This document shows positions 1 to 64,000 of a stretch of 64,000 nt of DNA, piece by piece (within the stretch, counting starts at the first letter, position 1; the number at the start of each line of letters is the position of its first letter). Location: positions 310,001-374,000 of the forward strand of contig NZ_AP023366.1 in NCBI RefSeq assembly GCF_015097055.1, given 5' to 3'. This DNA comes from Effusibacillus dendaii (GTDB lineage: Bacteria > Bacillota > Bacilli > Tumebacillales > Effusibacillaceae). The notes beneath the pieces were generated by a model. The model did not search any database and was not told the DNA's origin. It was given only the letters and a program-made list of their open reading frames with translations. Position numbers and translations under genes: made by a program.

Positions 1-459
1 GAGGAGTTAGAGAACGAAATTCGTAAAATCGGCTTATTCAGGTCGAAAGCAAAGCATATTTTGGAAACTTGCCAAATTCTTGTCAGCGAGCATAACGGAG
101 AAGTGCCAAACGATTATGATGCATTGGTGAATTTGCCGGGGGTTGGCAGGAAAACGGCCAATGTTGTAATGAGTAACGCATTCGGTGTTCCCGCAATTGC
201 GGTTGATACCCATGTGAATCGGCTGTCCCACAGGCTGGGATTGACAAAAGCAAACAATGTGTTGGGGACAGAACGGGATTTGATGAGAAAATTGCCAAAG
301 GAAAAGTGGACATTTGCTCATCATGCGTTGATTTTGCATGGCAGACGGGTTTGTTTTGCCCGTAGTCCGAAATGCGAAATTTGTCCTATGCAAGAGATTT
401 GCGCTTATTTTAAAGCAGAACAAAAGAACGCGGAAAAGACACGGTCAGGCAGGCGCTAA
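1..459 (+). CDS. nth: Endonuclease III (5' end outside window)
   Basis: Base-excision-repair DNA glycosylase/AP lyase acting on oxidised pyrimidines. The reading frame is open from base 1, so the first 60 or so residues of a protein normally about 210-220 long lie upstream; 152 residues are visible. The helix-hairpin-helix is seen as LPGVGRKTAN, whose lysine is the family's catalytic nucleophile, followed by the catalytic aspartate in VDTHV. The C-terminus carries the four-cysteine iron-sulfur motif with spacing C-x6-C-x2-C-x5-C. The stop overlaps the 3' end of the convergent gene by 15 bp. Identification is secure; only the start is missing. Confidence 0.95.
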   Translation, partial: EELENEIRKIGLFRSKAKHILETCQILVSEHNGEVPNDYDALVNLPGVGRKTANVVMSNAFGVPAIAVDTHVNRLSHRLGLTKANNVLGTERDLMRKLPKEKWTFAHHALILHGRRVCFARSPKCEICPMQEICAYFKAEQKNAEKTRSGRR

Positions 460-966
460 CGGTTTTCTGAATACAGCCAGATATTGGTGCGGATGCAGAT
501 GAAACGGGAGGGAGTCATCAGCCGCCTGTCCGATGAGTCTGGCTAACTGAAACTGAGCAGCCATGAATCGGTGAACAAGCCGAAATCCGTTCGGAACAAT
601 TTTGCCGTTTCGGCGGCTGTCGCTGGCAACAAACATGCAGTTTCCGCCCGGCTGCAATACACGCATGATGTGGTACAAAAGATTCGACTGCTGAATCGTA
701 TCATCTGAAAGAAATTCCGATGGGTCAAACAGAATCAGATGAAAACAGTGATCAGGAACCCGCGTAAGAAAAGATTCCAATCCTGTGCGGGATGCATACG
801 TTTCTGGATGGCGAAGCGCCTGTTTGGCAATTCTCAGAATAGACGGGGAGGCGTGCAATCCGTTTAACAGAACGGTATCAAATGGTTGAGAGTACCGTTC
901 CAACACATAGCGCGCAATGGAATGATGGTGATTTGCCGTTTGGTGTCGATCGGCGACGAGCAACAT
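445..966 (-). CDS. Methyltransferase-like protein of unknown function
   Basis: A 173-residue protein. The ATG at 966 is preferred because AAGGAG lies 9 nt upstream, while an in-frame TTG at 975 would sit directly on that ribosome-binding site. The middle holds FHLILFDP and then VLQPGGNCMFVASDSRR, which resemble motifs II and III of class I SAM-dependent methyltransferases, but the glycine-rich SAM-binding motif I is not evident (the matching stretch reads VLLNGLHASPSILR). It may be a degenerate Rossmann-fold methyltransferase. It converges on and overlaps nth. No substrate can be inferred. Confidence 0.6.
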   Translation of the reverse strand: MLLVADRHQTANHHHSIARYVLERYSQPFDTVLLNGLHASPSILRIAKQALRHPETYASRTGLESFLTRVPDHCFHLILFDPSEFLSDDTIQQSNLLYHIMRVLQPGGNCMFVASDSRRNGKIVPNGFRLVHRFMAAQFQLARLIGQAADDSLPFHLHPHQYLAVFRKPLAPA

Positions 967-1084
967 AGGATCCAACTCCTTATCGTTTGAAAGTCAAAGT
1001 TGTTGAAATCTTGTTGTAGGTTGATTGTAAAAAAACAGAAGACGTTTGTCAAGAACGTACGTTCGTATTTTAGGGGGTCTTACG

Positions 1085-1459
1085 ATGAAAGTGATGTTTA
1101 TTGAAATCGGAATGGGGATTGACCTGCATGGACAGGACATTACCGTGGCGTCTATGAGGGCGGTGCGGAATGCGATTCAGCACAATTCGATGCCAGGTCT
1201 TCGCTCTTTATTGCCAGGGCAAGATCTGAACAATATGCGGGTAAGAGTAAAGCTCGGGGTTCCCGCTGACCTTGACAAAATTGACCTGGAGCAGGTGAAA
1301 TCGGTATTTCCGTACGGACAGGTAACTATCGAAGCGGTTGCCGGCGGGCTGTTGTGTTCCAGCGGTGTGGTACTGGCCGATAAAGGGGATAAGAACGACC
1401 TGGTTTACATTGTGAACGCGGCTGTTGAGGTCGGTTACGAAGAGGATGGAACCGAATGA
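1085..1459 (+). CDS. Lin0512 family conserved protein
   Basis: A 124-residue protein resembling the Lin0512 family, a small conserved group of unknown function found in Firmicutes, some cyanobacteria and plants. The opening MKVMFIEIGMGIDLHGQD and the central PGLRSLLPGQDLNNMRV stretch are the features I recognise. The ATG at 1085 follows AGGGGG at 1072-1077; an in-frame start at 1046 lacks such a site. The stop overlaps the next gene by ATGA, so it is probably translationally coupled to the SDR. No enzyme activity is known to me. Confidence 0.7.
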   Translation: MKVMFIEIGMGIDLHGQDITVASMRAVRNAIQHNSMPGLRSLLPGQDLNNMRVRVKLGVPADLDKIDLEQVKSVFPYGQVTIEAVAGGLLCSSGVVLADKGDKNDLVYIVNAAVEVGYEEDGTE

Positions 1460-2241
1460 ACCTAAAAGGCCGGGTGGCATTGATAACAGGAGCATCTAGC
1501 GGAATTGGGTGGCAGACAGCTCTGGCGTTTGCCGAAAAAGGGGCACGCCTGGCTGTCACAGCTCGATCTGCAGACAAACTGCATGAGCTGGCTGATCTAA
1601 TTAGAAAGAAAGGCGGCGAATGTTTCGTTGCGCCCGCGGATGTAACCGATGCGGATTCTGTTCGGCAAGCGGCCGAACTTGTAGGGAATCACTATGCCCG
1701 AATCGATATTTTGGTCAACAATGCCGGATTCGGCGTATTCAAACCGGTTCTTGAAATGGACATGCAGACTGTCGAAGAGATGATGAATGTAAATTATTTC
1801 GGCATGGTTCGTTTTATCCAAGCCGTTGTTCCGATTATGATTAGGCAAAATTTTGGCCATGTCGTAAATGTTGCTTCATTGGCCGGATTTATGGCCGCCC
1901 CGACTCATGGTGCCTATGCCGCAACAAAATTTGCCGTGATCGGGCTGTCCGAGGCGCTGCGAGAGGAAGTCCGCCCGCAAGGGATTCTGGTATCAACCGT
2001 AAACCCCGGTCCGATTGACACTCCTTTTTTTGAAAGGGCGGATCTGAACCATATCCCGCCTATTGCCAGGCGGTTTATGTTAAAACCGGACAAAGTGGCC
2101 CAGTCGATTGTTCGGGCGATCGAACAGGAGATTCCGCAGGTTGTGATCCCAGGCGGAATGGTGCCTGTCATAAAAATCAAAGCATTGATGCCAAACCTGT
2201 TCGCGCGGGGGACTGGCAAACTATATCGGCGAAAACCATAA
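1456..2241 (+). CDS. Short-chain dehydrogenase/reductase
   Basis: A 261-residue classical SDR oxidoreductase, probably cytosolic and NADP(H)- or NAD(H)-dependent. The Rossmann nucleotide motif TGASSGIG is at 11-18, NNAG at 88-91, catalytic Ser141, and the YxxxK pair Tyr154/Lys158 (YAATK). PGPIDTPFF follows as in the family. It resembles B. subtilis YqjQ-type SDRs; the substrate cannot be told from sequence. It overlaps the Lin0512 gene by 4 bp, suggesting an operon. The stop codon abuts the dispersed repeat that begins at about 2240. Confidence 0.88.
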   Translation: MNLKGRVALITGASSGIGWQTALAFAEKGARLAVTARSADKLHELADLIRKKGGECFVAPADVTDADSVRQAAELVGNHYARIDILVNNAGFGVFKPVLEMDMQTVEEMMNVNYFGMVRFIQAVVPIMIRQNFGHVVNVASLAGFMAAPTHGAYAATKFAVIGLSEALREEVRPQGILVSTVNPGPIDTPFFERADLNHIPPIARRFMLKPDKVAQSIVRAIEQEIPQVVIPGGMVPVIKIKALMPNLFARGTGKLYRRKP

Positions 2242-2369
2242 AGAAACCTGGCTTCGCCAAGCCGCTGGCGTAGGCGAGCCAAAGTTACACCCGACAAAGT
2301 GACAGGCACCCGATCGGATCCATTGCCCTTATGTCGAGAGGATTACATATAGAAAATCCTGTCGACTAA
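2240..2369 (+). repeat. Dispersed structured repeat, copy A
   Basis: Non-coding element with a partner copy in reverse orientation at 59857-59966. It opens with AAAGAAACCTGGCTTCGCC, a self-pairing GGCTTCGCCAAGCC core, then a GCG-AGGCGAGCC arm. After about 50 divergent bases it ends in a near-perfect 12-bp inverted repeat, GTCGAGAGGATT (2333-2344) and AATCCTGTCGAC (2355-2366). Both ends are shared with the second copy, so this is a repeat family rather than a simple terminator. Confidence 0.7.
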
Positions 2370-2379
2370 AGGGAGCAGG

Positions 2380-2402
2380 GGTCCTCCATCTGAGGGAGGA
2401 CC
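2380..2402. other. Hairpin between convergent genes
   Basis: GGTCCTCC (2380-2387) pairs with GGAGGACC (2395-2402) around a short loop. There is no T-run on either side, so it is not a typical intrinsic terminator, though it lies between the ends of the SDR and the convergent gene at 2424-2807. Function unknown. Confidence 0.4.
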
Positions 2403-2423
2403 ATTTGCCGACAGTCCGCTGAT

Positions 2424-2807
2424 TTACGGCGACAGATGGTTAGAAAGCGGCCCATTTTTCAGAGCTTTCTCAAGAAAAAAATACTGCCGGGGACTGGAAT
2501 CATAAATATCCTTTAAAATAAACGGGATCGCATCCGGGGAATTCCCGTGTTTTTCGAACGCTGTGGCGGTTTGATCTTTACATTCAAACTCATATCCGTT
2601 CCATTCCACCCCGTTTTCCAGTTCAGCGTAGGGAAACTTACGAATCACCCGCAGCAGAAAATTATGATCTGCATCAGAGCAAAACAGGCTAATATTCAGT
2701 TTTTCGTCCACCATAAGCACTCCACGCGGATGAAAATAAAAATCATCCGGCTCTTCAACAAAAATGGAATAGACGGTTCGCAGCGGAACCGATTTTGCAT
2801 CTTTCAT
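2424..2807 (-). CDS. Hypothetical protein
   Basis: A 127-residue protein that I do not recognise. The ATG at about 2807 is chosen because GGAG lies 10 nt upstream and because further extension would run through the cold-shock gene on the other strand. It has no signal peptide or membrane segment and is rich in aromatic and acidic residues (EEPDDFYFHPRGVL, PRQYFFLEKAL). It is divergently placed from the cold-shock gene with the latter's promoter between them. Real coding is supported by the ribosome-binding site and by the compact fit, not by homology. Confidence 0.55.
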   Translation of the reverse strand: MKDAKSVPLRTVYSIFVEEPDDFYFHPRGVLMVDEKLNISLFCSDADHNFLLRVIRKFPYAELENGVEWNGYEFECKDQTATAFEKHGNSPDAIPFILKDIYDSSPRQYFFLEKALKNGPLSNHLSP

Positions 2808-2832
2808 CTGGTTTTTTCTCCTAATCCTTAAT

Positions 2833-2861
2833 TTGACTTCACGTGCACCTATTGGTAGAAT
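2833..2861 (+). promoter_or_regulatory. SigA-type promoter of the cold-shock gene
   Basis: TTGACT at 2833-2838 and TAGAAT at 2856-2861 with a 17-nt spacer, 45 bp before the cold-shock start. The leader is short compared with those of E. coli cspA-type genes. Confidence 0.75.
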
Positions 2862-2906
2862 GTCTAATGAAAGGCCTATTTTTAATGTACCTGTAGGAGG
2901 TTTCCC

Positions 2907-3104
2907 ATGCAAGGAAAAGTAAAGTGGTTCAACGCAGAAAAAGGTTACGGTTTCATCGAGCGTGAAGACGGTGGCGATGTATTTGTACACTTCTCCGCAA
3001 TCCAGACAGACGGGTTTAAAACACTCGAAGAAGGACAAACGGTTTCATTTGACATTGTGGAAGGCAACCGCGGACCGCAAGCTGCAAATGTTGTTAAAAT
3101 GTAA
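2907..3104 (+). CDS. Cold-shock protein, CspA/CspD family
   Basis: A 65-residue single-domain nucleic-acid-binding protein, the usual length for Bacilli cold-shock proteins. The RNP1 motif KGYGFI and RNP2 motif VFVHF are intact on an OB-fold that begins [13 protein letters not shown]. Such proteins melt RNA secondary structure at low temperature or in stationary phase. AGGAGG precedes the start, a clear promoter lies upstream and a strong terminator follows, so it is monocistronic. Which of the B. subtilis cspB/C/D it corresponds to cannot be decided. Confidence 0.95.
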
Positions 3105-3130
3105 AGTCCGCTTTGAGATAGCTCCGGTCG

Positions 3131-3159
3131 CTCCGAATCAAGCGATTCGGAGTTTTTTT
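3131..3159 (+). terminator. Rho-independent terminator of the cold-shock gene
   Basis: CTCCGAATC and GATTCGGAG form a 9-bp perfect stem around a 4-nt loop, followed by seven T residues. Confidence 0.9.
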
Positions 3160-3317
3160 GTTGCGAAAAAAACCAGAAAAGGCTGTAAGGCAGACCAGAA
3201 CCGGTCATAAACGGCGGATTAAGCCAGTTATCGGACAGATTGAAGGATTATACCGTTTTCTTGCGGTCGAAGGTTGATGAAGAATAAGGTAGAATGGCGG
3301 GGAGAGGTGAAACCTGA

Positions 3318-5804
3318 ATGGGGAAAAAACTGATACGCAGCCTTATCCTGGCCGCCATCATTGCAGGTGCGATCGTTCTGGGTGTAGGATGCGCCGTGGC
3401 ACTGCCGACGCTCGATCCATCGAAACTGGAAGCACCAGCAACGGTAACCAAAATTTATGGTATCAATGAAAACGAAAAACCGATAGAACTAAGTGCGAAA
3501 CAGGCGGAGCCGGTTCCCTATAAACAGATTCCTGAATATCTGAAGCAAGCAATCATAGCTACGGAAGACCGTGAATTCTATCAACATAGTGGCGTTAATT
3601 TCAAGTCGATGGCACGTGCGCTTTTTCGTGACATTCTGGCTGGCGGCGCTGTGGAAGGCGGCAGTACGATTACGCAGCAGTTGGCGAAAAATACGTATCT
3701 TAACCAGGATAAAACGATTGTTCGCAAATTGAAAGAAATTGCATTGGCCGCTCAGATTGAACGGCAATATACAAAAGATGACATTCTGGAAATGTATTTG
3801 AATAAGGTGAATTTTCACCCTTCAGCCGTCGGGGTAGAGTTGGCGGCGAAAATATATTTCGGGAAGTCGGCGAAAGATCTGAATTTGGCGGAAGCCGCTT
3901 TTTTGGCCGGATTGCCGCAGGCTCCGAGTTATTATTATGACAATCTGGACGAAGCGCTTAAACGCCGTAAAATCGTCCTGCAAAATATGGTCGATCAGGG
4001 ATATATCACGCAGCAGCAGGCGGATGATGCGGCGAAACAGCCGGTAACCAAGGATTATTTGAAGCGTGATCCGAGTAACTTCCAATTCCCTCATTATGTG
4101 GAGTACGTTTTGCAGGAAGCGGAGCAGAAATACCAGATTCCGCGGGAACAAATTTTGCGTGGTGGGTTAAACATCTATACCAATTTGGACTTTAACGCGC
4201 AACGGCAGTTGGAGAAGCAGTTTAGCAACCCATCCAATTTTCCGCCAAATGCGAAGGATGGAACACAAGTCCAAAGCGCGATGGTGATCGTCGACCCGAA
4301 AACAGGCGGAATTCGCGCGATGGTCGGTGGACGTGATACCACTTCTTTTATGAACTTCAATCGGGCGTTTCAGATGCGTCGACAGCCTGGTTCATCCTTT
4401 AAACCACTGGTGGTGTACGGCCCTGCTGTTGAAACAGGCCGATATGGCCCTAACTCGGTTTTGGTCGATAAACCGGGAACTACGTTCCCTGGCAACCCTC
4501 CTTATACGCCGAGGGACTGGGACAATCATAAGCAAATTCCCCGTGGCGATACGGTTACGATGCGGGAAGCTGTCAAATGGTCGTTCAACATTCCAGCCGT
4601 CTGGCTGTTAAACGAAATTGGAATCGATACGGGTAAACAGATGGCGGAAAAGGCCGGAATTCCATTCGACAAAAGCGATACCGGATTGGGAATTGCACTT
4701 GGCGGATTGAATGTGGGGGTGTCGCCGCTGCAAATGGCCGATGCCTATCAACCGTTTGACAATGGCGGCAAACGAATTGAGGCGTACGCGATTCGTCAGA
4801 TCAAAACTTCGAAAGGCGATAGTCTGGCGCAGGCAAACCCACGTTCCGTGCAAGTCATGAAGGACAGTACGGCGGCCACATTGACCTCCTTAATGCAGTC
4901 GGTCGTTCAATCAGGGACGGGGTCGCTGGCCCAAATTTCCGGACGTCAGATTGCGGGGAAAACGGGAACTACCGAATACAGTGACCAAATCGCCGGTTCG
5001 AACCGGGATGCTTGGTTTGTCGGATATTCACCGGAACTGGTAGCCGCTGTCTGGATGGGATTTGATAATTCAAATGGCTATTATTTGCAGGATTCCGGTT
5101 CGATTACATCGAGCGGTTACCCGGCAAGACTGTTTAGCAGAGTGATGACAGATGTTTTAAAATCCTATCCGTCGGGCAGTTTCGCAACGGCACCTGCGGA
5201 AGAGCCGCCAAAACCGGATAAGAAGGAGATTAGTTTAACCGGTGCGTGGAACGGGAAGACCGTCATGTTGAGCTGGACTGCTTTACAAGGGGATATCCAA
5301 TATTACGTGTTCCGGACGGAAGGTTCGCAACAAACGGAAGGCGCACTTCCAATTTTCAAAGGCAATGTCACAACGTTTGTGGATACGGATGTACAACCGG
5401 GCAAAACTTATTCTTATGCGATTAGCGCGATTAACTTGAAAGACAACAAACAGGCTGGCGAATCAAATGCCTTAACAATCAAGACAGCGAATGATCCGGA
5501 TAAATCAAATGACAAAAACGGCGTTCCACCGAAAGACACGGGCAAACCGTCAAAACAGGAGCCTGGAAACGGTAAGACAGATCCTAAAAACGGCAAAAAT
5601 AGCCCGGGCGGCAGTTCATCGGACAATAATCCAGCAGGAAACGGCACGCCGGGGACGGGCCAGACGCCTTCCGTTCCGCCAGGTCAAACGAATTCGGATC
5701 CCGGTGGTAACACCACCGGAACTGATAATGGAGGAAACGGTTCCATCTTGTTCACTCCCACACCATCCTCCGGCGGTCTGCTGCCAACAACGCCGTCCAA
5801 TTAA
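3318..5804 (+). CDS. Class A penicillin-binding protein (PBP1A type)
   Basis: An 828-residue bifunctional peptidoglycan glycosyltransferase/DD-transpeptidase anchored by one N-terminal membrane helix (about 8-30). The glycosyltransferase signature is ATEDREFYQHSGVN at 81-94, with the catalytic glutamate at 83, followed by GGSTITQQLAKN. The transpeptidase triad is SSFK (Ser359/Lys362), SFN (422-424) and KTG (548-550). A fibronectin type III-like module (about 640-735) and a Gly/Pro/Asn-rich low-complexity tail of about 90 residues follow, as in some B. subtilis PonA-like proteins. GAGGTGA lies before the ATG. It stands alone between terminators. Confidence 0.93.
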   Translation: MGKKLIRSLILAAIIAGAIVLGVGCAVALPTLDPSKLEAPATVTKIYGINENEKPIELSAKQAEPVPYKQIPEYLKQAIIATEDREFYQHSGVNFKSMARALFRDILAGGAVEGGSTITQQLAKNTYLNQDKTIVRKLKEIALAAQIERQYTKDDILEMYLNKVNFHPSAVGVELAAKIYFGKSAKDLNLAEAAFLAGLPQAPSYYYDNLDEALKRRKIVLQNMVDQGYITQQQADDAAKQPVTKDYLKRDPSNFQFPHYVEYVLQEAEQKYQIPREQILRGGLNIYTNLDFNAQRQLEKQFSNPSNFPPNAKDGTQVQSAMVIVDPKTGGIRAMVGGRDTTSFMNFNRAFQMRRQPGSSFKPLVVYGPAVETGRYGPNSVLVDKPGTTFPGNPPYTPRDWDNHKQIPRGDTVTMREAVKWSFNIPAVWLLNEIGIDTGKQMAEKAGIPFDKSDTGLGIALGGLNVGVSPLQMADAYQPFDNGGKRIEAYAIRQIKTSKGDSLAQANPRSVQVMKDSTAATLTSLMQSVVQSGTGSLAQISGRQIAGKTGTTEYSDQIAGSNRDAWFVGYSPELVAAVWMGFDNSNGYYLQDSGSITSSGYPARLFSRVMTDVLKSYPSGSFATAPAEEPPKPDKKEISLTGAWNGKTVMLSWTALQGDIQYYVFRTEGSQQTEGALPIFKGNVTTFVDTDVQPGKTYSYAISAINLKDNKQAGESNALTIKTANDPDKSNDKNGVPPKDTGKPSKQEPGNGKTDPKNGKNSPGGSSSDNNPAGNGTPGTGQTPSVPPGQTNSDPGGNTTGTDNGGNGSILFTPTPSSGGLLPTTPSN

Positions 5805-5809
5805 AGAAA

Positions 5810-5845
5810 CCAAAGCCCCCGGCCTTGCAGGAGGGGGTCTTTTGG
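5810..5845. terminator. Terminator after the PBP gene
   Basis: CCAAAGCCCCC pairs with GGGGGTCTTTTGG, giving a G/C-rich stem with a T-rich 3' arm directly behind the PBP stop codon. Confidence 0.75.
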
Positions 5846-5846
5846 C

Positions 5847-5876
5847 TTAGACGGTTTCAAATAAGTATGTTATAGT
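5847..5876 (+). promoter_or_regulatory. Possible SigA promoter of folE
   Basis: TTAGAC (5847-5852) and TATAGT (5871-5876) with an 18-nt spacer, about 47 bp before the folE start. The match is moderate. Confidence 0.5.
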
Positions 5877-5923
5877 TAGTTGAAATTATTGTCAGAGTTT
5901 GTCAGCAGTAGGAGGTTGTGCAC

Positions 5924-6502
5924 ATGTCTTTTGATAAAGCTAAGATTGAACAAGCTGTACGGATGATTCTGGAAGCAGTTGGTGAAGATCCCGATCGGGA
6001 AGGATTACGGGGCACGCCGGATCGCGTCGCCCGTATGTACGAAGAAATATTTGCTGGTTTACATAAGGACCCGTCTGCAGAGTTAAGTGCGATATTTAAC
6101 GAATTGCATGAGGAAGTTGTACTGGTGAAGGATATACCGTTTTACTCGATGTGCGAACATCATTTGGTTCCTTTCTTTGGAAAAGCGCATGTCGCTTATC
6201 TGCCGAGTAACGGACGTGTAACGGGACTCAGCAAATTAGCCCGTCTGGTCGAAGCGGTGGCTAGAAAACCACAGCTGCAGGAGCGAATCACATCCACCAT
6301 TGCGGATGTTTTATTTGAAAAAGTGGAAGCGCTCGGCGTAATTGTCATGGTAGAAGCGGAACATATGTGCATGTCGATGCGGGGAGTCAACAAACCTGGC
6401 AGCCGGACCATCACCACGGCAGTACGGGGGATTTATGCGGAAAATAAGGATGCTCGACAGGAAACAATGGCTTTGATGTGTCAATCTTCATTGTCCAATT
6501 AA
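5924..6502 (+). CDS. folE: GTP cyclohydrolase I
   Basis: A 192-residue enzyme converting GTP to 7,8-dihydroneopterin triphosphate, the first step of folate synthesis. Zinc and active-site motifs [14 protein letters not shown] and [11 protein letters not shown] are present. The ATG at 5924 is used because AGGAGG at 5910-5915 is spaced 8 nt from it; the in-frame GTG at 5918 is too close. In B. subtilis this gene (mtrA) is co-transcribed with mtrB and follows hbs; here it is 39 kb from mtrB, with its own promoter and terminator. Confidence 0.95.
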
Positions 6503-6518
6503 TGCCCGCTTGCCTGAT

Positions 6519-6549
6519 AAACGTCCTTTTTTGCAAAGGACGTTTTTTC
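6519..6549. terminator. Bidirectional terminator between folE and the phosphoesterase gene
   Basis: AAACGTCCTTT and AAAGGACGTTT pair perfectly and are flanked by T-runs on both strands, so it can end both convergent genes. Confidence 0.9.
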
Positions 6550-6557
6550 AACAGCAT

Positions 6558-7244
6558 TTATAAAAGACGAACCGGTTGAAAATTGAGGTAATCGCAAGCT
6601 GTGAGATAAAAGCGGATGCCGAAATGTTCTCCTTGCAGCGCATTTCGATGGCCTTCCCCGTGCAGGTGCCCATATACGCAAACGGACACGTCATATTTTT
6701 GCATCACCTCAATAAAACCGGAGGGCTCATGTTTCTCATTGGTGGGTGGATAATGCAGCATTACCCATCGTTCTTTCGCCCGTTTGTCTGCCTGATCCAG
6801 TGACAGCTTGAGACGCCCGACTTCCCGCTCGTAAATCTGTTGATCGTGTTCGCTGAAATCGTAACTTCCCGGACAATTCCAGCCACGCGTTCCACACACC
6901 GCAATATCGCCGATTTGGATTGAATCATTTTGCAGCGCATACATCGAATCTGGCAACAGGCGACGGACTTTTGAAACGGTTGACCACCAGTAGTCATGAT
7001 TTCCCCGGATCAAAATTTTCTTGCCGGGCAAATTCGCCAAGAACTGAAGATCAGGCTTCGCTTCCTCTAAATGCAAAGCCCAAGAGATATCACCAGGGAT
7101 TAATATCCAGTCATCACGGGAAATGACACGTATCCAGTTCGATTCAATTTTGACCGGGTGATCGGCCCACTGTTCACCAAATATATCCATAGGTTTCTGC
7201 ACCGCGAAGGAAAGATGCGGATCGCCTATCGCAAAGATTCGCAA
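6558..7244 (-). CDS. Metallophosphoesterase
   Basis: A 228-residue calcineurin-like phosphohydrolase. The metal-site motifs appear in order: GDPHLS, GDISWA, GNHDYWW, MLHYPP and GHLHG. This set matches predicted phosphohydrolases of the COG1768 type, whose substrate is unknown to me. The start is taken as the TTG at 7244, which has AAAGGA 9-11 nt upstream; no ATG or GTG fits in frame nearby, and upstream residues do not look like protein. It is divergent from sprT. Confidence 0.85.
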   Translation of the reverse strand: MRIFAIGDPHLSFAVQKPMDIFGEQWADHPVKIESNWIRVISRDDWILIPGDISWALHLEEAKPDLQFLANLPGKKILIRGNHDYWWSTVSKVRRLLPDSMYALQNDSIQIGDIAVCGTRGWNCPGSYDFSEHDQQIYEREVGRLKLSLDQADKRAKERWVMLHYPPTNEKHEPSGFIEVMQKYDVSVCVYGHLHGEGHRNALQGEHFGIRFYLTACDYLNFQPVRLL

Positions 7245-7312
7245 ATGAACACATCCTTTCTGTCTCCAAATTGTACCTGAATTCAAATTTGGATGAAACA
7301 TGAGGTTTTGTT

Positions 7313-7777
7313 ATGACGAATGAAGAACTGCAACAACTTGTCGAACAATTGTCAGACCGGTTTTTTGGAAAGCCTTTTTTACACCGGGCTTTATTTAACT
7401 CTCGCCTGCAGACAACGGGCGGACGCTACCTGCTGGGCAGTCACAACATCGAAATCAACCCGCGTCCTTTGGAGCTTTATGGGATGGAAGAATTAATTGG
7501 AATTGTGAAACATGAACTCTGTCATTACCATCTTCATTTAAGCCGAGCGGGATACAGGCATAAAGACGCCGATTTTAAAAAGCTGCTTCAGCAGGTAGGC
7601 GGGCACCGCTATTGCAAGGACATGGGCGCTCGGCGAACTGTGAAAGTACGCTATGAATACATTTGTACCGCTTGCGGTCAGAAATTCGAACGCAAACGAA
7701 AATTAAACACGAGAAAATATTGCTGCGGAGTATGCCGCGGTTCATTTAAATTGATTTCGCAACGGCGCCTTTCCTAG
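7313..7777 (+). CDS. SprT-like zinc metalloprotease domain protein
   Basis: A 154-residue member of the SprT family (B. subtilis YdcK type). The zinc/catalytic motif HELCH lies in [13 protein letters not shown] at about 60-72. The C-terminal half is a zinc ribbon with cysteines in YICTACGQ and KYCCGVC. The family is related to the eukaryotic DNA-protein crosslink protease Spartan, but the bacterial function is unproven. It is followed closely by three genes on the same strand ending with a helicase, so it may share an operon with them. Confidence 0.85.
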
Positions 7778-7848
7778 AAGGATTTATGCGCTGTGAAGTC
7801 GAAGAAAAAATGGCAGTCGGGGTTTGGGATTGGATGGAGGGTTGTCAT

Positions 7849-8562
7849 TTGCAGGATGTGATCAGTTTACACCGATACAGCCTGGAGGGGGCATTGAAAC
7901 GGATTTTTTATTTGCGTCGTAGTAGTCTGTCAATAGAGGAACTGGAAACGATTTTGATGGACGAATATTCCTTTCGTGAAAGCCGATCGAAAGAATCTCT
8001 GCGAATTCGTTTGCAGAAATCATTGCAAGCCCAACACGGGCCGTTTGTGTCTGATGGAGATCGGTGGAGGCTGCGGGAAGTGGACGCGGATGCGCTGCAC
8101 CAGGAGATTTATGATCTTTTCCAGCAGTCAAAACAACCGATGAAGCAAGGGGAACTGCTCCGGATGCTTCAGCAGCGAATGAACCGAAGCAAAGGAGAAT
8201 TGATGTCGAAGGTCGATCTGCAAAGAGATTGGCGGTTTGCCCGGCTGGAAGAAGGGGAATGGGTATTGACCGAATGGGATCTGGACACTGTTGATGTCCC
8301 CAAAAAGGGTAAGGAGGAAACCAAAGTGAGTCAAACAAATGATATAGTGGAGCTGGTAACCCACGAGTTGGAAGGTTATCTTGATCAGTTGGCGCAAAGA
8401 GAACAGGAGATTCCACAGGAAGTTATCCGAATGTTTGATTTGGAGGATCTCTCGTCAATTGAACGTTTGATGCAGGAGAAAAGACGTATTTCCTCGTTTG
8501 CTTCCGATCTGCGTGAAATGATTGCAAAATGGAGTCGGCAAACCGATTCGGTTAACGTCTAA
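7849..8562 (+). CDS. Winged-helix-like N-terminus with duplicated helical C-terminal domain
   Basis: A 237-residue protein with no family I can name. The TTG at 7849 is preferred because GGAGGG lies 7 nt upstream; an in-frame ATG at 7786 is only 3 nt from AAGGA. Residues 1-100 (SLEGALKRIFYLRRSSLSIEE...) look like a HARE/winged-helix DNA-binding fold. A charged linker leads to a helical C-terminus whose IPQEVIRMFDLEDLSSIERL...IAKW pattern is repeated in the next gene. It overlaps that gene by TAATG. The context with sprT and a helicase suggests a role in DNA transactions; this is inference. Confidence 0.65.
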   Translation: MQDVISLHRYSLEGALKRIFYLRRSSLSIEELETILMDEYSFRESRSKESLRIRLQKSLQAQHGPFVSDGDRWRLREVDADALHQEIYDLFQQSKQPMKQGELLRMLQQRMNRSKGELMSKVDLQRDWRFARLEEGEWVLTEWDLDTVDVPKKGKEETKVSQTNDIVELVTHELEGYLDQLAQREQEIPQEVIRMFDLEDLSSIERLMQEKRRISSFASDLREMIAKWSRQTDSVNV

Positions 8563-8837
8563 TGCGTACTTTTTCGGACGGTCTTGAGCAGCGGTTTGAG
8601 CGCCTGAAGATTGTGGTCCGAAAGTGGGAAAACCGAATGGAATCGATGCCTCGTCAAATGTTGGAACTATTTGACCAAGAAGATCTTTCAGGCATCGAAT
8701 CGCTGCTGATTGCAAAAAAACAGCTTCGGGAGCAAACGGAACGTCTGAGACAGTTTATTCAAAAATGGGAAAGCCCCAACAACAACATGTTGGGAGTGAT
8801 GGAAACGGATGATGAGAACGTACGAAGCTTTTTTTAA
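8562..8837 (+). CDS. Small helical protein paralogous to the preceding C-terminal domain
   Basis: A 91-residue, highly charged, probably all-helical protein. MPRQMLELFDQEDLSGIE and LRQFIQKWES align with the C-terminal domain of the upstream protein (FD-EDLS-IE-L...K...LR..I.KW). It has no ribosome-binding site of its own: the ATG overlaps the previous stop as TAATG, so translation is probably coupled. Its 3' end overlaps the helicase start by 29 bp. Function unknown; it may bind the helicase or its upstream relative. Confidence 0.65.
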   Translation: MRTFSDGLEQRFERLKIVVRKWENRMESMPRQMLELFDQEDLSGIESLLIAKKQLREQTERLRQFIQKWESPNNNMLGVMETDDENVRSFF

Positions 8838-10722
8838 CCAACTGAAAAGTGTTGGCATACAGCTGAATGAATTGCAAAAACAGGCGGTCACCCATCAGGG
8901 TGGACCGCTTGTTGTATTTGCTGGACCGGGCAGCGGCAAAACGACCGTTTTAACCTGCCGGGCGTCTTATCTGATGCAGGTTGTCCAGATTGAACCACGC
9001 CATTTGTTAATTGTGACGTTTACGAAGGCGGCAGCCCGGGAAATGTCTGATCGATTGGCTTCTCTCCCCGGTATGGATGCGATACGGGCGCAATCCGCAC
9101 GAATTGGAACTTTTCATTCGGTATTTCTCCGGATTCTGTTGCAAGTCATGGGCAGTGTTCCGAAGTTACTTGAAGACCGGGAACAGAGGCAGGTGCTCCG
9201 TCAATTATTGTTGGCTGCCGGGAAGGAAGGCAGTCCGGAGGAAACAGCCGAACTGACCGCTAAAATAGGCTTGTGTAAAAACAAGTTGATCATGCCACAG
9301 CAGATTCGTGCCAAAAAACAGGAGAACATTGAATTCAAAAAGATTTTTGAGCAGTATGAGGAATGGAAACAGGAGCATCACCGATGGGACTATGATGACA
9401 TTCAAGTCGCCTGTTACCGCTTGTTGGCAGAGCGGCCGGACGTACGCAACGAGTATGCGGGGCGCTACCGGCATATTTTGGTCGATGAGTTTCAGGACAC
9501 GAATCTGGTTCAATACGCGATCTTAAAAATGCTGTCAACAAAAGCCGAACTGACTCTTGTCGGGGATGATGATCAATCGATTTACCGCTTCCGGGGAGCC
9601 GAAGTGGACTACCTTCTGTCTTTTGAGCAGCAGCATCGGGCGACGAAAATCGTCCTGGCGACCAATTATCGATCTGCGGAACCGATTATTGCGACAGCGA
9701 AAGCGTCTATCAATCATAATCAAAAGCGGGAACCGAAACATTATACGGGGATCAATCGGTCGGGTGAACGTCCGCTTTTAATCACGCCATCGGATGAACA
9801 TCGGGAAGCGGTTGAAATTGCCAAGCGGATTGACAGAATGTTGCAAAATGGCGATTCCTCACGCAATATAGCGGTGCTGTATCGAACCAATTTGCAGGGA
9901 CAGGCTGTCGTCGAACAGTTGGCGCTTCGTTCAATTCCGTTTTCCTTGCAGGAATCGGAAGACCAGTTTTACCGTCGCTGGCAGGTGCACGATCTGGTCT
10001 GTTATTTTAAACTGGCTTGCAACCTGTCCGACTGGGATTCTTTCAAGCAGATCGTGAACCGTCCCAATCGGTTTATCAATGAAACCGGACTTCAGACATG
10101 GCTTGTTTCGCCAACACAAAACACGGATTTGGCGCAGTTGTCAAAATCGCCGCTGGTTCCCCGCCAACCACGTCACAAGTTGCAGGAACTAACGTGGGAT
10201 TTGAAGAAAATAACAGGGATGTCGCCGCAGGAGGCACTCCGTTTTGTTCGCAAAAAGATCGGGTATGACCGCTATCTGGAAAGCTTTGTGGCACAGACCG
10301 GACAAAATAGGCAAACCGTTTTCGAACCGGTTGAACTGTTGGAACAAATTGTGCGTCCGTTTGGCAGTGTAGCTGATTTTTTAGCCCATGTGGAGAAGCT
10401 GAGAAGTGCGATTGATCAGGCGGGAGGAACGGACAATGGTGTCCAGTTTATGACATTCCATAGAGCTAAAGGGTTGGAATTCAAAACCGTTTTCCTGGTG
10501 GGGGTGGTGAATGGGATTGTGCCGCATAACAAATCATTGTCAGCGAAACACGGGATGGAAGCGTTGGAGGAAGAACGGCGGCTGTTTTATGTCGGATTGA
10601 CAAGAGCGAAAGACCGGTTGATTCTGTCGGCGCCCAAACAGTATCGGGGAGAAAAAGTAAAACAAAGTCCGTTTCTTAAAGAAATTGCGGACACTATCCG
10701 ATTGGCTGAAGTTGGTCCTTGA
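8809..10722 (+). CDS. UvrD/PcrA-family superfamily 1 DNA helicase
   Basis: A 637-residue 3'-5' SF1A helicase, about 100 residues shorter than PcrA. It has a Q motif (LNELQKQAV), Walker A GPGSGKTT at 39-46, motif II VDEFQDTN, motif III GDDDQSIYRFRGA, motif IV TNYRS and motif VI VGLTRAKDR. The region between motifs IV and V, which forms subdomain 2B, is reduced. The full motif set implies an active ATPase. The start overlaps the small upstream gene, implying coupled expression. B. subtilis YjcD-type helicases are the nearest group I can name; the exact role is unknown. Confidence 0.9.
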   Translation: MMRTYEAFFNQLKSVGIQLNELQKQAVTHQGGPLVVFAGPGSGKTTVLTCRASYLMQVVQIEPRHLLIVTFTKAAAREMSDRLASLPGMDAIRAQSARIGTFHSVFLRILLQVMGSVPKLLEDREQRQVLRQLLLAAGKEGSPEETAELTAKIGLCKNKLIMPQQIRAKKQENIEFKKIFEQYEEWKQEHHRWDYDDIQVACYRLLAERPDVRNEYAGRYRHILVDEFQDTNLVQYAILKMLSTKAELTLVGDDDQSIYRFRGAEVDYLLSFEQQHRATKIVLATNYRSAEPIIATAKASINHNQKREPKHYTGINRSGERPLLITPSDEHREAVEIAKRIDRMLQNGDSSRNIAVLYRTNLQGQAVVEQLALRSIPFSLQESEDQFYRRWQVHDLVCYFKLACNLSDWDSFKQIVNRPNRFINETGLQTWLVSPTQNTDLAQLSKSPLVPRQPRHKLQELTWDLKKITGMSPQEALRFVRKKIGYDRYLESFVAQTGQNRQTVFEPVELLEQIVRPFGSVADFLAHVEKLRSAIDQAGGTDNGVQFMTFHRAKGLEFKTVFLVGVVNGIVPHNKSLSAKHGMEALEEERRLFYVGLTRAKDRLILSAPKQYRGEKVKQSPFLKEIADTIRLAEVGP

Positions 10723-10763
10723 CGATAAGCGGATTTTCGTGTTATTCTACACGTTGTTCCCAT

Positions 10764-10838
10764 TCCTCGATAGCTCAGTGGTAGAGCATCCGGCTGTTAA
10801 CCGGAGGGTCGTAGGTTCGAGCCCTACTCGAGGAGCCA
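10764..10838 (+). tRNA. tRNA-Asn (GTT)
   Basis: TCCTCGA at the 5' end pairs with TCGAGGA before G-CCA. The anticodon loop carries GTT and the T-arm GGTTCGAGCC is intact. CCA is encoded. Confidence 0.97.
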
Positions 10839-10841
10839 CAC

Positions 10842-10917
<76 letters not shown>

Positions 10918-10922
10918 TATGG

Positions 10923-11007
10923 GGAGGGATACCGAAGTGGTCAAACGGGGCGGACTGTAAATCCGTTGGCTTCGCCTTCGAAGGTTCGAATCCTTCTCCC
11001 TCCACCA
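10923..11007 (+). tRNA. tRNA-Tyr (GTA)
   Basis: An 85-nt tRNA with a long variable arm. The acceptor GGAGGGA pairs with TCCCTCC, and the anticodon loop CTGTAAA gives GTA. CCA is encoded. Confidence 0.97.
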
Positions 11008-11044
11008 CTTATTTGCTGGCTTAGCGTATTCACTTTTCCGGGGT

Positions 11045-11152
11045 TCCCACCAAGTGACGCACAGGACGTGCTAATGCAGGCGTTGCAACAGGACGTTGCA
11101 TTTGTAGCCTGCGAAACTTTGCAATAGCAACGCTTCTCTTCACTTGGTGGGA
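11045..11152. repeat. Large imperfect cruciform element inside the tRNA cluster
   Basis: A 13-bp perfect outer stem, TCCCACCAAGTGA (11045-11057) and TCACTTGGTGGGA (11140-11152), encloses further stems. These are GCAC-AGGAC-GTGC (11059-11071), TGCAAC-AGGAC-GTTGCA (11084-11100) and an enclosing GCAGGC/GCCTGC pair (11076-11081 with 11107-11112). Both small hairpins share the loop AGGAC. It has no coding potential and no T-run. It separates tRNA-Tyr from tRNA-Trp and looks like a small inserted structured element. Confidence 0.65.
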
Positions 11153-11158
11153 TTATCC

Positions 11159-11234
11159 AGGGGCATAGTTCAGTTGGTAGAACGGCGGTCTCCAAAACCG
11201 CATGTCGTGGGTTCGAATCCTGCTGCCCCTGCCA
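11159..11234 (+). tRNA. tRNA-Trp (CCA)
   Basis: The acceptor AGGGGCA pairs with TGCCCCT; the anticodon loop CTCCAAA gives CCA. The 3' CCA is encoded. It begins 7 bp after the cruciform element. Confidence 0.97.
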
Positions 11235-11279
11235 ATTTGGTTTTTATGGGAAACTCTGTATAAACAGCCGAATAAAAAC

Positions 11280-11389
11280 GTTAAGGAAACTCCGTTTAAA
11301 CCGATCACGTCCATGTGATCAACGCGGTAAATAAGTTAAGGAAACTCCGCTAAAACCGATCACGTCCATGTGATCAACGCGGAGTAAAA
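11280..11389. repeat. 55-bp tandem duplication with hairpins
   Basis: Two copies, starting at 11280 and 11335, begin GTTAAGGAAACTCCG and contain GATCAC-gtccat-GTGATC hairpins (11303-11320 and 11358-11375). In the second copy the outer arms ACTCCGC and GCGGAGT also pair, giving a long two-part stem. A weaker third beginning (GGAAACTCTG, about 11249) precedes them. It lies between tRNA-Trp and tRNA-His. No coding potential. Confidence 0.75.
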
Positions 11390-11403
11390 CATCCTTGTTT
11401 TAT

Positions 11404-11480
11404 GGTGGGTGTGGCGAAGTGGCTAACGCATCGGATTGTGGCTCCGACATTCGTGGGTTCGATTCCCATCACTCACCCCA
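11404..11480 (+). tRNA. tRNA-His (GTG)
   Basis: The 5' G (11404) opposite discriminator C gives the extra base pair typical of tRNA-His. The acceptor GTGGGTG pairs with CACTCAC with one G-U. The anticodon is GTG and CCA is encoded. Confidence 0.95.
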
Positions 11481-11526
11481 ATAAGTTACATCTCAGAGGA
11501 CGGGATGAGAAGACACATTTTGATAT

Positions 11527-11609
11527 GCGGATGTGGCGGAATTGGCAGACGCACTGGATTTAGGTTCCAGCGGGCAACCGTGGAGGTTCGAGTCCTCTCA
11601 TCCGCACCA
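11527..11609 (+). tRNA. tRNA-Leu (TAG)
   Basis: An 83-nt class II tRNA with a long variable arm. The acceptor GCGGATG pairs with CATCCGC; the loop TTTAGGT gives anticodon TAG. CCA is encoded. Confidence 0.97.
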
Positions 11610-11629
11610 ATTTCCTCCCGAACAAACTA

Positions 11630-11664
11630 AACACAGGAGCAGTGAACTCGCTTCTGTGTTTTTT
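11630..11664 (+). terminator. Terminator of the tRNA cluster
   Basis: AACACAGGAGC pairs with GCTTCTGTGTT and is followed by a T-run, 20 bp after tRNA-Leu and before ccpA. Confidence 0.85.
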
Positions 11665-11725
11665 GCCGTATCTATGTTATGATAGTCGAAAGGATCATTT
11701 CTTCCGATAAAAGGGCGTGGTCAGC

Positions 11726-12715
11726 ATGAGCGCAACGATTTATGACGTAGCGAGAGAAGCAGGTGTCTCGATGGCAACCGTTTCACGTGTATTGAATGGG
11801 ACAGCGGTTGTTAAAGATGAAACTAAAAAAAAGGTACTTGACGCCATACAAACGCTTGGATACCGACCGAATGCGGTGGCCCGCGGACTGGCAAGCAAGA
11901 AAACAAAAACAATCGGAATTATTGTACCTGATGTGTCGGCTCCATTTGTGGCGGAAATGGTTCGTGGCATGGAAGATATCGCCACTATGTACAATTATCA
12001 GATCATCTTGAGCAATTCGGATGCACAGGCAGACCGGGAAATTGATCTCATCGGTACGATGTGGGAAAAACAGGTAGATGGCGTGTTGTTTATGGGCAGT
12101 CAGGTAACAGAGGAGTTGCTGCAGGCATTCGAGCAAGCGCAGTTACCGGTTGTACTCTGTTCGACGATTGATCCGGAAGGACGCATTCCTTCTGTTAACA
12201 TTGACAATCGGCAGGCTGCTTTCGACGCTACCCGTTTTTTGATTGAAAAAGGTTGCAAAAGAATTTTATTTCTTAGCGGAAGCTCGGATCATGCGGTGGT
12301 CGGCACCCCTCGTCAGGAAGGGTATCAAAAAGCGTTGAAGCAAGCCGGGTTGCCACCACAAATTCTGGAATGTCCAAGTCTCCGTTATGAGGATGGCCTG
12401 AAAATGCTCAGGGAATCATTTCACCAAATCGTCGTGCCCGATGGCGTCATAGCGGTGAGCGACGAACTGGGTGTGGCTGCCATCCATGCCTGTTTGGATG
12501 CCAAATTGCAGGTGCCCGATCAGGTAAAAGTAATTTCGTTTGACAATACACGCCTGGCTGTCATGGTTCGGCCGGAACTCACAACGATTTCACAACCCAT
12601 TTATGATATGGGGGCCGTCGCAATGCGATTCATGACCAAACTGATCCACCATGAAAACGTAGAAGAATATTCCTTTCGTTTACCCTACGAAATAACCGTC
12701 AGAAAATCTACCTGA
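11726..12715 (+). CDS. ccpA: Catabolite control protein A
   Basis: A 329-residue LacI-family regulator that binds cre sites with HPr-Ser-P to exert carbon catabolite control. The helix-turn-helix TIYDVAREAGVSMATVSRVL and the hinge helix GYRPNAVARGLASKKT match B. subtilis CcpA nearly residue for residue. The core motifs GIEDIATMY-like (RGMEDIATMYNYQIILSNSD) and the C-terminal ISFDNTRLAVMVRPELT are also as in CcpA. The ATG at 11726 is chosen over a GTG at 11717, which sits too close to AGGG. It is probably monocistronic. Confidence 0.93.
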   Translation: MSATIYDVAREAGVSMATVSRVLNGTAVVKDETKKKVLDAIQTLGYRPNAVARGLASKKTKTIGIIVPDVSAPFVAEMVRGMEDIATMYNYQIILSNSDAQADREIDLIGTMWEKQVDGVLFMGSQVTEELLQAFEQAQLPVVLCSTIDPEGRIPSVNIDNRQAAFDATRFLIEKGCKRILFLSGSSDHAVVGTPRQEGYQKALKQAGLPPQILECPSLRYEDGLKMLRESFHQIVVPDGVIAVSDELGVAAIHACLDAKLQVPDQVKVISFDNTRLAVMVRPELTTISQPIYDMGAVAMRFMTKLIHHENVEEYSFRLPYEITVRKST

Positions 12716-12837
12716 TTCAGGTCCATCAGTCTCTCTTTCTGTGCGGAGGCGCATTCGCCATCGTAACATCGGTTACAGAAAAGGGATGACAAATGGGCTA
12801 TACTGAAAATAGGGATCCTATAAAAGGAGGGATTCAA

Positions 12838-13437
12838 ATGCTGGTAGAAAGACTCGGTAAAAATAAAGTTCGAATTTTTATCAGTTACGAAGATTTGGAA
12901 GAACGTGGCATTGACCGTGATGAAATATGGCAAAATGGCCGAAAAGTGCAGGAACTTTTTTGGGATATGATGGAACGCGCTTATTTGGAAGTGGGTTTTG
13001 AAGTGATGGGACCGATTGCTGTGGAGGCGTTCACCATGCCAACCGAAGGGGTGGCAGTAATCGTAACGCAGGTTCCAGCGATTCCAGAAGAAGCGGACAA
13101 GTCGAAAGATGAGGCGGATGAGGATGAAGAACCGGTCATTCTTGTCGATCAGGCGGACGGCGTTCTGTTTGTGTTCGATGATTTTGAAAATGTACTGTCT
13201 GCCGCCAAAGCGGTGCATGCTTGGCTGGACATAAGCGCATCCCTATACCATTATAAGGATCGCTACTACCTGTACGTATCTGATGGTCAATTGGAACAGA
13301 CGGATACCGACTCACTTTGGTCCATTTTCCACGAATACGGAAATTTGGCCGTTACAACCAAAGCTGTGCTGGATGAATACGGAAAACTGATTGTGGCCGA
13401 TCGCGCCATTGAAACGCTCCTGCAGTATTTCAATTAA
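12838..13437 (+). CDS. mecA: Adaptor protein MecA
   Basis: A 199-residue adaptor that delivers substrates to the ClpCP protease. The N-terminal substrate-binding domain (1 to about 82) begins MLVERLGKNKVRIFISYEDL. An acidic linker (about 85-104, EEADKSKDEADEDEE) leads to the C-terminal ClpC-binding domain, recognised by FDDFENVLSAAK and HEYGN. AAGGAGGG precedes the ATG at 12838; an earlier in-frame ATG at 12793 has no such site. Length and domain plan fit the MecA/YpbH family. Confidence 0.9.
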   Translation: MLVERLGKNKVRIFISYEDLEERGIDRDEIWQNGRKVQELFWDMMERAYLEVGFEVMGPIAVEAFTMPTEGVAVIVTQVPAIPEEADKSKDEADEDEEPVILVDQADGVLFVFDDFENVLSAAKAVHAWLDISASLYHYKDRYYLYVSDGQLEQTDTDSLWSIFHEYGNLAVTTKAVLDEYGKLIVADRAIETLLQYFN

Positions 13438-13446
13438 ACCTACAGC

Positions 13447-13474
13447 AAAAAAGACGGACTCTCCCGTCTTTTTA
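13447..13474. terminator. Terminator after mecA
   Basis: AAAAAAGACGG and CCGTCTTTTT form a stem with A- and T-tracts on either side, so it may also work for the convergent DUF441 gene. Confidence 0.85.
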
Positions 13475-13538
13475 CTTTTCACCTGGATTGGCTTTGACCT
13501 CAGCCGTAGAGATGCTCTTACCGAGCCGTTGTATGCTC

Positions 13539-14000
13539 TTACCGAAGCCATTGGTACAGTTTCATCAGCATGGCTGCGATCGCCGCCGCCATTAAGGGGC
13601 CAACTGGAATCCCTTTCAAGAAAACAATCCCGATGATGGAACCGATCACCAGACCCAGCATCAGTTGGGGCTCCATTTTTAACATGGTCAGGCCCTGCCC
13701 GTTTAAATACGTGGCAAAAATACCGCCCAGCAGTGCACAAATGCCGGAAATCGTCAGAAAAGTACCCCATAACTCTTTAGACTGTATTTTCCCGTTGATT
13801 AATGGAACCAGGACCGCGATCATCAGAAACAGCAGACCGATCTCCAGACCGCGTCTCTCCAACATCGGGAAATATCGTTGCAGATTGGTAAGTTTTAAAA
13901 TTAACAATACACTGGCAGCGGTTGCAAGAATACTGGCCCTGCCGATAATGCCGATGACAATCAAAAAAACAAGTATGAGTTCCCCTGTCATCAATCCCAC
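13539..14000 (-). CDS. DUF441 family membrane protein
   Basis: A 153-residue, strongly hydrophobic protein with about four membrane segments, matching the DUF441 family (B. subtilis YtwI type) of unknown function. The start is either GTG 14000 (GGAGG 7 nt upstream) or ATG 13991 (AGGGG 8 nt upstream); both are plausible and the first is listed. A 12-bp direct repeat, CGGTAAGAGCAT on the coding strand, straddles and follows the stop codon (13512-13550). It lies downstream of comA on the same strand. Confidence 0.85.
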
Positions 14001-14053
14001 CCCTTAGCCTCCATACAATATATGGACGAGGGATGGGGGTTATGCGGGGGAAA

Positions 14054-14929
14054 TCATTGTCCCTCGACATAGATCGAGGTCATGAAACGGCTCGGATTCG
14101 CGACATACATCTCGCTCTCCCGTTGGTTTTGCACAGCGTGCCGCAGTGTATCGCTCCGCAACCCCCGCCGCAACGCTTCTACGGACAGAATGTCATGCGG
14201 GGCGATATTGCCGAGGTTCACATTCCCCCCCAGCCGAGCGATTAATTCCTGCTGTTGAGATTTAAGAGGGGCTTCCCAAATAATTAAATCAGGCGATGAA
14301 ATTTTGTTCAGCAGAAAATCCATATCATTTTCACGTATGTTGCCGTTTGCTTCATAAATTCCTACTGATTTACCTGATTCGCGTCCTTCCATGATGACCT
14401 TACAGGCGCCTGCTTCCAAATCTTGCTCAATGATTTCCAATTGTTCCGCAATTGGCAGATGTGTGCCCTCTTCTTTTTTGCCGACTTCGCTCAATACCAA
14501 AAACCCTAAATCCCTTGCTTCTTCGATCAGCTGTTTCCGTAATCCTTTTGAAATAGAAAGCGTACCGTCCGATACCTCGATGGCGGAGAATCCGATTTTT
14601 TTCGCCTCTTGCATGAATTCTTTCCAACGGTTCTGCATGACAGCCGATTCAAGCAGAGTCCCGCCCGGGTACACATGAATCTGATAATCACGCAGCATGT
14701 TGATTTTGTTCAGCAGTAATGACTTTCCGTAGAGTTGGGAAGTTCCAAAGCCGATTTTCAAAAAATCAATATAACCACTTGCGATTTCCGCCAAATCCAT
14801 CGTTTGCCGTATTCCTAAACCTGTATCGATTAACATGGTCCATCCGCTGATGCGGGGTTTTTCGTTTCGTCCAGGCAGCGGATCGTCAAGGATAAATTCC
14901 CAAGGTTTCTGCAACGATACTTCGGCCAT
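14054..14929 (-). CDS. comA: Phosphosulfolactate synthase (ComA family)
   Basis: A 291-residue TIM-barrel protein of the ComA family, which adds sulfite to phosphoenolpyruvate to give (R)-phosphosulfolactate. Recognisable stretches are KPRISGWTMLIDTGLG, DFLKIGFGTS, GFSAIEVSDGT and CKVIMEGRESG. B. subtilis YitD is the Bacilli counterpart, linked to the sulfolactate stored in spores; archaeal ComA serves coenzyme M. GAAAGGAG precedes the ATG. The phosphatase that would act next (ComB/YitC) is not in this window. The preceding gene on the strand is an MFS transporter, perhaps in the same operon. Confidence 0.87.
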   Translation of the reverse strand: MAEVSLQKPWEFILDDPLPGRNEKPRISGWTMLIDTGLGIRQTMDLAEIASGYIDFLKIGFGTSQLYGKSLLLNKINMLRDYQIHVYPGGTLLESAVMQNRWKEFMQEAKKIGFSAIEVSDGTLSISKGLRKQLIEEARDLGFLVLSEVGKKEEGTHLPIAEQLEIIEQDLEAGACKVIMEGRESGKSVGIYEANGNIRENDMDFLLNKISSPDLIIWEAPLKSQQQELIARLGGNVNLGNIAPHDILSVEALRRGLRSDTLRHAVQNQRESEMYVANPSRFMTSIYVEGQ

Positions 14930-15032
14930 TTAAAAATCTCCTTTCATCCAACGTAGATTCCCGGCAGAACCTCCTGAAAGGTATTTCAACCTACTGGGCT
15001 TCCATATCGTATGCGGAACACGGACGCAGGTG

Positions 15033-16328
15033 TTACGCCCGTGCTTTCTTTTTTGCCAATATATTTCGCATCGTTTCGTGCGGGATGGAACCGGGGGTGG
15101 GAGCAGGAGGCTTTTTTTCCGAGTCGGGAACCCGAATCAACCACATCGATAAACCGGCTGCCACCAGGGCCAAGCCTGCCACTGAGAAAAACATGACAGC
15201 TCTTGAAATTTCCATCAGCCAAGTAAATACGGGTGGTCCAATCGCAACTCCCAAAAAACGAACCGAACCGTAAAACGATGTAACAATCCCGCGTTTTTCC
15301 ATATTGACGGCGGAGGTAATCAACATATTAAGGCATGGGAGGACGAGACCGGTTCCGATACCGCTTATAACGAGCAGCGCCAGGAGTATATACGTATTTT
15401 TGATGATTGCGGCAAGTCCCAGTGGCACTGCCACAAGCAGCATGCCTGTTACAATCAAGCTTTTCATCAAGCCTTTTCGTTTTTTGATTTTGGCGCCGGT
15501 AATATAGGAGGTAGAGGACATGGCCAACAGCGGAATCGCCAGAATACCGCCTTTTGGAAGACCGTCGATTTTATATTGTTCTTCCAGAATCTGTGAGAGG
15601 TAAAACAATACGCCGAACAAAATAAAAAGAGCACTCGCCCCTGTAAAGTAAGCAGTCATCAGCCACTTCCATTCTTTTTCAAAAATTGATTTTAAAGACG
15701 ATACGTACTGTTTAATGGATTGGGGTTCACTCTTTTTCTTCGGTTCTTTAATGAAAAACCAAATGGCCAGAGCGGCAGGTATACAAAGCACCGGAAAAGC
15801 GAAGAAGGCGGCATACCATACAATAAAAGCGACAAGAACGCCTAGAATAGGGCTTAACACTTTCCCTAAACCGTTTGAAGCCTCGATTAATCCTAGTGCT
15901 TGGCTGCGAGCCGCTCCTTTAAAAATGTCACCCGCCAATGCCATCGCAATCGGTGCCGTACCCGCAGCGCCAATTCCTTGCAATACACGACCGGCCATGA
16001 TTACCCCGAATGGCTTATCCAGAAGCCAAGCGGCAACTCCGGCGATTAACCCTCCCAGTGCATAGAGAATCAAGGAGGGAATGATGACCGTTTTCCGATT
16101 GAATCGATCTGACAAAAAACCGGCCAACGGAATGATGATACCGGCAGGGACTGAAAATAGTGTGATCACAAGACTGGCCTGAAATTTGGAGATGTTCAGC
16201 TCTTCCTGCATCGTTGTTAAAATCGGAATCAACATGGAGTTTCCTAATACCATAATGAGCGGGACGCTGCCAAGGGCAATCAAAGGCAGCAAAGAAAGTT
16301 TCTTTCCGTTCGATGCTGTTTGCTCCAT
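15033..16328 (-). CDS. MFS transporter (DHA1 type)
   Basis: A 431-residue polytopic membrane protein with the 12-helix MFS layout. The loop 2-3 signature GFLSDRFNRKTVI and the helix-4 RVLQGIGAAG are characteristic of drug:H+ antiporter 1 family exporters. The ATG at 16328 is preferred over GTG 16346 because AGGGG lies upstream of it. It is transcribed divergently from the S-box/metI unit and precedes comA by about 100 bp. The cargo is unknown; export of a sulfonate is one possibility suggested only by position. Confidence 0.87.
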   Translation of the reverse strand: MEQTASNGKKLSLLPLIALGSVPLIMVLGNSMLIPILTTMQEELNISKFQASLVITLFSVPAGIIIPLAGFLSDRFNRKTVIIPSLILYALGGLIAGVAAWLLDKPFGVIMAGRVLQGIGAAGTAPIAMALAGDIFKGAARSQALGLIEASNGLGKVLSPILGVLVAFIVWYAAFFAFPVLCIPAALAIWFFIKEPKKKSEPQSIKQYVSSLKSIFEKEWKWLMTAYFTGASALFILFGVLFYLSQILEEQYKIDGLPKGGILAIPLLAMSSTSYITGAKIKKRKGLMKSLIVTGMLLVAVPLGLAAIIKNTYILLALLVISGIGTGLVLPCLNMLITSAVNMEKRGIVTSFYGSVRFLGVAIGPPVFTWLMEISRAVMFFSVAGLALVAAGLSMWLIRVPDSEKKPPAPTPGSIPHETMRNILAKKKARA

Positions 16329-16408
16329 TTGTTTCAGCCCCTTCACGATTGTACTTCTATTCTTTCCGCCTCCTGTTGCAAAATGCAGGCAGTTGTTGTT
16401 AAAAACAC

Positions 16409-16438
16409 TTGACGAAAAGACAGGAACAATTGTAAAGT
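16409..16438 (+). promoter_or_regulatory. SigA promoter of the S-box/met unit
   Basis: TTGACG (16409-16414) and TAAAGT (16433-16438) with an 18-nt spacer, about 20 bp before the riboswitch aptamer. Confidence 0.75.
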
Positions 16439-16458
16439 GAATCCAAGAATTGAAAATC

Positions 16459-16582
16459 GCTCTTATCCAGAGTTGGCTGAGGGACTGGCCCTATGAAGCC
16501 CGGCAACCGGAATCGCGCCTCCACAAAGAGTGCGATTTGTGGTGCTAATTCCTGCAGGAATATTTCCTGACAGATAAGAGAG
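16459..16582 (+). promoter_or_regulatory. SAM-I (S-box) riboswitch aptamer
   Basis: P1 arms CTCTTATC (16460-16467) and GATAAGAG (16573-16580) enclose the conserved S-box core: GAG-TTGGCTGAGGGA, GCCC, TGAAGCCCGGCAACC and GGTGCTAATTCCTGC. It senses S-adenosylmethionine and controls metI-metC through the terminator that follows. High SAM should favour termination. Confidence 0.97.
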
Positions 16583-16603
16583 GACGGGTCGATATTTACG
16601 GAC

Positions 16604-16645
16604 AAGGGTCTTTCTCTTAATGGGGAAGGCCCTTTGTTGTTTTGT
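16604..16645 (+). terminator. Riboswitch expression-platform terminator
   Basis: AAGGGTCTTTC pairs with GGGAAGGCCCTT (two wobble pairs), followed by a T-rich tract, 30 bp before metI. It is the regulated terminator of the S-box. Confidence 0.85.
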
Positions 16646-16674
16646 ATTTTGCCTAATTCGGAGGGATTTTTCAG

Positions 16675-17835
16675 ATGAACATTGAGACAAAATTGGCGCA
16701 AGCAGGCAATCGGCAGGATCCGCTGACAGGTGCGGTCTCGTTGCCGATTCATCACGCTACCACTTTTGCGCATCCGGCATTTGGACAAAGCACAGGTTTT
16801 GATTACACTCGAACGCTAAATCCCACCCGAAAAGTACTGGAAGAAACAATTGCCGATCTTGAAAACGGGAAGCGGGGATTCGCTTTTGCATCCGGTATGG
16901 CGGCGATTGCCTGTCTGGTGGAACTGTTCGACCCGGGCGATCATCTGATCTCCACAAACGATCTGTATGGCGGCACTTACCGGTTGTTTGAACAGATTTT
17001 GCGGCGGAAAGGGATTGAAACAAGCTATGTCGATTCCACCGACCTGTCGCAGGTAAAGGCGGCGGTACAGCCCAACACCAAAGCGATTTTTATCGAGACG
17101 CCAACCAATCCCACCATGAAAATCACAGATATTGCAGGATGTGTATCGATTGCTGCCGAACATGGACTGCTTACGATCGTTGACAATACGTTCATGACCC
17201 CTTATTTTCAGCGTCCGTTGGATTTGGGAGCCGATATTGTGCTGCACTCGGGAACAAAGTATCTGGGCGGCCATAATGATGTGTTATGCGGTTTGCTGGC
17301 GGTAAAAGACGAGAAGCTGGGCGAGCGTCTTTTCTTCCTGCAAAATTCAATTGGCGCCGTTTTGGGCCCACAGGACAGCTGGTTAATGATCCGCGGCATG
17401 AAGACGTTGGCTCTCCGCATGGAAAAACATCAGGAAAACGCAGCAAAAGTCGCCGCCTGGCTGGCCACCCACCCGGCTGTTACAACTGTTTATTTTCCAG
17501 GGTTGGATGGTGCGCCCGGCAAATCGGTGCATGATCAACAGTGCACAGGGGCCGGCGGCATGCTTTCGTTTGAAGTGGAACATGAGAGCATGATTGAACC
17601 GATTTTGGCAAATCTGAAAATGATTACATTTGCGGAAAGTCTGGGCGGCGTCGAATCGTTGATGACGTATCCGGCCAAACAGACCCATTTTGATATTCCC
17701 AAAGAGGTGCGGGAAGCTTACGGCGTAACCGACCGACTGCTGCGGTTTTCTGTCGGGATTGAACATGCAGACGATATTATTCATGATCTGGCGCAGGCGC
17801 TGCAGGCGGCCAAATCGGAGGTGGCGGCCAAATGA
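16675..17835 (+). CDS. metI: Cystathionine gamma-synthase / O-acylhomoserine thiolyase
   Basis: A 386-residue PLP enzyme of the Cys/Met metabolism family, placed as MetI by its order before metC and its S-box. It joins an O-acylhomoserine with cysteine (or sulfide) in methionine synthesis. The PLP lysine is Lys195 in HSGTKYLGGHND, and FASGMAAI and ETPTNPTMK are family motifs. GGAGGG precedes the ATG. It overlaps metC by ATGA. Substrate preference (succinyl versus acetyl, cysteine versus sulfide) cannot be settled from sequence. Confidence 0.9.
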   Translation: MNIETKLAQAGNRQDPLTGAVSLPIHHATTFAHPAFGQSTGFDYTRTLNPTRKVLEETIADLENGKRGFAFASGMAAIACLVELFDPGDHLISTNDLYGGTYRLFEQILRRKGIETSYVDSTDLSQVKAAVQPNTKAIFIETPTNPTMKITDIAGCVSIAAEHGLLTIVDNTFMTPYFQRPLDLGADIVLHSGTKYLGGHNDVLCGLLAVKDEKLGERLFFLQNSIGAVLGPQDSWLMIRGMKTLALRMEKHQENAAKVAAWLATHPAVTTVYFPGLDGAPGKSVHDQQCTGAGGMLSFEVEHESMIEPILANLKMITFAESLGGVESLMTYPAKQTHFDIPKEVREAYGVTDRLLRFSVGIEHADDIIHDLAQALQAAKSEVAAK

Positions 17836-18971
17836 AATTTGAGACGCGAACACTTCATACAGGATTTGAAATCGACAAACAGACGGGCGCCTCCAGCGTA
17901 CCGATTTTTCAGGCATCGACTTTTCACCAGGAGGATTGGGATGGGCATCAGGAGTTTGATTATGCCCGTTCCGGCAACCCGACCCGACAGGCCTTGGAAA
18001 AAATCATTGCGGAGCTGGAAGGAGCCCGTTACGGCTATGCATTCGCTTCCGGCATGGCGGCCATCAGCGGCGTCCTGCTGACGCTCCCGACCGGGTCTCA
18101 TGTGGTGGCTTGCGAAGACATTTATGGAGGCACGTTCCGGGCGCTGACACGCGTATTTTCCCGATTGGGCATTGAGACGACGTTTGTGGATGCCAGTCGA
18201 ATCGAACAAATGGAAGCGGCTATACGACCGGATACCAAACTTCTGATGCTTGAAACACCGTCGAATCCGACCTTGAAGATTATCGATCTGAAGAAGGCGG
18301 CCGATCTTGCCAAACAAAAAGGGATTGTTACCGTAGTCGACAATACGTTCATGTCTCCCTACTTACAGCGGCCGCATGAATTGGGCATCGACGTAGTGGT
18401 TCATTCCGGAACCAAGTTTTTGGGCGGCCATTCGGATGTCGTGGCAGGTCTTGTAACGGTTAACGATCCGGCTTTGGCAAAAGAAATTTATCTCATTCAA
18501 AACGGTTTTGGGGGGATTCTGGGTCCGCAGGATTGTTGGCTATTGATGCGGGGAATCAAGACTCTGGCTGTTCGTATGAAAGAAAGTCAACAGTCTGCTA
18601 CGGAGATTGCCTGTTATTTGGCGAAACATCCGCGTATCCGACAGGTGTATTATCCGGGACTGGAAGATCATCCGGACAGAGAGATTCATTTTCAACAGGC
18701 GAAAGGGCCTGGCGCGGTACTGTCGTTTGATCTGGGAAATGCGGAAAAAGTGAAAACTTTTGTGGAGCATGTGCAATTGCCGCTATTTGCTGTCAGTCTC
18801 GGTGCGGTGGAAAGCATTTTGTCCTATCCGGTACGGATGTCGCATGCCTCAATGCCTCCGCAAGAACGAAAAAAACGGGGAATCAGCGATGGGCTGCTCC
18901 GTTTGTCTGTTGGTTTGGAGGATGTAAATGATTTGTTGAAGGATATTGAGCAGGCATTGGAGAAAATATAA
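17832..18971 (+). CDS. metC: Cystathionine beta-lyase
   Basis: A 379-residue PLP enzyme paralogous to the preceding gene (PLP Lys195 in HSGTKFLGGHSD, FASGMAAISG, ETPSNPTLK). In Bacilli the second gene of this S-box pair is MetC, which cleaves cystathionine to homocysteine, pyruvate and ammonia. A cystathionine gamma-lyase-like activity is the alternative for this subfamily. The ATGA overlap makes it translationally coupled to metI and under the same SAM control. Confidence 0.87.
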   Translation: MKFETRTLHTGFEIDKQTGASSVPIFQASTFHQEDWDGHQEFDYARSGNPTRQALEKIIAELEGARYGYAFASGMAAISGVLLTLPTGSHVVACEDIYGGTFRALTRVFSRLGIETTFVDASRIEQMEAAIRPDTKLLMLETPSNPTLKIIDLKKAADLAKQKGIVTVVDNTFMSPYLQRPHELGIDVVVHSGTKFLGGHSDVVAGLVTVNDPALAKEIYLIQNGFGGILGPQDCWLLMRGIKTLAVRMKESQQSATEIACYLAKHPRIRQVYYPGLEDHPDREIHFQQAKGPGAVLSFDLGNAEKVKTFVEHVQLPLFAVSLGAVESILSYPVRMSHASMPPQERKKRGISDGLLRLSVGLEDVNDLLKDIEQALEKI

Positions 18972-19016
18972 ATGAAAAAGAGAAACGAATGATCGATTAA
19001 AGAACGGGGTGTAGGG

Positions 19017-20288
19017 ATGATCAACCAAGCGGATATCAATCAATCCACCGAAACATTGAATGTATTGAAACAGACGCAGATGGTCATAAAAGAAGCTCTG
19101 CAAAAATTAGGATATGGAGAAGATATGTTCGAACTGCTGAAAGAGCCGGTTCGGATGCTGACCGTTCGAATTCCCGTCCGAATGGATGATGGGAGCACCC
19201 GTGTATTTACTGGTTACCGGGCTCAGCACAATGATGCGGTCGGACCTACGAAAGGAGGCATCCGCTTCCATCCGGACGTTACAGAAGATGAAGTGAAGGC
19301 GCTTGCCATCTGGATGACCTTAAAGTGCGGTATTGCACAACTCCCTTACGGTGGGGCAAAGGGCGGCATTATTTGCGACCCGCGTGAAATGTCGTTCCGT
19401 GAATTGGAGCGATTGAGCCGTGGCTATGTTCACGCCATCTCACAAATCGTCGGCCCGAATAAGGATATTCCAGCGCCGGATGTGTATACGAATTCACAAA
19501 TCATGGCATGGATGATGGATGAGTACTCCCGAATTCGGGAATTTGATTCGCCCGGTTTCATTACAGGAAAACCGCTGGTGTTGGGGGGATCGCTGGGACG
19601 CGACCGGTCTACTGCCAGAGGGGTGACGATTGCCATCCAGGAGGCTGCCAAAGTGGCAGGTATCGACCTGAAAGGCGCCAGGGTTGTGGTACAGGGGTTT
19701 GGCAATGCAGGGGGGTATCTGGCCAAATTTATGCATGACGCGGGTGCCGTTGTAATCGGTGTTTCGGATGCGTATGGCGGATTGTATGACCCGAAAGGTC
19801 TGGATATCGATTATTTGCTCGACCGGAGAGACTCTTTCGGCACTGTAACCAAACTCTACAAAAATACGATCACGAATCGTGAGTTATTGGAACTGGATTG
19901 CGATATTCTGGTCCCTGCCGCGGTTGAGAACCAGATTACGCGGGAAAACGCAGCAAATATAAAAGCCAAAATTATAGTGGAGGCGGCAAATGGCCCCACT
20001 ACGTTGGAAGCCACAAAAATACTGCATGATCGGGGAGTTCTTCTGGTGCCTGATGTATTGGGCAATGCGGGCGGTGTCATCGTATCCTACTTTGAATGGG
20101 TGCAAAATAATCAGGGATTGTATTGGGCAGAAGAAGAGGTGGATAACAAACTAAGGGAAATCCTGGTTCGATCATTCCGCACCGTTTATGAAACCGCGCA
20201 ATCCCGCCGAATTGACATGCGGTTGGCTGCTTATATGGTGGGGGTCAGACGTACGGCAGAGGCTTGTAAACTGCGCGGCTGGCTGTAA
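19017..20288 (+). CDS. NAD-type glutamate dehydrogenase (RocG/GudB type)
   Basis: A 423-residue hexameric-type dehydrogenase interconverting glutamate and 2-oxoglutarate plus ammonia. The substrate-binding [10 protein letters not shown], catalytic Lys115 in [17 protein letters not shown] and the Rossmann motif [10 protein letters not shown] are intact. Length and sequence match B. subtilis RocG/GudB. It lies 45 bp after metC with no visible terminator between, so some read-through is possible. A strong terminator follows. No insertion like the inactivating one in laboratory gudB is seen. Confidence 0.93.
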
Positions 20289-20303
20289 TTACCAAGTGTA
20301 AAC

Positions 20304-20337
20304 ACAATCCGGTTCTCTCGGCCGGGTTGTTTTTTTA
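20304..20337. terminator. Terminator after glutamate dehydrogenase
   Basis: CAATCCGG and CCGGGTTG form the stem, followed by eight T residues. Confidence 0.85.
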
Positions 20338-20522
20338 CGATTGGCGCATGCACTCCAAAAATCTTTGTGCTTAGTCAGGAGACAAGGCTGCCGTCTGCAC
20401 GCACATGCATAACCGGCTCTCATACCGTGTGGCCGAAACTGGACCCGGAACGGTGTATTACATACGCCGCAAATCACTTGTTCCGAACCGGTCCGCCCGG
20501 CAATAGTACTCGCGCGGCAAAG

Positions 20523-21488
20523 TTACTGTTCGAACGCAGCCCGGATTGCATCAAGAGGGAACTGGCAACCGAGCAAAACCATCAGTTTCAAGCGCGCTTT
20601 CGGTCCGTTGATCCCGTTTGAAAAAATGACGCCCATCTCCCGCAGGTGTTTGCCGCCGCCTTCATAGCCGTACACGTCCTTCGGTTTTCCTCGTAAACAG
20701 CGGGAAACTATCACCACGGGAATCCCCTTCGCGATGGCCGCCTGTATGCCGGGAACGGCGGCAGGCGGTACATTTCCCTGCCCTAACGCTTCGATCACCA
20801 ACCCATTGCTTCCCTTGTTGATCAGATAATGGAGGATTCCGCTGTCCATACCAATGGCCATTTTAACCAATCCGACTGACTGTGTGAGGGGCGCAGACGG
20901 AAAATATTCATGTTTGGCTGGTATATGATAAAACGTAACAGAACGGCTGTCGACTGATCCAAGCGGACCCGTCTGCGGCGATTGGAAAGCGTCCAGTCGG
21001 CTGGTATGCGTTTTTACAACATCATGGGCGCTGTGAATTTCCCCGTTCCATGCCACCAGTACTCCTTTGTTTGCAGATTCGCCGCAGGCTGCTGTGCAAA
21101 CCGCTTGCAGGAGATTGGCAGGACCGTCGGCCGCGATTTCGTCAGAGGAACGCATAGCTCCCGTCAATACAACCGGAATACCCGGAGGAAGCTGGATATC
21201 CAAAAAATAGGCCGTTTCCTCCAGTGTATCCGTGCCGTGTGTCACCACAACGCCATCCACGTCAGGACGATTCCGGATGTCCAGAATCAAGTCGCGAAGT
21301 TTCTCTAAATGATCGAACGTGAGATGAGGGCTGGGCAGGTTAAAAATCGGCTGCAGCTCAATGTGAGCGAATTCTGACAGTCGGTACTGCAACTGCTCCG
21401 CCGTGTGCCTGTCAGTTGGCTTTACCCCGGTCTCGTCTGTTTTCATATCGATGGTGCCGCCGACAGAGACGATTACAATCCGTTTCAT
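20523..21488 (-). CDS. ansA: L-asparaginase
   Basis: A 321-residue asparaginase hydrolysing asparagine to aspartate and ammonia. The first catalytic threonine is Thr12 in VGGTIDMK; the second pair Thr86-Asp87 lies in VVTHGTDTLEE. GAMRSSDEIAADGPANL is also conserved. GGAGGGG precedes the ATG at 21488, and upstream extension is not protein-like. There is no signal peptide, so it is cytoplasmic (type I-like). It converges on glutamate dehydrogenase; 20338-20522 between them shows nothing I can identify. Confidence 0.92.
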   Translation of the reverse strand: MKRIVIVSVGGTIDMKTDETGVKPTDRHTAEQLQYRLSEFAHIELQPIFNLPSPHLTFDHLEKLRDLILDIRNRPDVDGVVVTHGTDTLEETAYFLDIQLPPGIPVVLTGAMRSSDEIAADGPANLLQAVCTAACGESANKGVLVAWNGEIHSAHDVVKTHTSRLDAFQSPQTGPLGSVDSRSVTFYHIPAKHEYFPSAPLTQSVGLVKMAIGMDSGILHYLINKGSNGLVIEALGQGNVPPAAVPGIQAAIAKGIPVVIVSRCLRGKPKDVYGYEGGGKHLREMGVIFSNGINGPKARLKLMVLLGCQFPLDAIRAAFEQ

Positions 21489-21609
21489 TTGACCCCTCCA
21501 TATACGAAAAATAGCCGTTGTACCTATAGAACCAACAATCAAAATAATTGTCAAATTTTGCAGGAAAACGTGATGTTCTCGCGAATGTTGTATGAGTGAA
21601 TAAACCATC

Positions 21610-21637
21610 TGGACTTTTTTGGTATATATCGTATAAT
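21610..21637 (+). promoter_or_regulatory. Possible SigA promoter
   Basis: TGGACT (21610-21615) and TATAAT (21632-21637) with a 16-nt spacer, upstream of the small zinc-ribbon gene. Confidence 0.55.
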
Positions 21638-21683
21638 CGTCTGACAATAATGAGCTATGGAGTCATGCGAAAGGGGGCATCCT

Positions 21684-21893
21684 ATGCGAGAGGTCGTTAA
21701 ATCTTCATCATGGCAGGGAGATGATGCCGCTGTGAGGGCCAATGATCGGGTGAAGGTGCACATACGATGCAGAAAATGTGGTGAAAGCTTCATTCTTCGA
21801 GGTTCCTGTGATTTTAAAGGTCATGTCGATACTGGTTTTAAACGTTGTCTTTGCGACAATGAAAAGGATTTCGAAATCGAAACGCTACGCTAA
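21684..21893 (+). CDS. Small cysteine-motif protein, hypothetical
   Basis: A 69-residue protein with CRKCGESF and RCLCDN, a likely single zinc-binding knuckle. AAGGGGG before the ATG at 21684 decides the start over an ATG at 21657. It has its own candidate promoter and a terminator just after the stop, so it is a separate unit upstream of sleB. I do not recognise the family. Confidence 0.6.
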   Translation: MREVVKSSSWQGDDAAVRANDRVKVHIRCRKCGESFILRGSCDFKGHVDTGFKRCLCDNEKDFEIETLR

Positions 21894-21904
21894 TCCCCGT
21901 CGTT

Positions 21905-21934
21905 GCAGGAGCTGAACGCTCCTGTATTTTTTTT
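21905..21934 (+). terminator. Terminator after the small zinc-ribbon gene
   Basis: GCAGGAGC pairs with GCTCCTGT around 5 nt, followed by a run of eight T residues. Confidence 0.88.
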
Positions 21935-22010
21935 CCTTCCCAAAACAGGCATAAACGGTCAAATTCTTCCTCAAAATACAAGCGAGATTAGTTTTCAGGA
22001 GGGGGAACTC

Positions 22011-22802
22011 ATGAGTCTCAGATGGAGCATATGTTTGACCGGTATTGCCTTGTGTTTTGCCGTTCTCGTGTTTCAGACGGAACAAGCCGCACAGTTCAAT
22101 CATGCGATCCCTACGTTTACCAATCGCATTTTGGTGAAAGGAAGTACAGGAATCGATGTGCGTGAACTGCAGGGACGTTTGAAACTTTTAGGATTTTACA
22201 AAGCAAATGTGGACGGTATCTTTGGCTGGAGAACGTACTGGGCCGTCCGCAATTTTCAGGACAGGTTCGGTATGCCGGTTGACGGAAAAGCAGGAGTGAG
22301 AACGATTGACATGTTAAAAAGGGCGACCCCTAATTATAACCCATGGCAACAGAGCGGAAATACGGCCGGACGAAATAATGCGGCCAGAGGAAATAGAGCG
22401 GCGGAGAGCCAGCGGTCTGGGTCGACCATTTTGGCTTCCAGCCGATTTTCAAGAGGGGATTTACAACTGATGGCGCAAACCGTTTATGGAGAAGCGCGGG
22501 GCGAACCTTATATCGGGCAGGTGGCGATTGCGGCAGTGATTCTAAACCGATTGCAACACCCGCAATTTCCTCATACCATTCCCGGAATTATTTTTCAACC
22601 GGGAGCGTTTACCGCTGTGTCGGATGGTCAAATCTGGCTAACGCCAAATGAAACGGCACGTAGAGCAGTAAGAGATGCGCTGAATGGATGGGATCCGTCG
22701 GGAGGAGCCACGTACTACTTTAATCCTGAAACGGCGACTTCGAAATGGATCTGGTCGCGTCCGCAGATCAAGAAAATCGGCAAGCACATTTTCTGTTTAT
22801 AA
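22011..22802 (+). CDS. sleB: Spore cortex-lytic enzyme SleB
   Basis: A 263-residue lytic transglycosylase that degrades cortex peptidoglycan during germination. It has an N-terminal signal/membrane segment (about 5-25), a peptidoglycan-binding domain (about 40-105, KGSTGIDVRELQGRLKLLGFY), a low-complexity linker, and the C-terminal hydrolase domain. In that domain VYGEARGEPYIGQVAIAAVILNR carries the catalytic glutamate (Glu161). GGAGGGGG precedes the ATG. It is followed by ypeB, its usual partner, 26 bp downstream. Expression in the forespore under SigG is expected from the family. Confidence 0.94.
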   Translation: MSLRWSICLTGIALCFAVLVFQTEQAAQFNHAIPTFTNRILVKGSTGIDVRELQGRLKLLGFYKANVDGIFGWRTYWAVRNFQDRFGMPVDGKAGVRTIDMLKRATPNYNPWQQSGNTAGRNNAARGNRAAESQRSGSTILASSRFSRGDLQLMAQTVYGEARGEPYIGQVAIAAVILNRLQHPQFPHTIPGIIFQPGAFTAVSDGQIWLTPNETARRAVRDALNGWDPSGGATYYFNPETATSKWIWSRPQIKKIGKHIFCL

Positions 22803-22828
22803 AGTTAGCCGGGCAAGGAGGACTACCC

Positions 22829-24151
22829 ATGGTCAGCAAGATTGTCTCGATGGTAGCAGTTGTTGCGTTAGTTGTGGTCGGTTTTTGGGGATATCGGGAG
22901 CACCAACAAAAACAGGCATTGTTAATCAAAGCGGAGAATCAGTATCAGCGTGCATTTCATGACCTTTCCTCCCATATGGACCTTCTCCAGGATGAACTTG
23001 GCAAAGCATTGGCGATCAATACGAATCGACAGTTGGGGCCTTGCTTGTCAAATATATGGCGAGTTTCCTATTCGGCACAAGCAGATTTGGGACAACTTCC
23101 GTTAAATTTGATGCCATTTAATCGAACGCAGTCTTTTTTAAAGGATATTGGCGATTTTTCCTATCGGACGGCTGTCCGTGATCAGCAGCAGCAACCATTG
23201 GCGGACGGCGAATGGAAAACGTTGAAAAGCCTTTACGCGGAGGCAAATTCAATTGAGCAGGACATTCAAAAACTGCAGACGGATGTTCTGACCAAAAATC
23301 TTCGCTGGATGGACGCGGAACTCGCCCTGACACAAACGCACAAGAAAACAGATAACCAAATTGTCGACGGGTTCCGGGCGGTGGAGAAAAAAGTGTCCGA
23401 TTTTCCGGAAATCCAATCCGATACGCTGTCTGCTCTCAAATCGAGAAATGGCCCTCATATTGCGAACGTGTCCGGCCAAAATGTATCGCAGGAGGAAGCA
23501 GCCAGAAAGGCGGCTGCATTCCTCGACAAACCGGATACAAATGGAATTAAAGTCCAGAAAAACGGAAAAGGTATGCAATACCCGTCCTATTCTGTAACGC
23601 TTCAGCATCCAAACGGCCAAAATGAATACATGGACATGACAATCAAAGGAGGGCACGTCACTTGGTTTGTTAATAACCGTGACGTGAAAGATGCGGCTTT
23701 GGATCTTGTGGCAGGTCAAGAGAAGGCGGAAAAATGGTTGTCTGCCAAAGGGTATCCGAATCTTAGCATGATAAAATCGGAACAGCATGATAATTCGGCT
23801 GTTTACACATTTGTGCCCAAACAGGGAAATGTCTTGGTGTACCCGGATACGCTGTCGGTGAAAGTGGCACTGGATAATGGGGAAATCATCGGGTTTAACG
23901 GGCAGGACTATTTGTTTCACCACAAACAGCGAACTATCGGGCAGCCAAAACTGACAGAGCAGCAGGCACGGACATATGTATCAAACAGAACCAAAATCCA
24001 AGAGTCAAATATGGCGCTGGTGGAGAATGATATCGGACAAGAAATTTTGACCTACGAGTTTATCGGAACCATGGACAATGACACATATCGGATTTATATA
24101 AACGCGAACAACGGCAATGAGGAAAAGGTGGAAAAGTTAAAGCAATTGTAA
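22829..24151 (+). CDS. ypeB: Germination protein YpeB
   Basis: A 440-residue partner that SleB needs for stability and localisation in the spore. One N-terminal membrane anchor (about 4-23) is followed by a long helical region and C-terminal PepSY repeats (for example QEEAARKAAAFLDKP, EKAEKWLSAKGYPN and TEQQARTYVSNRTK). AAGGAGG precedes the ATG at 22829. Adjacent to sleB as in B. subtilis, so the two are almost certainly one operon. Confidence 0.93.
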   Translation: MVSKIVSMVAVVALVVVGFWGYREHQQKQALLIKAENQYQRAFHDLSSHMDLLQDELGKALAINTNRQLGPCLSNIWRVSYSAQADLGQLPLNLMPFNRTQSFLKDIGDFSYRTAVRDQQQQPLADGEWKTLKSLYAEANSIEQDIQKLQTDVLTKNLRWMDAELALTQTHKKTDNQIVDGFRAVEKKVSDFPEIQSDTLSALKSRNGPHIANVSGQNVSQEEAARKAAAFLDKPDTNGIKVQKNGKGMQYPSYSVTLQHPNGQNEYMDMTIKGGHVTWFVNNRDVKDAALDLVAGQEKAEKWLSAKGYPNLSMIKSEQHDNSAVYTFVPKQGNVLVYPDTLSVKVALDNGEIIGFNGQDYLFHHKQRTIGQPKLTEQQARTYVSNRTKIQESNMALVENDIGQEILTYEFIGTMDNDTYRIYINANNGNEEKVEKLKQL

Positions 24152-24163
24152 GCAAGCGTTACG

Positions 24164-24190
24164 GGAGTGAGTGAGAGCTCACTCCTTTTT
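24164..24190 (+). terminator. Terminator after ypeB
   Basis: GGAGTGAG and CTCACTCC form an 8-bp stem followed by five T residues. Confidence 0.88.
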
Positions 24191-24298
24191 ACTTGATAAA
24201 GGAGTTTTGATCAGATTTGTGGAATCAAAAAAATGCATGTATAATTTAAGGGAAAAAATTCTGGAGAAAAAATCAAACAGTTCTGGGAGGGAAATGGG

Positions 24299-24985
24299 AT
24301 GGCGATGCCAAGAATTGGACAGACGGTTACGATTGAAGTCCCGAGTGGTCCGTTTAAGGGAGAATATCTCAGCCGTATTGAAGATATGGACAAAAATTGG
24401 CTCTATCTCGATGTGCCGGCCGATTCCGAAACACACAGAACTGGTTTGTTGCCGGAAGGTACGCCCATTAGGTTAAAGTTTAAAGATAAAAAAAATACAC
24501 CGTGTGATTTTGATGCCACAATTGGAGACAACCTGTTCCGGAAGAGCCAGTTGGTGCTCGTCAAACGTCCCGAAATTACGGCTATTCGCCGTCACCAAAG
24601 GCGGGCGTATGTCCGGGTGCCGGCCAACTTGCCGGTTGAACTGGTAGTCATGGATCTGCAAACCAACCAACTCCACCGGCTTGAATGCCTTACCTATAAT
24701 ATTTCAGGCGGCGGATTGTCGGTTGTCTTAAGGCAGGATCACCCTTTAAAAACAGGTGATTTGATCGGAGTCAATATGGAAATACCGGTTGACGGACAGT
24801 TTCGCCGAGTGGTGGCGAAAGCGAGGGTCGTTTCGTTTATGCCCGTGTCCGAAATTTCGTCGCGAAAAACCGCATCGCTCCAGTTTGTCGAGCTGAGTGA
24901 AGATCATCGTCAACTCATTATACAATATGTGTTTCGCAGGGAAATCGAGATGCGGGAACGGGGCTGGTTAAAAACTCCGCGCTGA
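24299..24985 (+). CDS. motI: PilZ-domain c-di-GMP receptor (YpfA/MotI type)
   Basis: A 228-residue protein with an N-terminal YcgR-like domain (1 to about 95) and a C-terminal PilZ domain. The c-di-GMP-binding signature RRHQRRAYVR is at 97-106 and NISGGG at 134-139. The B. subtilis homologue YpfA (MotI/DgrA) acts as a clutch on flagellar motors when c-di-GMP is bound; it sits in the same place between ypeB and cmk. GGGAGGG lies 7 nt before the ATG. cheR in this window also suggests a chemotactic, motile organism. Confidence 0.87.
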   Translation: MAMPRIGQTVTIEVPSGPFKGEYLSRIEDMDKNWLYLDVPADSETHRTGLLPEGTPIRLKFKDKKNTPCDFDATIGDNLFRKSQLVLVKRPEITAIRRHQRRAYVRVPANLPVELVVMDLQTNQLHRLECLTYNISGGGLSVVLRQDHPLKTGDLIGVNMEIPVDGQFRRVVAKARVVSFMPVSEISSRKTASLQFVELSEDHRQLIIQYVFRREIEMRERGWLKTPR

Positions 24986-25041
24986 CAATGTATGAAACGA
25001 TTCGAACAAGCATACGATGATCGTATAGGCGGTGGTAGAGA

Positions 25042-25530
25042 ATGGAATTAAGACGTCCGAAGCCGTACGAGGACCGTGTGTTGGATTTTGCAACCAAGTT
25101 GGAAAGATTGTTTTTTCGCTTGGCCATGCTTGGATTTATGGGTATTTTGGCCAGTCAACTGGCGTTATCGATTCCAACCGTGCGGGACGCGCTCATTCAG
25201 ACGGATCAGTTGGAAAACAAAAACGCCGCGCAGGATACAACCCGATCGCTAACGAAACAACTGACCATTCGCCCGGCGCCGGAAAACGGACCCGTTACGG
25301 CGTGGGTGAAAATCAACAACACACCGGTCGCCAAACTGGTTCATTCGCAGGTGAGCATTGAATTTACCCAAAATGATGAAATCGAAATCGATACGTCCGG
25401 ACAATCTGGCGTGTATCGTTTTGAAATCGACCACAATGATCCTTCCATTGCCAGTCCGGCGCCGGGAACCTATGTAGAAACAAGCGAATCGCACCAAGCG
25501 GTGATACAACCTGTAATTAACAGTCGATAA
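25042..25530 (+). CDS. Membrane-anchored protein at the ypfB position
   Basis: A 162-residue protein with one membrane helix at about 27-48 and an extracytoplasmic, mostly beta-rich C-terminal part that looks like a small immunoglobulin-like domain (GQSGVYRFEIDHNDP). The B. subtilis gene in this place, ypfB, is much shorter, so homology is limited to the N-terminus (KPYEDRVLDFATKLERLFFRLAMLGF). No function is known to me. It stands between the PilZ gene and cmk. Confidence 0.65.
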   Translation: MELRRPKPYEDRVLDFATKLERLFFRLAMLGFMGILASQLALSIPTVRDALIQTDQLENKNAAQDTTRSLTKQLTIRPAPENGPVTAWVKINNTPVAKLVHSQVSIEFTQNDEIEIDTSGQSGVYRFEIDHNDPSIASPAPGTYVETSESHQAVIQPVINSR

Positions 25531-25626
25531 CCCTTGTGTCAGTTGACGACCCTGTGCTAGTATGGAACCGAGCGGGCACTGCCTGCTTTTTCTTTTCCAT
25601 TGAAGGACCGCATAGGAGGACACGCG

Positions 25627-26319
25627 ATGAATCGGATGAAAGTGGCAATTGACGGGCCGGCCGGCGCTGGAAAAAGCACCGTTGCCAAAATTGTAGCCGA
25701 ACGACTCGGCTTGCTATACATAGACACAGGGGCAATGTACCGTGCGGTCGCCTTAAAAGCGATTCAGGCGGGGATTGATTTGTCAGATCAAGAAAGTCTT
25801 ACCCGTCTTGCAGCCGACTTGGACATTCGCCTGAACCCCGACGGCCGACAATTACGGGTTGTAGTCAACAACCAGGATGTGACGGATCAGATTCGTTCCC
25901 AACAAGTCACGGAATCTGTCTCACAAATAGCGACGATTCCCGGTGTACGGGCACAATTGGTAAAAATCCAGCGGCGCATTGCGCAAACACAAGGCGTTGT
26001 GATGGACGGTCGGGATATAGGAACGCAGGTGCTTCCGAACGCAGAGGTGAAAATTTTTTTAACCGCTTCTTTACAGGAGAGGGCCGAACGAAGGATGCAG
26101 GAACTGGCAGCCAAGGGAGAGCCGGTCAATCTGGAAGAATTGAAAAACAGCATTGCGAAGCGTGATGCACGGGACAGTCAGAGAGAATTCTCGCCGCTTT
26201 GCAAAGCGGAAGACGCGCATGTAATCGACTCCACCTCCCTGTCCGTTTCGCAGGTGGCGGAACAAATTGTTGAATTGTGCAAGGCACACATAGGCACGAA
26301 TCTACAAGGAGAAGAGTAG
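25627..26319 (+). CDS. cmk: Cytidylate kinase
   Basis: A 230-residue (d)CMP kinase that phosphorylates CMP and dCMP with ATP. The P-loop GPAGAGKS is at 10-17, followed by LYIDTGAMYRAV, VMDGRDIGTQVLP and the lid residues KRDARDSQREFSPL. AGGAGG lies 7 nt before the ATG at 25627. It is followed 1 bp later by plsC, an arrangement common in Bacilli and Clostridia. Confidence 0.95.
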   Translation: MNRMKVAIDGPAGAGKSTVAKIVAERLGLLYIDTGAMYRAVALKAIQAGIDLSDQESLTRLAADLDIRLNPDGRQLRVVVNNQDVTDQIRSQQVTESVSQIATIPGVRAQLVKIQRRIAQTQGVVMDGRDIGTQVLPNAEVKIFLTASLQERAERRMQELAAKGEPVNLEELKNSIAKRDARDSQREFSPLCKAEDAHVIDSTSLSVSQVAEQIVELCKAHIGTNLQGEE

Positions 26320-26320
26320 A

Positions 26321-26896
26321 ATGTTTTATATATTTGCACGTGCAGTATTGCGGATCTTTTATCGGATTTTTTATCCGTTGCAGCTTCGGGGAAGCGAGCA
26401 TGTACCGAATGAAGGGCCTGTTCTGCTCTGTTCCAACCATATCAGTCTGCTGGATCCGCCCGCTATCGGTATTTATTTGAAACGGAAGGTGTCCTTCTTT
26501 GCCAAGGAGGAATTGTTTAAAGTTCCTTTGCTGGGGGCTGCCATTCGCCGTCTGGGGGCCATTCCGGTGAAGCGGGGGGCAGCCGATCGAAAGGCGCTAA
26601 GCGCTACGTTACAGGTACTTGAAAAAGGCGGGGTCGTAGGCATTTTTCCAGAAGGAACGCGTGCCAAATCAGGTCAAGTAGAAGCTGGAAAAAAGGGAGC
26701 GGCGTTTTTCGCTTTGCGCAGCCAAGCGACCGTAATCCCGGTAGGAATTCGTGGACCTTACAAACTCTTCAGGAAGACGACCATTACGTACGGTCCACCG
26801 ATTGAACTCAGTTCCTACAGAAACGGCAAATCCGCTGCTGCCGTAACGGATGAAATCAGCGATCTGATAATGGAGCACATTCGCAGATTGGTTTAA
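26321..26896 (+). CDS. plsC: 1-acyl-sn-glycerol-3-phosphate acyltransferase
   Basis: A 191-residue membrane-associated acyltransferase making phosphatidic acid from lysophosphatidic acid. The catalytic box NHISLLD (His40/Asp45) and the substrate box FPEGTR (109-114) are intact. AAGGAG precedes the start. The spacing of 1 bp after cmk indicates co-transcription. plsY, which makes the lysophosphatidic acid substrate, and gpsA lie 8 kb downstream. Confidence 0.92.
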   Translation: MFYIFARAVLRIFYRIFYPLQLRGSEHVPNEGPVLLCSNHISLLDPPAIGIYLKRKVSFFAKEELFKVPLLGAAIRRLGAIPVKRGAADRKALSATLQVLEKGGVVGIFPEGTRAKSGQVEAGKKGAAFFALRSQATVIPVGIRGPYKLFRKTTITYGPPIELSSYRNGKSAAAVTDEISDLIMEHIRRLV

Positions 26897-26991
26897 CTAG
26901 GCATCAAACCAGCAAGCATTTTACATACTACCAGTAGTTACCCATGGTACGACGGTCTGAATGGGAACCAAGATGAGGAGGTTGTTGATTC

Positions 26992-28161
26992 ATGATTGAA
27001 GAAATGAAAGAAGCGAATGTAATTACACTTAATAAAGGGGACATCGTCAAAGGACGAATTACAAAGCTCGAGGACGGTCAGGCGTTGGTCGATGTCGGCT
27101 ATAAATATGACGGCGTGATCCCGATTGGCGAGCTATCCTCCTTGCGTCTGGAAAATGTGGCAGATGCCGTTTCCGTGGGCGATGAATTGGAATTGAAGGT
27201 CCTTCGCATCAACGATGAAGAAGGCAAACTGGTTTTGTCCAAAAAAGCGGTGGATGCTTCAAAGGCTTGGGATCAATTGGAACAGCGTTTTGCAAACGGA
27301 GAATCGTTTGAAGTGAAAGTGGCTGACGTAGTTAAGGGCGGCCTGGTGGTTGATGTAGGCGTACGCGGCTTTATTCCGGCTTCTCTTGTCGAACGTCATT
27401 TTGTAGAGGATTTCAGTGATTATAAAGGCAAAACGTTGCGTGTCAAAGTTACGGAACTGGACCGTTCCGCAAATAAAGTGATTCTTTCCCACCGAGCGGT
27501 ACTGGATGAGGAGTTTGAACAGACCAAACATCAATTTCTGAACACGATTCAAGCAGGGGAAATACGCGAGGGAACTGTCCGGCGGTTGACCAATTTTGGC
27601 GCGTTTGTCAATTTGGGCGGTGATGTGGACGGGTTGGTTCACATTTCAGAAATGGCCTGGCATCGGGTGGATTCTCCAGCGGATGTTGTGAAAGAAGGAG
27701 ATGTTGTCAAAGTGAAAGTCTTGAAAGTGGATCCGGAACAAGGGCGGATTTCACTCTCGATTAAAGAGGCGCAAGACGGTCCGTGGGCAGGAGTCAACGA
27801 AAAGTATCACACGGGAGATATCGTGACGGGAACCGTTAAACGATTGGTGCCGTTTGGCGCTTTTGTGGAACTGCAACCGGGCGTGGAAGGGTTGGTTCAT
27901 ATTTCTCAGATTGCCAACCGTCATATTGGAACTCCGCAAGAAGTGCTGGAAATCGGGCAGGAAGTAAAAGCAAAAGTGCTTGATGTGAATGAATCGGAAA
28001 AAAGGATTTCTCTTTCTATTCGGGAAGCAGAGGGAGACAATCGACGAAAAGAAGTGGAAAAGTATGTGGAGAAGCAGCAAACGAATCAGGCAACAGGGAC
28101 TGGCGTCACACTGGGCGATATGTTTGGCGACCTCTTCAAGAACAATGGAGAGTGGCGGTAA
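26992..28161 (+). CDS. S1-domain RNA-binding protein (ribosomal protein S1 homologue)
   Basis: A 389-residue protein with four S1 OB-fold repeats at about 16-86, 103-170, 188-258 and 273-343. The last two are the most canonical (FGAFVNLGGDVDGLVHISEM and FGAFVELQPGVEGLVHISQI). It corresponds to B. subtilis YpfD. Low-GC Gram-positive S1 homologues are shorter than E. coli S1 and not essential for general initiation. GAGGAGG precedes the ATG. The stop overlaps a candidate start of fni. Confidence 0.92.
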   Translation: MIEEMKEANVITLNKGDIVKGRITKLEDGQALVDVGYKYDGVIPIGELSSLRLENVADAVSVGDELELKVLRINDEEGKLVLSKKAVDASKAWDQLEQRFANGESFEVKVADVVKGGLVVDVGVRGFIPASLVERHFVEDFSDYKGKTLRVKVTELDRSANKVILSHRAVLDEEFEQTKHQFLNTIQAGEIREGTVRRLTNFGAFVNLGGDVDGLVHISEMAWHRVDSPADVVKEGDVVKVKVLKVDPEQGRISLSIKEAQDGPWAGVNEKYHTGDIVTGTVKRLVPFGAFVELQPGVEGLVHISQIANRHIGTPQEVLEIGQEVKAKVLDVNESEKRISLSIREAEGDNRRKEVEKYVEKQQTNQATGTGVTLGDMFGDLFKNNGEWR

Positions 28162-28163
28162 CT

Positions 28164-29228
28164 GTGGCAAGAGAACAGCGTAAACTGGATCATGTCCGGT
28201 TGGCCTTAACAGGGGAACCGGTTGAAATATCCGATTTTGACGATATCCAGATTGTTCACCGTTCCTTTCCGGAAACAAAACTGCAGGATTGTCGAATCGA
28301 TTCGAGCATCGGCGGGCTGCCTTTCAGTTCGCCGATTTTTATTAATGCGATGACAGGCGGGGCGGATGCCACGAAGCGGATTAACCGGGCGTTGGCGGAA
28401 GTGGCAAGAGAAACAGGTGTCGGGCTTGCCGTCGGATCACAAAGTGCAGGATTACAGGATCCCGACTTGGAGGATACGTATCGGATTGTCCGTCAGACGA
28501 ACCCAAATGGAATTATAATCGCCAACCTTTCAGCCGCCTCTCCACCAGAACAGGTAAAACGGGCGGTGGACATGATTGAAGCCGATTTGCTGCAGCTTCA
28601 TATCAATGTCCCGCAAGAAATGATCATGCCGGAGGGTGACCGTGATTTTACAGGCATATTGGCAAATGTGGAAAAAGTCACGGCCGAGTTGAACGTCCCT
28701 GTGATCGTGAAGGAAGTAGGATTTGGCATGTGCCGGGAGACTTACAGACAATTGATCGATCGTGGCGTATCTATTGTTGATGTAGGAGGAAGCGGCGGCA
28801 CCAATTTTATCTCGATTGAAAACCGCAGGCGGAAACGGCAGGAGTTTGATTTTCTCTCCGGTTGGGGGCAGTCGACAGCCGTATCTCTCTTGGAAGCCAC
28901 CTTATGTCATGAACTCGAGTTTGTGGCGTCCGGCGGAATCCGCCATTCGCTTGATATGATCAAGTGTATGATTCTGGGGGCAAGAGCGGTTGGGGTGGCT
29001 GGCCCGATTCTCCGTCTGCTGGAGAAGGAGGGAGTTTCCGGAGTGGTCGATGCCATTCAGAACTGGCATGAGCAAATCCGCACCCTGATGACCATTTTGG
29101 GAACGCCGTCGATTGACAGTTTGCGTGAGGTGCCTGTGGTAGTAACAGGTAGAACGAAAGACTGGTGTGAGGTACGCCAGATTGACATCCGGTCGTTGGC
29201 TTATGGGAAGCGGTCGTTAGCGAAATAG
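28164..29228 (+). CDS. fni: Type 2 isopentenyl-diphosphate delta-isomerase
   Basis: An FMN- and NADPH-dependent isomerase converting IPP to DMAPP, 354 residues from GTG 28164. An in-frame GTG at 28152 overlaps the previous gene; neither has a good Shine-Dalgarno site, so the start is uncertain. Family motifs are NAMTGGAD, GLAVGSQSAGLQDPD, VDVGGSGGTNF and ASGGIRHSLD. It occupies the same place as B. subtilis fni (ypgA). It supplies the isoprenoid precursors later used by hepS-hepT. A terminator hairpin follows directly. Confidence 0.92.
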   Translation: MAREQRKLDHVRLALTGEPVEISDFDDIQIVHRSFPETKLQDCRIDSSIGGLPFSSPIFINAMTGGADATKRINRALAEVARETGVGLAVGSQSAGLQDPDLEDTYRIVRQTNPNGIIIANLSAASPPEQVKRAVDMIEADLLQLHINVPQEMIMPEGDRDFTGILANVEKVTAELNVPVIVKEVGFGMCRETYRQLIDRGVSIVDVGGSGGTNFISIENRRRKRQEFDFLSGWGQSTAVSLLEATLCHELEFVASGGIRHSLDMIKCMILGARAVGVAGPILRLLEKEGVSGVVDAIQNWHEQIRTLMTILGTPSIDSLREVPVVVTGRTKDWCEVRQIDIRSLAYGKRSLAK

Positions 29229-29243
29229 CGCGAAATGGGTATG

Positions 29244-29290
29244 AACTCTCTCCTATCAGGAAACCATGTTTTCCTAGGAGGGAGTTTTTT
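29244..29290 (+). terminator. Terminator hairpin containing the yphA ribosome-binding site
   Basis: AACTCTCTCCTA (29244-29255) pairs with TAGGAGGGAGTT (29275-29286), with an inner AGGAAA/TTTTCCT stem, followed by Ts up to 29290. The yphA ATG is the very next base, and its Shine-Dalgarno AGGAGGGAG is inside the 3' arm. It therefore looks both like the fni terminator and like a structure hiding the yphA ribosome-binding site. Confidence 0.8.
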
Positions 29291-29923
29291 ATGCGGCCGG
29301 ATGTATTTGCATTGATCACGTTCTGGGTAGCAGCCGTTATGTTTGCAACCGGTTGGGGCAACCGTTATGTAGAAAGCAGTGGATTAAAGAACGGACAATT
29401 TGCAGCGGTTTTGCTTTTGATTGGGACAGCGGGCGATTTTAATTTAGAAAAAGCGAATCTGGTGTTCAATCTGGGAGCGGTGATTGTGGGGGCGCTGATC
29501 GGAATTTTTTTTGGCTCTATCCGCAGTTGGAAACAGCAGATTCAATTTTTGTTGGCGATAGTCACCGTTGCCGCCGTAGATTTAGTGTTTATGGTATTGG
29601 TTCCGCAAGATCCCGCGTTTTACCTGTTTGACGAACAGGTTGTGTACCCGCTGGCGGCCGTTATGTCCGCATACTTGTTTTCACGAAAACCTCTGTTTTG
29701 CATGAATGCCGCATTGTTCGGGATTCTTATGGCAGGCGTGATTCAACATAACCGGTTCCAGACCGAAACGGGAACCTTTCTATTCGGGGATTCGGATATT
29801 ATGGAACTGCTGGCCTCTACAATGATCATCTCGTTTGTAACGGATCAGCTTGTCCATATGGTCAACCTGTTGTTTTACCGATTGTGGCGTCGGCATGAAA
29901 CAGCGGAAGGGGATCCGACATGA
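29291..29923 (+). CDS. YphA family membrane protein
   Basis: A 210-residue polytopic membrane protein with about six hydrophobic segments, at the position of B. subtilis yphA. Function is unknown. The ATG follows a T-run, with AGGAGGGAG buried in a hairpin. It overlaps the next gene by ATGA, so the two membrane proteins are probably made together. In B. subtilis the downstream neighbour yphB (seaA) has been linked to sporulation, which suggests a similar setting here. Confidence 0.75.
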   Translation: MRPDVFALITFWVAAVMFATGWGNRYVESSGLKNGQFAAVLLLIGTAGDFNLEKANLVFNLGAVIVGALIGIFFGSIRSWKQQIQFLLAIVTVAAVDLVFMVLVPQDPAFYLFDEQVVYPLAAVMSAYLFSRKPLFCMNAALFGILMAGVIQHNRFQTETGTFLFGDSDIMELLASTMIISFVTDQLVHMVNLLFYRLWRRHETAEGDPT

Positions 29924-30807
29924 GTGTCTATACCAAAATGATACTGGTCGGTGCCATTATCGGGGTGATAACCCGACTCTACATGCTGCGGACAGACCAT
30001 CGGCAATATCCCACTTATCCGCACGGGCGTGTCATCCATATCGCACTGGGATTTATAGCGGCCAGCTTGGGGGCGGTAGCAGTACCGGCCCTTTTTGATC
30101 ACAACTATACGGCAGTTACGTTTCTGACATTAGCTGCCCAACAGTTTCGCGACGTGCGGAATATGGAACGGCAGATGCTCCTGAATGTCGATCAGAATGA
30201 ACTGGTGCCAAGAGGGATCACGTATATTGAAGGAATTGCGATGGTGTTTGAAAGCCGCAACTATTTGGTCATTGCGACCGCTTTTCTGTCTTCACTGGCC
30301 ACCTATTTTTTTCACTGGTATGGGGGAGCGGCGGTCGGGCTGATTGCACTTGCGCTTTTTGCGCGTTTCATGTCAGGTGATGTAGTGGGGGATATTGCAT
30401 TCCTGCATGCAGGGGATTTGCGGTTTGACGGTCCGAATCTGTATGTCGACGACATTCATATTATGAACATCGGTTTAAAAGATTCACAAGAGCATATTTT
30501 GCAGAAGGGGATTGGCATCGTCCTGATTCCGAAAAACGCCAACGCGCGAACCACATTAGCCCATCTGGGGCAGCGGCAAGCGATCATTCATGAAGTTTCC
30601 ACCATATTGGGCGTCTATCGGGACAGTGGGACACCATCGTTTGCACCCCTGTCAAAACTGGACCTCGATTCTGGAAAATTGGCTTTCTTTCTGCTGCCGC
30701 TGGAAAGGGATTTGGAGGCGGCGAAAGGGGTAATTCTCCGTTCTCCTGTATTGGAAAATTCGATTCGCAAGCCGCTCCAATCAAAAGCGATGCAGCGTTT
30801 GAGGTGA
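29920..30807 (+). CDS. YIEGIA domain membrane protein (YphB/SeaA type)
   Basis: A 295-residue membrane protein carrying the family-naming motif YIEGIA at 102-107 (GITYIEGIAMVFESRNYL). Hydrophobic segments are at about 5-20, 40-60 and 112-145, and the C-terminal half is soluble. It corresponds in position to B. subtilis yphB/seaA, a spore-associated gene of unclear mechanism. The 4-bp overlap with yphA and the small gene 6 bp downstream make a three-gene unit. Confidence 0.8.
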   Translation: MSVYTKMILVGAIIGVITRLYMLRTDHRQYPTYPHGRVIHIALGFIAASLGAVAVPALFDHNYTAVTFLTLAAQQFRDVRNMERQMLLNVDQNELVPRGITYIEGIAMVFESRNYLVIATAFLSSLATYFFHWYGGAAVGLIALALFARFMSGDVVGDIAFLHAGDLRFDGPNLYVDDIHIMNIGLKDSQEHILQKGIGIVLIPKNANARTTLAHLGQRQAIIHEVSTILGVYRDSGTPSFAPLSKLDLDSGKLAFFLLPLERDLEAAKGVILRSPVLENSIRKPLQSKAMQRLR

Positions 30808-30813
30808 ATCTTA

Positions 30814-31005
30814 ATGGGAACGACCATTGAAAATCTGATTCTGGCTGTCATTACAACTTCACGCGATAAAGTGGGCGGCGGCAGTCCGATTTTTTATGCG
30901 GTGGACGAACAAGAACTGCAATCGCTTTCCTTTACGCTGGAAAAAATTTTGGACGGGATCGCGCATGAGGTGAACCCGAATCTATTTATTATTGTCCGGC
31001 ATTGA
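30814..31005 (+). CDS. Small protein of the YIEGIA locus (capping complex subunit type)
   Basis: A 63-residue soluble protein, MGTTIENLILAVITTSRD..., next to the YIEGIA gene. GAGGTGA precedes the ATG. As I recall, databases name such small neighbours 'capping complex subunit for YIEGIA'; I rely on position and size for this call. The frame is compact and ends with LFIIVRH. Function is unproven. Confidence 0.7.
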   Translation: MGTTIENLILAVITTSRDKVGGGSPIFYAVDEQELQSLSFTLEKILDGIAHEVNPNLFIIVRH

Positions 31006-31036
31006 TTCAATAAAAGTGTCAGATTTGAATGTTTAG

Positions 31037-31066
31037 TTGACGGAAAGGGCTGTTTTATAGGATAAT
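31037..31066 (+). promoter_or_regulatory. SigA-type promoter of the DUF512 gene
   Basis: TTGACG (31037-31042) and GATAAT (31061-31066) with an 18-nt spacer; a small GTGG-TTAAG-CCAC hairpin lies in the leader. Confidence 0.65.
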
Positions 31067-31114
31067 ATTTGATTGAGTGGTTAAGCCACCCCTATGAAAT
31101 GAGGTGAATTCCGG

Positions 31115-32488
31115 ATGCCAAAAATCCAGTCCGTAAGACCCGGTTCCTTGGCGGAAGAATTGGAACTGGAGCCTGGGGATGAAATCAAGTCGATTAACGG
31201 GCAGCCGATTAAAGATATTATAGATTATCAATTTGCCGTCACGGATGAGGCCATTGAGCTGGAAGTGATTAAGTCAAACGGCGAAGAATGGCTGGTTGAC
31301 GTGGAAAAAGAATATGATGAAACGCTCGGCGTTGAATGGGAGCATCCGACGGTTGACCGAATCAAACTTTGCCATAACAAATGCGTGTTCTGTTTCGTCG
31401 ATCAAATTCCGGGCAATATGAGGCAGACGCTCAATATGCGGGATGACGACTACCGTCTGTCTTTCTTGCATGGAAATTTTGTAACTCTGACAAACTTAAA
31501 ACAGGCCGATTTGGAACGGATTGCTAGGTTAAAGATGTCACCGCTTAACATTTCGGTTCATACAACCAATCCGGAACTGCGGAATTTTATGGTGGGACAC
31601 AAGAAAGCGGGCGAAATCCTCAACCAAATCGCCTATTTGGCGGAACACGAAATTGAAATGAATACCCAGATTGTACTCTGTCCCGGCCTCAACGATGGAG
31701 AAGAATTGGATCGCACAATTCGGGAATTGGCGGTGAATTGGCCAGCTGTACGCACCTTGTCCGTTGTTCCGGTGGGGCTCACCAAGCATCGCAAGGGATT
31801 GTACGACTTGCGCACCGTAACGCCGGAAGAGGCCAATCGGGTGATCGACCAGGTGGAAGCTTGGCAGGAAACGTTTTTGCGGCAAAAAGGGGCTGCTTTC
31901 GTACATGCAGCAGACGAATTTTATGTGATGGCGGAGCGGGAGGTGCCGCCTGCCGACCGTTATGATGAGTTTGCCCAAACGGAAAACGGGGTCGGACTGA
32001 TCCGCAATTTCCTGGATGAATTGGAGGATCTAAAAGGACAGATCCCTGCCGCGATTGATCAGAAACGGCATGTGGCGGTCGTCACCGGCACATCACCTGC
32101 CAATACGATCCGGCGCGGAATCGCATTGTTGAAAGATGTGGCGAACCTGACGGTTGATCTCCATGTAATCCGCAATGAATTTTACGGACCTATGGTGACG
32201 GTGACCGGACTTACCACCGGCTCTGATATTGTCAACCAGTTAAAAAATGCCCGCCGCGCAGATGTGCTGATCATTCCGGATATTATGCTGAAAGATGATG
32301 CCGATGTGTTTCTCGACGACTATACGGTAGAGCGTGTCTCGAATGAACTGGGTATGCCGGTTCTTATCATGCCAGCCAATGCGACAGGCCTGATTAAAGG
32401 CGCGTTGGGCATGACAGAGAATCTGCCGCCGCGCAGACGGTATGAGAGCACACTGACAAACGGCGGCATGTTTGGCTGTGCAGTCTGA
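31115..32488 (+). CDS. DUF512 protein with PDZ and radical-SAM-like domains
   Basis: A 457-residue protein of a conserved Firmicutes family sometimes called NifB/MoaA-related Fe-S oxidoreductase. An N-terminal PDZ-like domain (1 to about 65, PGSLAEELELEPGDEI) is followed by a C-x3-C-x2-C cluster motif (Cys86, Cys90, Cys93) typical of radical SAM enzymes, then the C-terminal DUF512 region. GAGGTGA precedes the ATG. The family usually lies next to der, as here, but its reaction is unknown. It has its own promoter and terminator. Confidence 0.88.
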   Translation: MPKIQSVRPGSLAEELELEPGDEIKSINGQPIKDIIDYQFAVTDEAIELEVIKSNGEEWLVDVEKEYDETLGVEWEHPTVDRIKLCHNKCVFCFVDQIPGNMRQTLNMRDDDYRLSFLHGNFVTLTNLKQADLERIARLKMSPLNISVHTTNPELRNFMVGHKKAGEILNQIAYLAEHEIEMNTQIVLCPGLNDGEELDRTIRELAVNWPAVRTLSVVPVGLTKHRKGLYDLRTVTPEEANRVIDQVEAWQETFLRQKGAAFVHAADEFYVMAEREVPPADRYDEFAQTENGVGLIRNFLDELEDLKGQIPAAIDQKRHVAVVTGTSPANTIRRGIALLKDVANLTVDLHVIRNEFYGPMVTVTGLTTGSDIVNQLKNARRADVLIIPDIMLKDDADVFLDDYTVERVSNELGMPVLIMPANATGLIKGALGMTENLPPRRRYESTLTNGGMFGCAV

Positions 32489-32509
32489 TCCCACGGTCGA
32501 TTGTTCGGC

Positions 32510-32538
32510 AAATCAGAAAGTTTTACTTTCTGATTTTA
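32510..32538 (+). terminator. Terminator after the DUF512 gene
   Basis: AAATCAGAAAG and CTTTCTGATTT form an 11-bp perfect stem around TTTTA, ending in Ts. Confidence 0.8.
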
Positions 32539-32554
32539 CATACTGGCAACCAAA

Positions 32555-32600
32555 GGCTTTCGCTGTGTCTCAGGACTGGGCGAAAGCCAAGTTTTCTTTA
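32555..32600 (-). repeat. Hairpin sharing the end of the dispersed repeat
   Basis: GGCTTTCGC (32555-32563) and GCGAAAGCC (32580-32588) pair, followed by AAGTTTTCTTTA. Read on the minus strand it starts AAAGAAAACTTGGCTTTCGC, nearly the same opening as the repeat copies at 2240 and 59966. The distal GTCGAC half is missing, so it is a partial or independent relative. It lies 20 bp before der. Confidence 0.4.
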
Positions 32601-32620
32601 CGAAAGGTAGGTTTCATTTT

Positions 32621-33937
32621 ATGCCAAAACCGGTTGTGGCGATTGTAGGTCGACCGAATGTTGGAAAGTCAACCCTTTTTAACCGATTGGCAGGAGAACG
32701 TATCGCGATTGTGGAAGATAAACCGGGAATCACTCGCGACCGCATCTACTCCAATTCTGAATGGTTGAATCGCAGCTTTCATATTATTGATACGGGCGGT
32801 ATTGAAGTTGGCAGTGATGATGAGATTTTGCTGCGGATTCGGGAGCAGGCTGAATTGGCGATGCAGGAAGCGAATGTGATTATTTTTTTGGTGGATGGGG
32901 AAGCGGGATTGACCTCCACCGACCAGGAAGTGGCGGAAATTCTTTTTAAATCCCGCAAACCGGTTGTGTTGGCGGTCAACAAGTTGGACAATCCGGAGCG
33001 TTTGAACAACCGCTTTGACTTTTACGAATTGGGTCTTGGCGATCCGGTTGCCATTTCAGCCGGCCACGGGATCGGGATCGGGGATCTGCTGGAAGAAGTG
33101 GTAAAACATTTTCCGCCGGAAGAGGAAGAGGAGTACAGTCCCGAGACAGTCAAATTCGCTTTGATTGGCCGTCCCAACGTGGGGAAATCATCACTTGTCA
33201 ATGCTATATTAGGGGAAGAGCGCGTATTGGTTTCGGAGGTGGCCGGTACCACGCGGGATGCGATTGACACGCCGTTTCAGCGGGAAGGTCAGGATTTTGT
33301 GATTATTGATACGGCAGGCATGAGAAAGCGTGGAAAAGTTTACGAAACCACCGAAAAATACTCGGTATTGCGCGCGCTGCGAGCCATCGAACGATCCGAT
33401 GTGGCCGTGTTGGTGATTAACGGGGAAGAAGGAATCATCGAACAGGATAAACGGATTGCCGGGTATGCTCTGGAAGAAGGAAAAGCGATGTTGATTGTCG
33501 TCAACAAGTGGGATCTTGTGGAGAAGGACGATAAAACCGCGCATCGTTTCGAGCAGCAGATACGCAAAGAGTTTCCTTTTATGGCTTGGGCCCCTGTTTT
33601 GTTTGTTTCGGCCCAAACCAAGCAGCGAGTACCCAGAATTATCGAACTGGTTTTAAAAGTGGCGGAAAATCATGCCATGCGGATTTCGACCTCAACGGTC
33701 AATTCGGTGATTGAAGATGCGGTTATGATGACGCCGCCGCCTACTGACAAAGGCCGCAAGCTGCGCATCAACTATGCCACACAGGTGGCTGTAAAACCGC
33801 CGTCCTTTGCTATTTTTGTAAATGATCCCGAACTGATGCATTTTTCTTATGAACGATTCCTGGAAAACCGGATTCGAGATGCATTCGGGTTTGAGGGCAC
33901 GCCCATCCGGTTGTTTATCCGTAAAAAATCGCAATAA
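32621..33937 (+). CDS. der: Ribosome-assembly GTPase Der (EngA)
   Basis: A 438-residue GTPase needed for 50S subunit assembly. It has two tandem Era-like G domains, with P-loops GRPNVGKST at 10-18 and GRPNVGKSS at 183-191, switch DTGG/DTAG motifs and NKLD/NKWD base-recognition motifs. A C-terminal KH-like domain covers about 355-438. AAAGG lies before the ATG. Length and plan match Bacilli Der. Confidence 0.96.
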
Positions 33938-33993
33938 CACGGGTGTAAGACAAAGTATGTGAGGAGCAGGAGAAATCGGGTGCGGAGGAGATT

Positions 33994-34587
33994 TTGTTGC
34001 TGTACTTTTTAGCGATTTTATTGGGTTACCTTCTCGGATCGATTTCATTCAGCTATCTGATCGGACGTATTACGATGAACATCGATATCCGGGAACACGG
34101 CTCGGGGAATGCGGGTGCGACCAATACGCTCCGTGTATTAGGGAAAAAAGCAGCAATCTTTGTACTGTTGGGGGATGTGCTGAAAGGAGTGGTCGCTGTC
34201 TGGATCGGTTATCTGTTGACTCATTCGGAAGAGGGTCTGGCATTGGCAGGTTTGGCTTCCATTGTGGGTCATAACTGGCCGGTTTATTTCGGTTTTCGCG
34301 GCGGAAAAGGAGTGGCCACTACAATTGGCGTAATGATTTCCATTGTGCCCACGGCTTCCTTGTATGCAGGAATTGTCGCCATTTTGATTTTGCTGATTAC
34401 ACGCATGGTATCCGTTTTTTCATTGTTGTTCCAAACCATTCTGCCTATTGCCATCTGGTTGTCTGGCGCCCCGAGCGTTTATTTTTGGAGCTCAATCGTA
34501 ACGGCTGTCTTGTCATACTGGCGGCACCGCTCCAACATTGTCCGCATTTTGGAGGGCAAGGAGAGCCGGATTGGAAAATCAAAATGA
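33994..34587 (+). CDS. plsY: Glycerol-3-phosphate acyltransferase PlsY
   Basis: A 197-residue integral membrane enzyme that transfers acyl groups from acyl-phosphate to glycerol-3-phosphate. Recognisable motifs are GSISFSYLIGR, HGSGNAGATNTLR and FRGGKGVATT. The start is TTG 33994, preceded by GGAGGAG. It is followed, with a short gap, by gpsA, which makes its glycerol-3-phosphate substrate; B. subtilis lacks plsY at this place. Confidence 0.93.
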   Translation: MLLYFLAILLGYLLGSISFSYLIGRITMNIDIREHGSGNAGATNTLRVLGKKAAIFVLLGDVLKGVVAVWIGYLLTHSEEGLALAGLASIVGHNWPVYFGFRGGKGVATTIGVMISIVPTASLYAGIVAILILLITRMVSVFSLLFQTILPIAIWLSGAPSVYFWSSIVTAVLSYWRHRSNIVRILEGKESRIGKSK

Positions 34588-34603
34588 ACCGACGGAGGTT
34601 GTT

Positions 34604-35644
34604 ATGGATCGTTCGGTAGCAGTTATAGGGGCTGGCAGTTGGGGCACCGCACTGGCAATGGTTTTGGCTGACAACGGATGTAAGGTATCGTTATGGGCAA
34701 GAAGACAGGAAGTGGTCGATGAAATTTTATCAGAGCACACCAATTCCAGGTATTTACCGGGTGTTAAACTGCCCGATTCGATTGTTGCGTCGACCGATTT
34801 GGAATTTGTGTTAGAGGGAACGAACCAAGTGCTGGTGGTGACCCCATCTCTAGCGTTTCGTGAAACGATCAAACAAATGTCGCCTTTTATCAAACCGGGA
34901 ATCAAACTCCTCCATGCGACAAAAGGGTTTGACAGCCAGAATCTGGAACGTTTGAGCCAAGTGATCGAGCAGGAAATTCCGCAGCTGCATCCTTTCGATA
35001 TGGCGGTGCTGTCAGGCCCCAGCCATGCGGAGGAAGTATCTCGCCGTTCCCCCACAACGGTCGTAGTGGCGAGCGAGAAGCAGGCGACGGCAGAATTGTT
35101 TCAGGATCTGTTGATGAACGCCTATTTTCGCGTTTATACCAATCCGGATGTAATCGGTACCGAATTGGGAGGGGCTTTAAAAAATATTATCGCGCTTGGT
35201 GTCGGGTTTTCAGATGGATTGGAATTTGGCGATAACGCGAGAGCAGCCTTGATTACACGGGGACTGACGGAAATTTCGAGACTTGGAGTCAGCATGGGGG
35301 CGGCGCAAATGACATTTGCCGGTCTGGCAGGAGTCGGGGATTTGATCGTCACCTGTACGTCGAAACACAGCCGCAATTGGCGAACCGGCTTTCAATTGGC
35401 GCAGGGAAAGAAGCTGGAAGAGGCGCTGGCCTCTATGAATATGGTGGTGGAAGGTGTCAATGCTACAAAAGCGGCCTACCAACTTGCGGAAAGACATCAG
35501 GTCGTCATGCCGATCACATTTGCCATTTACAGCGTCTTGTTTGAAGGGAAACGCATCCGGCAGGCAGTAGAAGAATTGATGGGGCGAGGCAAAACCCACG
35601 AAATTGAGGAAGTTGCCCGTTTGTCAATGAAATGGAAATCATAG
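34604..35644 (+). CDS. gpsA: Glycerol-3-phosphate dehydrogenase [NAD(P)+]
   Basis: A 346-residue enzyme reducing dihydroxyacetone phosphate to sn-glycerol-3-phosphate for phospholipids. The Rossmann motif IGAGSWGTALA is at about 8-18; GPSHAEEV, the catalytic-lysine region ELGGALKNIIALG and FAGLAGVGDL are present. GGAGG precedes the ATG at 34604, 16 bp after plsY. The plsY-gpsA pair supplies and uses the same intermediate. Confidence 0.95.
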   Translation: MDRSVAVIGAGSWGTALAMVLADNGCKVSLWARRQEVVDEILSEHTNSRYLPGVKLPDSIVASTDLEFVLEGTNQVLVVTPSLAFRETIKQMSPFIKPGIKLLHATKGFDSQNLERLSQVIEQEIPQLHPFDMAVLSGPSHAEEVSRRSPTTVVVASEKQATAELFQDLLMNAYFRVYTNPDVIGTELGGALKNIIALGVGFSDGLEFGDNARAALITRGLTEISRLGVSMGAAQMTFAGLAGVGDLIVTCTSKHSRNWRTGFQLAQGKKLEEALASMNMVVEGVNATKAAYQLAERHQVVMPITFAIYSVLFEGKRIRQAVEELMGRGKTHEIEEVARLSMKWKS

Positions 35645-35727
35645 CGCCGTATGGTTTTTTTTGCTACAATACTTGCTGACTCATAGTTATTACCGAAATG
35701 AATCGAAACAAAAGGGAGGAAACGAAA

Positions 35728-36111
35728 ATGGCAAATCTGCCGAGTGAACTCAAATATTCAAAAGAACATGAATGGGTTCGTGTGGAAGGCAATAAAGCGT
35801 ACATAGGCATCACCGATTTTGCCCAGTCGGAGCTCGGAGATATTGTGTTTGTGGAACTGCCGGATGCGGGAGATGAAGTGCAGGCGAACTCGACGTTTGG
35901 TACCGTAGAGTCGGTGAAAACCGTATCGGATCTTTATGCGCCTGTCAGCGGAACGATCCTGGAAGTAAACGAATCGTTGGCTGATTCACCGGAAAAGGTG
36001 AATGAATCTCCTTATAATGACGGTTGGATGCTGGTTGTTGAGATGAAAGATCCATCTGAACTGGATAAGTTGCTGACAGCCGATCAATACGCTGACGTGA
36101 TCAAAGGGTAA
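35728..36111 (+). CDS. gcvH: Glycine cleavage system H protein
   Basis: A 127-residue lipoyl carrier protein. The lipoylated lysine is Lys64 in [22 protein letters not shown] precedes the ATG at 35728. No other glycine-cleavage genes are nearby; instead lipM follows 12 bp later. In B. subtilis GcvH is itself the obligate intermediate in lipoate assembly, so this pairing suits that job as well as glycine cleavage. Confidence 0.95.
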
Positions 36112-36123
36112 TTGTGATTTGCC

Positions 36124-36951
36124 TTGGAAACTTGGCGTTTATTACCAACCGGCCGTTTTTCAGCGGCAGAAAATATGGCGTTAGATGAGGCTGTTTTAAT
36201 GGCGCACAGCGAGGGGATCGTACCGCCAACCGTCCGATTTTACGGATGGAACCCGCCTGCTCTGTCAATTGGATATTTCCAAAGTATTTCGGAAGTTGAT
36301 TTTACAGCCCTACAGTCCAAACATATCGGATTTGTCCGGAGACCCACCGGGGGTCGTGCCGTTTTGCACGACCAAGAGTTGACCTATTCGATCGTGGTGT
36401 CCGAATCTCATCCGGATCTGCCTTCTTCTGTCAATGAATCGTACCGCGTTTTGGCGATGGGGCTGCTGGAAGGGTTTCGCAATCTGGGGTTGTCCGCCGA
36501 AATGATTACACTAGGTACAGAGGCGGAACAGAAACGGCATGAATCTCCCGGTTCAGCGGCCTGTTTCGATGCACCTTCCTGGTATGAATTGGTGGTTGAG
36601 GGCCGCAAGGTAACAGGCAGCGCCCAAACACGGCAAAAAGGTGTGGTGTTGCAGCACGGCGCGATTTTACTCGATTTGGATGTGGATCTCCTGTTTTCCG
36701 TTCTGTATTTTTCCTCGGTCAAACTGCGGGAACGGCTGAAATCCGCTTTTAGGGAAAGGGCGGTCTCCATTCGCCAATTGGCGGGCAGAACCGTTTCCTT
36801 TGAAGAGGCGGAAATGGCGTTTCGGTCCGGTTTTGAAGCAGGGTTGGGCGTTCGTTTGCTGCCCGGTGAGCTGACGGAGAGGGAAAAACAGTTGGCGGCA
36901 GAACTGGTCCGTACAAAATACGGCACGGCCGACTGGAATGAAAAAAGATGA
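36124..36951 (+). CDS. lipM: Octanoyl-[ACP]:GcvH octanoyltransferase LipM
   Basis: A 275-residue member of the lipoate ligase-like fold that moves octanoate from ACP to GcvH. It resembles B. subtilis LipM throughout: NMALDEA, RFYGWNPPALSIGYFQ, GFVRRPTGGRAVLHDQELTYS, the catalytic cysteine Cys147 in AACFDAPSWYEL, and Lys162 in GRKVTGSAQTRQKGV. Translation must start at TTG 36124, because a stop lies 9 bp upstream; the ribosome-binding site is poor. A strong terminator follows. It is not a lipoate ligase, given the cysteine. Confidence 0.93.
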   Translation: METWRLLPTGRFSAAENMALDEAVLMAHSEGIVPPTVRFYGWNPPALSIGYFQSISEVDFTALQSKHIGFVRRPTGGRAVLHDQELTYSIVVSESHPDLPSSVNESYRVLAMGLLEGFRNLGLSAEMITLGTEAEQKRHESPGSAACFDAPSWYELVVEGRKVTGSAQTRQKGVVLQHGAILLDLDVDLLFSVLYFSSVKLRERLKSAFRERAVSIRQLAGRTVSFEEAEMAFRSGFEAGLGVRLLPGELTEREKQLAAELVRTKYGTADWNEKR

Positions 36952-36964
36952 AACGCATATATAT

Positions 36965-36998
36965 AGCACTCGGAAGTGTTACTCCGAGTGCTTTTTTT
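36965..36998 (+). terminator. Terminator after lipM
   Basis: AGCACTCGGA and TCCGAGTGCT form a 10-bp perfect stem followed by a T-run. Confidence 0.92.
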
Positions 36999-37188
36999 GT
37001 TACAGGCTTGTTCTAAACGGGGGGTTTCTGCATATCCATAGAGAAGAAACACAATGCCTCCAAAATCGCCTCGGAATAAAACTCCTGATACCTCATATAC
37101 ATGTACAAAGCATCAGGAATGCCGGGGAGGGGTGAACAAGGGGTCTTTCGGTAACTTCTACGCCGACATTATGTAGGGAGGGAAAAGC

Positions 37189-38667
37189 GTGGAAAAGATT
37201 GATATTTTTAAAGATATTGCGGAACGGACTGGTGGGGATATCTATCTCGGCGTAGTAGGCCCTGTTCGTACCGGTAAATCTACATTCATCAAAAAGTTTA
37301 TGGAACTGATTGTGCTCCCGAACATCGCCGATGAAGCAGACCGCTTGCGGGCTACTGACGAATTGCCGCAAAGCGCGGCAGGACGGACTATTATGACGAC
37401 AGAACCGAAATTTATCCCCAATCAAGCAGTTGAAATTCATGTGGCGGAAGGGCTTGATATCAATATTCGTGTTGTCGATTGTGTCGGTTATGCGGTTGAA
37501 GGCGCACGCGGATACGAAGACGAAAGCGGTCCCCGCATGGTCAGCACTCCTTGGTTCGAAGATCCGATTCCGTTCCAGGAAGCGGCTGAAGTGGGCACAC
37601 GCAAGGTAATTGCCGATCATTCGACGATCGGACTGGTGATTACAACAGACGGCACGATTGCAGAAATTCCCCGTGAATCCTATGTGGATGCGGAAGAACG
37701 GGTTGTTAACGAATTAAGGGAATTGGGAAAACCGTTTGTAATGGTGATTAACTCCACCCACCCGCATGCACCGGAAACAGAAGCATTGCGTGCCGAATTG
37801 AATGAGAAATACGACATTCCGGTTGTTGCCATGTCGGTTGCCACCATGAACCAGGACGATATTATGCTGGTTTTGCGGGAAGCGTTGTATGAATTCCCGG
37901 TTCACGAAGTGAACGTGAACCTGCCTTCCTGGGTGATGGTGCTTGATTCGGATCACTGGCTTCGTAAAAATTATGAAGAGTGTGTTCGTGATACGGTAGA
38001 AGATATTCGCCGTTTGCGCGATATAGATCGCGTGGTAGCAGCTTTTAACGATTATGATTTTATCTCCCGGGCCGCTCTTGCGAGAATGGATATGGGGCAA
38101 GGTATTGCAGACATCGATCTGTCTGCTCCCGATGAACTGTATGATATGGTTTTGACTGAAATCGTAGGCGTCGAAATCCGCGGCAAAGACCATTTGTTGC
38201 AGTTGATGAAAGACTTTACGACTGCCAAACGGGAATATGACAAAGTAGCGGAAGCGCTTCGTATGGTAAAACTAACCGGTTATGGCATTGCACCGCCCGT
38301 TTTGGAGGAAATGACGCTTGACGAACCGGAACTGATCCGTCAGGGATCCCGTTTCGGAGTCCGACTGCGGGCAACCGCTCCGTCTATTCATATGATTCGG
38401 GTCGATGTGGAATCTGAATTTGCTCCGATTGTCGGGACGGAAAAACAAAGCGAAGAACTGGTTCGCTATTTGATGCAAGACTTTGAAGAAGATCCGTTGA
38501 AAATCTGGGATAGCGACATTTTTGGAAAATCGTTGTCTGCGATTGTGCGTGAAGGAATTTCTGCAAAATTGGCGATGATGCCGGAAAATGCCCAATATAA
38601 GCTGAAGGAAACGCTGGAACGGATCATCAATGAAGGCAGCGGAGGTTTAATCGCGATCATATTGTAA
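37189..38667 (+). CDS. spoIVA: Stage IV sporulation protein A
   Basis: A 492-residue ATPase that polymerises on the forespore surface and forms the basement layer of the spore coat. The Walker A motif GPVRTGKS is at 24-31; VVDCVGYAVEGA, HSTIGLVITTDGTI and the C-terminal NEGSGGLIAIIL are family hallmarks. The start is GTG 37189 with GGGAGGG upstream. Length equals that of B. subtilis SpoIVA. Mother-cell (SigE) transcription is expected; I could not assign a convincing SigE promoter in the leader. Confidence 0.96.
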   Translation: MEKIDIFKDIAERTGGDIYLGVVGPVRTGKSTFIKKFMELIVLPNIADEADRLRATDELPQSAAGRTIMTTEPKFIPNQAVEIHVAEGLDINIRVVDCVGYAVEGARGYEDESGPRMVSTPWFEDPIPFQEAAEVGTRKVIADHSTIGLVITTDGTIAEIPRESYVDAEERVVNELRELGKPFVMVINSTHPHAPETEALRAELNEKYDIPVVAMSVATMNQDDIMLVLREALYEFPVHEVNVNLPSWVMVLDSDHWLRKNYEECVRDTVEDIRRLRDIDRVVAAFNDYDFISRAALARMDMGQGIADIDLSAPDELYDMVLTEIVGVEIRGKDHLLQLMKDFTTAKREYDKVAEALRMVKLTGYGIAPPVLEEMTLDEPELIRQGSRFGVRLRATAPSIHMIRVDVESEFAPIVGTEKQSEELVRYLMQDFEEDPLKIWDSDIFGKSLSAIVREGISAKLAMMPENAQYKLKETLERIINEGSGGLIAIIL

Positions 38668-38702
38668 CCTTTTTAATTTAAATTGTCACACATTATATGA
38701 TT

Positions 38703-38749
38703 GAGGTATATCGCAAAGTGTCATTACGCTTTGTGTTATACCTCTTTTT
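38703..38749 (+). terminator. Terminator after spoIVA
   Basis: GAGGTATA and TATACCTC form the outer stem with CAAAG/CTTTG inside, followed by five T residues. Confidence 0.85.
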
Positions 38750-38855
38750 ACAGTTAAAAAGCAATCGTGCAGAAACCGCTTCGAATGTTGCGTATTACGA
38801 TAATGGGAGATACTAGAATATGTAGGTTGGACATTACTAAGAGGAGTTGGTTGGA

Positions 38856-39266
38856 GTGGGAAACTCAAATCAAAAAATCACGACTTTTTTAATGTTCTCC
38901 GGCCAGGCTGAAGAGGCTATGAATTTTTACACATCTGTCTTTGATCAATCAGAAATTATTAGCATTACTCGCTATGGAGCGAATGAAGCCGGCAAAGAGG
39001 GAACCGTGCTGCAAGCCGCGTTTTCGCTAAACGGCCAACTGTTTAGGTGTATAGATAGCAGCGTTACGCATGAATTTACATTTACTCCTGCAATATCACT
39101 GTATGTAGCCTGTGATACCGAAGACGAGATTGAACGATACTTTAAGCAGCTATCTCAAGATGGCACCGTTTTAATGCCGTTATCAGCGTATCCATTTAGT
39201 CAAAAATATGGTTGGGTTACAGACAAATACGGCGTATCCTGGCAGCTTAACCTCGCAAAGAACTGA
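38856..39266 (+). CDS. VOC family protein (PhnB-like)
   Basis: A 136-residue protein of the vicinal oxygen chelate superfamily, PhnB/3-demethylubiquinone-methyltransferase-like subgroup. FLMFSGQAEEAMNFYTSVF at the N-terminus and the closing KYGWVTDKYGVSWQLN are typical. The GTG at 38856 has GAGGAG 9 nt upstream; an in-frame TTG at 38847 is an alternative. Such proteins often lack an assigned substrate. Its base composition looks slightly more AT-rich than its neighbours. Confidence 0.8.
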   Translation: MGNSNQKITTFLMFSGQAEEAMNFYTSVFDQSEIISITRYGANEAGKEGTVLQAAFSLNGQLFRCIDSSVTHEFTFTPAISLYVACDTEDEIERYFKQLSQDGTVLMPLSAYPFSQKYGWVTDKYGVSWQLNLAKN

Positions 39267-39410
39267 CACGATGTCATCCAAGGAGCAGTCTTCATTAGGG
39301 TTAACCAACATCGCGTCCGGTATTCGACGGTTATATTGCAGGATTGTTCCACTGGGCATATTGGTACCTCATTCCGCTCCCCATACTTGTGCGCCATCCC
39401 TTTTTTCCGG

Positions 39411-39452
39411 AAGCTTCTGCCGGAGGAACAAGCTCCGATAGAAGCTTTTTTA
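39411..39452 (+). terminator. Terminator before hbs
   Basis: AAGCTTCT and AGAAGCTT form the outer stem with a CGGAG/CTCCG inner stem, followed by Ts. Confidence 0.85.
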
Positions 39453-39540
39453 TTTTTCACTAGTCAGGTATATTTTTATAAATTATGGAAACACAAGTAA
39501 TACCGCATCACTGGGGAAGCCGGAGAGGGGGTGTTGGATA

Positions 39541-39813
39541 ATGAATAAGACAGATCTTGTTACAGCAGTGGCCGAAAAATCGGAACTGACTAAAAAAGAT
39601 GCGACAAGAGCAGTCGATGCTGTTTTTGAATCGATTATGGAAGCATTGGCGAATGGAGATAAAGTACAACTGATCGGGTTCGGCAATTTTGAAACCAGAG
39701 AACGGGCCGCCCGAAAAGGAAGAAATCCTCAGACAGGCGAGGAAATCGAAATTTCTGCCAGCAAGGTACCGACCTTCCGGGCAGGAAAAGCGTTCAAAGA
39801 TGCAATCAAGTAA
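39541..39813 (+). CDS. hbs: DNA-binding protein HU (HBsu)
   Basis: A 90-residue histone-like nucleoid protein. The N-terminal helices [21 protein letters not shown], the signature [21 protein letters not shown] and the DNA-intercalating proline region are complete. It lies after spoIVA, as in B. subtilis, but folE (mtrA) does not follow it here. Confidence 0.96.
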
Positions 39814-39972
39814 GTCAAAAGGTCCTTCGAGCGGCTTTTCGTTTAATCAGCGGATGCCGAACCGATGGACTTTTTTATTTGAACCCGTCCCGGGTCATTC
39901 GGATTACTTCCGCGTATTGCCGTCGGAATGGTATAATAATAAGTACCCGTTGCGTTCCAGGGGGGGTTATCG

Positions 39973-41310
39973 ATGGTCGTCAAATCGATTTTTAGAGGAT
40001 TGACCGGAACTCTTTTCAGTTTGATTGTCTTTTTGTTTTTATATAGTCCCGTTTTTGCTGCCGAATATCGTTCACCGGAAGGAATCGTATTTCACAGCGA
40101 ATCGGCCAATTGGAATTCAGTTGCCAAGCTGCAGCAGGTTTATCAGGAATTGTTGAGAAACGGTCACGGAGAAGAAATCAAACTGCTTTCTTCCGTAACG
40201 ATTGTGGACGGGTATCCGAAGGGGAAAAATGTCGCAGGCGAATACCAGTTCCATTCCACTGTTGACACTTTAGGGCGCAACAAAATGATGCCGGGGCAAA
40301 TTTTCATATTTGGCGGCAATGAAAGGAACACGATCGAATCGATTGCAAAAACATTGTCTCATGAATACGGACACCATGTAACACATTATTATTCAATTAT
40401 GCAGGATGGTTTTTCGATCACGGATGAAGCGCGTTGGTCGCATACTACATATGCGAAATTGCGGGGATTGTCGAATGACCCGCGCATCAATTCATCGAAC
40501 GAACATCGTTGGCAGTTGGCGGAAATTGCAGCGGAAGATTATGTTCAGCTATGCGGCTCTCCGACTGCAAAATTGGTTCATCCGTTTCCATCCCGGTTTG
40601 ATATGCTGGCAAATGGTCAACAAGTAGCGAGTATTCGCTGGGATGCCTCTATGTTTAATGTGGCTCCGCAGGAAAACACCGACCTGCCGCTGGCTGCTCA
40701 GGTGCCAGGGCTGTATGATTGGTTTGCCGATCATTTGGGCTTGCCTAAAAATCACCAATTGCCTCGGAAGCCAGAGCTTCAAGTGGCGGGAGTTGTTAAG
40801 CAGGGGGAGGCCGGGTACCAGGTAAAATTGGCATGGTCGGGTGACTCCGACCCGCAGACCATGTATACCTTGGTCAGCTACAAAGAAGGAGACGTGTTGC
40901 CAGAACCGGTTGTCACGAGAACTGGCGCGCAACCGCTGAACGGGGTGTACGGAGCTATCGTTGTGGTAAAACCGACATCCATACTGACCTATCAGGATCC
41001 AAATGCAACAGGTGTTCACCGGTTCCGGGTTTACGCACAGAATGCAGCCGGATTTGTCATAAGTTCACCGATTGTGGAAATCAACATGAGCGATCCGCGC
41101 TCCTACACCGTATCTGATTTTACGGTCAACCAAACGCAAACCGTTGCTGCCGAATCCACTCAAATAAACGAAACAGCGGTTTTTCCGACAACCGCTTCCG
41201 GCTGGTTCAATCTTATTTTTCAAGCTGTGGAAGCGACATTGGACACGTTAGGGCGAATGGTGGATCGATTGCTTCATTCAGAAGGTGCTCAAACAGGGGT
41301 TCGGATTTAA
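39973..41310 (+). CDS. Secreted zinc metallopeptidase-like protein
   Basis: A 445-residue protein that I cannot place in a named family. A signal peptide (about 1-29, ending SPVFAA) is followed by a domain holding the zinc motif HEYGH (130-134) in TLSHEYGHHVTHYY. A downstream WQLAEIAAEDYVQL could supply the third ligand. The region from about 255 to 365 looks like a fibronectin III-like module (KLAWSGDSDPQTMYTLVSYKEG). AGGGGGG precedes the ATG. It sits between hbs and tRNA-Pro, where B. subtilis has no such gene. Confidence 0.7.
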   Translation: MVVKSIFRGLTGTLFSLIVFLFLYSPVFAAEYRSPEGIVFHSESANWNSVAKLQQVYQELLRNGHGEEIKLLSSVTIVDGYPKGKNVAGEYQFHSTVDTLGRNKMMPGQIFIFGGNERNTIESIAKTLSHEYGHHVTHYYSIMQDGFSITDEARWSHTTYAKLRGLSNDPRINSSNEHRWQLAEIAAEDYVQLCGSPTAKLVHPFPSRFDMLANGQQVASIRWDASMFNVAPQENTDLPLAAQVPGLYDWFADHLGLPKNHQLPRKPELQVAGVVKQGEAGYQVKLAWSGDSDPQTMYTLVSYKEGDVLPEPVVTRTGAQPLNGVYGAIVVVKPTSILTYQDPNATGVHRFRVYAQNAAGFVISSPIVEINMSDPRSYTVSDFTVNQTQTVAAESTQINETAVFPTTASGWFNLIFQAVEATLDTLGRMVDRLLHSEGAQTGVRI

Positions 41311-41497
41311 GTTTGCGTTAGAACACAACAAATAGGAGAGAATGGGCGGAAGTTGGCAATAGTACGAAGGAAACGGTTTTTTTGTTACGATGGATCACAG
41401 AACCATGCTTGCGAAAAGGGTTGAGCTCTTGTATAATCAAATTCGTTGCCGTCAGTTGCTTGTAAATGAAAAGGGGTATACTGTTTGAGCAAATGCT

Positions 41498-41574
41498 CGG
41501 GATATAGCGCAGTTTGGTAGCGCGCTACCTTGGGGTGGTAGAGGTCGTGGGTTCAAATCCCGCTATCCCGACCA
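41498..41574 (+). tRNA. tRNA-Pro (GGG)
   Basis: The acceptor CGGGATA pairs with TATCCCG before A-CCA; the anticodon loop TTGGGGT gives GGG. CCA is encoded. It stands alone at the left edge of the gene-poor island. Confidence 0.97.
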
Positions 41575-41583
41575 GAATGTAGG

Positions 41584-41607
41584 GGGACCCATAAGGGTCC
41601 CTTTGTT
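41584..41607 (+). terminator. Terminator after tRNA-Pro
   Basis: GGGACCC and GGGTCCC pair around ATAA and are followed by a T-rich stretch. Confidence 0.8.
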
Positions 41608-41658
41608 GTATGGTGCACTACAACCGTTTCCAAGCTTTCCAAATCCATGGAATGCATA

Positions 41659-41790
41659 TTACGTTTTGGCCTTATTGGATCCACGGTATCGCATTTCAAA
41701 CCGTCGGCCGCAGTCAGAACAAAAAGCCAGTAGATGTTTCTTGGCATGATCATCGCTACATACTCACGTAATGTGTATACGGTGGGTCAT
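41659..41790 (-). pseudogene. Possible zinc-ribbon remnant with in-frame stop
   Basis: Reading from ATG 41790 on the minus strand gives MTHRIHIT, a TGA stop, then VCSDDHAKKHLLAFCSDCG and RRFEMRYRGSNKAKT before TAA. The CSDCGRRFE part resembles a zinc knuckle. The interrupting stop and lack of a ribosome-binding site suggest decay; chance is also possible. Confidence 0.25.
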
Positions 41791-41893
41791 AAGTTTCCGG
41801 TATACCCGGGGATTTTTTATGCCCATCTCTTGCACCAATAGTGTAATTTTTCACAAATTGGCAATATTATATTGAGACAGTTGCTTTTCCATT

Positions 41894-41931
41894 ACCTCCC
41901 TGTTTCCCAGGTTTGGGCCGGGGGGTTTTTT
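41894..41931 (+). terminator. Terminator-like hairpin
   Basis: ACCTCCC pairs with GGGGGGT (one wobble), with a CCCAGG-containing interior, followed by six T residues. No intact gene precedes it. Confidence 0.55.
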
Positions 41932-42652
41932 ATTGATCCGGAAATACAGTATCTTCCGAACCAAGTACGTGAAGAGACGGCGAACCACTTACGAAAAAAG
42001 ACTGCTTACAAAAAGTAAGTAGATAACTCAAGGAGGCGATAAGTTACACAATGGGCTAAGTGTTAGGGAATTTTGACGCATACCTGCCATCATCTTATGG
42101 GCCAATGGGCAGGAGTGTGCATCTCACTCCCAGGTTTGTGATTGGGAAGCGCCGCTATTTTGCCAGCGAAGTCCCGGAGCATATTTTGCCCGAGCGGAGA
42201 AAGATTTACACACGGTGTCGATCGAAGAGATAACCATATAGGCGAGTATTTTTTCAAATGATTTGATCTGGATATCCAGACAGGATTTTACAAAATTATG
42301 TCTCGAAATTCAAAATTGCAATAAAAGTAATGGACAGGGTGAATCGAAAGGAATGCCTTTCCCGCCTCGTGTCATGGCAGAAGAGGTGGGGTTATTGTTA
42401 GAGAGGAATCTATAGTCATTTTATGCTAACGGGAATCGAGAGTGGAGGAGCGTAAATTTTACGACTCCTCTTTGAGCTTGATTAGTTAATGGGTAGATCG
42501 CGAACATCATAATTGCTCGTGGCGTAAACTTTTTGCCCGATAATTCTCTCGCCCGATGTGTAATTGGTCACAGTGGGTGCTGGTGCTACAAGTGGCATGG
42601 GCACTCCATACGAGACCTGTCCTGTCGCTCATGTGAGGAGGGGATTATGTAA

Positions 42653-42676
42653 GGAAGTGGGGGCAGTCCCACTTCC
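42653..42676. other. Perfect hairpin upstream of the pspA pair
   Basis: GGAAGTGGG (42653-42661) and CCCACTTCC (42668-42676) pair around 6 nt, immediately before an AAGGAGGT. There is no T-run. Confidence 0.45.
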
Positions 42677-42723
42677 CTGAGAAAGGAGGTACTTGTACGG
42701 TGCTTGGCGCTCCCGTTGGGCTA

Positions 42724-42748
42724 TGAGGGAGTTGTCCCTCACTATAAT
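42724..42748 (+). promoter_or_regulatory. Possible promoter with palindromic operator for the pspA pair
   Basis: TGAGGGA (42724-42730) and TCCCTCA (42735-42741) form a 7-bp inverted repeat that abuts TATAAT (42743-42748). A regulator bound here would cover the spacer. No clear -35 is present. Confidence 0.4.
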
Positions 42749-42909
42749 CTATTCATGCAGAAATAATAGGGGACTACACGTGTGCTGAAGATCGAACAAA
42801 ATCCGCAGGTATTGCAAGCTCCCGAAAATACCTGATTTGATTGATGCTGTTAATGTATTTTTCATTTTTCTTCCGTACGATAAAGCCAGTCCATACAAGG
42901 GAGGTAGGA

Positions 42910-43317
42910 ATGATGCGGGAACATGCGTACCGAATGAATGAACTGATGATGCAGCACGGGCACGTACTGCACCACGGTCCAGGGCTTGTTGCACTGCTGC
43001 TGGCAGCAGCGGTGTGGGGCGTAGCAATGGTGTGTGGCTGGCGGTTATTCCGGAACGGGGCAGGGGGTTATAAACTGCTCGGACTGCTTTTGATCGGGAT
43101 TGGACTGCTGCCGTTGAGTGGGATATTGATTCCGGCATTGCTAATCGGAGTGCTCGTATGGATCTGGAAAAAAGGCAAAAGAGTATCACGCGAACGTGAA
43201 TGGGCGGACGTTGTCTCGGCTGCGGCCGCAGCAGCCAGTGTTCGCCCGGGTTACGATGTGCTGGATGAATGGGAACGCAAGTTGCGTAACAATCAAAACC
43301 AAACTAAAGGAGAATGA
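42910..43317 (+). CDS. Small membrane protein paired with PspA
   Basis: A 135-residue protein with two or three hydrophobic segments (about 24-46 and 52-80) and a charged C-terminal tail (KKGKRVSREREWADVV...). GGGAGG lies upstream of ATG 42910 (ATG 42913 is an alternative). The stop overlaps the upstream ATG of the PspA frame, so the two are coupled. It could be a membrane partner that recruits PspA, in the manner of LiaI or PspB/C, but there is no sequence match that proves this. Confidence 0.65.
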   Translation: MMREHAYRMNELMMQHGHVLHHGPGLVALLLAAAVWGVAMVCGWRLFRNGAGGYKLLGLLLIGIGLLPLSGILIPALLIGVLVWIWKKGKRVSREREWADVVSAAAAAASVRPGYDVLDEWERKLRNNQNQTKGE

Positions 43318-43322
43318 ACAGT

Positions 43323-43982
43323 ATGGGAATCTTAAAACGTGTGCGTGATCTGGTGTCGGCAAATCTGCATGAGGCGTTCGATCAGTTGGAAAATCCGGTT
43401 GTGATGATCAAGCACTACATACGCGACCTGGAGAAAGAAATTGACCATGCGGAAACGGTGCTTGCGCGCCAGGAAGCGGCGGAGCAAATGTTTACGCGTC
43501 TGGTCACTGAGACGGAAGCGCGGGTGGAGAAACGATTGCGGCAGGCGAAGCTGGCGGTAGAGACGGGGGAAGAAGACATGGCAAAACTGGCGCTCGCAGA
43601 CAAATTGGAGGCGGAAGCCAAACTTGCTGAGTACCGACAACAAGTAGACGTCATCCGTGAGCAAACGCTGCGACTGCGTGGACAGTTGGAAGAACTGTGG
43701 GCAAAGTATCAAGAACTGGAAAGCCGGAAAGTGTATCTGGTATCACGGGCGGCAGCCGCACAGTCAATTCGGCAGATGAACTGCGTGATGGATACGGTCG
43801 ACACAAAAAGCGCTGTAAAAGGATTCGAACGTATGGAAGAACGCGTGCGGATGATGGAGTTGCAGGCGTCTATCAGAACCGGACGAGCCCGAAAGACAGG
43901 ACTGGTTTCTCAGGTTGGCGAACGCGAGTTGCAGGAGCGTCTGCAAATCGAATTGGAGAAATTGAAAGCAGAGAGCAGATAG
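43323..43982 (+). CDS. PspA/IM30 family envelope-stress protein
   Basis: A 219-residue, nearly all-helical coiled-coil protein of the PspA/IM30 (ESCRT-III-like) family, which protects membrane integrity. MGILKRVRDLVSANLHEAFDQLENPVVMIKHYIRDLE is the amphipathic N-terminal start typical of the family. The ATG at 43323 has AAGGAG 10 nt upstream; the ATG at 43314 overlaps the previous stop. It is followed by a terminator. In B. subtilis, PspA homologues respond to SigW or LiaR; no such site is evident here. Confidence 0.9.
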   Translation: MGILKRVRDLVSANLHEAFDQLENPVVMIKHYIRDLEKEIDHAETVLARQEAAEQMFTRLVTETEARVEKRLRQAKLAVETGEEDMAKLALADKLEAEAKLAEYRQQVDVIREQTLRLRGQLEELWAKYQELESRKVYLVSRAAAAQSIRQMNCVMDTVDTKSAVKGFERMEERVRMMELQASIRTGRARKTGLVSQVGERELQERLQIELEKLKAESR

Positions 43983-44001
43983 GACCCATCGGCAATAGGA
44001 G

Positions 44002-44030
44002 AGACCCTTATTTCTCAAGGGTCTTTTCGT
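44002..44030 (+). terminator. Terminator after pspA
   Basis: AGACCCTT and AAGGGTCT form an 8-bp stem followed by a T-rich tract. Confidence 0.88.
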
Positions 44031-44033
44031 TTT

Positions 44034-44508
44034 TTACTGAATCCTTTTTATGCGAATCTCCCGATCAATGCCTTCTACCTTCATTTTGTAATCACCTGTG
44101 CCGTAGGATAAATTTCATGCCAAATCTGTCCGTTATCCAATTCAAAAGTGGAAGTGCCGTCCCATCCTTTAAAGTCTCCCAAAATATTGCACAACATCGC
44201 TAGTCAAATAGGGAATATGAGTGGAGCTGGAAATAGTAAAGTTGGACTGGTTCTCACATGAATGAATAGAGTCGGACAGATTCAGGGAACCTTGTTTATA
44301 CTGAATCGTTAACCAAATGAATGTCAGCTGAGTTCAAAATATCGACAGATGTTCCAGAATCTGCAATTCGATAAAGATCCAGCAAAATTTGGTCTTTAGT
44401 AGGAGTGTCGAATTCATTTTGTCTACGTCCCCCACGTTGTAATCCGCGTCGAGTGTAATTTCCTTGTCGGTAATTCCGGTTGATAAACTTTTGAGCGGAA
44501 CGGAAGTG
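44034..44508 (-). pseudogene. Frameshifted coding remnants
   Basis: On the minus strand protein-like stretches continue across frames without a start. Frame 1 (44508-44296) reads GNYTRRGLQRGGRRQNEFD then TPTKDQILLDLYRIADSG to a stop. It is followed in a shifted frame by YKQGSLNLSDSIHS...IPYLTSDVVQYFG, then KGWDGTSTFELDNGQIWHEI, and in a last shift YKMKVEGIDREIRIKRIQ. The last two pieces look like one SH3-like small domain split by a frameshift. I cannot name the parent genes. The pattern indicates one or two decayed genes, not a functional unit. Confidence 0.5.
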
Positions 44509-44611
44509 TCAGTCGACGTGCTAAAGGTCGTAGCCAGGAATTTTTGAAGATTCTCGAATATCCGATTCTGCACGTGTTGTACATTCCCTCGGTAAAAAGC
44601 TTATGTAGAAA

Positions 44612-44644
44612 GATCAACCGCGCCTGATTCAAGCGCGGTTGATC
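44612..44644 (-). terminator. Terminator of the DUF1540 gene
   Basis: GATCAACCGCGC and GCGCGGTTGATC form a 12-bp perfect stem around 9 nt; on the minus strand it runs into TTTCT. Confidence 0.8.
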
Positions 44645-44646
44645 TG

Positions 44647-44832
44647 TTATCTTACAGTCGCACCATACCGGTTGTCGTGGCGTTCAAATTCAAACGTGGC
44701 GCAGCGAGTTCCTTTTGTTGTACCGACAATTTCATTGCCGTTTGACAACACCTCAATGGCATCTGCTGTACAGTTTCGGTCTTTATCGTTAAAAATGCAC
44801 TCTTCGACGCCACACTTCACTCCGTTTGGCAT
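44647..44832 (-). CDS. DUF1540 domain protein
   Basis: A 61-residue protein with the DUF1540 cysteine pattern: GVKCGVEECIFNDKDRNCTADAIEV, then TRCATFE. This small family is widespread in spore formers and of unknown role; the four cysteines suggest a metal site. AGGAGG precedes the ATG, and a strong terminator follows. It is divergent from mtrB. Confidence 0.8.
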   Translation of the reverse strand: MPNGVKCGVEECIFNDKDRNCTADAIEVLSNGNEIVGTTKGTRCATFEFERHDNRYGATVR

Positions 44833-44882
44833 TTGACCCCCACCTCCTGTTAATAATGTACCCGCCTGGCACAGAAAACATT

Positions 44883-44912
44883 TTGCCTGTTGTTGGCGGC
44901 AAATGATATAAT
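44883..44912 (+). promoter_or_regulatory. SigA promoter of mtrB
   Basis: TTGCCT (44883-44888) and a perfect TATAAT (44907-44912) with an 18-nt spacer, about 38 bp before the mtrB start. Confidence 0.75.
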
Positions 44913-44950
44913 AGGCTGGCTGAACATAACGGCAAAAGGGGGTCTTTTAC

Positions 44951-45178
44951 ATGGAGAGCGGACAGGATTTCTTTCTTGTAAAAGCGAAAGAGAACGGTGT
45001 ACATGTAATTGGATTGACACGGGGTGCGGATACCCGCTTCCATCATACAGAAAAATTGGACAAGGGCGAAATTATGATTGCCCAGTTTACGGAACATACA
45101 TCTGCTATTAAGGTTCGCGGTAAAGCTGTGGTAATGACCAAGTTCGGACGGATTGATACATATTCGGAGGACGATTAA
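44951..45178 (+). CDS. mtrB: Tryptophan RNA-binding attenuation protein (TRAP)
   Basis: A 75-residue protein that forms an 11-membered ring and, with bound tryptophan, wraps RNA carrying spaced NAG triplets. It is close to B. subtilis TRAP: NVIGLTRG-like [40 protein letters not shown]. The RNA-contacting KKR-type residues and the tryptophan pocket (TEHTSAIK) are conserved. It has its own promoter and a terminator, and starts the mtrB-hepS-menG-hepT order without the folE partner. Its likely target lies at 59713-59769. Confidence 0.97.
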
Positions 45179-45189
45179 GCAAAAATCGG

Positions 45190-45213
45190 GCGAGGCTCAC
45201 TCGCTTTTCTTTT
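45190..45213 (+). terminator. Terminator after mtrB
   Basis: GCGAG and CTCGC pair around GCTCA and are followed by TTTTCTTTT. The stem is short, so read-through into hepS is possible. Confidence 0.65.
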
Positions 45214-45292
45214 GTATCGTTTATCACTTCATCTTGTGTTATACTATTTAAACGAAAATATTTTATTTAATTCTGCGTGTTTGCGAAGGGAG

Positions 45293-46072
45293 ATGGAGAA
45301 ACTGCTTACAGAGAGAAAAGACCGGGAATCTGCATCTCTTCGTATGCACAAGCATGCACTAACTCAAATGAGCCACCGTTACCTCAAACAGTGGCTGGAT
45401 ACTCCGATACCGGAATTTTTTCAATTGCAGACAGCGGCGGCTATTCTGCAAACGGCCGGTCGGGAAGAGGAAGAAATTGAACTGGTCACTACCGTTTTAT
45501 TGCTTATTTATCATGGACTGTCAACACATGAAAATATAGATGATCAACCTACCGCTAACCAAAAGTCTCGACAGCTTAAAGTATTGGCTGGCGATTATTA
45601 CTCCAGCAAATATTTTTATCTGCTGGCTGCAAATGGCAAAATCGGTCTAATCGGTCGATTTGCGCAAGCAATTGCCCGCATAAACGAGGCGAAGGCGGAG
45701 CGAATCCAACTGCTGCCGCCCAACCATTCCAATATTGAAACTTATCTGGCGCTGCACGAGCGGATAGACGGGGAACTTTTATATGTATTATGCGCGGAAT
45801 ATATGCAGGATGAGGCAGTTCTCAGCGATATCGTCCGGATGCTTGTATATGTGCAGGTATTGGGTCTTCAATACAATCAGACGAAAAGCATGCCGCTGCA
45901 GGTTAGAAACGGCATTTCAGGATTGTTGTATGACCGTTTGAAATCGGGGCTGGCGGCTGTTCGTTCGTTGTTGTCATCCCAATCGGAACTTGTCTACGAT
46001 AAGTTTATGGCAGTCTGCAATTATCTGGATCAGCTTTATTGTTCGCAGACGATTGCAGTGAAAGGTGAATGA
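45293..46072 (+). CDS. hepS: Heptaprenyl diphosphate synthase component 1
   Basis: A 259-residue small subunit of the two-component synthase that makes the C35 side chain of menaquinone-7. The family features [20 protein letters not shown] and [15 protein letters not shown] are seen; this subunit has no DDxxD catalytic motifs itself. The ATG at 45293 is directly preceded by GAAGGGAG with no spacer, so the true start could differ slightly. It is followed by menG and hepT, as in B. subtilis. Confidence 0.85.
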
Positions 46073-46076
46073 AGCG

Positions 46077-46796
46077 ATGAATCAGTTTTCCTCCAAGGAA
46101 GAAAAAGTTCATTATGTATTCTCTCGCATCGCGGAACGATATGATTTGATGAACAGCGTACTCAGCTTCCGGCAGCATAAAGTATGGCGGACGTACACCA
46201 TGAAACGGATGAATGTAAGACCTGGGCAGTCCGCTATTGATGTCTGCACCGGAACGGGTGATTGGGCGATCGCGCTGGCGAATGCAGTAGGGCCAAACGG
46301 CCGCGTTGTCGGTGTTGATTTTTGTGAGCCAATGCTGGAAAAAGGAAGAGCGAAAGTCGAGCAAAAAGGGCTTTCGCAAAATTTGGAACTGCTCTATGGA
46401 AACGCAATGGCACTGAACTTCCCGGATAATACGTTTGATTATGCGACAATTGGTTTTGCGTTGCGAAATGTACCGGATGTGTTGCATGTGCTCCGTGAAA
46501 TGACCCGTGTGGTAAAACCGGGGGGCATGGTGGTGTCACTTGAATTGTCCAAACCGGAATGGCCGCCGTTTCGTTCGTTATATTACTTTTATTTCGACAA
46601 AATTCTTCCTCGCATCGGGAATGCGGCCGCAAAAGACAATATCTCTTACAGTTGGCTGCCGGAATCATTAAAAGGATTTCCGGGGCGGCTTCAATTGGAA
46701 GAGATATTTCGGCAGGCTGGACTGGAACGGGTGGAGTCAAAACCGTTGACGGGCGGCATTGCTGCCATGCATATCGGATATAAACCGGCACGATAA
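46077..46796 (+). CDS. menG: Demethylmenaquinone methyltransferase
   Basis: A 239-residue class I SAM methyltransferase (MenG/UbiE) performing the last step of menaquinone synthesis. Motif I is [14 protein letters not shown], and the family signatures [16 protein letters not shown] and [18 protein letters not shown] are present. ATG 46077 has AAAGGTG 9 nt upstream; an in-frame ATG at 46065 overlaps hepS. It lies between the two subunits of the prenyl synthase. Confidence 0.94.
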
Positions 46797-46837
46797 GCAC
46801 GTGTTATTTTTTTGAAGTTGCAGATAGGGTGGAATGA

Positions 46838-47803
46838 ATGAACCTGAACGACATTTACCAACATCTTAAAAACGATCTTGATTACATGGAGTCCTGGTTA
46901 GACCGGGAAGTGCGTTCCAGTCAAAAAGATTTGGAAAAAGCGTCGTCACATCTTCTAAAAGCGGGCGGAAAACGAATCCGCCCGGTTTTCGTGTTGTTAA
47001 GCGGACGTTTCGGTACATACGATTTGGAAAAATTAGCCCGGGTGGCTGCCGTGTTGGAACTTATCCATATGGCCACTTTGGTGCATGATGATGTGATTGA
47101 TGATGCCAATACGCGCCGTGGGATTCCCACAGTCCGTTCCGAATGGGGAAATCGAATGGCGATGTATACGGGCGATTTCATGTTCGCCCGGGCTCTGCTG
47201 CTGCTTTCTGAGATCCCGAAGCCCGAAATACACCAGGTTTTGTCTTCAGCCATCGTTCGAGTGTGCGAAGGCGAGATTGAACAGGTGCGCGATTTTTATC
47301 GGCTGAATCAAACTTTCCGAAACTATTTGCGCCGCATCAAACGCAAAACAGCCATTTTGATGGAAGTATCCTGTCTGTTGGGGGGATTGGTTGCGGAAGC
47401 GAATCCGCTCCATGTAAAAAGTTTAGGGCGGTTTGGTTATTATTTGGGGATGTCATTTCAAATTATTGATGATATCCTGGATTTTACCTCCACCGAACAG
47501 AAGCTGGGCAAGCCTGTAGGAGCAGATCTCCTGCAAGGAAACATCACGCTGCCGGTTCTCTATGCGCTGAAATGCACACCTTATGACGAACAGCTGCGAA
47601 CATTGATTCGCCGCAATATGACCAATGACCAATTAGCTTCCGCGATTCAACTGGTCAAACAGTCAGGCGGAATCGAATATGCCAAAAAAGTCGCCGATCT
47701 TTACCTGGAAAAATGTATTGCGGAACTGCATCGTCTGCCGGGCGGACAACCGCGCGATTTGCTGGAAGGGATTGCTCGTTTTACGACAGTCCGCGAGTTT
47801 TAA
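46838..47803 (+). CDS. hepT: Heptaprenyl diphosphate synthase component 2
   Basis: A 321-residue catalytic subunit of trans-prenyltransferase type. The first aspartate-rich motif DDVIDDANTRRG starts at Asp84 and the second, DDILDF, lies at about 211. GGKRIRPVF is the IPP-binding start. It condenses IPP units from FPP to heptaprenyl diphosphate with HepS. It ends in an RxxF-type tail (TTVREF). Confidence 0.94.
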   Translation: MNLNDIYQHLKNDLDYMESWLDREVRSSQKDLEKASSHLLKAGGKRIRPVFVLLSGRFGTYDLEKLARVAAVLELIHMATLVHDDVIDDANTRRGIPTVRSEWGNRMAMYTGDFMFARALLLLSEIPKPEIHQVLSSAIVRVCEGEIEQVRDFYRLNQTFRNYLRRIKRKTAILMEVSCLLGGLVAEANPLHVKSLGRFGYYLGMSFQIIDDILDFTSTEQKLGKPVGADLLQGNITLPVLYALKCTPYDEQLRTLIRRNMTNDQLASAIQLVKQSGGIEYAKKVADLYLEKCIAELHRLPGGQPRDLLEGIARFTTVREF

Positions 47804-47855
47804 AGGAATCGCCCATACAGATTCGTTTACATAAGAAACACCAAATTTGCAACGC

Positions 47856-47884
47856 TTGCGGATCCTATGATGAATTAGTAAAAT
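47856..47884 (+). promoter_or_regulatory. SigA-type promoter of ndk
   Basis: TTGCGG (47856-47861) and TAAAAT (47879-47884) with a 17-nt spacer, 37 bp before ndk. Confidence 0.6.
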
Positions 47885-47921
47885 GATCAGGGATTCAATA
47901 AAAGATGGGAGTTGTTGAAAA

Positions 47922-48362
47922 ATGGAACGTTCTTTTTTAATGGTCAAACCGGATGGTGTGCAACGCGGATTGATCGGGGAAATCGTATCCCGTTTTGAAA
48001 AAAAGGGATTCAAGCTGGTGAATGCGAAACTGATGCAGGTATCGCGCCAGTTGGCAGAAAAGCACTATGAAGAGTTGAAGGACAAGCCTTTTTTTGGCGA
48101 GTTGGTTGATTTTATCACATCCGGTCCGGTTTTTGCGATGGTTTGGGAAGGCAACAATGTAATCAGCGTTTCCCGTGCCATGATGGGCAAAACCAATCCG
48201 GCAGAAGCGGCGCCTGGAACCATTCGTGCCGATTACGCTGTATCGGTGGGCATGAATATTATTCATGGCTCCGATTCGCCTGAGAACGCGAAACGGGAAA
48301 TTGACCTTTGGTTTAACGGCGAAGTCGTGTCATACGAAAAAACGATCGATAAATGGATCTGA
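47922..48362 (+). CDS. ndk: Nucleoside diphosphate kinase
   Basis: A 146-residue kinase that equilibrates nucleoside di- and triphosphates. The phosphohistidine is His115 in [27 protein letters not shown] and RGTIRADY-like [11 protein letters not shown] are conserved. It follows hepT and precedes cheR, as in B. subtilis. Confidence 0.96.
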
Positions 48363-48388
48363 TCGCTACATATGGAATTGGCATTACA

Positions 48389-48421
48389 ACCGCTTGTCCT
48401 GCAGAGGAAGGCGGTTTTTTG
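48389..48421 (+). terminator. Terminator after ndk
   Basis: ACCGCTT and AAGGCGGT pair around about 12 nt, followed by six T residues. Confidence 0.8.
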
Positions 48422-48516
48422 TTTTTGCTGGAACCGCAAGCGATCGACAGGAATTGGCCGTTAAAGCAACGAATGTAAAAGGGGACAAAACTTCCAGCGA
48501 ATTATGGGGTGTCCGC

Positions 48517-49293
48517 ATGATTGACAACTTCGACGTATTTATGGGAAAAATTTTTAAAAAAACAGGCATCGATCTCACCAAATACAAACGTCCACAGATG
48601 GAACGCCGGTTAACCGCCCTGCGTGACAAACATGGATATCGCGATTTTAACGCGTATTTCGATGCAATCAATCAAAATGAATCGTTGTATTATGAATTTC
48701 TTGACCGGATGACGATTAACGTATCGGAATTTTTCCGCAACGATAACCGTTGGCTGGTGTTGGCGGAACGGATTTTCCCCGAATTTCTAAAACAAAAGCG
48801 GAAGCTGAAAATCTGGTCGGCCGCCTGTTCGACCGGCGAGGAACCGTACACGATTGCTTTGATTTTGAGCCGGTTTCTGCCGCCTGCAGAAATTGAAGTA
48901 TTGGCAACCGATATTGATGAAAATGCAATAGTGAGGGCGAAGACAGGGGTCTACCACGAACGGTCCTTGACGGCGGTGCCGCACGATCTGCGGAAGAAAT
49001 ATTTTACTGCCAAGGATGGCGGTATGTATGAAATTTCCAGTGAAATCAAGCGGTGTGTAAAATTTCAAAAGCAGAATCTATTGGAAGACCGGTTTGATAC
49101 GAATTTCGACCTGATCGTGTGCCGTAATGTGATTATTTATTTTACGGAAGAAGCGAAAGACATGCTGTTTCACAAATTTGCCGCTGCTTTGCGGTCAGGC
49201 GGGATTCTGTTTGTAGGTTCAACGGAACAGATTTTTAATCCGCAGGTATACGGCTTTCGTACATACGATACGTTCTTTTACGAGAAAAACTGA
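48517..49293 (+). CDS. cheR: Chemotaxis protein methyltransferase CheR
   Basis: A 258-residue SAM-dependent enzyme that methylates glutamates of chemoreceptors. An N-terminal helical domain (1 to about 75) precedes the methyltransferase domain with SAACSTGEEPYTIA (SAM motif), ATDIDENAIVRAK and CRNVIIYF. ATG 48517 has GGGGTG 5 nt upstream; upstream residues in frame are not conserved. No other che genes are present, as in the B. subtilis locus. Confidence 0.94.
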   Translation: MIDNFDVFMGKIFKKTGIDLTKYKRPQMERRLTALRDKHGYRDFNAYFDAINQNESLYYEFLDRMTINVSEFFRNDNRWLVLAERIFPEFLKQKRKLKIWSAACSTGEEPYTIALILSRFLPPAEIEVLATDIDENAIVRAKTGVYHERSLTAVPHDLRKKYFTAKDGGMYEISSEIKRCVKFQKQNLLEDRFDTNFDLIVCRNVIIYFTEEAKDMLFHKFAAALRSGGILFVGSTEQIFNPQVYGFRTYDTFFYEKN

Positions 49294-49424
49294 AGGAGTC
49301 GGAAAGACCTGGCCTAAAAATTTGGCCGGCTCTTTATTAATACAGACTTAAAATTTTGACTAAGTATGATATGCTTACATGTAATAAGAGATGGAGATGT
49401 GTCTGTGGGAGAGTGAGGAAAGCC

Positions 49425-52163
49425 GTGAACAGTGAGTCTGCGTTGCGCCGGGACATCCGAATATTGGGGAATATGTTAGGCGAAGTGATTATTGCACAGT
49501 GCGGGGACGATGTGTTTCAATCTGTCGAAAAGGTACGGGCAGCGGCCAAAGAACTGCGAGCGAATGAATCGCCTGCCGGAAGAGACGATTTTGTGATGAC
49601 GGTGCAAACGATTCCTGCCGCTCACCGTACGTATGTGATACAGGCGTTTGCCATGTATTTTCAATTGGTAAACATTGCGGAACAGAATCACCGGATTCGG
49701 AGAAAACGGGAATATGAACGTTCTTCTGGTTCGTTGCCGCAGCCGGATTCGATACGCAGTGCGATTCTTTCGATGCGGGACAAGGGCATTCAACCTGACG
49801 AAATGAGATCGTTAATTGATGAATTAGGGGTAGAACTGTTTTTAACCGCACATCCGACTGAAGCGATGCGCCGCACGGTGCTTGACAAACATCATGAGAT
49901 CTCGCTGATTTTGGAAAAACTGGACGATCCGTTGCTAAGCGAACGGGAAGTAAAGCAGATTGAAAAAAGGCTGCGTGCCGAGATCACAGGTTTATGGCAA
50001 ACCCGGCCTGTTCGCAAAGAGCGAATTACCGTGTTGGACGAGGTTCGTAACGGACTTTATTTCCTGGATCAAATACTGTTTGATGTGCTGCCGTTCATTC
50101 ATCTTGAAATGGAAGAGCAAATCGCTTCCGTTTATCCGGAACTTGATTTGGAAGTGCCCAGTTTCCTGCGTTTCGGTTCCTGGATGGGGGGCGACCGGGA
50201 CGGAAATCCGAATGTGACGGCTGAATTGACATTTCAAACGTTATTGCTGCACTTTGATCTGGCAATACGCAAGTATGAGGAAAGAGTCCTCCGGTTGGGA
50301 AGGGATCTCAGCCAATCGTATGAAATTACTGGCGCCAGTCGGGAATTGATCGATTCGCTGCAGGCATTGAGGCCGCCTGACGAGCCCTATCGGGAGAAAA
50401 TCAACCAGATTTTGATGCGTCTGCAGGGCACCAAAAACCGTTTCCACGGGGAAGTGCAAGGCGAATCGGCAGCAATCGGCTTTTATAACAATCCAAAGGA
50501 ATTTCTTGCCGATATCCGGCTGCTTGAACAGTCCCTGTTGGCGCACAAGGGAAAAGAGATTGCCGAAGTGAAGGTCCGCCCCCTGATCCGGCAAATTGAA
50601 CTGTTTGGTTTTCATATGGCAACCCTCGATATCCGGCAGCACAGCGAGGTTCATGAGAACGCGATTGAAGAACTGCTCGCCCTGGCTAAAATCGGACCGT
50701 ACAAACAACGGAACGAATCAGAAAAAATTGAACTGCTCACTCAACTTTTGCAGGATCCAAGGCCGCTTGTCAGCCGGTTTGCGGAACTTAGCCCGGACAC
50801 GAAAGAAACGCTTGCTGTATTCCATACGATCCGCCGTGCGCATGAATGGTTTGGCGAAGATTGCATCCGCAATTATCTGATTTCCATGTCTCAGGGAGTC
50901 AGCGATCTGTTGGAGGTACAGCTGCTTGCGAAAGAAGCGGGATTGTTCAATTGGCAGCCGGACGGCAGTTTAACAAGCCGTCTCAATATTGTGCCGCTCT
51001 TTGAAACGATCGAGGATTTGCGGGGAGCGCCCGCCATCGTGGATCGATTGTTTGACAATCCGGTTTACCGGAATCATTTGGCGCAGTTGGGCGACCTGCA
51101 GGAGATTATGCTCGGCTATTCGGACAGCAATAAAGATGGCGGGTATCTGACAGCGAACTGGGAGTTGTACAAAAGCCAGAAAGCGATTTTTGAAGTGGCG
51201 AAGCGATATGGAATCCGGCTCAAATTTTTCCATGGCCGCGGCGGTGCTCTCGGGCGGGGCGGCGGTCCGCTGGAACGAAGCATTCTGGCCCAGCCGCCGG
51301 AAGCTTTGCACGGGAAAGTGAAAATCACCGAGCAAGGGGAAGTCATTTCGCAGCGGTACAGTCATCCGGAAATTGCCAAACGGTCATTGGAAAAAGCGGT
51401 TTCCGCCGTATTGGTCGGCTCGCTGAATGTGCAGACGGAACGTATGAAAGAAACGGAGCGCCGCTGGTCGGTGATTTTGGAAAAGCTGTCGCAGGATTCA
51501 TTCGATGCGTATCAGTCGTTTGTCTACCGGAACGATGAGTTTTTAACCTACTTCTATGAGGCGACACCGATTAACGAATTAAGTGAAATGAACATCGGCT
51601 CGCGTCCTGCCAAACGAAAAAATTCAGCGCGGATTCAAGATCTGCGGGCCATTCCGTGGGTGTTCTCCTGGACTCAAAACCGCCATCTGCTGCCTGCCTG
51701 GTTTGGTTTTGGGACGGCGGTGGAAAGCTATTTGATGGAACAGCCGGACGCCTCGGAAGATTTTAAACGAATGTATAAGCATTGGCCGTTTTTTAAAGCG
51801 ATTATCGACAATATACAAATGGCGTTGGCGAAAACGGATATGCTGATTGCGTCCGAATATGCCCGCTTGGTTAAAAATCAGGCCTTAGCGGACCGCACGT
51901 TCTCGAAAGTGTTGGATGAATATGAGCGGACCCGAACGATCGTTTTGATGATCACGGATGAGCCGGAAATATTGGCGAACAGCCCGGTGATTCGTGAGTC
52001 CATCCGGTTGCGAAATCCGTATGTAGACCCGCTCTCCTATTTGCAGGTGATGCTGCTGCACGAACTTCGGCAAGCAGAGAATGACGACCAGTTTGCTAAG
52101 ATACTGCAGGATATTTTGTTGACCATTAACGGAATTGCATCTGGTCTTCGCAATACGGGCTGA
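49425..52163 (+). CDS. ppc: Phosphoenolpyruvate carboxylase
   Basis: A 912-residue anaplerotic enzyme making oxaloacetate from PEP and bicarbonate. Catalytic His143 is in LTAHPTEAMRR; SWMGGDRDGNP, LGYSDSNKDGG and FHGRGGALGRGGGP are the other signatures; it ends in the conserved LRNTG. The GTG at 49425 with GAGG 6 nt upstream is preferred, because the longer frame begins with a cysteine-rich stretch unlike the family. B. subtilis uses pyruvate carboxylase and lacks this gene at this site. Confidence 0.95.
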   Translation: MNSESALRRDIRILGNMLGEVIIAQCGDDVFQSVEKVRAAAKELRANESPAGRDDFVMTVQTIPAAHRTYVIQAFAMYFQLVNIAEQNHRIRRKREYERSSGSLPQPDSIRSAILSMRDKGIQPDEMRSLIDELGVELFLTAHPTEAMRRTVLDKHHEISLILEKLDDPLLSEREVKQIEKRLRAEITGLWQTRPVRKERITVLDEVRNGLYFLDQILFDVLPFIHLEMEEQIASVYPELDLEVPSFLRFGSWMGGDRDGNPNVTAELTFQTLLLHFDLAIRKYEERVLRLGRDLSQSYEITGASRELIDSLQALRPPDEPYREKINQILMRLQGTKNRFHGEVQGESAAIGFYNNPKEFLADIRLLEQSLLAHKGKEIAEVKVRPLIRQIELFGFHMATLDIRQHSEVHENAIEELLALAKIGPYKQRNESEKIELLTQLLQDPRPLVSRFAELSPDTKETLAVFHTIRRAHEWFGEDCIRNYLISMSQGVSDLLEVQLLAKEAGLFNWQPDGSLTSRLNIVPLFETIEDLRGAPAIVDRLFDNPVYRNHLAQLGDLQEIMLGYSDSNKDGGYLTANWELYKSQKAIFEVAKRYGIRLKFFHGRGGALGRGGGPLERSILAQPPEALHGKVKITEQGEVISQRYSHPEIAKRSLEKAVSAVLVGSLNVQTERMKETERRWSVILEKLSQDSFDAYQSFVYRNDEFLTYFYEATPINELSEMNIGSRPAKRKNSARIQDLRAIPWVFSWTQNRHLLPAWFGFGTAVESYLMEQPDASEDFKRMYKHWPFFKAIIDNIQMALAKTDMLIASEYARLVKNQALADRTFSKVLDEYERTRTIVLMITDEPEILANSPVIRESIRLRNPYVDPLSYLQVMLLHELRQAENDDQFAKILQDILLTINGIASGLRNTG

Positions 52164-52196
52164 TATTTACGCGCCAAACAATCGGAAAGAGGAAGT

Positions 52197-52385
52197 GTGA
52201 ATGGATTGAAAATCCGTTGCAATGATTGTTATGAGGAAAACGACTTGGAGAACGACCGGTGTGTCCGCTGCGGGCGTTTGCTGGAGGATGCCCGCAAAGA
52301 TCAAACGCGCAGCAAGTTTGATATTCAGCATTACGATGCGCCAAACGTAATCAGGAAAAATACAGATTCGAAAAAAGTATGGTAA
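52197..52385 (+). CDS. Small double-CxxC zinc-ribbon protein
   Basis: A protein of 59-62 residues with CNDCYEENDLENDRCVRCGRLLED, a complete four-cysteine zinc ribbon, followed by a charged tail. The start could be GTG 52197 or TTG 52206; the latter is better spaced from AGAGGAA. It overlaps the pseudouridine synthase gene by 7 bp, so the two are probably coupled. Function unknown. Confidence 0.65.
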   Translation: MNGLKIRCNDCYEENDLENDRCVRCGRLLEDARKDQTRSKFDIQHYDAPNVIRKNTDSKKVW

Positions 52386-53332
52386 CAGGAAGCGATAACA
52401 AGAACCGGCATACGGTCGTTTCATCTGTCATTCCGGACGATTATGACGGCAAAATGGTGAAAGAGTTTATCCGCAACCGATTACAAATTTCGCGCCGCTT
52501 TTTGCGAAAAATTGTACAGGAGCAAGGGGTGAGGGTGAACGGGCTGCCGGTCTTTCTCACCTCGCGGCTGCGGTCGGGTGACCTGCTGGAGCTGTTTCAC
52601 GAACCGGAGCGATCTGAGTTTATAAGGCCGGAAACAATGCCGCTTGACATTGTGTATGAAGATGCGGATTTGCTCGTCTTAAACAAACCGGCCGGACAGG
52701 TGGTCCATCCAACAAAAGGGCATTACGAGGGGACCCTGGCCAATGGCGTAGTCGATTATTGGCAAAGAAAAGGGGAAACGGCGCGTTTTCGGCCGCTGCA
52801 TCGGCTTGACAAAGACACTACCGGACTGCTTTTGATTACGAAAAATCAGTATGCGCATCACAAACTGTCACAGCAACTCCTGGCAAAAAAGGTGCGCCGG
52901 GAATACTTTGCGATTGTTCACGGCAACCTGAGAGAAGAAGAACTGACAATACGTGCACCGATTCGGCGGTTGGAAGGACATCCAACGGCAAGGACAGTGG
53001 CGTCCGACGGTCAAACAGCCGTGACGCATGTTTCTGTTTTTGAACGCTTGGCAGAGGGGACAGTTGTCAGACTGCGCTTGGAAACAGGCCGTACCCATCA
53101 GATTCGGGTGCATATGTCGCATATCGGACATCCGCTCTATGGCGATCCGCTATATGGGATAGGGGAGCCGGACGGCATAAACAGGCAGGCGCTGCACGCA
53201 GTCAAACTTTGCTGCACTCATCCTCGCATCGGAACGCATCTGGAATGGCAGGCTGAATTGCCGGCAGATATGAAAATGTTGCTCCATTTATTGCGAAACG
53301 GACAGCCTAATCTGAACAGCAAAGGTGGATGA
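52379..53332 (+). CDS. RluA-family pseudouridine synthase
   Basis: A 317-residue enzyme with an N-terminal S4 RNA-binding domain (about 20-75, VKEFIRNRLQISRRFLRKIV) and a catalytic domain. The active-site aspartate is in HRLDKDTTGLLLITKN; GRTHQIRVHM follows. It isomerises uridines in rRNA or tRNA; RluD-like in layout, but the target site cannot be assigned. It starts within the zinc-ribbon gene. Confidence 0.9.
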   Translation: MVTGSDNKNRHTVVSSVIPDDYDGKMVKEFIRNRLQISRRFLRKIVQEQGVRVNGLPVFLTSRLRSGDLLELFHEPERSEFIRPETMPLDIVYEDADLLVLNKPAGQVVHPTKGHYEGTLANGVVDYWQRKGETARFRPLHRLDKDTTGLLLITKNQYAHHKLSQQLLAKKVRREYFAIVHGNLREEELTIRAPIRRLEGHPTARTVASDGQTAVTHVSVFERLAEGTVVRLRLETGRTHQIRVHMSHIGHPLYGDPLYGIGEPDGINRQALHAVKLCCTHPRIGTHLEWQAELPADMKMLLHLLRNGQPNLNSKGG

Positions 53333-53461
53333 CAATGGGCACTAGAGTGTCCATTGACGTGCCAATTTTTGCTAAGTTACAATAGAAGCGAGTATCGGGA
53401 CGGTTCGGTTCATGTAGTGTTGCTTTGTGGCGACACTTTTTTCATTCAAGGAGCGTGTATC

Positions 53462-53788
53462 ATGTTAGATTTTTTGATTGTGACGGGAAGTTTATATCTG
53501 CTTTACAATTTCGGCATGCGGCAAATGGTGCGGGCGTGCCTGTTTCACAGCCGAACGTCAGACCGAATGGCCAATTTTTTATTCTTAACGGCGGGCTGTA
53601 CAGTTACGTTATACATAAGTGTTCTATTCCTGTTTCCTCATCTGGCCGGTTGGTCCGTGCTTGCCAAAAGTTTGCTTCCGACTGTGAGCGGTATCTGGCT
53701 GGGTGAATTTATGTACAGCCGCAATCTGCATGTTACCATGCGTCTGCTGCAGCGAATTCGACGTAAAGGGGACCGGACAAGTGAATGA
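53462..53788 (+). CDS. Small membrane protein, hypothetical
   Basis: A 108-residue protein with two or three hydrophobic segments (about 4-18, 36-58 and 62-82) and a basic C-terminus (RLLQRIRRKGDRTSE). AAGGAG lies 8 nt before ATG 53462. Its end overlaps the first M42 peptidase start by 8 bp, which suggests coupling. No known family is recognised. Confidence 0.65.
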   Translation: MLDFLIVTGSLYLLYNFGMRQMVRACLFHSRTSDRMANFLFLTAGCTVTLYISVLFLFPHLAGWSVLAKSLLPTVSGIWLGEFMYSRNLHVTMRLLQRIRRKGDRTSE

Positions 53789-54857
53789 GAAGTGGGACGG
53801 CAAACAAATTTTGCTGCAAATGATGGAAACACCTGGCGTTTCCGGCTATGAGTCGGCCATTTCCAAGCTGGTGGAATCCCAACTGCGACTCTTTACGGAC
53901 AAGATCAAACGGGATAAAGTGGGCAACCTGATTGCTTGTGTGGAAGGAGAAGGGGACTCTCCCCGGCCCCGTATCCTCATCGCTGCCCATATGGATGAAA
54001 TCGGTTTGATCGTGACGAAGATCGAACAGGGAGGATTTGTCCGCTTTACACAGCTTGGCGGATTCGACCCGCGGACACTGATTGGGCAGGAAGTGGTTGT
54101 CCACGGCCGAACCGACTGTCACGGGATTGTCGGATCCAAGCCGCCCCATTTAACAAAGCCGGAAGAACGGGAAAAAACGATTCCTCTCAAGGAACTGTAT
54201 ATCGACCTGGCTATGCCGGAAGCGTCAGTTCAAGAGCGGGTTCAAGTGGGGGACATCATCACCATCCATCGCAAAGCGATGCAGCTGCAAAACGGATTTC
54301 TGGCAGGTAAAGCGCTTGACAACAGGGCGAGCGTAGCGGCGATGCTGGAATGTCTGCAGGAGATGAAACGGCTGCGCATCCAGGCGGATGTCTATGCGGT
54401 GGCCACCGTTCAGGAAGAGGTGGGGCTGCGGGGAGCTGTAACGGCTGCCTTTGGGATCGATCCGGATATCGGAATTGCGTTGGATGTAACGCACGGTTTA
54501 ACGCCTGGTACCGCGAACGATCTCGCTTTTAAACCGGATGCGGGCTGTGTGATCGCGGGAGGACCGAATATTCACCGGGAGATTTTTGAGAAATTCAGTG
54601 AATTGGCGAAACGGCACAACATCAAGCACCAAATTCGTTTTAACCAAGGGCCGACAGGCACCGATGCGAACGCCATTCAAATCACCCGTGACGGGATACC
54701 CACAGGTCTCCTGTCTGTGCCGCTTCGCTATATGCATACGTCGGTGGAAACGATCTGCTATCGGGATGTAGAGCGCACTGGCAAGCTCCTGGCCTATTTT
54801 ATTGAAGCGGTCGATCAATCGTTCGTGGAGGGATTGTCTTGCTACTTAAAAAACTGA
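53781..54857 (+). CDS. M42 family metallopeptidase, first of three
   Basis: A 358-residue aminopeptidase of the M42 (TET/glutamyl aminopeptidase/YsdC) family. The dimetal and catalytic residues are all visible: His and Asp in AHMDEIG, bridging Asp in GKALDNRAS, the Glu pair in TVQEEVGLRG, the Asp in ALDVTHG, and the last His in RYMHTSVE. It starts at GTG 53781 with AAGGGG upstream. It overlaps the second copy by 19 bp. Expected to form large shells that degrade short peptides in the cytoplasm. Confidence 0.9.
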   Translation: MNEKWDGKQILLQMMETPGVSGYESAISKLVESQLRLFTDKIKRDKVGNLIACVEGEGDSPRPRILIAAHMDEIGLIVTKIEQGGFVRFTQLGGFDPRTLIGQEVVVHGRTDCHGIVGSKPPHLTKPEEREKTIPLKELYIDLAMPEASVQERVQVGDIITIHRKAMQLQNGFLAGKALDNRASVAAMLECLQEMKRLRIQADVYAVATVQEEVGLRGAVTAAFGIDPDIGIALDVTHGLTPGTANDLAFKPDAGCVIAGGPNIHREIFEKFSELAKRHNIKHQIRFNQGPTGTDANAIQITRDGIPTGLLSVPLRYMHTSVETICYRDVERTGKLLAYFIEAVDQSFVEGLSCYLKN

Positions 54858-55867
54858 CGGAAGCGGCGGGTCCGTCCGGCTATGAGGACGAAATCAGGCA
54901 AGTGATCTATGAACAGGTTCATAATTATGCGGATCGTGTATATACAGACAGCCTGGGCAGTTTAATCGTTGAAAAAAACGGTACGCTGCCGGGTCCCCGC
55001 GTCATGCTTTGCGCCCATATGGACGAGGTCAGTTTGATGATCGTTCAAATCGAAGACAGCGGGTTGTTAAAATTTCGGCCGATCGGCGGGGTGGACCCGC
55101 GCGTTTTAGTATCCAAACCAGTCCATCTCGGCAAGAATAAAATCCCCGGAGTGATTGGATCGAAAGCAGTTCATCTGCAAAGTGTGGCGGAACGCGGCAA
55201 GCCGGTTGCAATCGATAACATGTATATCGATATTGGCGCCAGCAGTAAGGAAGATGCTGAAAAATATGTGAAACTCGGCGATTTTGCCGTTTTTGCCACC
55301 GAATACCAGGAAATCGGCCAGCGCTGTGCCAAAGCGAAATCGTTTGATGACCGTGTGGGCTGCGGCGTTCTGATTGAAATCCTGCGCAAATCCTTTCAAA
55401 TCCCGCTTGTGTTTGCGTTCACTGTGCAAGAAGAAATCGGACTGCGTGGAGCGGGGGCGATTGCTTACCGGATCAATCCCGATATTGCACTGGTGATTGA
55501 AGGCACAGTTTGTTTTGATGTGATCGACGCACCGGAGCACGGTATGGGTACAAAACTGGGACGGGGACCTGCACTGACCGTAATCGACGCCCACATGATC
55601 GGCAATCGAAACGTATTGGATGAGTTGAGGCGGGCAGCCGATTCGGACCGGATTCCTTATCAAATACGAAAAGCGAGCGGCGGCGGAAACGATGCGGGAC
55701 GCATTCACACGGCAAGAGGAGGCATCGCAACGGGCGCTGTTTCGGTGCCCACCCGCTACATTCATGCCCCTTCCCAGATAATCAGTCTTGACGATTATGA
55801 GAACACCATCCGGCTCGTTGAATCGTTTTTGCGAAATGTCGAAAGAGGAGGCATCCGATTTTCATGA
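54839..55867 (+). CDS. M42 family metallopeptidase, second of three
   Basis: A 342-residue paralogue of the preceding gene with a full active site: AHMDEVS, KSFDDRVG, TVQEEIGLRG, VIEGT (glutamate in place of aspartate, as in many family members) and RYIHAPSQ. The start is TTG 54839, with GGAGGG 6 nt upstream. It overlaps both neighbours, so all three genes are likely translated as one coupled unit. Confidence 0.9.
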   Translation: MLLKKLTEAAGPSGYEDEIRQVIYEQVHNYADRVYTDSLGSLIVEKNGTLPGPRVMLCAHMDEVSLMIVQIEDSGLLKFRPIGGVDPRVLVSKPVHLGKNKIPGVIGSKAVHLQSVAERGKPVAIDNMYIDIGASSKEDAEKYVKLGDFAVFATEYQEIGQRCAKAKSFDDRVGCGVLIEILRKSFQIPLVFAFTVQEEIGLRGAGAIAYRINPDIALVIEGTVCFDVIDAPEHGMGTKLGRGPALTVIDAHMIGNRNVLDELRRAADSDRIPYQIRKASGGGNDAGRIHTARGGIATGAVSVPTRYIHAPSQIISLDDYENTIRLVESFLRNVERGGIRFS

Positions 55868-56871
55868 AAGAGTTATTGAGCAAACTGGCCAGCGCATCCG
55901 GACCGTCCGGTTCGGAACGACATATTCGCGAAATTCTGGAAGAACTGTTGAAACCGCATGTCGATCAACTCACAACCGATGTGCTGGGCAACCTGATCGG
56001 GTTCAAGAAAGGAACGGCAACAGACAGGAGAACCGTTCTGCTGGAAGCAAACATGGACGAGTCAGGTGTGATGGCGATCCATATTGAAGACAACGGGTTT
56101 ATTCGAATCGTTCCGATCGGCAATCTGACAGCCGCCTCCCTGATTGGTGAGCGGGTGAGGTTTACGACCCGAACCTGGGGAGTTGTTGGCGTTTCTGCTG
56201 ACAAGCCGTTGAAAGACGTGACTTTTGCCGATCTGTTTGTGGATGTGGGATGCGAATCACGACAAGAAACAGAGGCAAACGTAAAAATCGGTACCGCTGC
56301 TGTAATCGACAAAGGCGCATTTGAATTGGGAAAGCACCGGATAGCCGGTAAATCGCTTGACAACCGGGCGGGTTGTGCGATTTTGGTTGATGTGCTGAAA
56401 AAACTGGGTTCCTATGAATACGATCTCTATGTTGTTTTTGCCGCGCAGGAAGAAGTGGGATCGCGCGGGATTCGAGCGGCCGCTTTTTCTATTGAGGCTG
56501 ATTTGGCGTTTGTGGTCGGAACTGCCAAAGCGACCGACACGCCTCAAGCGGATAGGGGTTCCCTTGCGCTTGGAAAAGGGCCTGCCATCAAGGTGATGGA
56601 CCGCGGAGTCGTGATTCCTCCCCACTTGAAGCAACATTTGATAAAAACGGCGGAACGCATGGGGATTCCTTACCAATTGGAAGTATCTTCGGAGACGATA
56701 AGCGATGCAGGGCAAATCCTGCTAACGCGAGACGGCATACCCACGGGAGCGGTATCCGTTCCTATGCGATATCGTCAGACACCTTCACAGGTGGTCGATC
56801 TGCGTGATCTGGAACAAACATCAAAGCTGGTCATGGAAAGTCTGCGCGGCGCCTCCAATTGTTTTCTATAG
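55864..56871 (+). CDS. M42-like protein with lost metal ligands
   Basis: A 335-residue third paralogue that keeps the fold but not the full metal site. The first His is Asn (EANMDESG in place of AHMDE), the acidic ligand is Gly (VVGTAKATD), and the last His is replaced (RYRQTPSQ in place of RYIHAPSQ). The bridging Asp (KSLDNRAG) and the Glu pair (QEEVGSRG) remain. It is therefore probably a pseudoenzyme, perhaps a structural or regulatory subunit. The frame is intact and overlaps the second copy by ATGA, which argues against simple decay. Confidence 0.85.
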   Translation: MKELLSKLASASGPSGSERHIREILEELLKPHVDQLTTDVLGNLIGFKKGTATDRRTVLLEANMDESGVMAIHIEDNGFIRIVPIGNLTAASLIGERVRFTTRTWGVVGVSADKPLKDVTFADLFVDVGCESRQETEANVKIGTAAVIDKGAFELGKHRIAGKSLDNRAGCAILVDVLKKLGSYEYDLYVVFAAQEEVGSRGIRAAAFSIEADLAFVVGTAKATDTPQADRGSLALGKGPAIKVMDRGVVIPPHLKQHLIKTAERMGIPYQLEVSSETISDAGQILLTRDGIPTGAVSVPMRYRQTPSQVVDLRDLEQTSKLVMESLRGASNCFL

Positions 56872-56990
56872 ACAACTGCTTTATAATAGTAAAGATAAAT
56901 ACTTTATAATATTTAACATAAATAAACGAATGTATTCTTCGGTTGCATGCGCAATTGTTGTTTTGCGGGGATATATGGGGAGGAAACGGA

Positions 56991-58151
56991 ATGTTACGGT
57001 ATTTGACTGCAGGTGAATCACACGGTCCTCAATTGACGGCGATCATTGAAGGACTGCCGGCCAATTTGCCTCTTTCCATTGAGAAAATCAACCATCAGTT
57101 GTGGAGAAGGCAGCAGGGCTTCGGGCGCGGCGGGCGCATGCGAATCGAAACAGACCAAGTGAAAATCGGCAGCGGGATTCGGTTCGGGGAAACGAGCGGC
57201 ATGCCTGTCACGCTTGTGGTGGAAAACCGCGATTGGAAAAACTGGGAACAACGCATGGCGATTGAAGGAAATCCGCCGGACGATCTGGAAATCGTAACAA
57301 AACCGCGTCCCGGTCACGCTGATTTGGCGGGCGCATTAAAATATAATCAAACGGATATTCGGAACGTGCTGGAACGGGCGAGCGCCCGCAACACGGCAAC
57401 CCTTGTGGCAGTGGGAGCGGTGGCTCGTCAACTGTTGGAACAGTTTCAGATTCATGTGTACAGTCATATTGTTGAGCTGGGACCGATTCAGGTGGGACCC
57501 GTCGAAGGTACGATTGAAGAAATTGCCGCCCGCGCGGAGCAGTCGCAGGTGCGTGTCGCCAATCCGGAAAAAGAACAAGAAATCATTAAATTGATTAAGA
57601 ATGTGCGAAAAGAAGGCAACTCACTGGGCGGTATTTTTGAAGTGGTGGTCACCGGGGTTCCGTTTGGCCTTGGTTCCTATGCGATGCCGGACCGCAAGCT
57701 GGACAGTCGATTGGCGGGCGCCTTGATGGGCATCCAAGCCATTAAAGGTGTTGAAATCGGGATGGGGTTTGATGCGGCTCGGAACTTTGGTTCCGATGTG
57801 CATGATGAAATTTTTTATTCGCCAGAAAAAGGGTATTGGCGCGGAACGAACGGAGCCGGAGGAATCGAGGGCGGTGTCTCAAACGGCCAGCCGATCGTGG
57901 TGCGGGCTGCCATGAAACCGATTCCTACTTTATACAAACCGCTTCGCAGTGTGGATATGCGGACAAAAGAGCCGTTTGAAGCAAGCATCGAACGTTCTGA
58001 CGTATGCGCGGCGCCGGCTGCCGCTGTGGTAGGAGAAGCGATAGTCGCATGGGTGATTGCCGCCGCCTTTATGGAGAAGTTTGGTGGCGATTCCCTGCAG
58101 GAAACACGCGCCAATTACAATAACTTTGTTTCGATGGTGAAAGACAGATGA
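56991..58151 (+). CDS. aroC: Chorismate synthase
   Basis: A 386-residue FMN-dependent enzyme converting EPSP to chorismate. Signatures are MLRYLTAGESHGP, GRGGRMRIE, RPGHADLAGALKY, RASARNTA and SDVCAAPAA. GGGGAGG precedes ATG 56991; an in-frame ATG at 56943 lacks a ribosome-binding site and adds non-conserved residues. It is the first gene of the aroC-aroB-aroH unit, overlapping aroB. Named aroF in older B. subtilis literature. Confidence 0.95.
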   Translation: MLRYLTAGESHGPQLTAIIEGLPANLPLSIEKINHQLWRRQQGFGRGGRMRIETDQVKIGSGIRFGETSGMPVTLVVENRDWKNWEQRMAIEGNPPDDLEIVTKPRPGHADLAGALKYNQTDIRNVLERASARNTATLVAVGAVARQLLEQFQIHVYSHIVELGPIQVGPVEGTIEEIAARAEQSQVRVANPEKEQEIIKLIKNVRKEGNSLGGIFEVVVTGVPFGLGSYAMPDRKLDSRLAGALMGIQAIKGVEIGMGFDAARNFGSDVHDEIFYSPEKGYWRGTNGAGGIEGGVSNGQPIVVRAAMKPIPTLYKPLRSVDMRTKEPFEASIERSDVCAAPAAAVVGEAIVAWVIAAAFMEKFGGDSLQETRANYNNFVSMVKDR

Positions 58152-59260
58152 GCGGTGAACAGCAGACCGTAACGGTCGATTTGGGGGAACGCAGTTATCA
58201 GATTTTGATTGGCGAAGGGTTGCTGCACGAAACGGGCAAATTGGCCCAACAAGCGGGGATCTCGTCAAAATCCGCTTGTCTTGTCGTTTCGGACAGCCAT
58301 GTGGCTGCTGCCGGTCACTTGAAAAAAGTGACCGACTCTTTGCGGAATTCCGGATACCGGGTCGCGGAAGCGGTGATTCCGGCGGGAGAAGAGTCGAAAA
58401 CGCTTGCGGTCGCGGAACAAGTGTTTGATCAGGCGTTTGATGCGGGACTTGACCGCAAATCTGCGATTTTTGCCCTTGGTGGCGGAGTGGTGGGAGATTT
58501 GGCCGGATTTGTGGCAGCCACTTATATGCGGGGAATTGCATTCGTTCAGCTTCCGACGACCGTTTTGGCACATGACAGTTCGGTTGGCGGCAAAGTGGCG
58601 GTCAATCACCCGAAAGGAAAAAATGTGATTGGCGCCTTCCATCAACCTAAACAGGTTGTTTACGACATATCCGCTCTGCGTACGCTTCCGTTGAGGGAAA
58701 TTCGTTCCGGCGTGGCGGAAGTGATCAAGCATGGCATCATTTGGGACCGGTCCTTTTTCGAATGGATTGAAACATCAATCGATCCGATTATCGAGCTGGA
58801 TTCCCGTATTCTGGCAAACATGTTGGCACGTTCCTGTGCGGTGAAAGCGGCAGTCGTTTCGAAAGACGAGAAGGAAGACAACCTGCGGGCCATTCTCAAT
58901 TTCGGACACACGCTGGGCCATGCCATCGAATCACTGGCCCGCTACGGCACGTATACGCACGGGGAAGCAATCTCCATCGGCATGGTATTCGCGGCCGAAC
59001 TGTCCTGTGAACTGGGCAAAACGGACCGTGCATCTGCAGAACGCATTCGCAACCTGCTGCAACGGGCGGGTCTGCCGACTGAGATGCCAGCCAACCTGGA
59101 TCCGGCTGCATTATTGCAATCGATGAAACAGGATAAAAAGGCGACCGGTGGCAAACTCACCTTTGTGCTGATGTCGGAGATTGGACGCGTGGAAATTATA
59201 AATGATATAGACGAAACAGTTGTCTTGAACCTGCTTCGTCGACTGGGGAGGAGCTCATGA
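58148..59260 (+). CDS. aroB: 3-dehydroquinate synthase
   Basis: A 370-residue NAD- and metal-dependent enzyme closing the DAHP ring in the shikimate pathway. Recognisable are GEESKTL, ALGGGVVGDLAGFVAATYMRG, TTVLAHDSSVGGKVAVN and the metal ligands in LNFGHTLGHAIE and HGEAISIGM. It overlaps aroC and aroH by 4 bp each. Confidence 0.95.
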   Translation: MSGEQQTVTVDLGERSYQILIGEGLLHETGKLAQQAGISSKSACLVVSDSHVAAAGHLKKVTDSLRNSGYRVAEAVIPAGEESKTLAVAEQVFDQAFDAGLDRKSAIFALGGGVVGDLAGFVAATYMRGIAFVQLPTTVLAHDSSVGGKVAVNHPKGKNVIGAFHQPKQVVYDISALRTLPLREIRSGVAEVIKHGIIWDRSFFEWIETSIDPIIELDSRILANMLARSCAVKAAVVSKDEKEDNLRAILNFGHTLGHAIESLARYGTYTHGEAISIGMVFAAELSCELGKTDRASAERIRNLLQRAGLPTEMPANLDPAALLQSMKQDKKATGGKLTFVLMSEIGRVEIINDIDETVVLNLLRRLGRSS

Positions 59261-59631
59261 TACGGGGAATTCGCGGCGCCAACACGGTAGAAGAGAACTC
59301 GGCAGATGTCATTCTCAAAGCTACGGGCGATTTAATGAAAGAAATTATTGCCGCAAACGACTTTCAGCCGGAAGAAGTTGCTTCTGTGCTTGTTACGGTA
59401 ACACATGATTTGGATGCGGCGTTCCCTGCTGCAGCGATACGCACGATTCCCGGGTGGAATTTGGTTCCGGTCATGTGCGCGCAGGAAATACCGGTTCCGG
59501 GCAGTATGCCGATGTGTATTCGGGTAATGCTGCACGTCAATACGGACCTGCCGCAAAAAGAGATCAACCATATCTTCCTGGGAAGGGCCACTGCGTTACG
59601 GCCCGATCTGGCGGAAAAAACTAAATCTTGA
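59257..59631 (+). CDS. aroH: Chorismate mutase AroH
   Basis: A 124-residue monofunctional AroH-class chorismate mutase (trimeric beta-alpha barrel type), making prephenate. MIRGIRGANTVEENSADVI, TVTHDLDAAFPA and CIRVMLHVNTD hold the active-site arginines and glutamate of this class. Its stop codon overlaps the -35 element of the trp promoter, as in B. subtilis, where the trp operon is nested in the aro supra-operon. Confidence 0.94.
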   Translation: MIRGIRGANTVEENSADVILKATGDLMKEIIAANDFQPEEVASVLVTVTHDLDAAFPAAAIRTIPGWNLVPVMCAQEIPVPGSMPMCIRVMLHVNTDLPQKEINHIFLGRATALRPDLAEKTKS

Positions 59632-59657
59632 CGAATGTTACGGCAGCACGTTACACT
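59628..59657 (+). promoter_or_regulatory. SigA promoter of the trp leader
   Basis: TTGACG (59628-59633) overlaps the aroH stop; TACACT (59652-59657) follows after 18 nt. Transcription would start about 50 nt before the TRAP site. Confidence 0.7.
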
Positions 59658-59707
59658 AGATTTAACGTTTTTCAAGAATAGCGCAGAGCATGATAGGAAG
59701 AAATACC

Positions 59708-59769
59708 CAGTACAGATGAGCACAGTTGAGAACAGAAGAGTAGAGCAGAGACCGAGCATAAGAGTAGAG
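59708..59769 (+). promoter_or_regulatory. TRAP (MtrB) RNA-binding site in the trp leader
   Basis: Twelve NAG triplets run from 59708 to 59769, nearly all with 2-nt spacers: CAG, CAG, GAG, CAG, GAG, CAG, GAG, GAG, GAG, GAG, GAG, GAG. The spacing is 2 nt except 3 nt and 5 nt near the 3' end. TRAP prefers GAG/UAG triplets spaced by 2-3 nt, 11 in all, so the last 11 fit a full ring. The four CAG triplets are weaker versions. mtrB is in the same window. Confidence 0.85.
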
Positions 59770-59772
59770 TTC

Positions 59773-59794
59773 CGGAAAGGATGTTTTCTTTCCG
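59773..59794 (+). other. Leader hairpin after the TRAP site
   Basis: CGGAAAG (59773-59779) and CTTTCCG (59788-59794) pair around 8 nt. It lies between the TRAP triplets and the terminator and may be part of the attenuator fold. Confidence 0.5.
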
Positions 59795-59810
59795 ATTGAT
59801 TGCGTATGTG

Positions 59811-59840
59811 AAGGTCAGGGCTTTGCTCTGGCCTTTCTTG
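59811..59840 (+). terminator. Attenuator terminator of the trp leader
   Basis: AAGGTCAGGGC (59811-59821) pairs along its whole length with GCTCTGGCCTT (59825-59835), two wobbles included, around TTT, and runs into TTCTT. With TRAP bound this terminator should form. A competing antiterminator is less clear; GACC/GGTC and GAGC/GCTC pairings are possible. Confidence 0.75.
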
Positions 59841-59856
59841 CATGTTAAACCCCGTT

Positions 59857-59966
59857 TTTTGGTCGACAGGAATTTTATAAATTGTATCCTATCGGCATCG
59901 GCGCATCCATGCGCAAGACAACAAGGTTCGCCTGCGCTTAGGCTTGGCGAAGCCAAGTTTTCTTTA
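59857..59966 (-). repeat. Dispersed structured repeat, copy B
   Basis: Read on the minus strand it starts AAAGAAAACTTGGCTTCGCC, continues AAGCC and a GCG-AGGCGAACC arm, and ends in CCGATAGGAT ... TTCCTGTCGAC, matching copy A at 2240-2369 at both ends. The interior differs in length and holds a GCGCAT-GG-ATGCGC hairpin. It occupies the place between the trp attenuator and trpD, where trpE would be expected. Confidence 0.7.
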
Positions 59967-60068
59967 ACAGCTTAGAAAGTATAAAAATGTGATATTCCAT
60001 CACCATTTTTATCCTTTCGGCTGTCGAAAAAGGCTTCCTCTATTAGACGCCACTTTTTTCTTGAATAT

Positions 60069-60089
60069 GCTTCGGTAGAAGCCTTTTTT
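60069..60089 (+). terminator. Short terminator before trpD
   Basis: GCTTC and GAAGC pair around GGTA, followed by C and six T residues. An upstream GGCTTC (about 60029) could pair alternatively with the same GAAGCC. It lies 37 bp before trpD. Confidence 0.6.
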
Positions 60090-60125
60090 AACTAGCGGAG
60101 CCCAGATGAGAGGAGACTTGCACAC

Positions 60126-61151
60126 ATGAAAACAGAACTTGAAAAACTGGTTAACGGCGAGGACTTAACAGACACCCAAGCGGAACAAGTAATGGATCAG
60201 ATTATGAGCGGAGAGGCGACTCCTTCGCAAATTGCCGGTTTTTTGACGGCATTGCGGGTGAAAGGAGAAACGGTTGACGAAATTACCGGATTTGTCCGCA
60301 GCATGCGCCGACATGCGATACCTGTTGTGTCCGGAATTGAAGGACTGCTTGACACATGCGGCACAGGGGGCAGCGGGGTAAATAAGTTTAATGTTTCCAC
60401 CGCGTCCGCTTTTGTCCTGGCCGCAGCCGGTGTTCCGATTGCGAAACATGGAAATCGCGCCGCATCGGGCAAAGCGGGCAGTGCCGATGTACTGCAGGCG
60501 CTGGGAGTGAATATTGAATTAAATGCGGAAGAGGCCCGAAAATGCCTTGAGACGGCAGGCATCTGTTTTATGTTCGCTCCCCTGTTCCACCAGTCGATGC
60601 GGCATGCGGTAGGTCCTCGCCGGGAACTGGGATTTAAAACGGTGTTCAACATTTTAGGGCCGATGACCAATCCGGCAGGTGCCAAACGGCAGGTAATCGG
60701 TACATTTTCTCCGCTGTTGCTGGAAAAAATGGCCCGTGTGCTGGCCAATATGGGTGCGGAACATGTGATGGTGGTGTACGGTTCGGACGGGTTGGACGAA
60801 ATTACGGTAACCGGCCCGACACAGGTGGCAGAACTAAAACATGGACGTATCGAACTGTACGAAATTGAACCGCAGCAGTTCGGGCTTTCCACTTATGAAC
60901 CAAGTGAGATCGAAGGCGGCGACCCGACTGTCAATGCCAACTTGATCCGACGTGTTTTTGCAGGTGAAACGGGCGGTCCCCGTGACATCGTGGTGTTGAA
61001 TGCGGCTGCCGGGCTTTATGTAGCCGGTAAAGCAGCCTCTATCCAGGAAGGAGTCGATCTGGCAGAAGCGATCATCGATTCGGGCAAAGCCCAACAAAAG
61101 CTGGATCAATTGGTGGAAGTGTCCAACGGGTTTGTGAAGGAGTTGAAGTAA
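60126..61151 (+). CDS. trpD: Anthranilate phosphoribosyltransferase
   Basis: A 341-residue enzyme joining anthranilate to PRPP. The PRPP loop is DTCGTGGSGVNKFNVSTASA, with KHGNRAASGKAGSADVLQ and the second metal site region GSDGLDEIT. The ATG follows GAGGAG at 10 nt. It is the first trp structural gene present; trpE is missing from its usual place upstream. Expression probably depends on the leader 300-500 bp upstream or on a nearer promoter not clearly seen. Confidence 0.95.
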   Translation: MKTELEKLVNGEDLTDTQAEQVMDQIMSGEATPSQIAGFLTALRVKGETVDEITGFVRSMRRHAIPVVSGIEGLLDTCGTGGSGVNKFNVSTASAFVLAAAGVPIAKHGNRAASGKAGSADVLQALGVNIELNAEEARKCLETAGICFMFAPLFHQSMRHAVGPRRELGFKTVFNILGPMTNPAGAKRQVIGTFSPLLLEKMARVLANMGAEHVMVVYGSDGLDEITVTGPTQVAELKHGRIELYEIEPQQFGLSTYEPSEIEGGDPTVNANLIRRVFAGETGGPRDIVVLNAAAGLYVAGKAASIQEGVDLAEAIIDSGKAQQKLDQLVEVSNGFVKELK

Positions 61152-61152
61152 T

Positions 61153-61944
61153 TTGATTCTCGATCGAATTGTTGATGTGAAGCGGCAGGAAGTGGCTCGC
61201 TTGCGCGAGTCGCTGAACGTTTCGGAAGCGTTAAACCAGATTGCCGGGTTGCCGCCGACCAGGGGATTTATCAATGCGCTTCGATCGGCGCAAACCGAAG
61301 TTGCTCTGATTGCCGAAGTGAAAAAAGCGTCTCCTTCAAAAGGGGTGATTCGCCCTGATTTTGACCCGGTGGCGATCGCCAAGCAATATGAAGCGGCGGG
61401 TGCCAGCGCCATTTCCGTACTGACGGATGAGCAGTTTTTTCAGGGGAGTGGCTCTTATTTGGGAGAAATCCGCAAAGAAGTAGGACTTCCTCTGCTGCGG
61501 AAAGATTTTATAATCGACGAGCTGCAAATTTATGAGGCCCGAATGCTGGGAGCAGATGCGATTCTTTTGATCACGGCGATCTTGTCGGTTGATGAAATTC
61601 GCCGTTTTCAATCCCTGGCGGCCGATCTGGGATTGGATGCGCTTGTTGAAGTGCATGACCGGCAGGAACTGGCCAGCGCATTGGCGGCAGAAGCTCGCTT
61701 GATCGGTGTGAACAATCGGGATTTACGAACATTTGACGTGGACCTGAACACTACGGTTGAAGTGGCGAAACAGCTGCCGGAAGGGTCCTTTCTCGTATCG
61801 GAAAGCGGCATTTTCACATATCATGACATTCAATTCGTCAGACAGGCAGGCGCGTCCGCTGTGCTGATCGGCGAATCGCTGATGCGGGCCGATTCGATTC
61901 CGTCCGCAATTGATCAATTATTGGGCAGGAAGACGGAAGTATGA
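61153..61944 (+). CDS. trpC: Indole-3-glycerol phosphate synthase
   Basis: A 263-residue TIM-barrel enzyme. IAEVKKASPSKGVIR, LLRKDFIID, LVEVHDRQE, IGVNNRDLRTF and SESGIF carry the catalytic lysine/glutamate set of the family. The start is TTG 61153, with AAGGAG upstream inside trpD. It overlaps trpF by 4 bp. Confidence 0.95.
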   Translation: MILDRIVDVKRQEVARLRESLNVSEALNQIAGLPPTRGFINALRSAQTEVALIAEVKKASPSKGVIRPDFDPVAIAKQYEAAGASAISVLTDEQFFQGSGSYLGEIRKEVGLPLLRKDFIIDELQIYEARMLGADAILLITAILSVDEIRRFQSLAADLGLDALVEVHDRQELASALAAEARLIGVNNRDLRTFDVDLNTTVEVAKQLPEGSFLVSESGIFTYHDIQFVRQAGASAVLIGESLMRADSIPSAIDQLLGRKTEV

Positions 61945-62573
61945 CCCAAATCAAAATCTGCGGACTGATGACAAAAGAGGCAGTAGAGTGCGCTGCGCAA
62001 GCCGGTATTGACTATATCGGATTCGTGTTTGCCGAGAGTAAAAGACGGGTCACTGCGGAGCAGGTTGCCGATTTGTGCGCAGGCGTTCAAACACCCAAGC
62101 GGATTGGCGTGTTTGTCAACGCAACGCTTCGCGAATTGCTGACGATCGGCGAGCAGGCCGGATTAGACGGTTTTCAACTGCACGGTGACGAATCACCCGA
62201 TTTTTGCCGGGAACTGCGGGCTGCATCAGGCAAACCGGTCTGGAAATCCTGGTCCGTCAAATCGGATGGGACGGACGGGCAGATCGCCGATTTTCAAACG
62301 GCGGTGGATGCGGTTCTGCTTGACACCTACCAGCCAGGCGCAAAAGGAGGCACCGGCCAGACTTTCGATTGGCAGGCGATTGATCGTTTTCGGGAACTGC
62401 TGCCAAATATCCCGATTTTGGTGGCGGGCGGCCTGTCTGCCCAGAATGTGGGAGAGCTTGTGAAAAACTACCGTCCTTACGGCGTGGACGTTTCATCCGG
62501 TGTGGAAACAGACGGTGTGAAAGATATTGAGAAAATGAACTTGTTTATACAGAAGGTGAGGGAGCAAAGCTGA
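61941..62573 (+). CDS. trpF: Phosphoribosylanthranilate isomerase
   Basis: A 210-residue TIM-barrel isomerase. The catalytic cysteine is in KICGLM at the N-terminus and the catalytic aspartate in [31 protein letters not shown] forms the phosphate site. It overlaps trpC and trpB, so the operon is tightly coupled. Confidence 0.95.
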
Positions 62574-63760
62574 TGTATCCGGATAATAAGGGACGATTCG
62601 GCAAATTCGGCGGCAAGTTTGTGCCGGAAACGTTGATGAACGCGCTTGACCAGTTGGAACAGGATTATTACAAATACCGGCAGGATCCGAATTTTCAGCG
62701 GGAATTGCAGGAATTGCTGACCGAGTATGCGGGCCGTTCGACTCCGCTTTACTTCGCCAAACACCTGACGGAAAAATTGGGTGGCGCAAAAATTTACTTG
62801 AAACGGGAAGATTTGAACCATACGGGTGCCCATAAAATCAACAATACGTTAGGGCAAGGGCTGCTTGCCAAATATACAGGCAAGAAAAAAGTGATTGCCG
62901 AAACAGGAGCGGGCCAGCATGGTGTGGCATCAGCAACGATCGCAGCTTTGCTGGGCCTGGAATGTACTGTTTTTATGGGTGAAGAAGACATTAAACGGCA
63001 AGAACTGAACGTGTTTCGCATGAAGCTGTTGGGCGCGAGCGTGGTGCCCGCCGTATCCGGCACCCGTACGCTGAAGGATGCAACAAATGAAGCGATTCGC
63101 CACTGGGTGGAACATGTCGAAGACACATTCTACATTATCGGTTCGGTCGTTGGACCGCACCCCTATCCGATGATGGTGCGGGATTTCCAGCGTATTATTG
63201 GCGACGAAACACGCCAGCAATATTTAGAGAAAGAGGGCCGTTTGCCGGATGAAATCGTTGCCTGTGTAGGGGGCGGTTCGAATGCGATGGGGATTTTTTA
63301 TCCGTTTATTGAGGACGCATCTGTGAAGCTGACAGGCGTCGAGGCGGCCGGTGAAGGGGTGGATACGGAGCGGCATGCCGCTTCTATCACGAAAGGCAGA
63401 CCGGGCGTCATTCACGGGGCGTTGACGATGCTTCTGCAGGATCAATATGGGCAGGTGTTGCCTGCTCACTCCATCTCGGCTGGGCTTGATTATCCGGGGG
63501 TCGGGCCGGAGCATGCGCATTTGGCTGACTCCAACAGGGCTCAATACGTGTCGGTCACAGATCAGGAAGCATTGCAAGCGCTGCAGGAATTGGCCTACGT
63601 TGAGGGAATTATTCCGGCGCTGGAGTCGGCACATGCGGTGGCTCATGTGCTGAAAATCGCTCCTGCATTGCCGAAAGACTACGGTATCGTGATCTGCTTG
63701 TCTGGGCGCGGCGACAAAGATATGCAGAGCGTGATGGGCTATTTGGGGGTGGAGAAATGA
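62573..63760 (+). CDS. trpB: Tryptophan synthase beta chain
   Basis: A 395-residue PLP enzyme that condenses indole and serine. The PLP lysine is Lys88 in [17 protein letters not shown]-like PLP phosphate loop is [10 protein letters not shown], and [10 protein letters not shown] is conserved. It is the TrpB1 type that pairs with TrpA. The ATG shares its first base with the trpF stop. Confidence 0.96.
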
Positions 63761-64000
63761 GCCGCATCGAAACGGTTTTCGCTGAATTGAAAGCAAAGGG
63801 GGAAAAGGCGTTCATTCCGTTCATTACGGTGGGCGACCCTAGTTTGGAATGGACAGAACGCCTGGTCCGCGATATGGAACAAGCGGGCGCCGATATTATC
63901 GAGTTGGGCATTCCTTATTCCGATCCGTTGGCGGACGGACCCGTTATTCAGGAGGCGGCACTGCGATCGCTTGCAAACGGCACCACAATGGAGGACGCGT
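63757..64000 (+). CDS. trpA: Tryptophan synthase alpha chain (3' end outside window)
   Basis: The first 81 residues of a protein normally about 260-270 long. The catalytic glutamate is in [20 protein letters not shown], and [10 protein letters not shown] precedes it. It overlaps trpB by ATGA. The window ends inside the gene. Confidence 0.95.

What the first reader, a model, noticed from the sequence alone, without database searches (positions are those of the whole stretch)
7313..10722. SprT / winged-helix / duplicated-domain / helicase cluster
A SprT-like protease, a winged-helix-like protein, a small protein that repeats its C-terminal domain (FD-EDLS-IE...IxKW) and a short UvrD-family helicase are packed with overlaps. 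The two domain copies have no family I know. Protease plus helicase suggests processing of protein-blocked DNA, possibly a new repair or conflict-resolution module. The grouping into one function is inference.
Basis: inference. Interest (0 to 1): 0.6.

Follow-up and report, generated by a model that had tools for sequence, protein, structure and literature searches.

The report
Helicase operon with polymerase-like winged helices
Next to an ordinary protease gene sits a conserved, uncharacterised three-gene set: a DNA-unwinding motor plus two small partner proteins that share one helical domain, one of which also carries a domain related to an RNA polymerase subunit, so the set probably clears stalled machinery from DNA.

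Summary
Four same-strand genes are packed at 7313-10722: SprT, a 258-aa protein (WH), a 91-aa protein (REP) and a 637-aa SF1A helicase (HEL). WH is two winged helices plus a C-terminal two-helix hairpin. Its second winged helix is a relative of the N-terminal domain of RNA polymerase delta (profile E 1.1e-5). REP is a stand-alone paralogue of WH's hairpin (profile comparison 98.9%, E 1.9e-17). The hairpin matches no curated family. Hairpin 1, hairpin 2 and HEL stay adjacent and in order in six families, even where flanking genes have moved, where WH's winged helices are gone (f181), or where HEL lost its 2B domain (Kyrpidia). HEL is a clade separate from PcrA (support 97/93 and 99/96). SprT is absent from three families that keep the triad, so it is a neighbour, not a core part. 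WH-REP also exists without HEL in five other families. WH-carrying genomes with HEL share a near-invariant RSRGELMSR motif that the others lack. Best guess: a dedicated helicase complex, targeted by delta-like winged helices and hairpins, that clears stalled transcription or nucleoprotein complexes. Function is inferred, not shown.

The parts
7313..7777 (+). SprT-family metalloprotease-like gene (HELCH, C4 zinc ribbon); syntenic neighbour, not a constant part
   Evidence: NF003339 211.9 bits; HELCH at residue 67; absent from f4, f5, f25 genomes that keep the triad
7786..8562 (+). WH: tandem winged-helix protein with C-terminal helical hairpin (258 aa)
   Evidence: AlphaFold mean pLDDT 84.6; family found across Bacilli
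7870..8079 (+). WH1, first winged helix (residues 29-98); RYSLEG.LKR start conserved in genomes with HEL
8089..8277 (+). WH2, delta-NTD/HARE-HTH-like winged helix (residues 102-164, D.RF...W.L..W)
   Evidence: PDB profile hit to B. subtilis delta 2krc E 1.1e-5; Foldseek 9a6y, 2krc, 2m4k; TIGR04567 18.7 bits, below its cut-off of 42
8179..8217 (+). RSRGELMSR-type motif (residues 132-144), the segment of WH most specifically conserved in genomes with HEL; it covers the short third helix of WH2
   Evidence: between-family identity 0.75 in HEL+ versus 0.20 in HEL-
8338..8553 (+). Hairpin 1 (residues 185-256), tip F-D-L-E-D-L-S-S-I
8562..8837 (+). REP: 91-aa protein, hairpin 2 (helices 4-38 and 42-70), paralogue of hairpin 1
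8809..10722 (+). HEL: UvrD/PcrA-like SF1A helicase, 637 aa, no C-terminal Tudor tail in this genus

Best explanation
WH, REP and HEL form one dedicated SF1A helicase complex. Hairpin 1 (in WH) and hairpin 2 (REP) pair with each other as a heterodimeric helical bundle and dock on the helicase. WH's winged helices, one of them of the RNA polymerase delta type, place the motor on DNA and/or RNA polymerase. The helicase then moves along single-stranded DNA, 3' to 5' by family, and strips stalled transcription complexes or other nucleoprotein blocks. In effect this would be a separate-gene analogue of the delta plus HelD pair, with a PcrA-like motor instead of HelD. Shown: domain identities, hairpin paralogy, helicase motifs, co-conservation, and the HEL-specific motif in WH2. 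Inferred: physical complex, docking partner, polarity, substrate, cellular role. SprT is a frequent neighbour and is not needed.
For: Hairpin1-hairpin2-HEL order is kept in f1, f2, f4, f5, f25 and f181 and in named records of four Tumebacillus species, Kyrpidia sp. Bu79 and Alicyclobacillaceae bacterium Bu37. The triad outlives its flanks: in Tumebacillus about 1-5 kb separates SprT-triad from the phosphoesterase gene, in f4/f5/f25 SprT is gone, and in f181 ccpA follows HEL directly without the tRNA gap. In f181 the winged helices are lost but both hairpins and HEL remain. HEL is its own clade including f25 and f181, UFBoot/SH-aLRT 97/93, and 99/96 against the YJ and PcrA groups (f25 left out). 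In one search every HEL-clade helicase lay in the WH-REP locus, apart from f3, whose copy is split by contig ends. WH2 is delta-like by sequence profile (E 1.1e-5) and fold. The segment of WH most specifically conserved with HEL is RSRGELMSR in WH2. HEL of f2, f5 and f181 carries a Tudor-like tail weakly similar to the PcrA Tudor, the domain by which PcrA binds RNA polymerase (PMC8318588). The delta N-terminal domain anchors delta on RNA polymerase and aids HelD (PMC7749165).
Against: No interaction or function was measured. WH-REP exists without neighbouring HEL in f16, f17, f22, f26 and f31, and the f17 and f22 genomes tested have no third SF1A helicase at all, so WH-REP has a life of its own. 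The delta-like domain is dispensable in f181, which weakens the RNA polymerase arm. The Tudor-like tail is absent in the window's own genus, f4 and f25. A true delta gene is present in all 22 genomes tested. No PcrA helicase-interaction motif was found in WH or REP. Adjacency in related lineages could partly be shared ancestry.
Confidence: 0.4

Rival explanations
1. WH-REP is an independent transcription- or nucleoid-associated pair of Bacilli, and the helicase is a separate gene that came to lie downstream once in this lineage and is merely co-transcribed.
For: WH-REP occurs in f16, f17, f22, f26 and f31 with varied neighbours and no HEL next door; HEL relatives (the YJ group) exist in families without WH-REP and at other loci.
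Against: The triad survives flank changes, SprT loss, winged-helix loss and 2B loss; a WH2 motif is near-invariant only where HEL is present.
Confidence: 0.32
2. DNA-protein crosslink repair operon: SprT cleaves the crosslinked protein, HEL unwinds, and WH-REP recruits.
For: SprT lies immediately upstream in f1, f2, f3 and f181; eukaryotic SPRTN, which carries a SprT protease domain, is a crosslink-repair protease (literature).
Against: f4, f5 and f25 keep the triad with no SprT match in the genome; in f16/f26 SprT is elsewhere; f4 and f5 also keep the neighbouring folE and phosphoesterase genes, so the whole block is syntenic and SprT's position is not specific.
Confidence: 0.1
3. Anti-phage or mobile-element conflict module (Gabija-like helicase half).
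For: HEL's best PADLOC model is GajB, E 3.8e-90.
Against: GajB is itself PcrA-like, no GajA-type gene is adjacent, the locus is a stable chromosomal synteny block, and searches with WH find no match in phages or plasmids and none in viral contigs.
Confidence: 0.03

Closest known systems
RNA polymerase delta subunit (RpoE) with HelD, the RNA polymerase recycling pair of Bacillus subtilis
   Same: A delta-NTD-type winged helix and an SF1 UvrD-like motor acting as partners; delta NTD anchors on RNA polymerase (PMC7749165).
   Different: Here the winged helices are tandem and fused to a hairpin, there is no long polyanionic tail of the delta kind in the window protein, the motor is PcrA-like without HelD's N-terminal arm, the genes form an operon-like set with a second hairpin protein, and a true rpoE exists elsewhere in the genome.
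PcrA/UvrD
   Same: SF1A core with motifs I-VI, 34% identity to the PcrAs of the same genome; the best PDB hit is PcrA 1pjr, E 9e-88.
   Different: Separate clade; 412 bits against the PcrA cut-off of 911.2; Tudor tail missing in the window's genus; hairpin partners in the same gene cluster; no 2B domain in Kyrpidia.
HARE-HTH domain proteins (PF05066)
   Same: Winged helix with the D.RF...W.L..W signature; a clostridial relative of WH passes PF05066, 26.4 against 25.9 bits.
   Different: The tandem winged helix plus hairpin architecture with a stand-alone hairpin paralogue is not in the searched libraries.
Third SF1A helicase group of Bacilli (YJ; from memory probably B. subtilis YjcD)
   Same: Nearest helicase group to HEL in the unrooted tree; tail in several members ends in an SPFL- or SRF-type motif as in HEL.
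   Different: Not next to WH-REP in the four loci inspected; forms its own group (84/84).

Membership tests
SF1A UvrD/Rep helicase | UvrD helicase N- and C-terminal domains with motifs I to VI | tested here: met
   PF00580 232.8 bits and PF13361 174.8 bits; motifs I, Ia, II, III, IV, V, VI found
PcrA (TIGR01073) | Score above curated equivalog cut-off of 911.2 bits | tested here: not met
   412.1 bits; separate clade
PcrA (TIGR01073) | C-terminal Tudor domain | tested here: not met
   Window HEL ends 37 residues after motif VI; a Tudor-like tail with weak similarity is present in HEL of f2, f5 and f181
HelD (NF041464) | Score above cut-off of 419 bits | tested here: not met
   88 bits
HelD (NF041464) | Long N-terminal coiled-coil arm before the motor core | tested here: not met
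   UvrD domain starts at residue 19 of HEL
RNA polymerase delta (RpoE, TIGR04567) | Score above cut-off of 42 bits | tested here: not met
   WH 18.7 bits; the genuine rpoE is at G000:C1:2501645, 110.8 bits
HARE-HTH / delta-NTD superfamily | Winged-helix domain homologous to delta NTD | tested here: met
   Profile of the WH family against PDB delta chains, E 1.1e-5; Foldseek 2m4k rmsd 1.8 over 69 columns, probability 0.98 though E 0.5
HARE-HTH Pfam PF05066 | Window protein itself above the gathering score | tested here: inconclusive
   No hit for the window WH; a clostridial relative passes
SprT family | NF003339 cut-off and HExxH | tested here: met
   211.9 against 113 bits; HELCH
Gabija (GajAB) | Adjacent GajA ATPase/nuclease | tested here: not met
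   Neighbours are SprT, WH, REP and tRNAs
Gre/DksA-type secondary-channel hairpins | Conserved acidic tip | tested here: not met
   Tip residue D221 varies to N/Q outside the HEL lineages; F217 and I225 are the invariant residues near the tip
Delta-HelD-like function | Binds RNA polymerase and displaces nucleic acid | not testable with these tools
   Needs biochemistry

The most novel reading that the evidence does not exclude
A previously undescribed class of SF1A helicase complex in which two paralogous mini-hairpin proteins form a heterodimeric clamp or regulator of the motor, in Kyrpidia next to a motor that has naturally lost its 2B regulatory domain, and in which a delta-type winged helix couples the motor to RNA polymerase: a second, independent RNA polymerase clearance machine in Bacilli.
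Probability: 0.25. Interest if true: 0.75.

Novelty: new variant of a known kind. Interest (0 to 1): 0.5.

Why it matters
If true, it adds a dedicated helicase with its own RNA polymerase- or DNA-targeting subunits to the short list of bacterial machines that clear stalled transcription (HelD with delta, RapA, Mfd, PcrA/UvrD). It also gives a natural series in which domains were lost one by one (three, two, one or no winged helices; with or without Tudor tail; with or without 2B), which makes the role of each part testable. It puts a conserved two-gene family of Bacilli, absent from Pfam and NCBIfam, on the map.

Tried and rejected
SprT as a core member: rejected as a requirement. Hairpin as a Gre/DksA-like secondary-channel arm: the tip acids are not conserved. 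Fold search with REP gave only generic helical hairpins, nothing below E 1; VIA-align on WH listed only generic hairpins for residues 178-258 and does not test the winged helices. PADLOC GajB match: explained by PcrA-like similarity. First genome-contig scan with the single WH protein found nothing; the alignment scan worked. Viral, phage and plasmid searches with WH found nothing. PcrA helicase-interaction motif in WH or REP: none. The first helicase tree contained wrongly framed rows from minus-strand loci and was replaced. A phylogenetic profile linking the YJ helicases to WH-REP: not strict, since f8, f18 and f23 genomes have YJ without WH-REP and f17 and f22 have WH-REP without YJ. The paper defining HARE-HTH was not in the library. 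Promoter and terminator scans of the region were at background.

Full report
Observation. The window is bases 310001-374000 of the single 3.45-Mb contig of a genome whose order includes Tumebacillus; its own genus is possibly Effusibacillus, which is inference. At 7313-10722 lie SprT, WH, REP and HEL on the + strand. SprT is an ordinary member of its family. HEL has all SF1A motifs. WH and REP match nothing above cut-off in Pfam, NCBIfam or PHROGs. They are homologous: E 2e-8 pairwise, and 98.9% probability, E 1.9e-17 profile to profile. AlphaFold models both as antiparallel two-helix hairpins, WH residues 185-256 and REP residues 4-70.

What WH is. The model shows winged helices at about 29-98 and 102-164. 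A profile of the family hits RNA polymerase delta chains in the PDB (E 1.1e-5) and no other family significantly. Foldseek places delta structures among the best hits at probability 0.98-1.00, although no Foldseek E-value is below 0.001. A distant clostridial relative passes the Pfam HARE-HTH cut-off. WH is not delta itself: it scores 18.7 against a cut-off of 42, and a true rpoE is present in this genome and in all 22 tested.

Distribution. In the first 60 relatives the high-scoring WH genes are followed by REP. Across 398 Bacilli genomes, strong WH matches fall in f1-f5, f16, f17, f22, f25, f26 and f31. HEL follows REP in f1, f2, f4, f5 and f25; f3 is cut by a contig end. Family f181 has SprT, two separate small hairpin proteins, HEL and then CcpA; its first hairpin protein has no winged helices. 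Named carriers of the WH-REP-HEL set include four Tumebacillus species, Kyrpidia sp. Bu79 and Alicyclobacillaceae bacterium Bu37. In f16, f17, f22, f26 and f31 WH-REP stands without HEL next door; in f26 a SEC-C-motif protein usually follows, and elsewhere the neighbours differ.

The helicase. HEL forms one clade with the f181 and Kyrpidia copies, apart from PcrA (97/93); without the fast-evolving Kyrpidia row it is also apart from a third group of Bacilli helicases (99/96). In one search the HEL-clade copies all lay in the WH-REP locus; the genomes tested from f16, f17, f22, f26 and f31 have only PcrA-type or other (YJ-type) helicases. Tails with weak similarity to the PcrA Tudor are present in f2, f5 and f181, and absent in f1, f4 and f25. 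Kyrpidia HEL keeps every motif but has 92 residues between the starts of motifs IV and V instead of 263, which amounts to loss of 2B and a little of 2A.

Evidence for one system. (i) The triad holds together while its flanks change: insertions between the phosphoesterase gene and SprT in Tumebacillus, no SprT in f4/f5/f25, no tRNA gap before ccpA in f181. (ii) Parts erode around a constant core of hairpin 1, hairpin 2 and motor: three winged helices in f2 and f5, two in f1 and f25, one in f4, none in f181. (iii) Residues 132-144 of WH are 75% identical between families with HEL and 20% between families without; this is the top window of the whole protein (mean difference 0.09, s.d. 0.17). The motif covers the short third helix of WH2, which in winged-helix folds is normally the recognition helix (general knowledge). 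The control for relatedness is that neighbouring segments of the same proteins do not show the contrast. The HEL-bearing WHs may still be one clade, so this is a shift in constraint, not proof of contact.

SprT. It is adjacent in f1, f2, f3 and f181, missing from the genomes of f4, f5 and f25, and elsewhere in f16 and f26. Its place is explained by a syntenic block (PBP, folE, phosphoesterase, SprT, triad, tRNAs, ccpA, mecA), so the crosslink-repair reading has little specific support.

Mechanism. My best reading is a dedicated helicase complex guided by hairpins and delta-type winged helices that removes stalled transcription or nucleoprotein complexes. Literature support is by analogy only: delta NTD anchors on RNA polymerase and aids HelD (PMC7749165), and the PcrA Tudor domain binds RNA polymerase (PMC8318588). 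I put about 0.6 on 'one complex', and about 0.4 on the full statement with RNA polymerase or nucleoprotein clearance as the job.

Limits. Trees contain long branches. The delta match covers one domain. No complex prediction or experiment was possible. The observation that WH-REP exists without HEL in five families is the strongest argument for caution.

Noticed in passing
L040:8059-9525, L041:4856-6322, L062:6924-8495, L063:6959-8461: Kyrpidia-type HEL is a natural SF1A helicase with motifs I-VI intact (checked in L040) but with the 2B domain and a little of 2A deleted (92 residues between motifs IV and V against 263 in the window).
   Followed up: partly
L056:4609-6666, L057:4635-6758, L168:3020-5089, L169:6248-8284, L170:6458-8542, L171:6165-8201: In family f26 WH-REP is usually followed by a ~680-aa protein with an N-terminal SEC-C motif; possible partner of WH-REP when no helicase is adjacent.
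   Followed up: no
L112, L113, L116-L122, L124-L126: Many clostridial genomes carry one protein with HARE-HTH-like winged helices followed by a long coiled coil and a hydrophobic C-terminus (about 400-660 aa); of three scanned only one gets a Pfam match above cut-off (HARE-HTH).
   Followed up: partly
L175-L178: In family f181 the WH gene is reduced to a bare hairpin of 77-88 aa, so two tandem hairpin genes precede the helicase, and ccpA follows the helicase directly.
   Followed up: yes
L206:5087-7264, L207:5819-8257, L208:4552-7269: A third SF1A helicase group (YJ) occurs in several Bacilli families at unrelated loci and is distinct from PcrA; in the sampled families it is found where HEL is not.
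   Followed up: partly
window:10764-11609: Cluster of six tRNA genes (Asn, Thr, Tyr, Trp, His, Leu) between HEL and ccpA.
   Followed up: no
G000:C1:205325-207181 and G000:C1:2006726-2008618: The genome has two further PcrA-like helicases besides HEL, each in a separate PcrA subclade shared with relatives.
   Followed up: no
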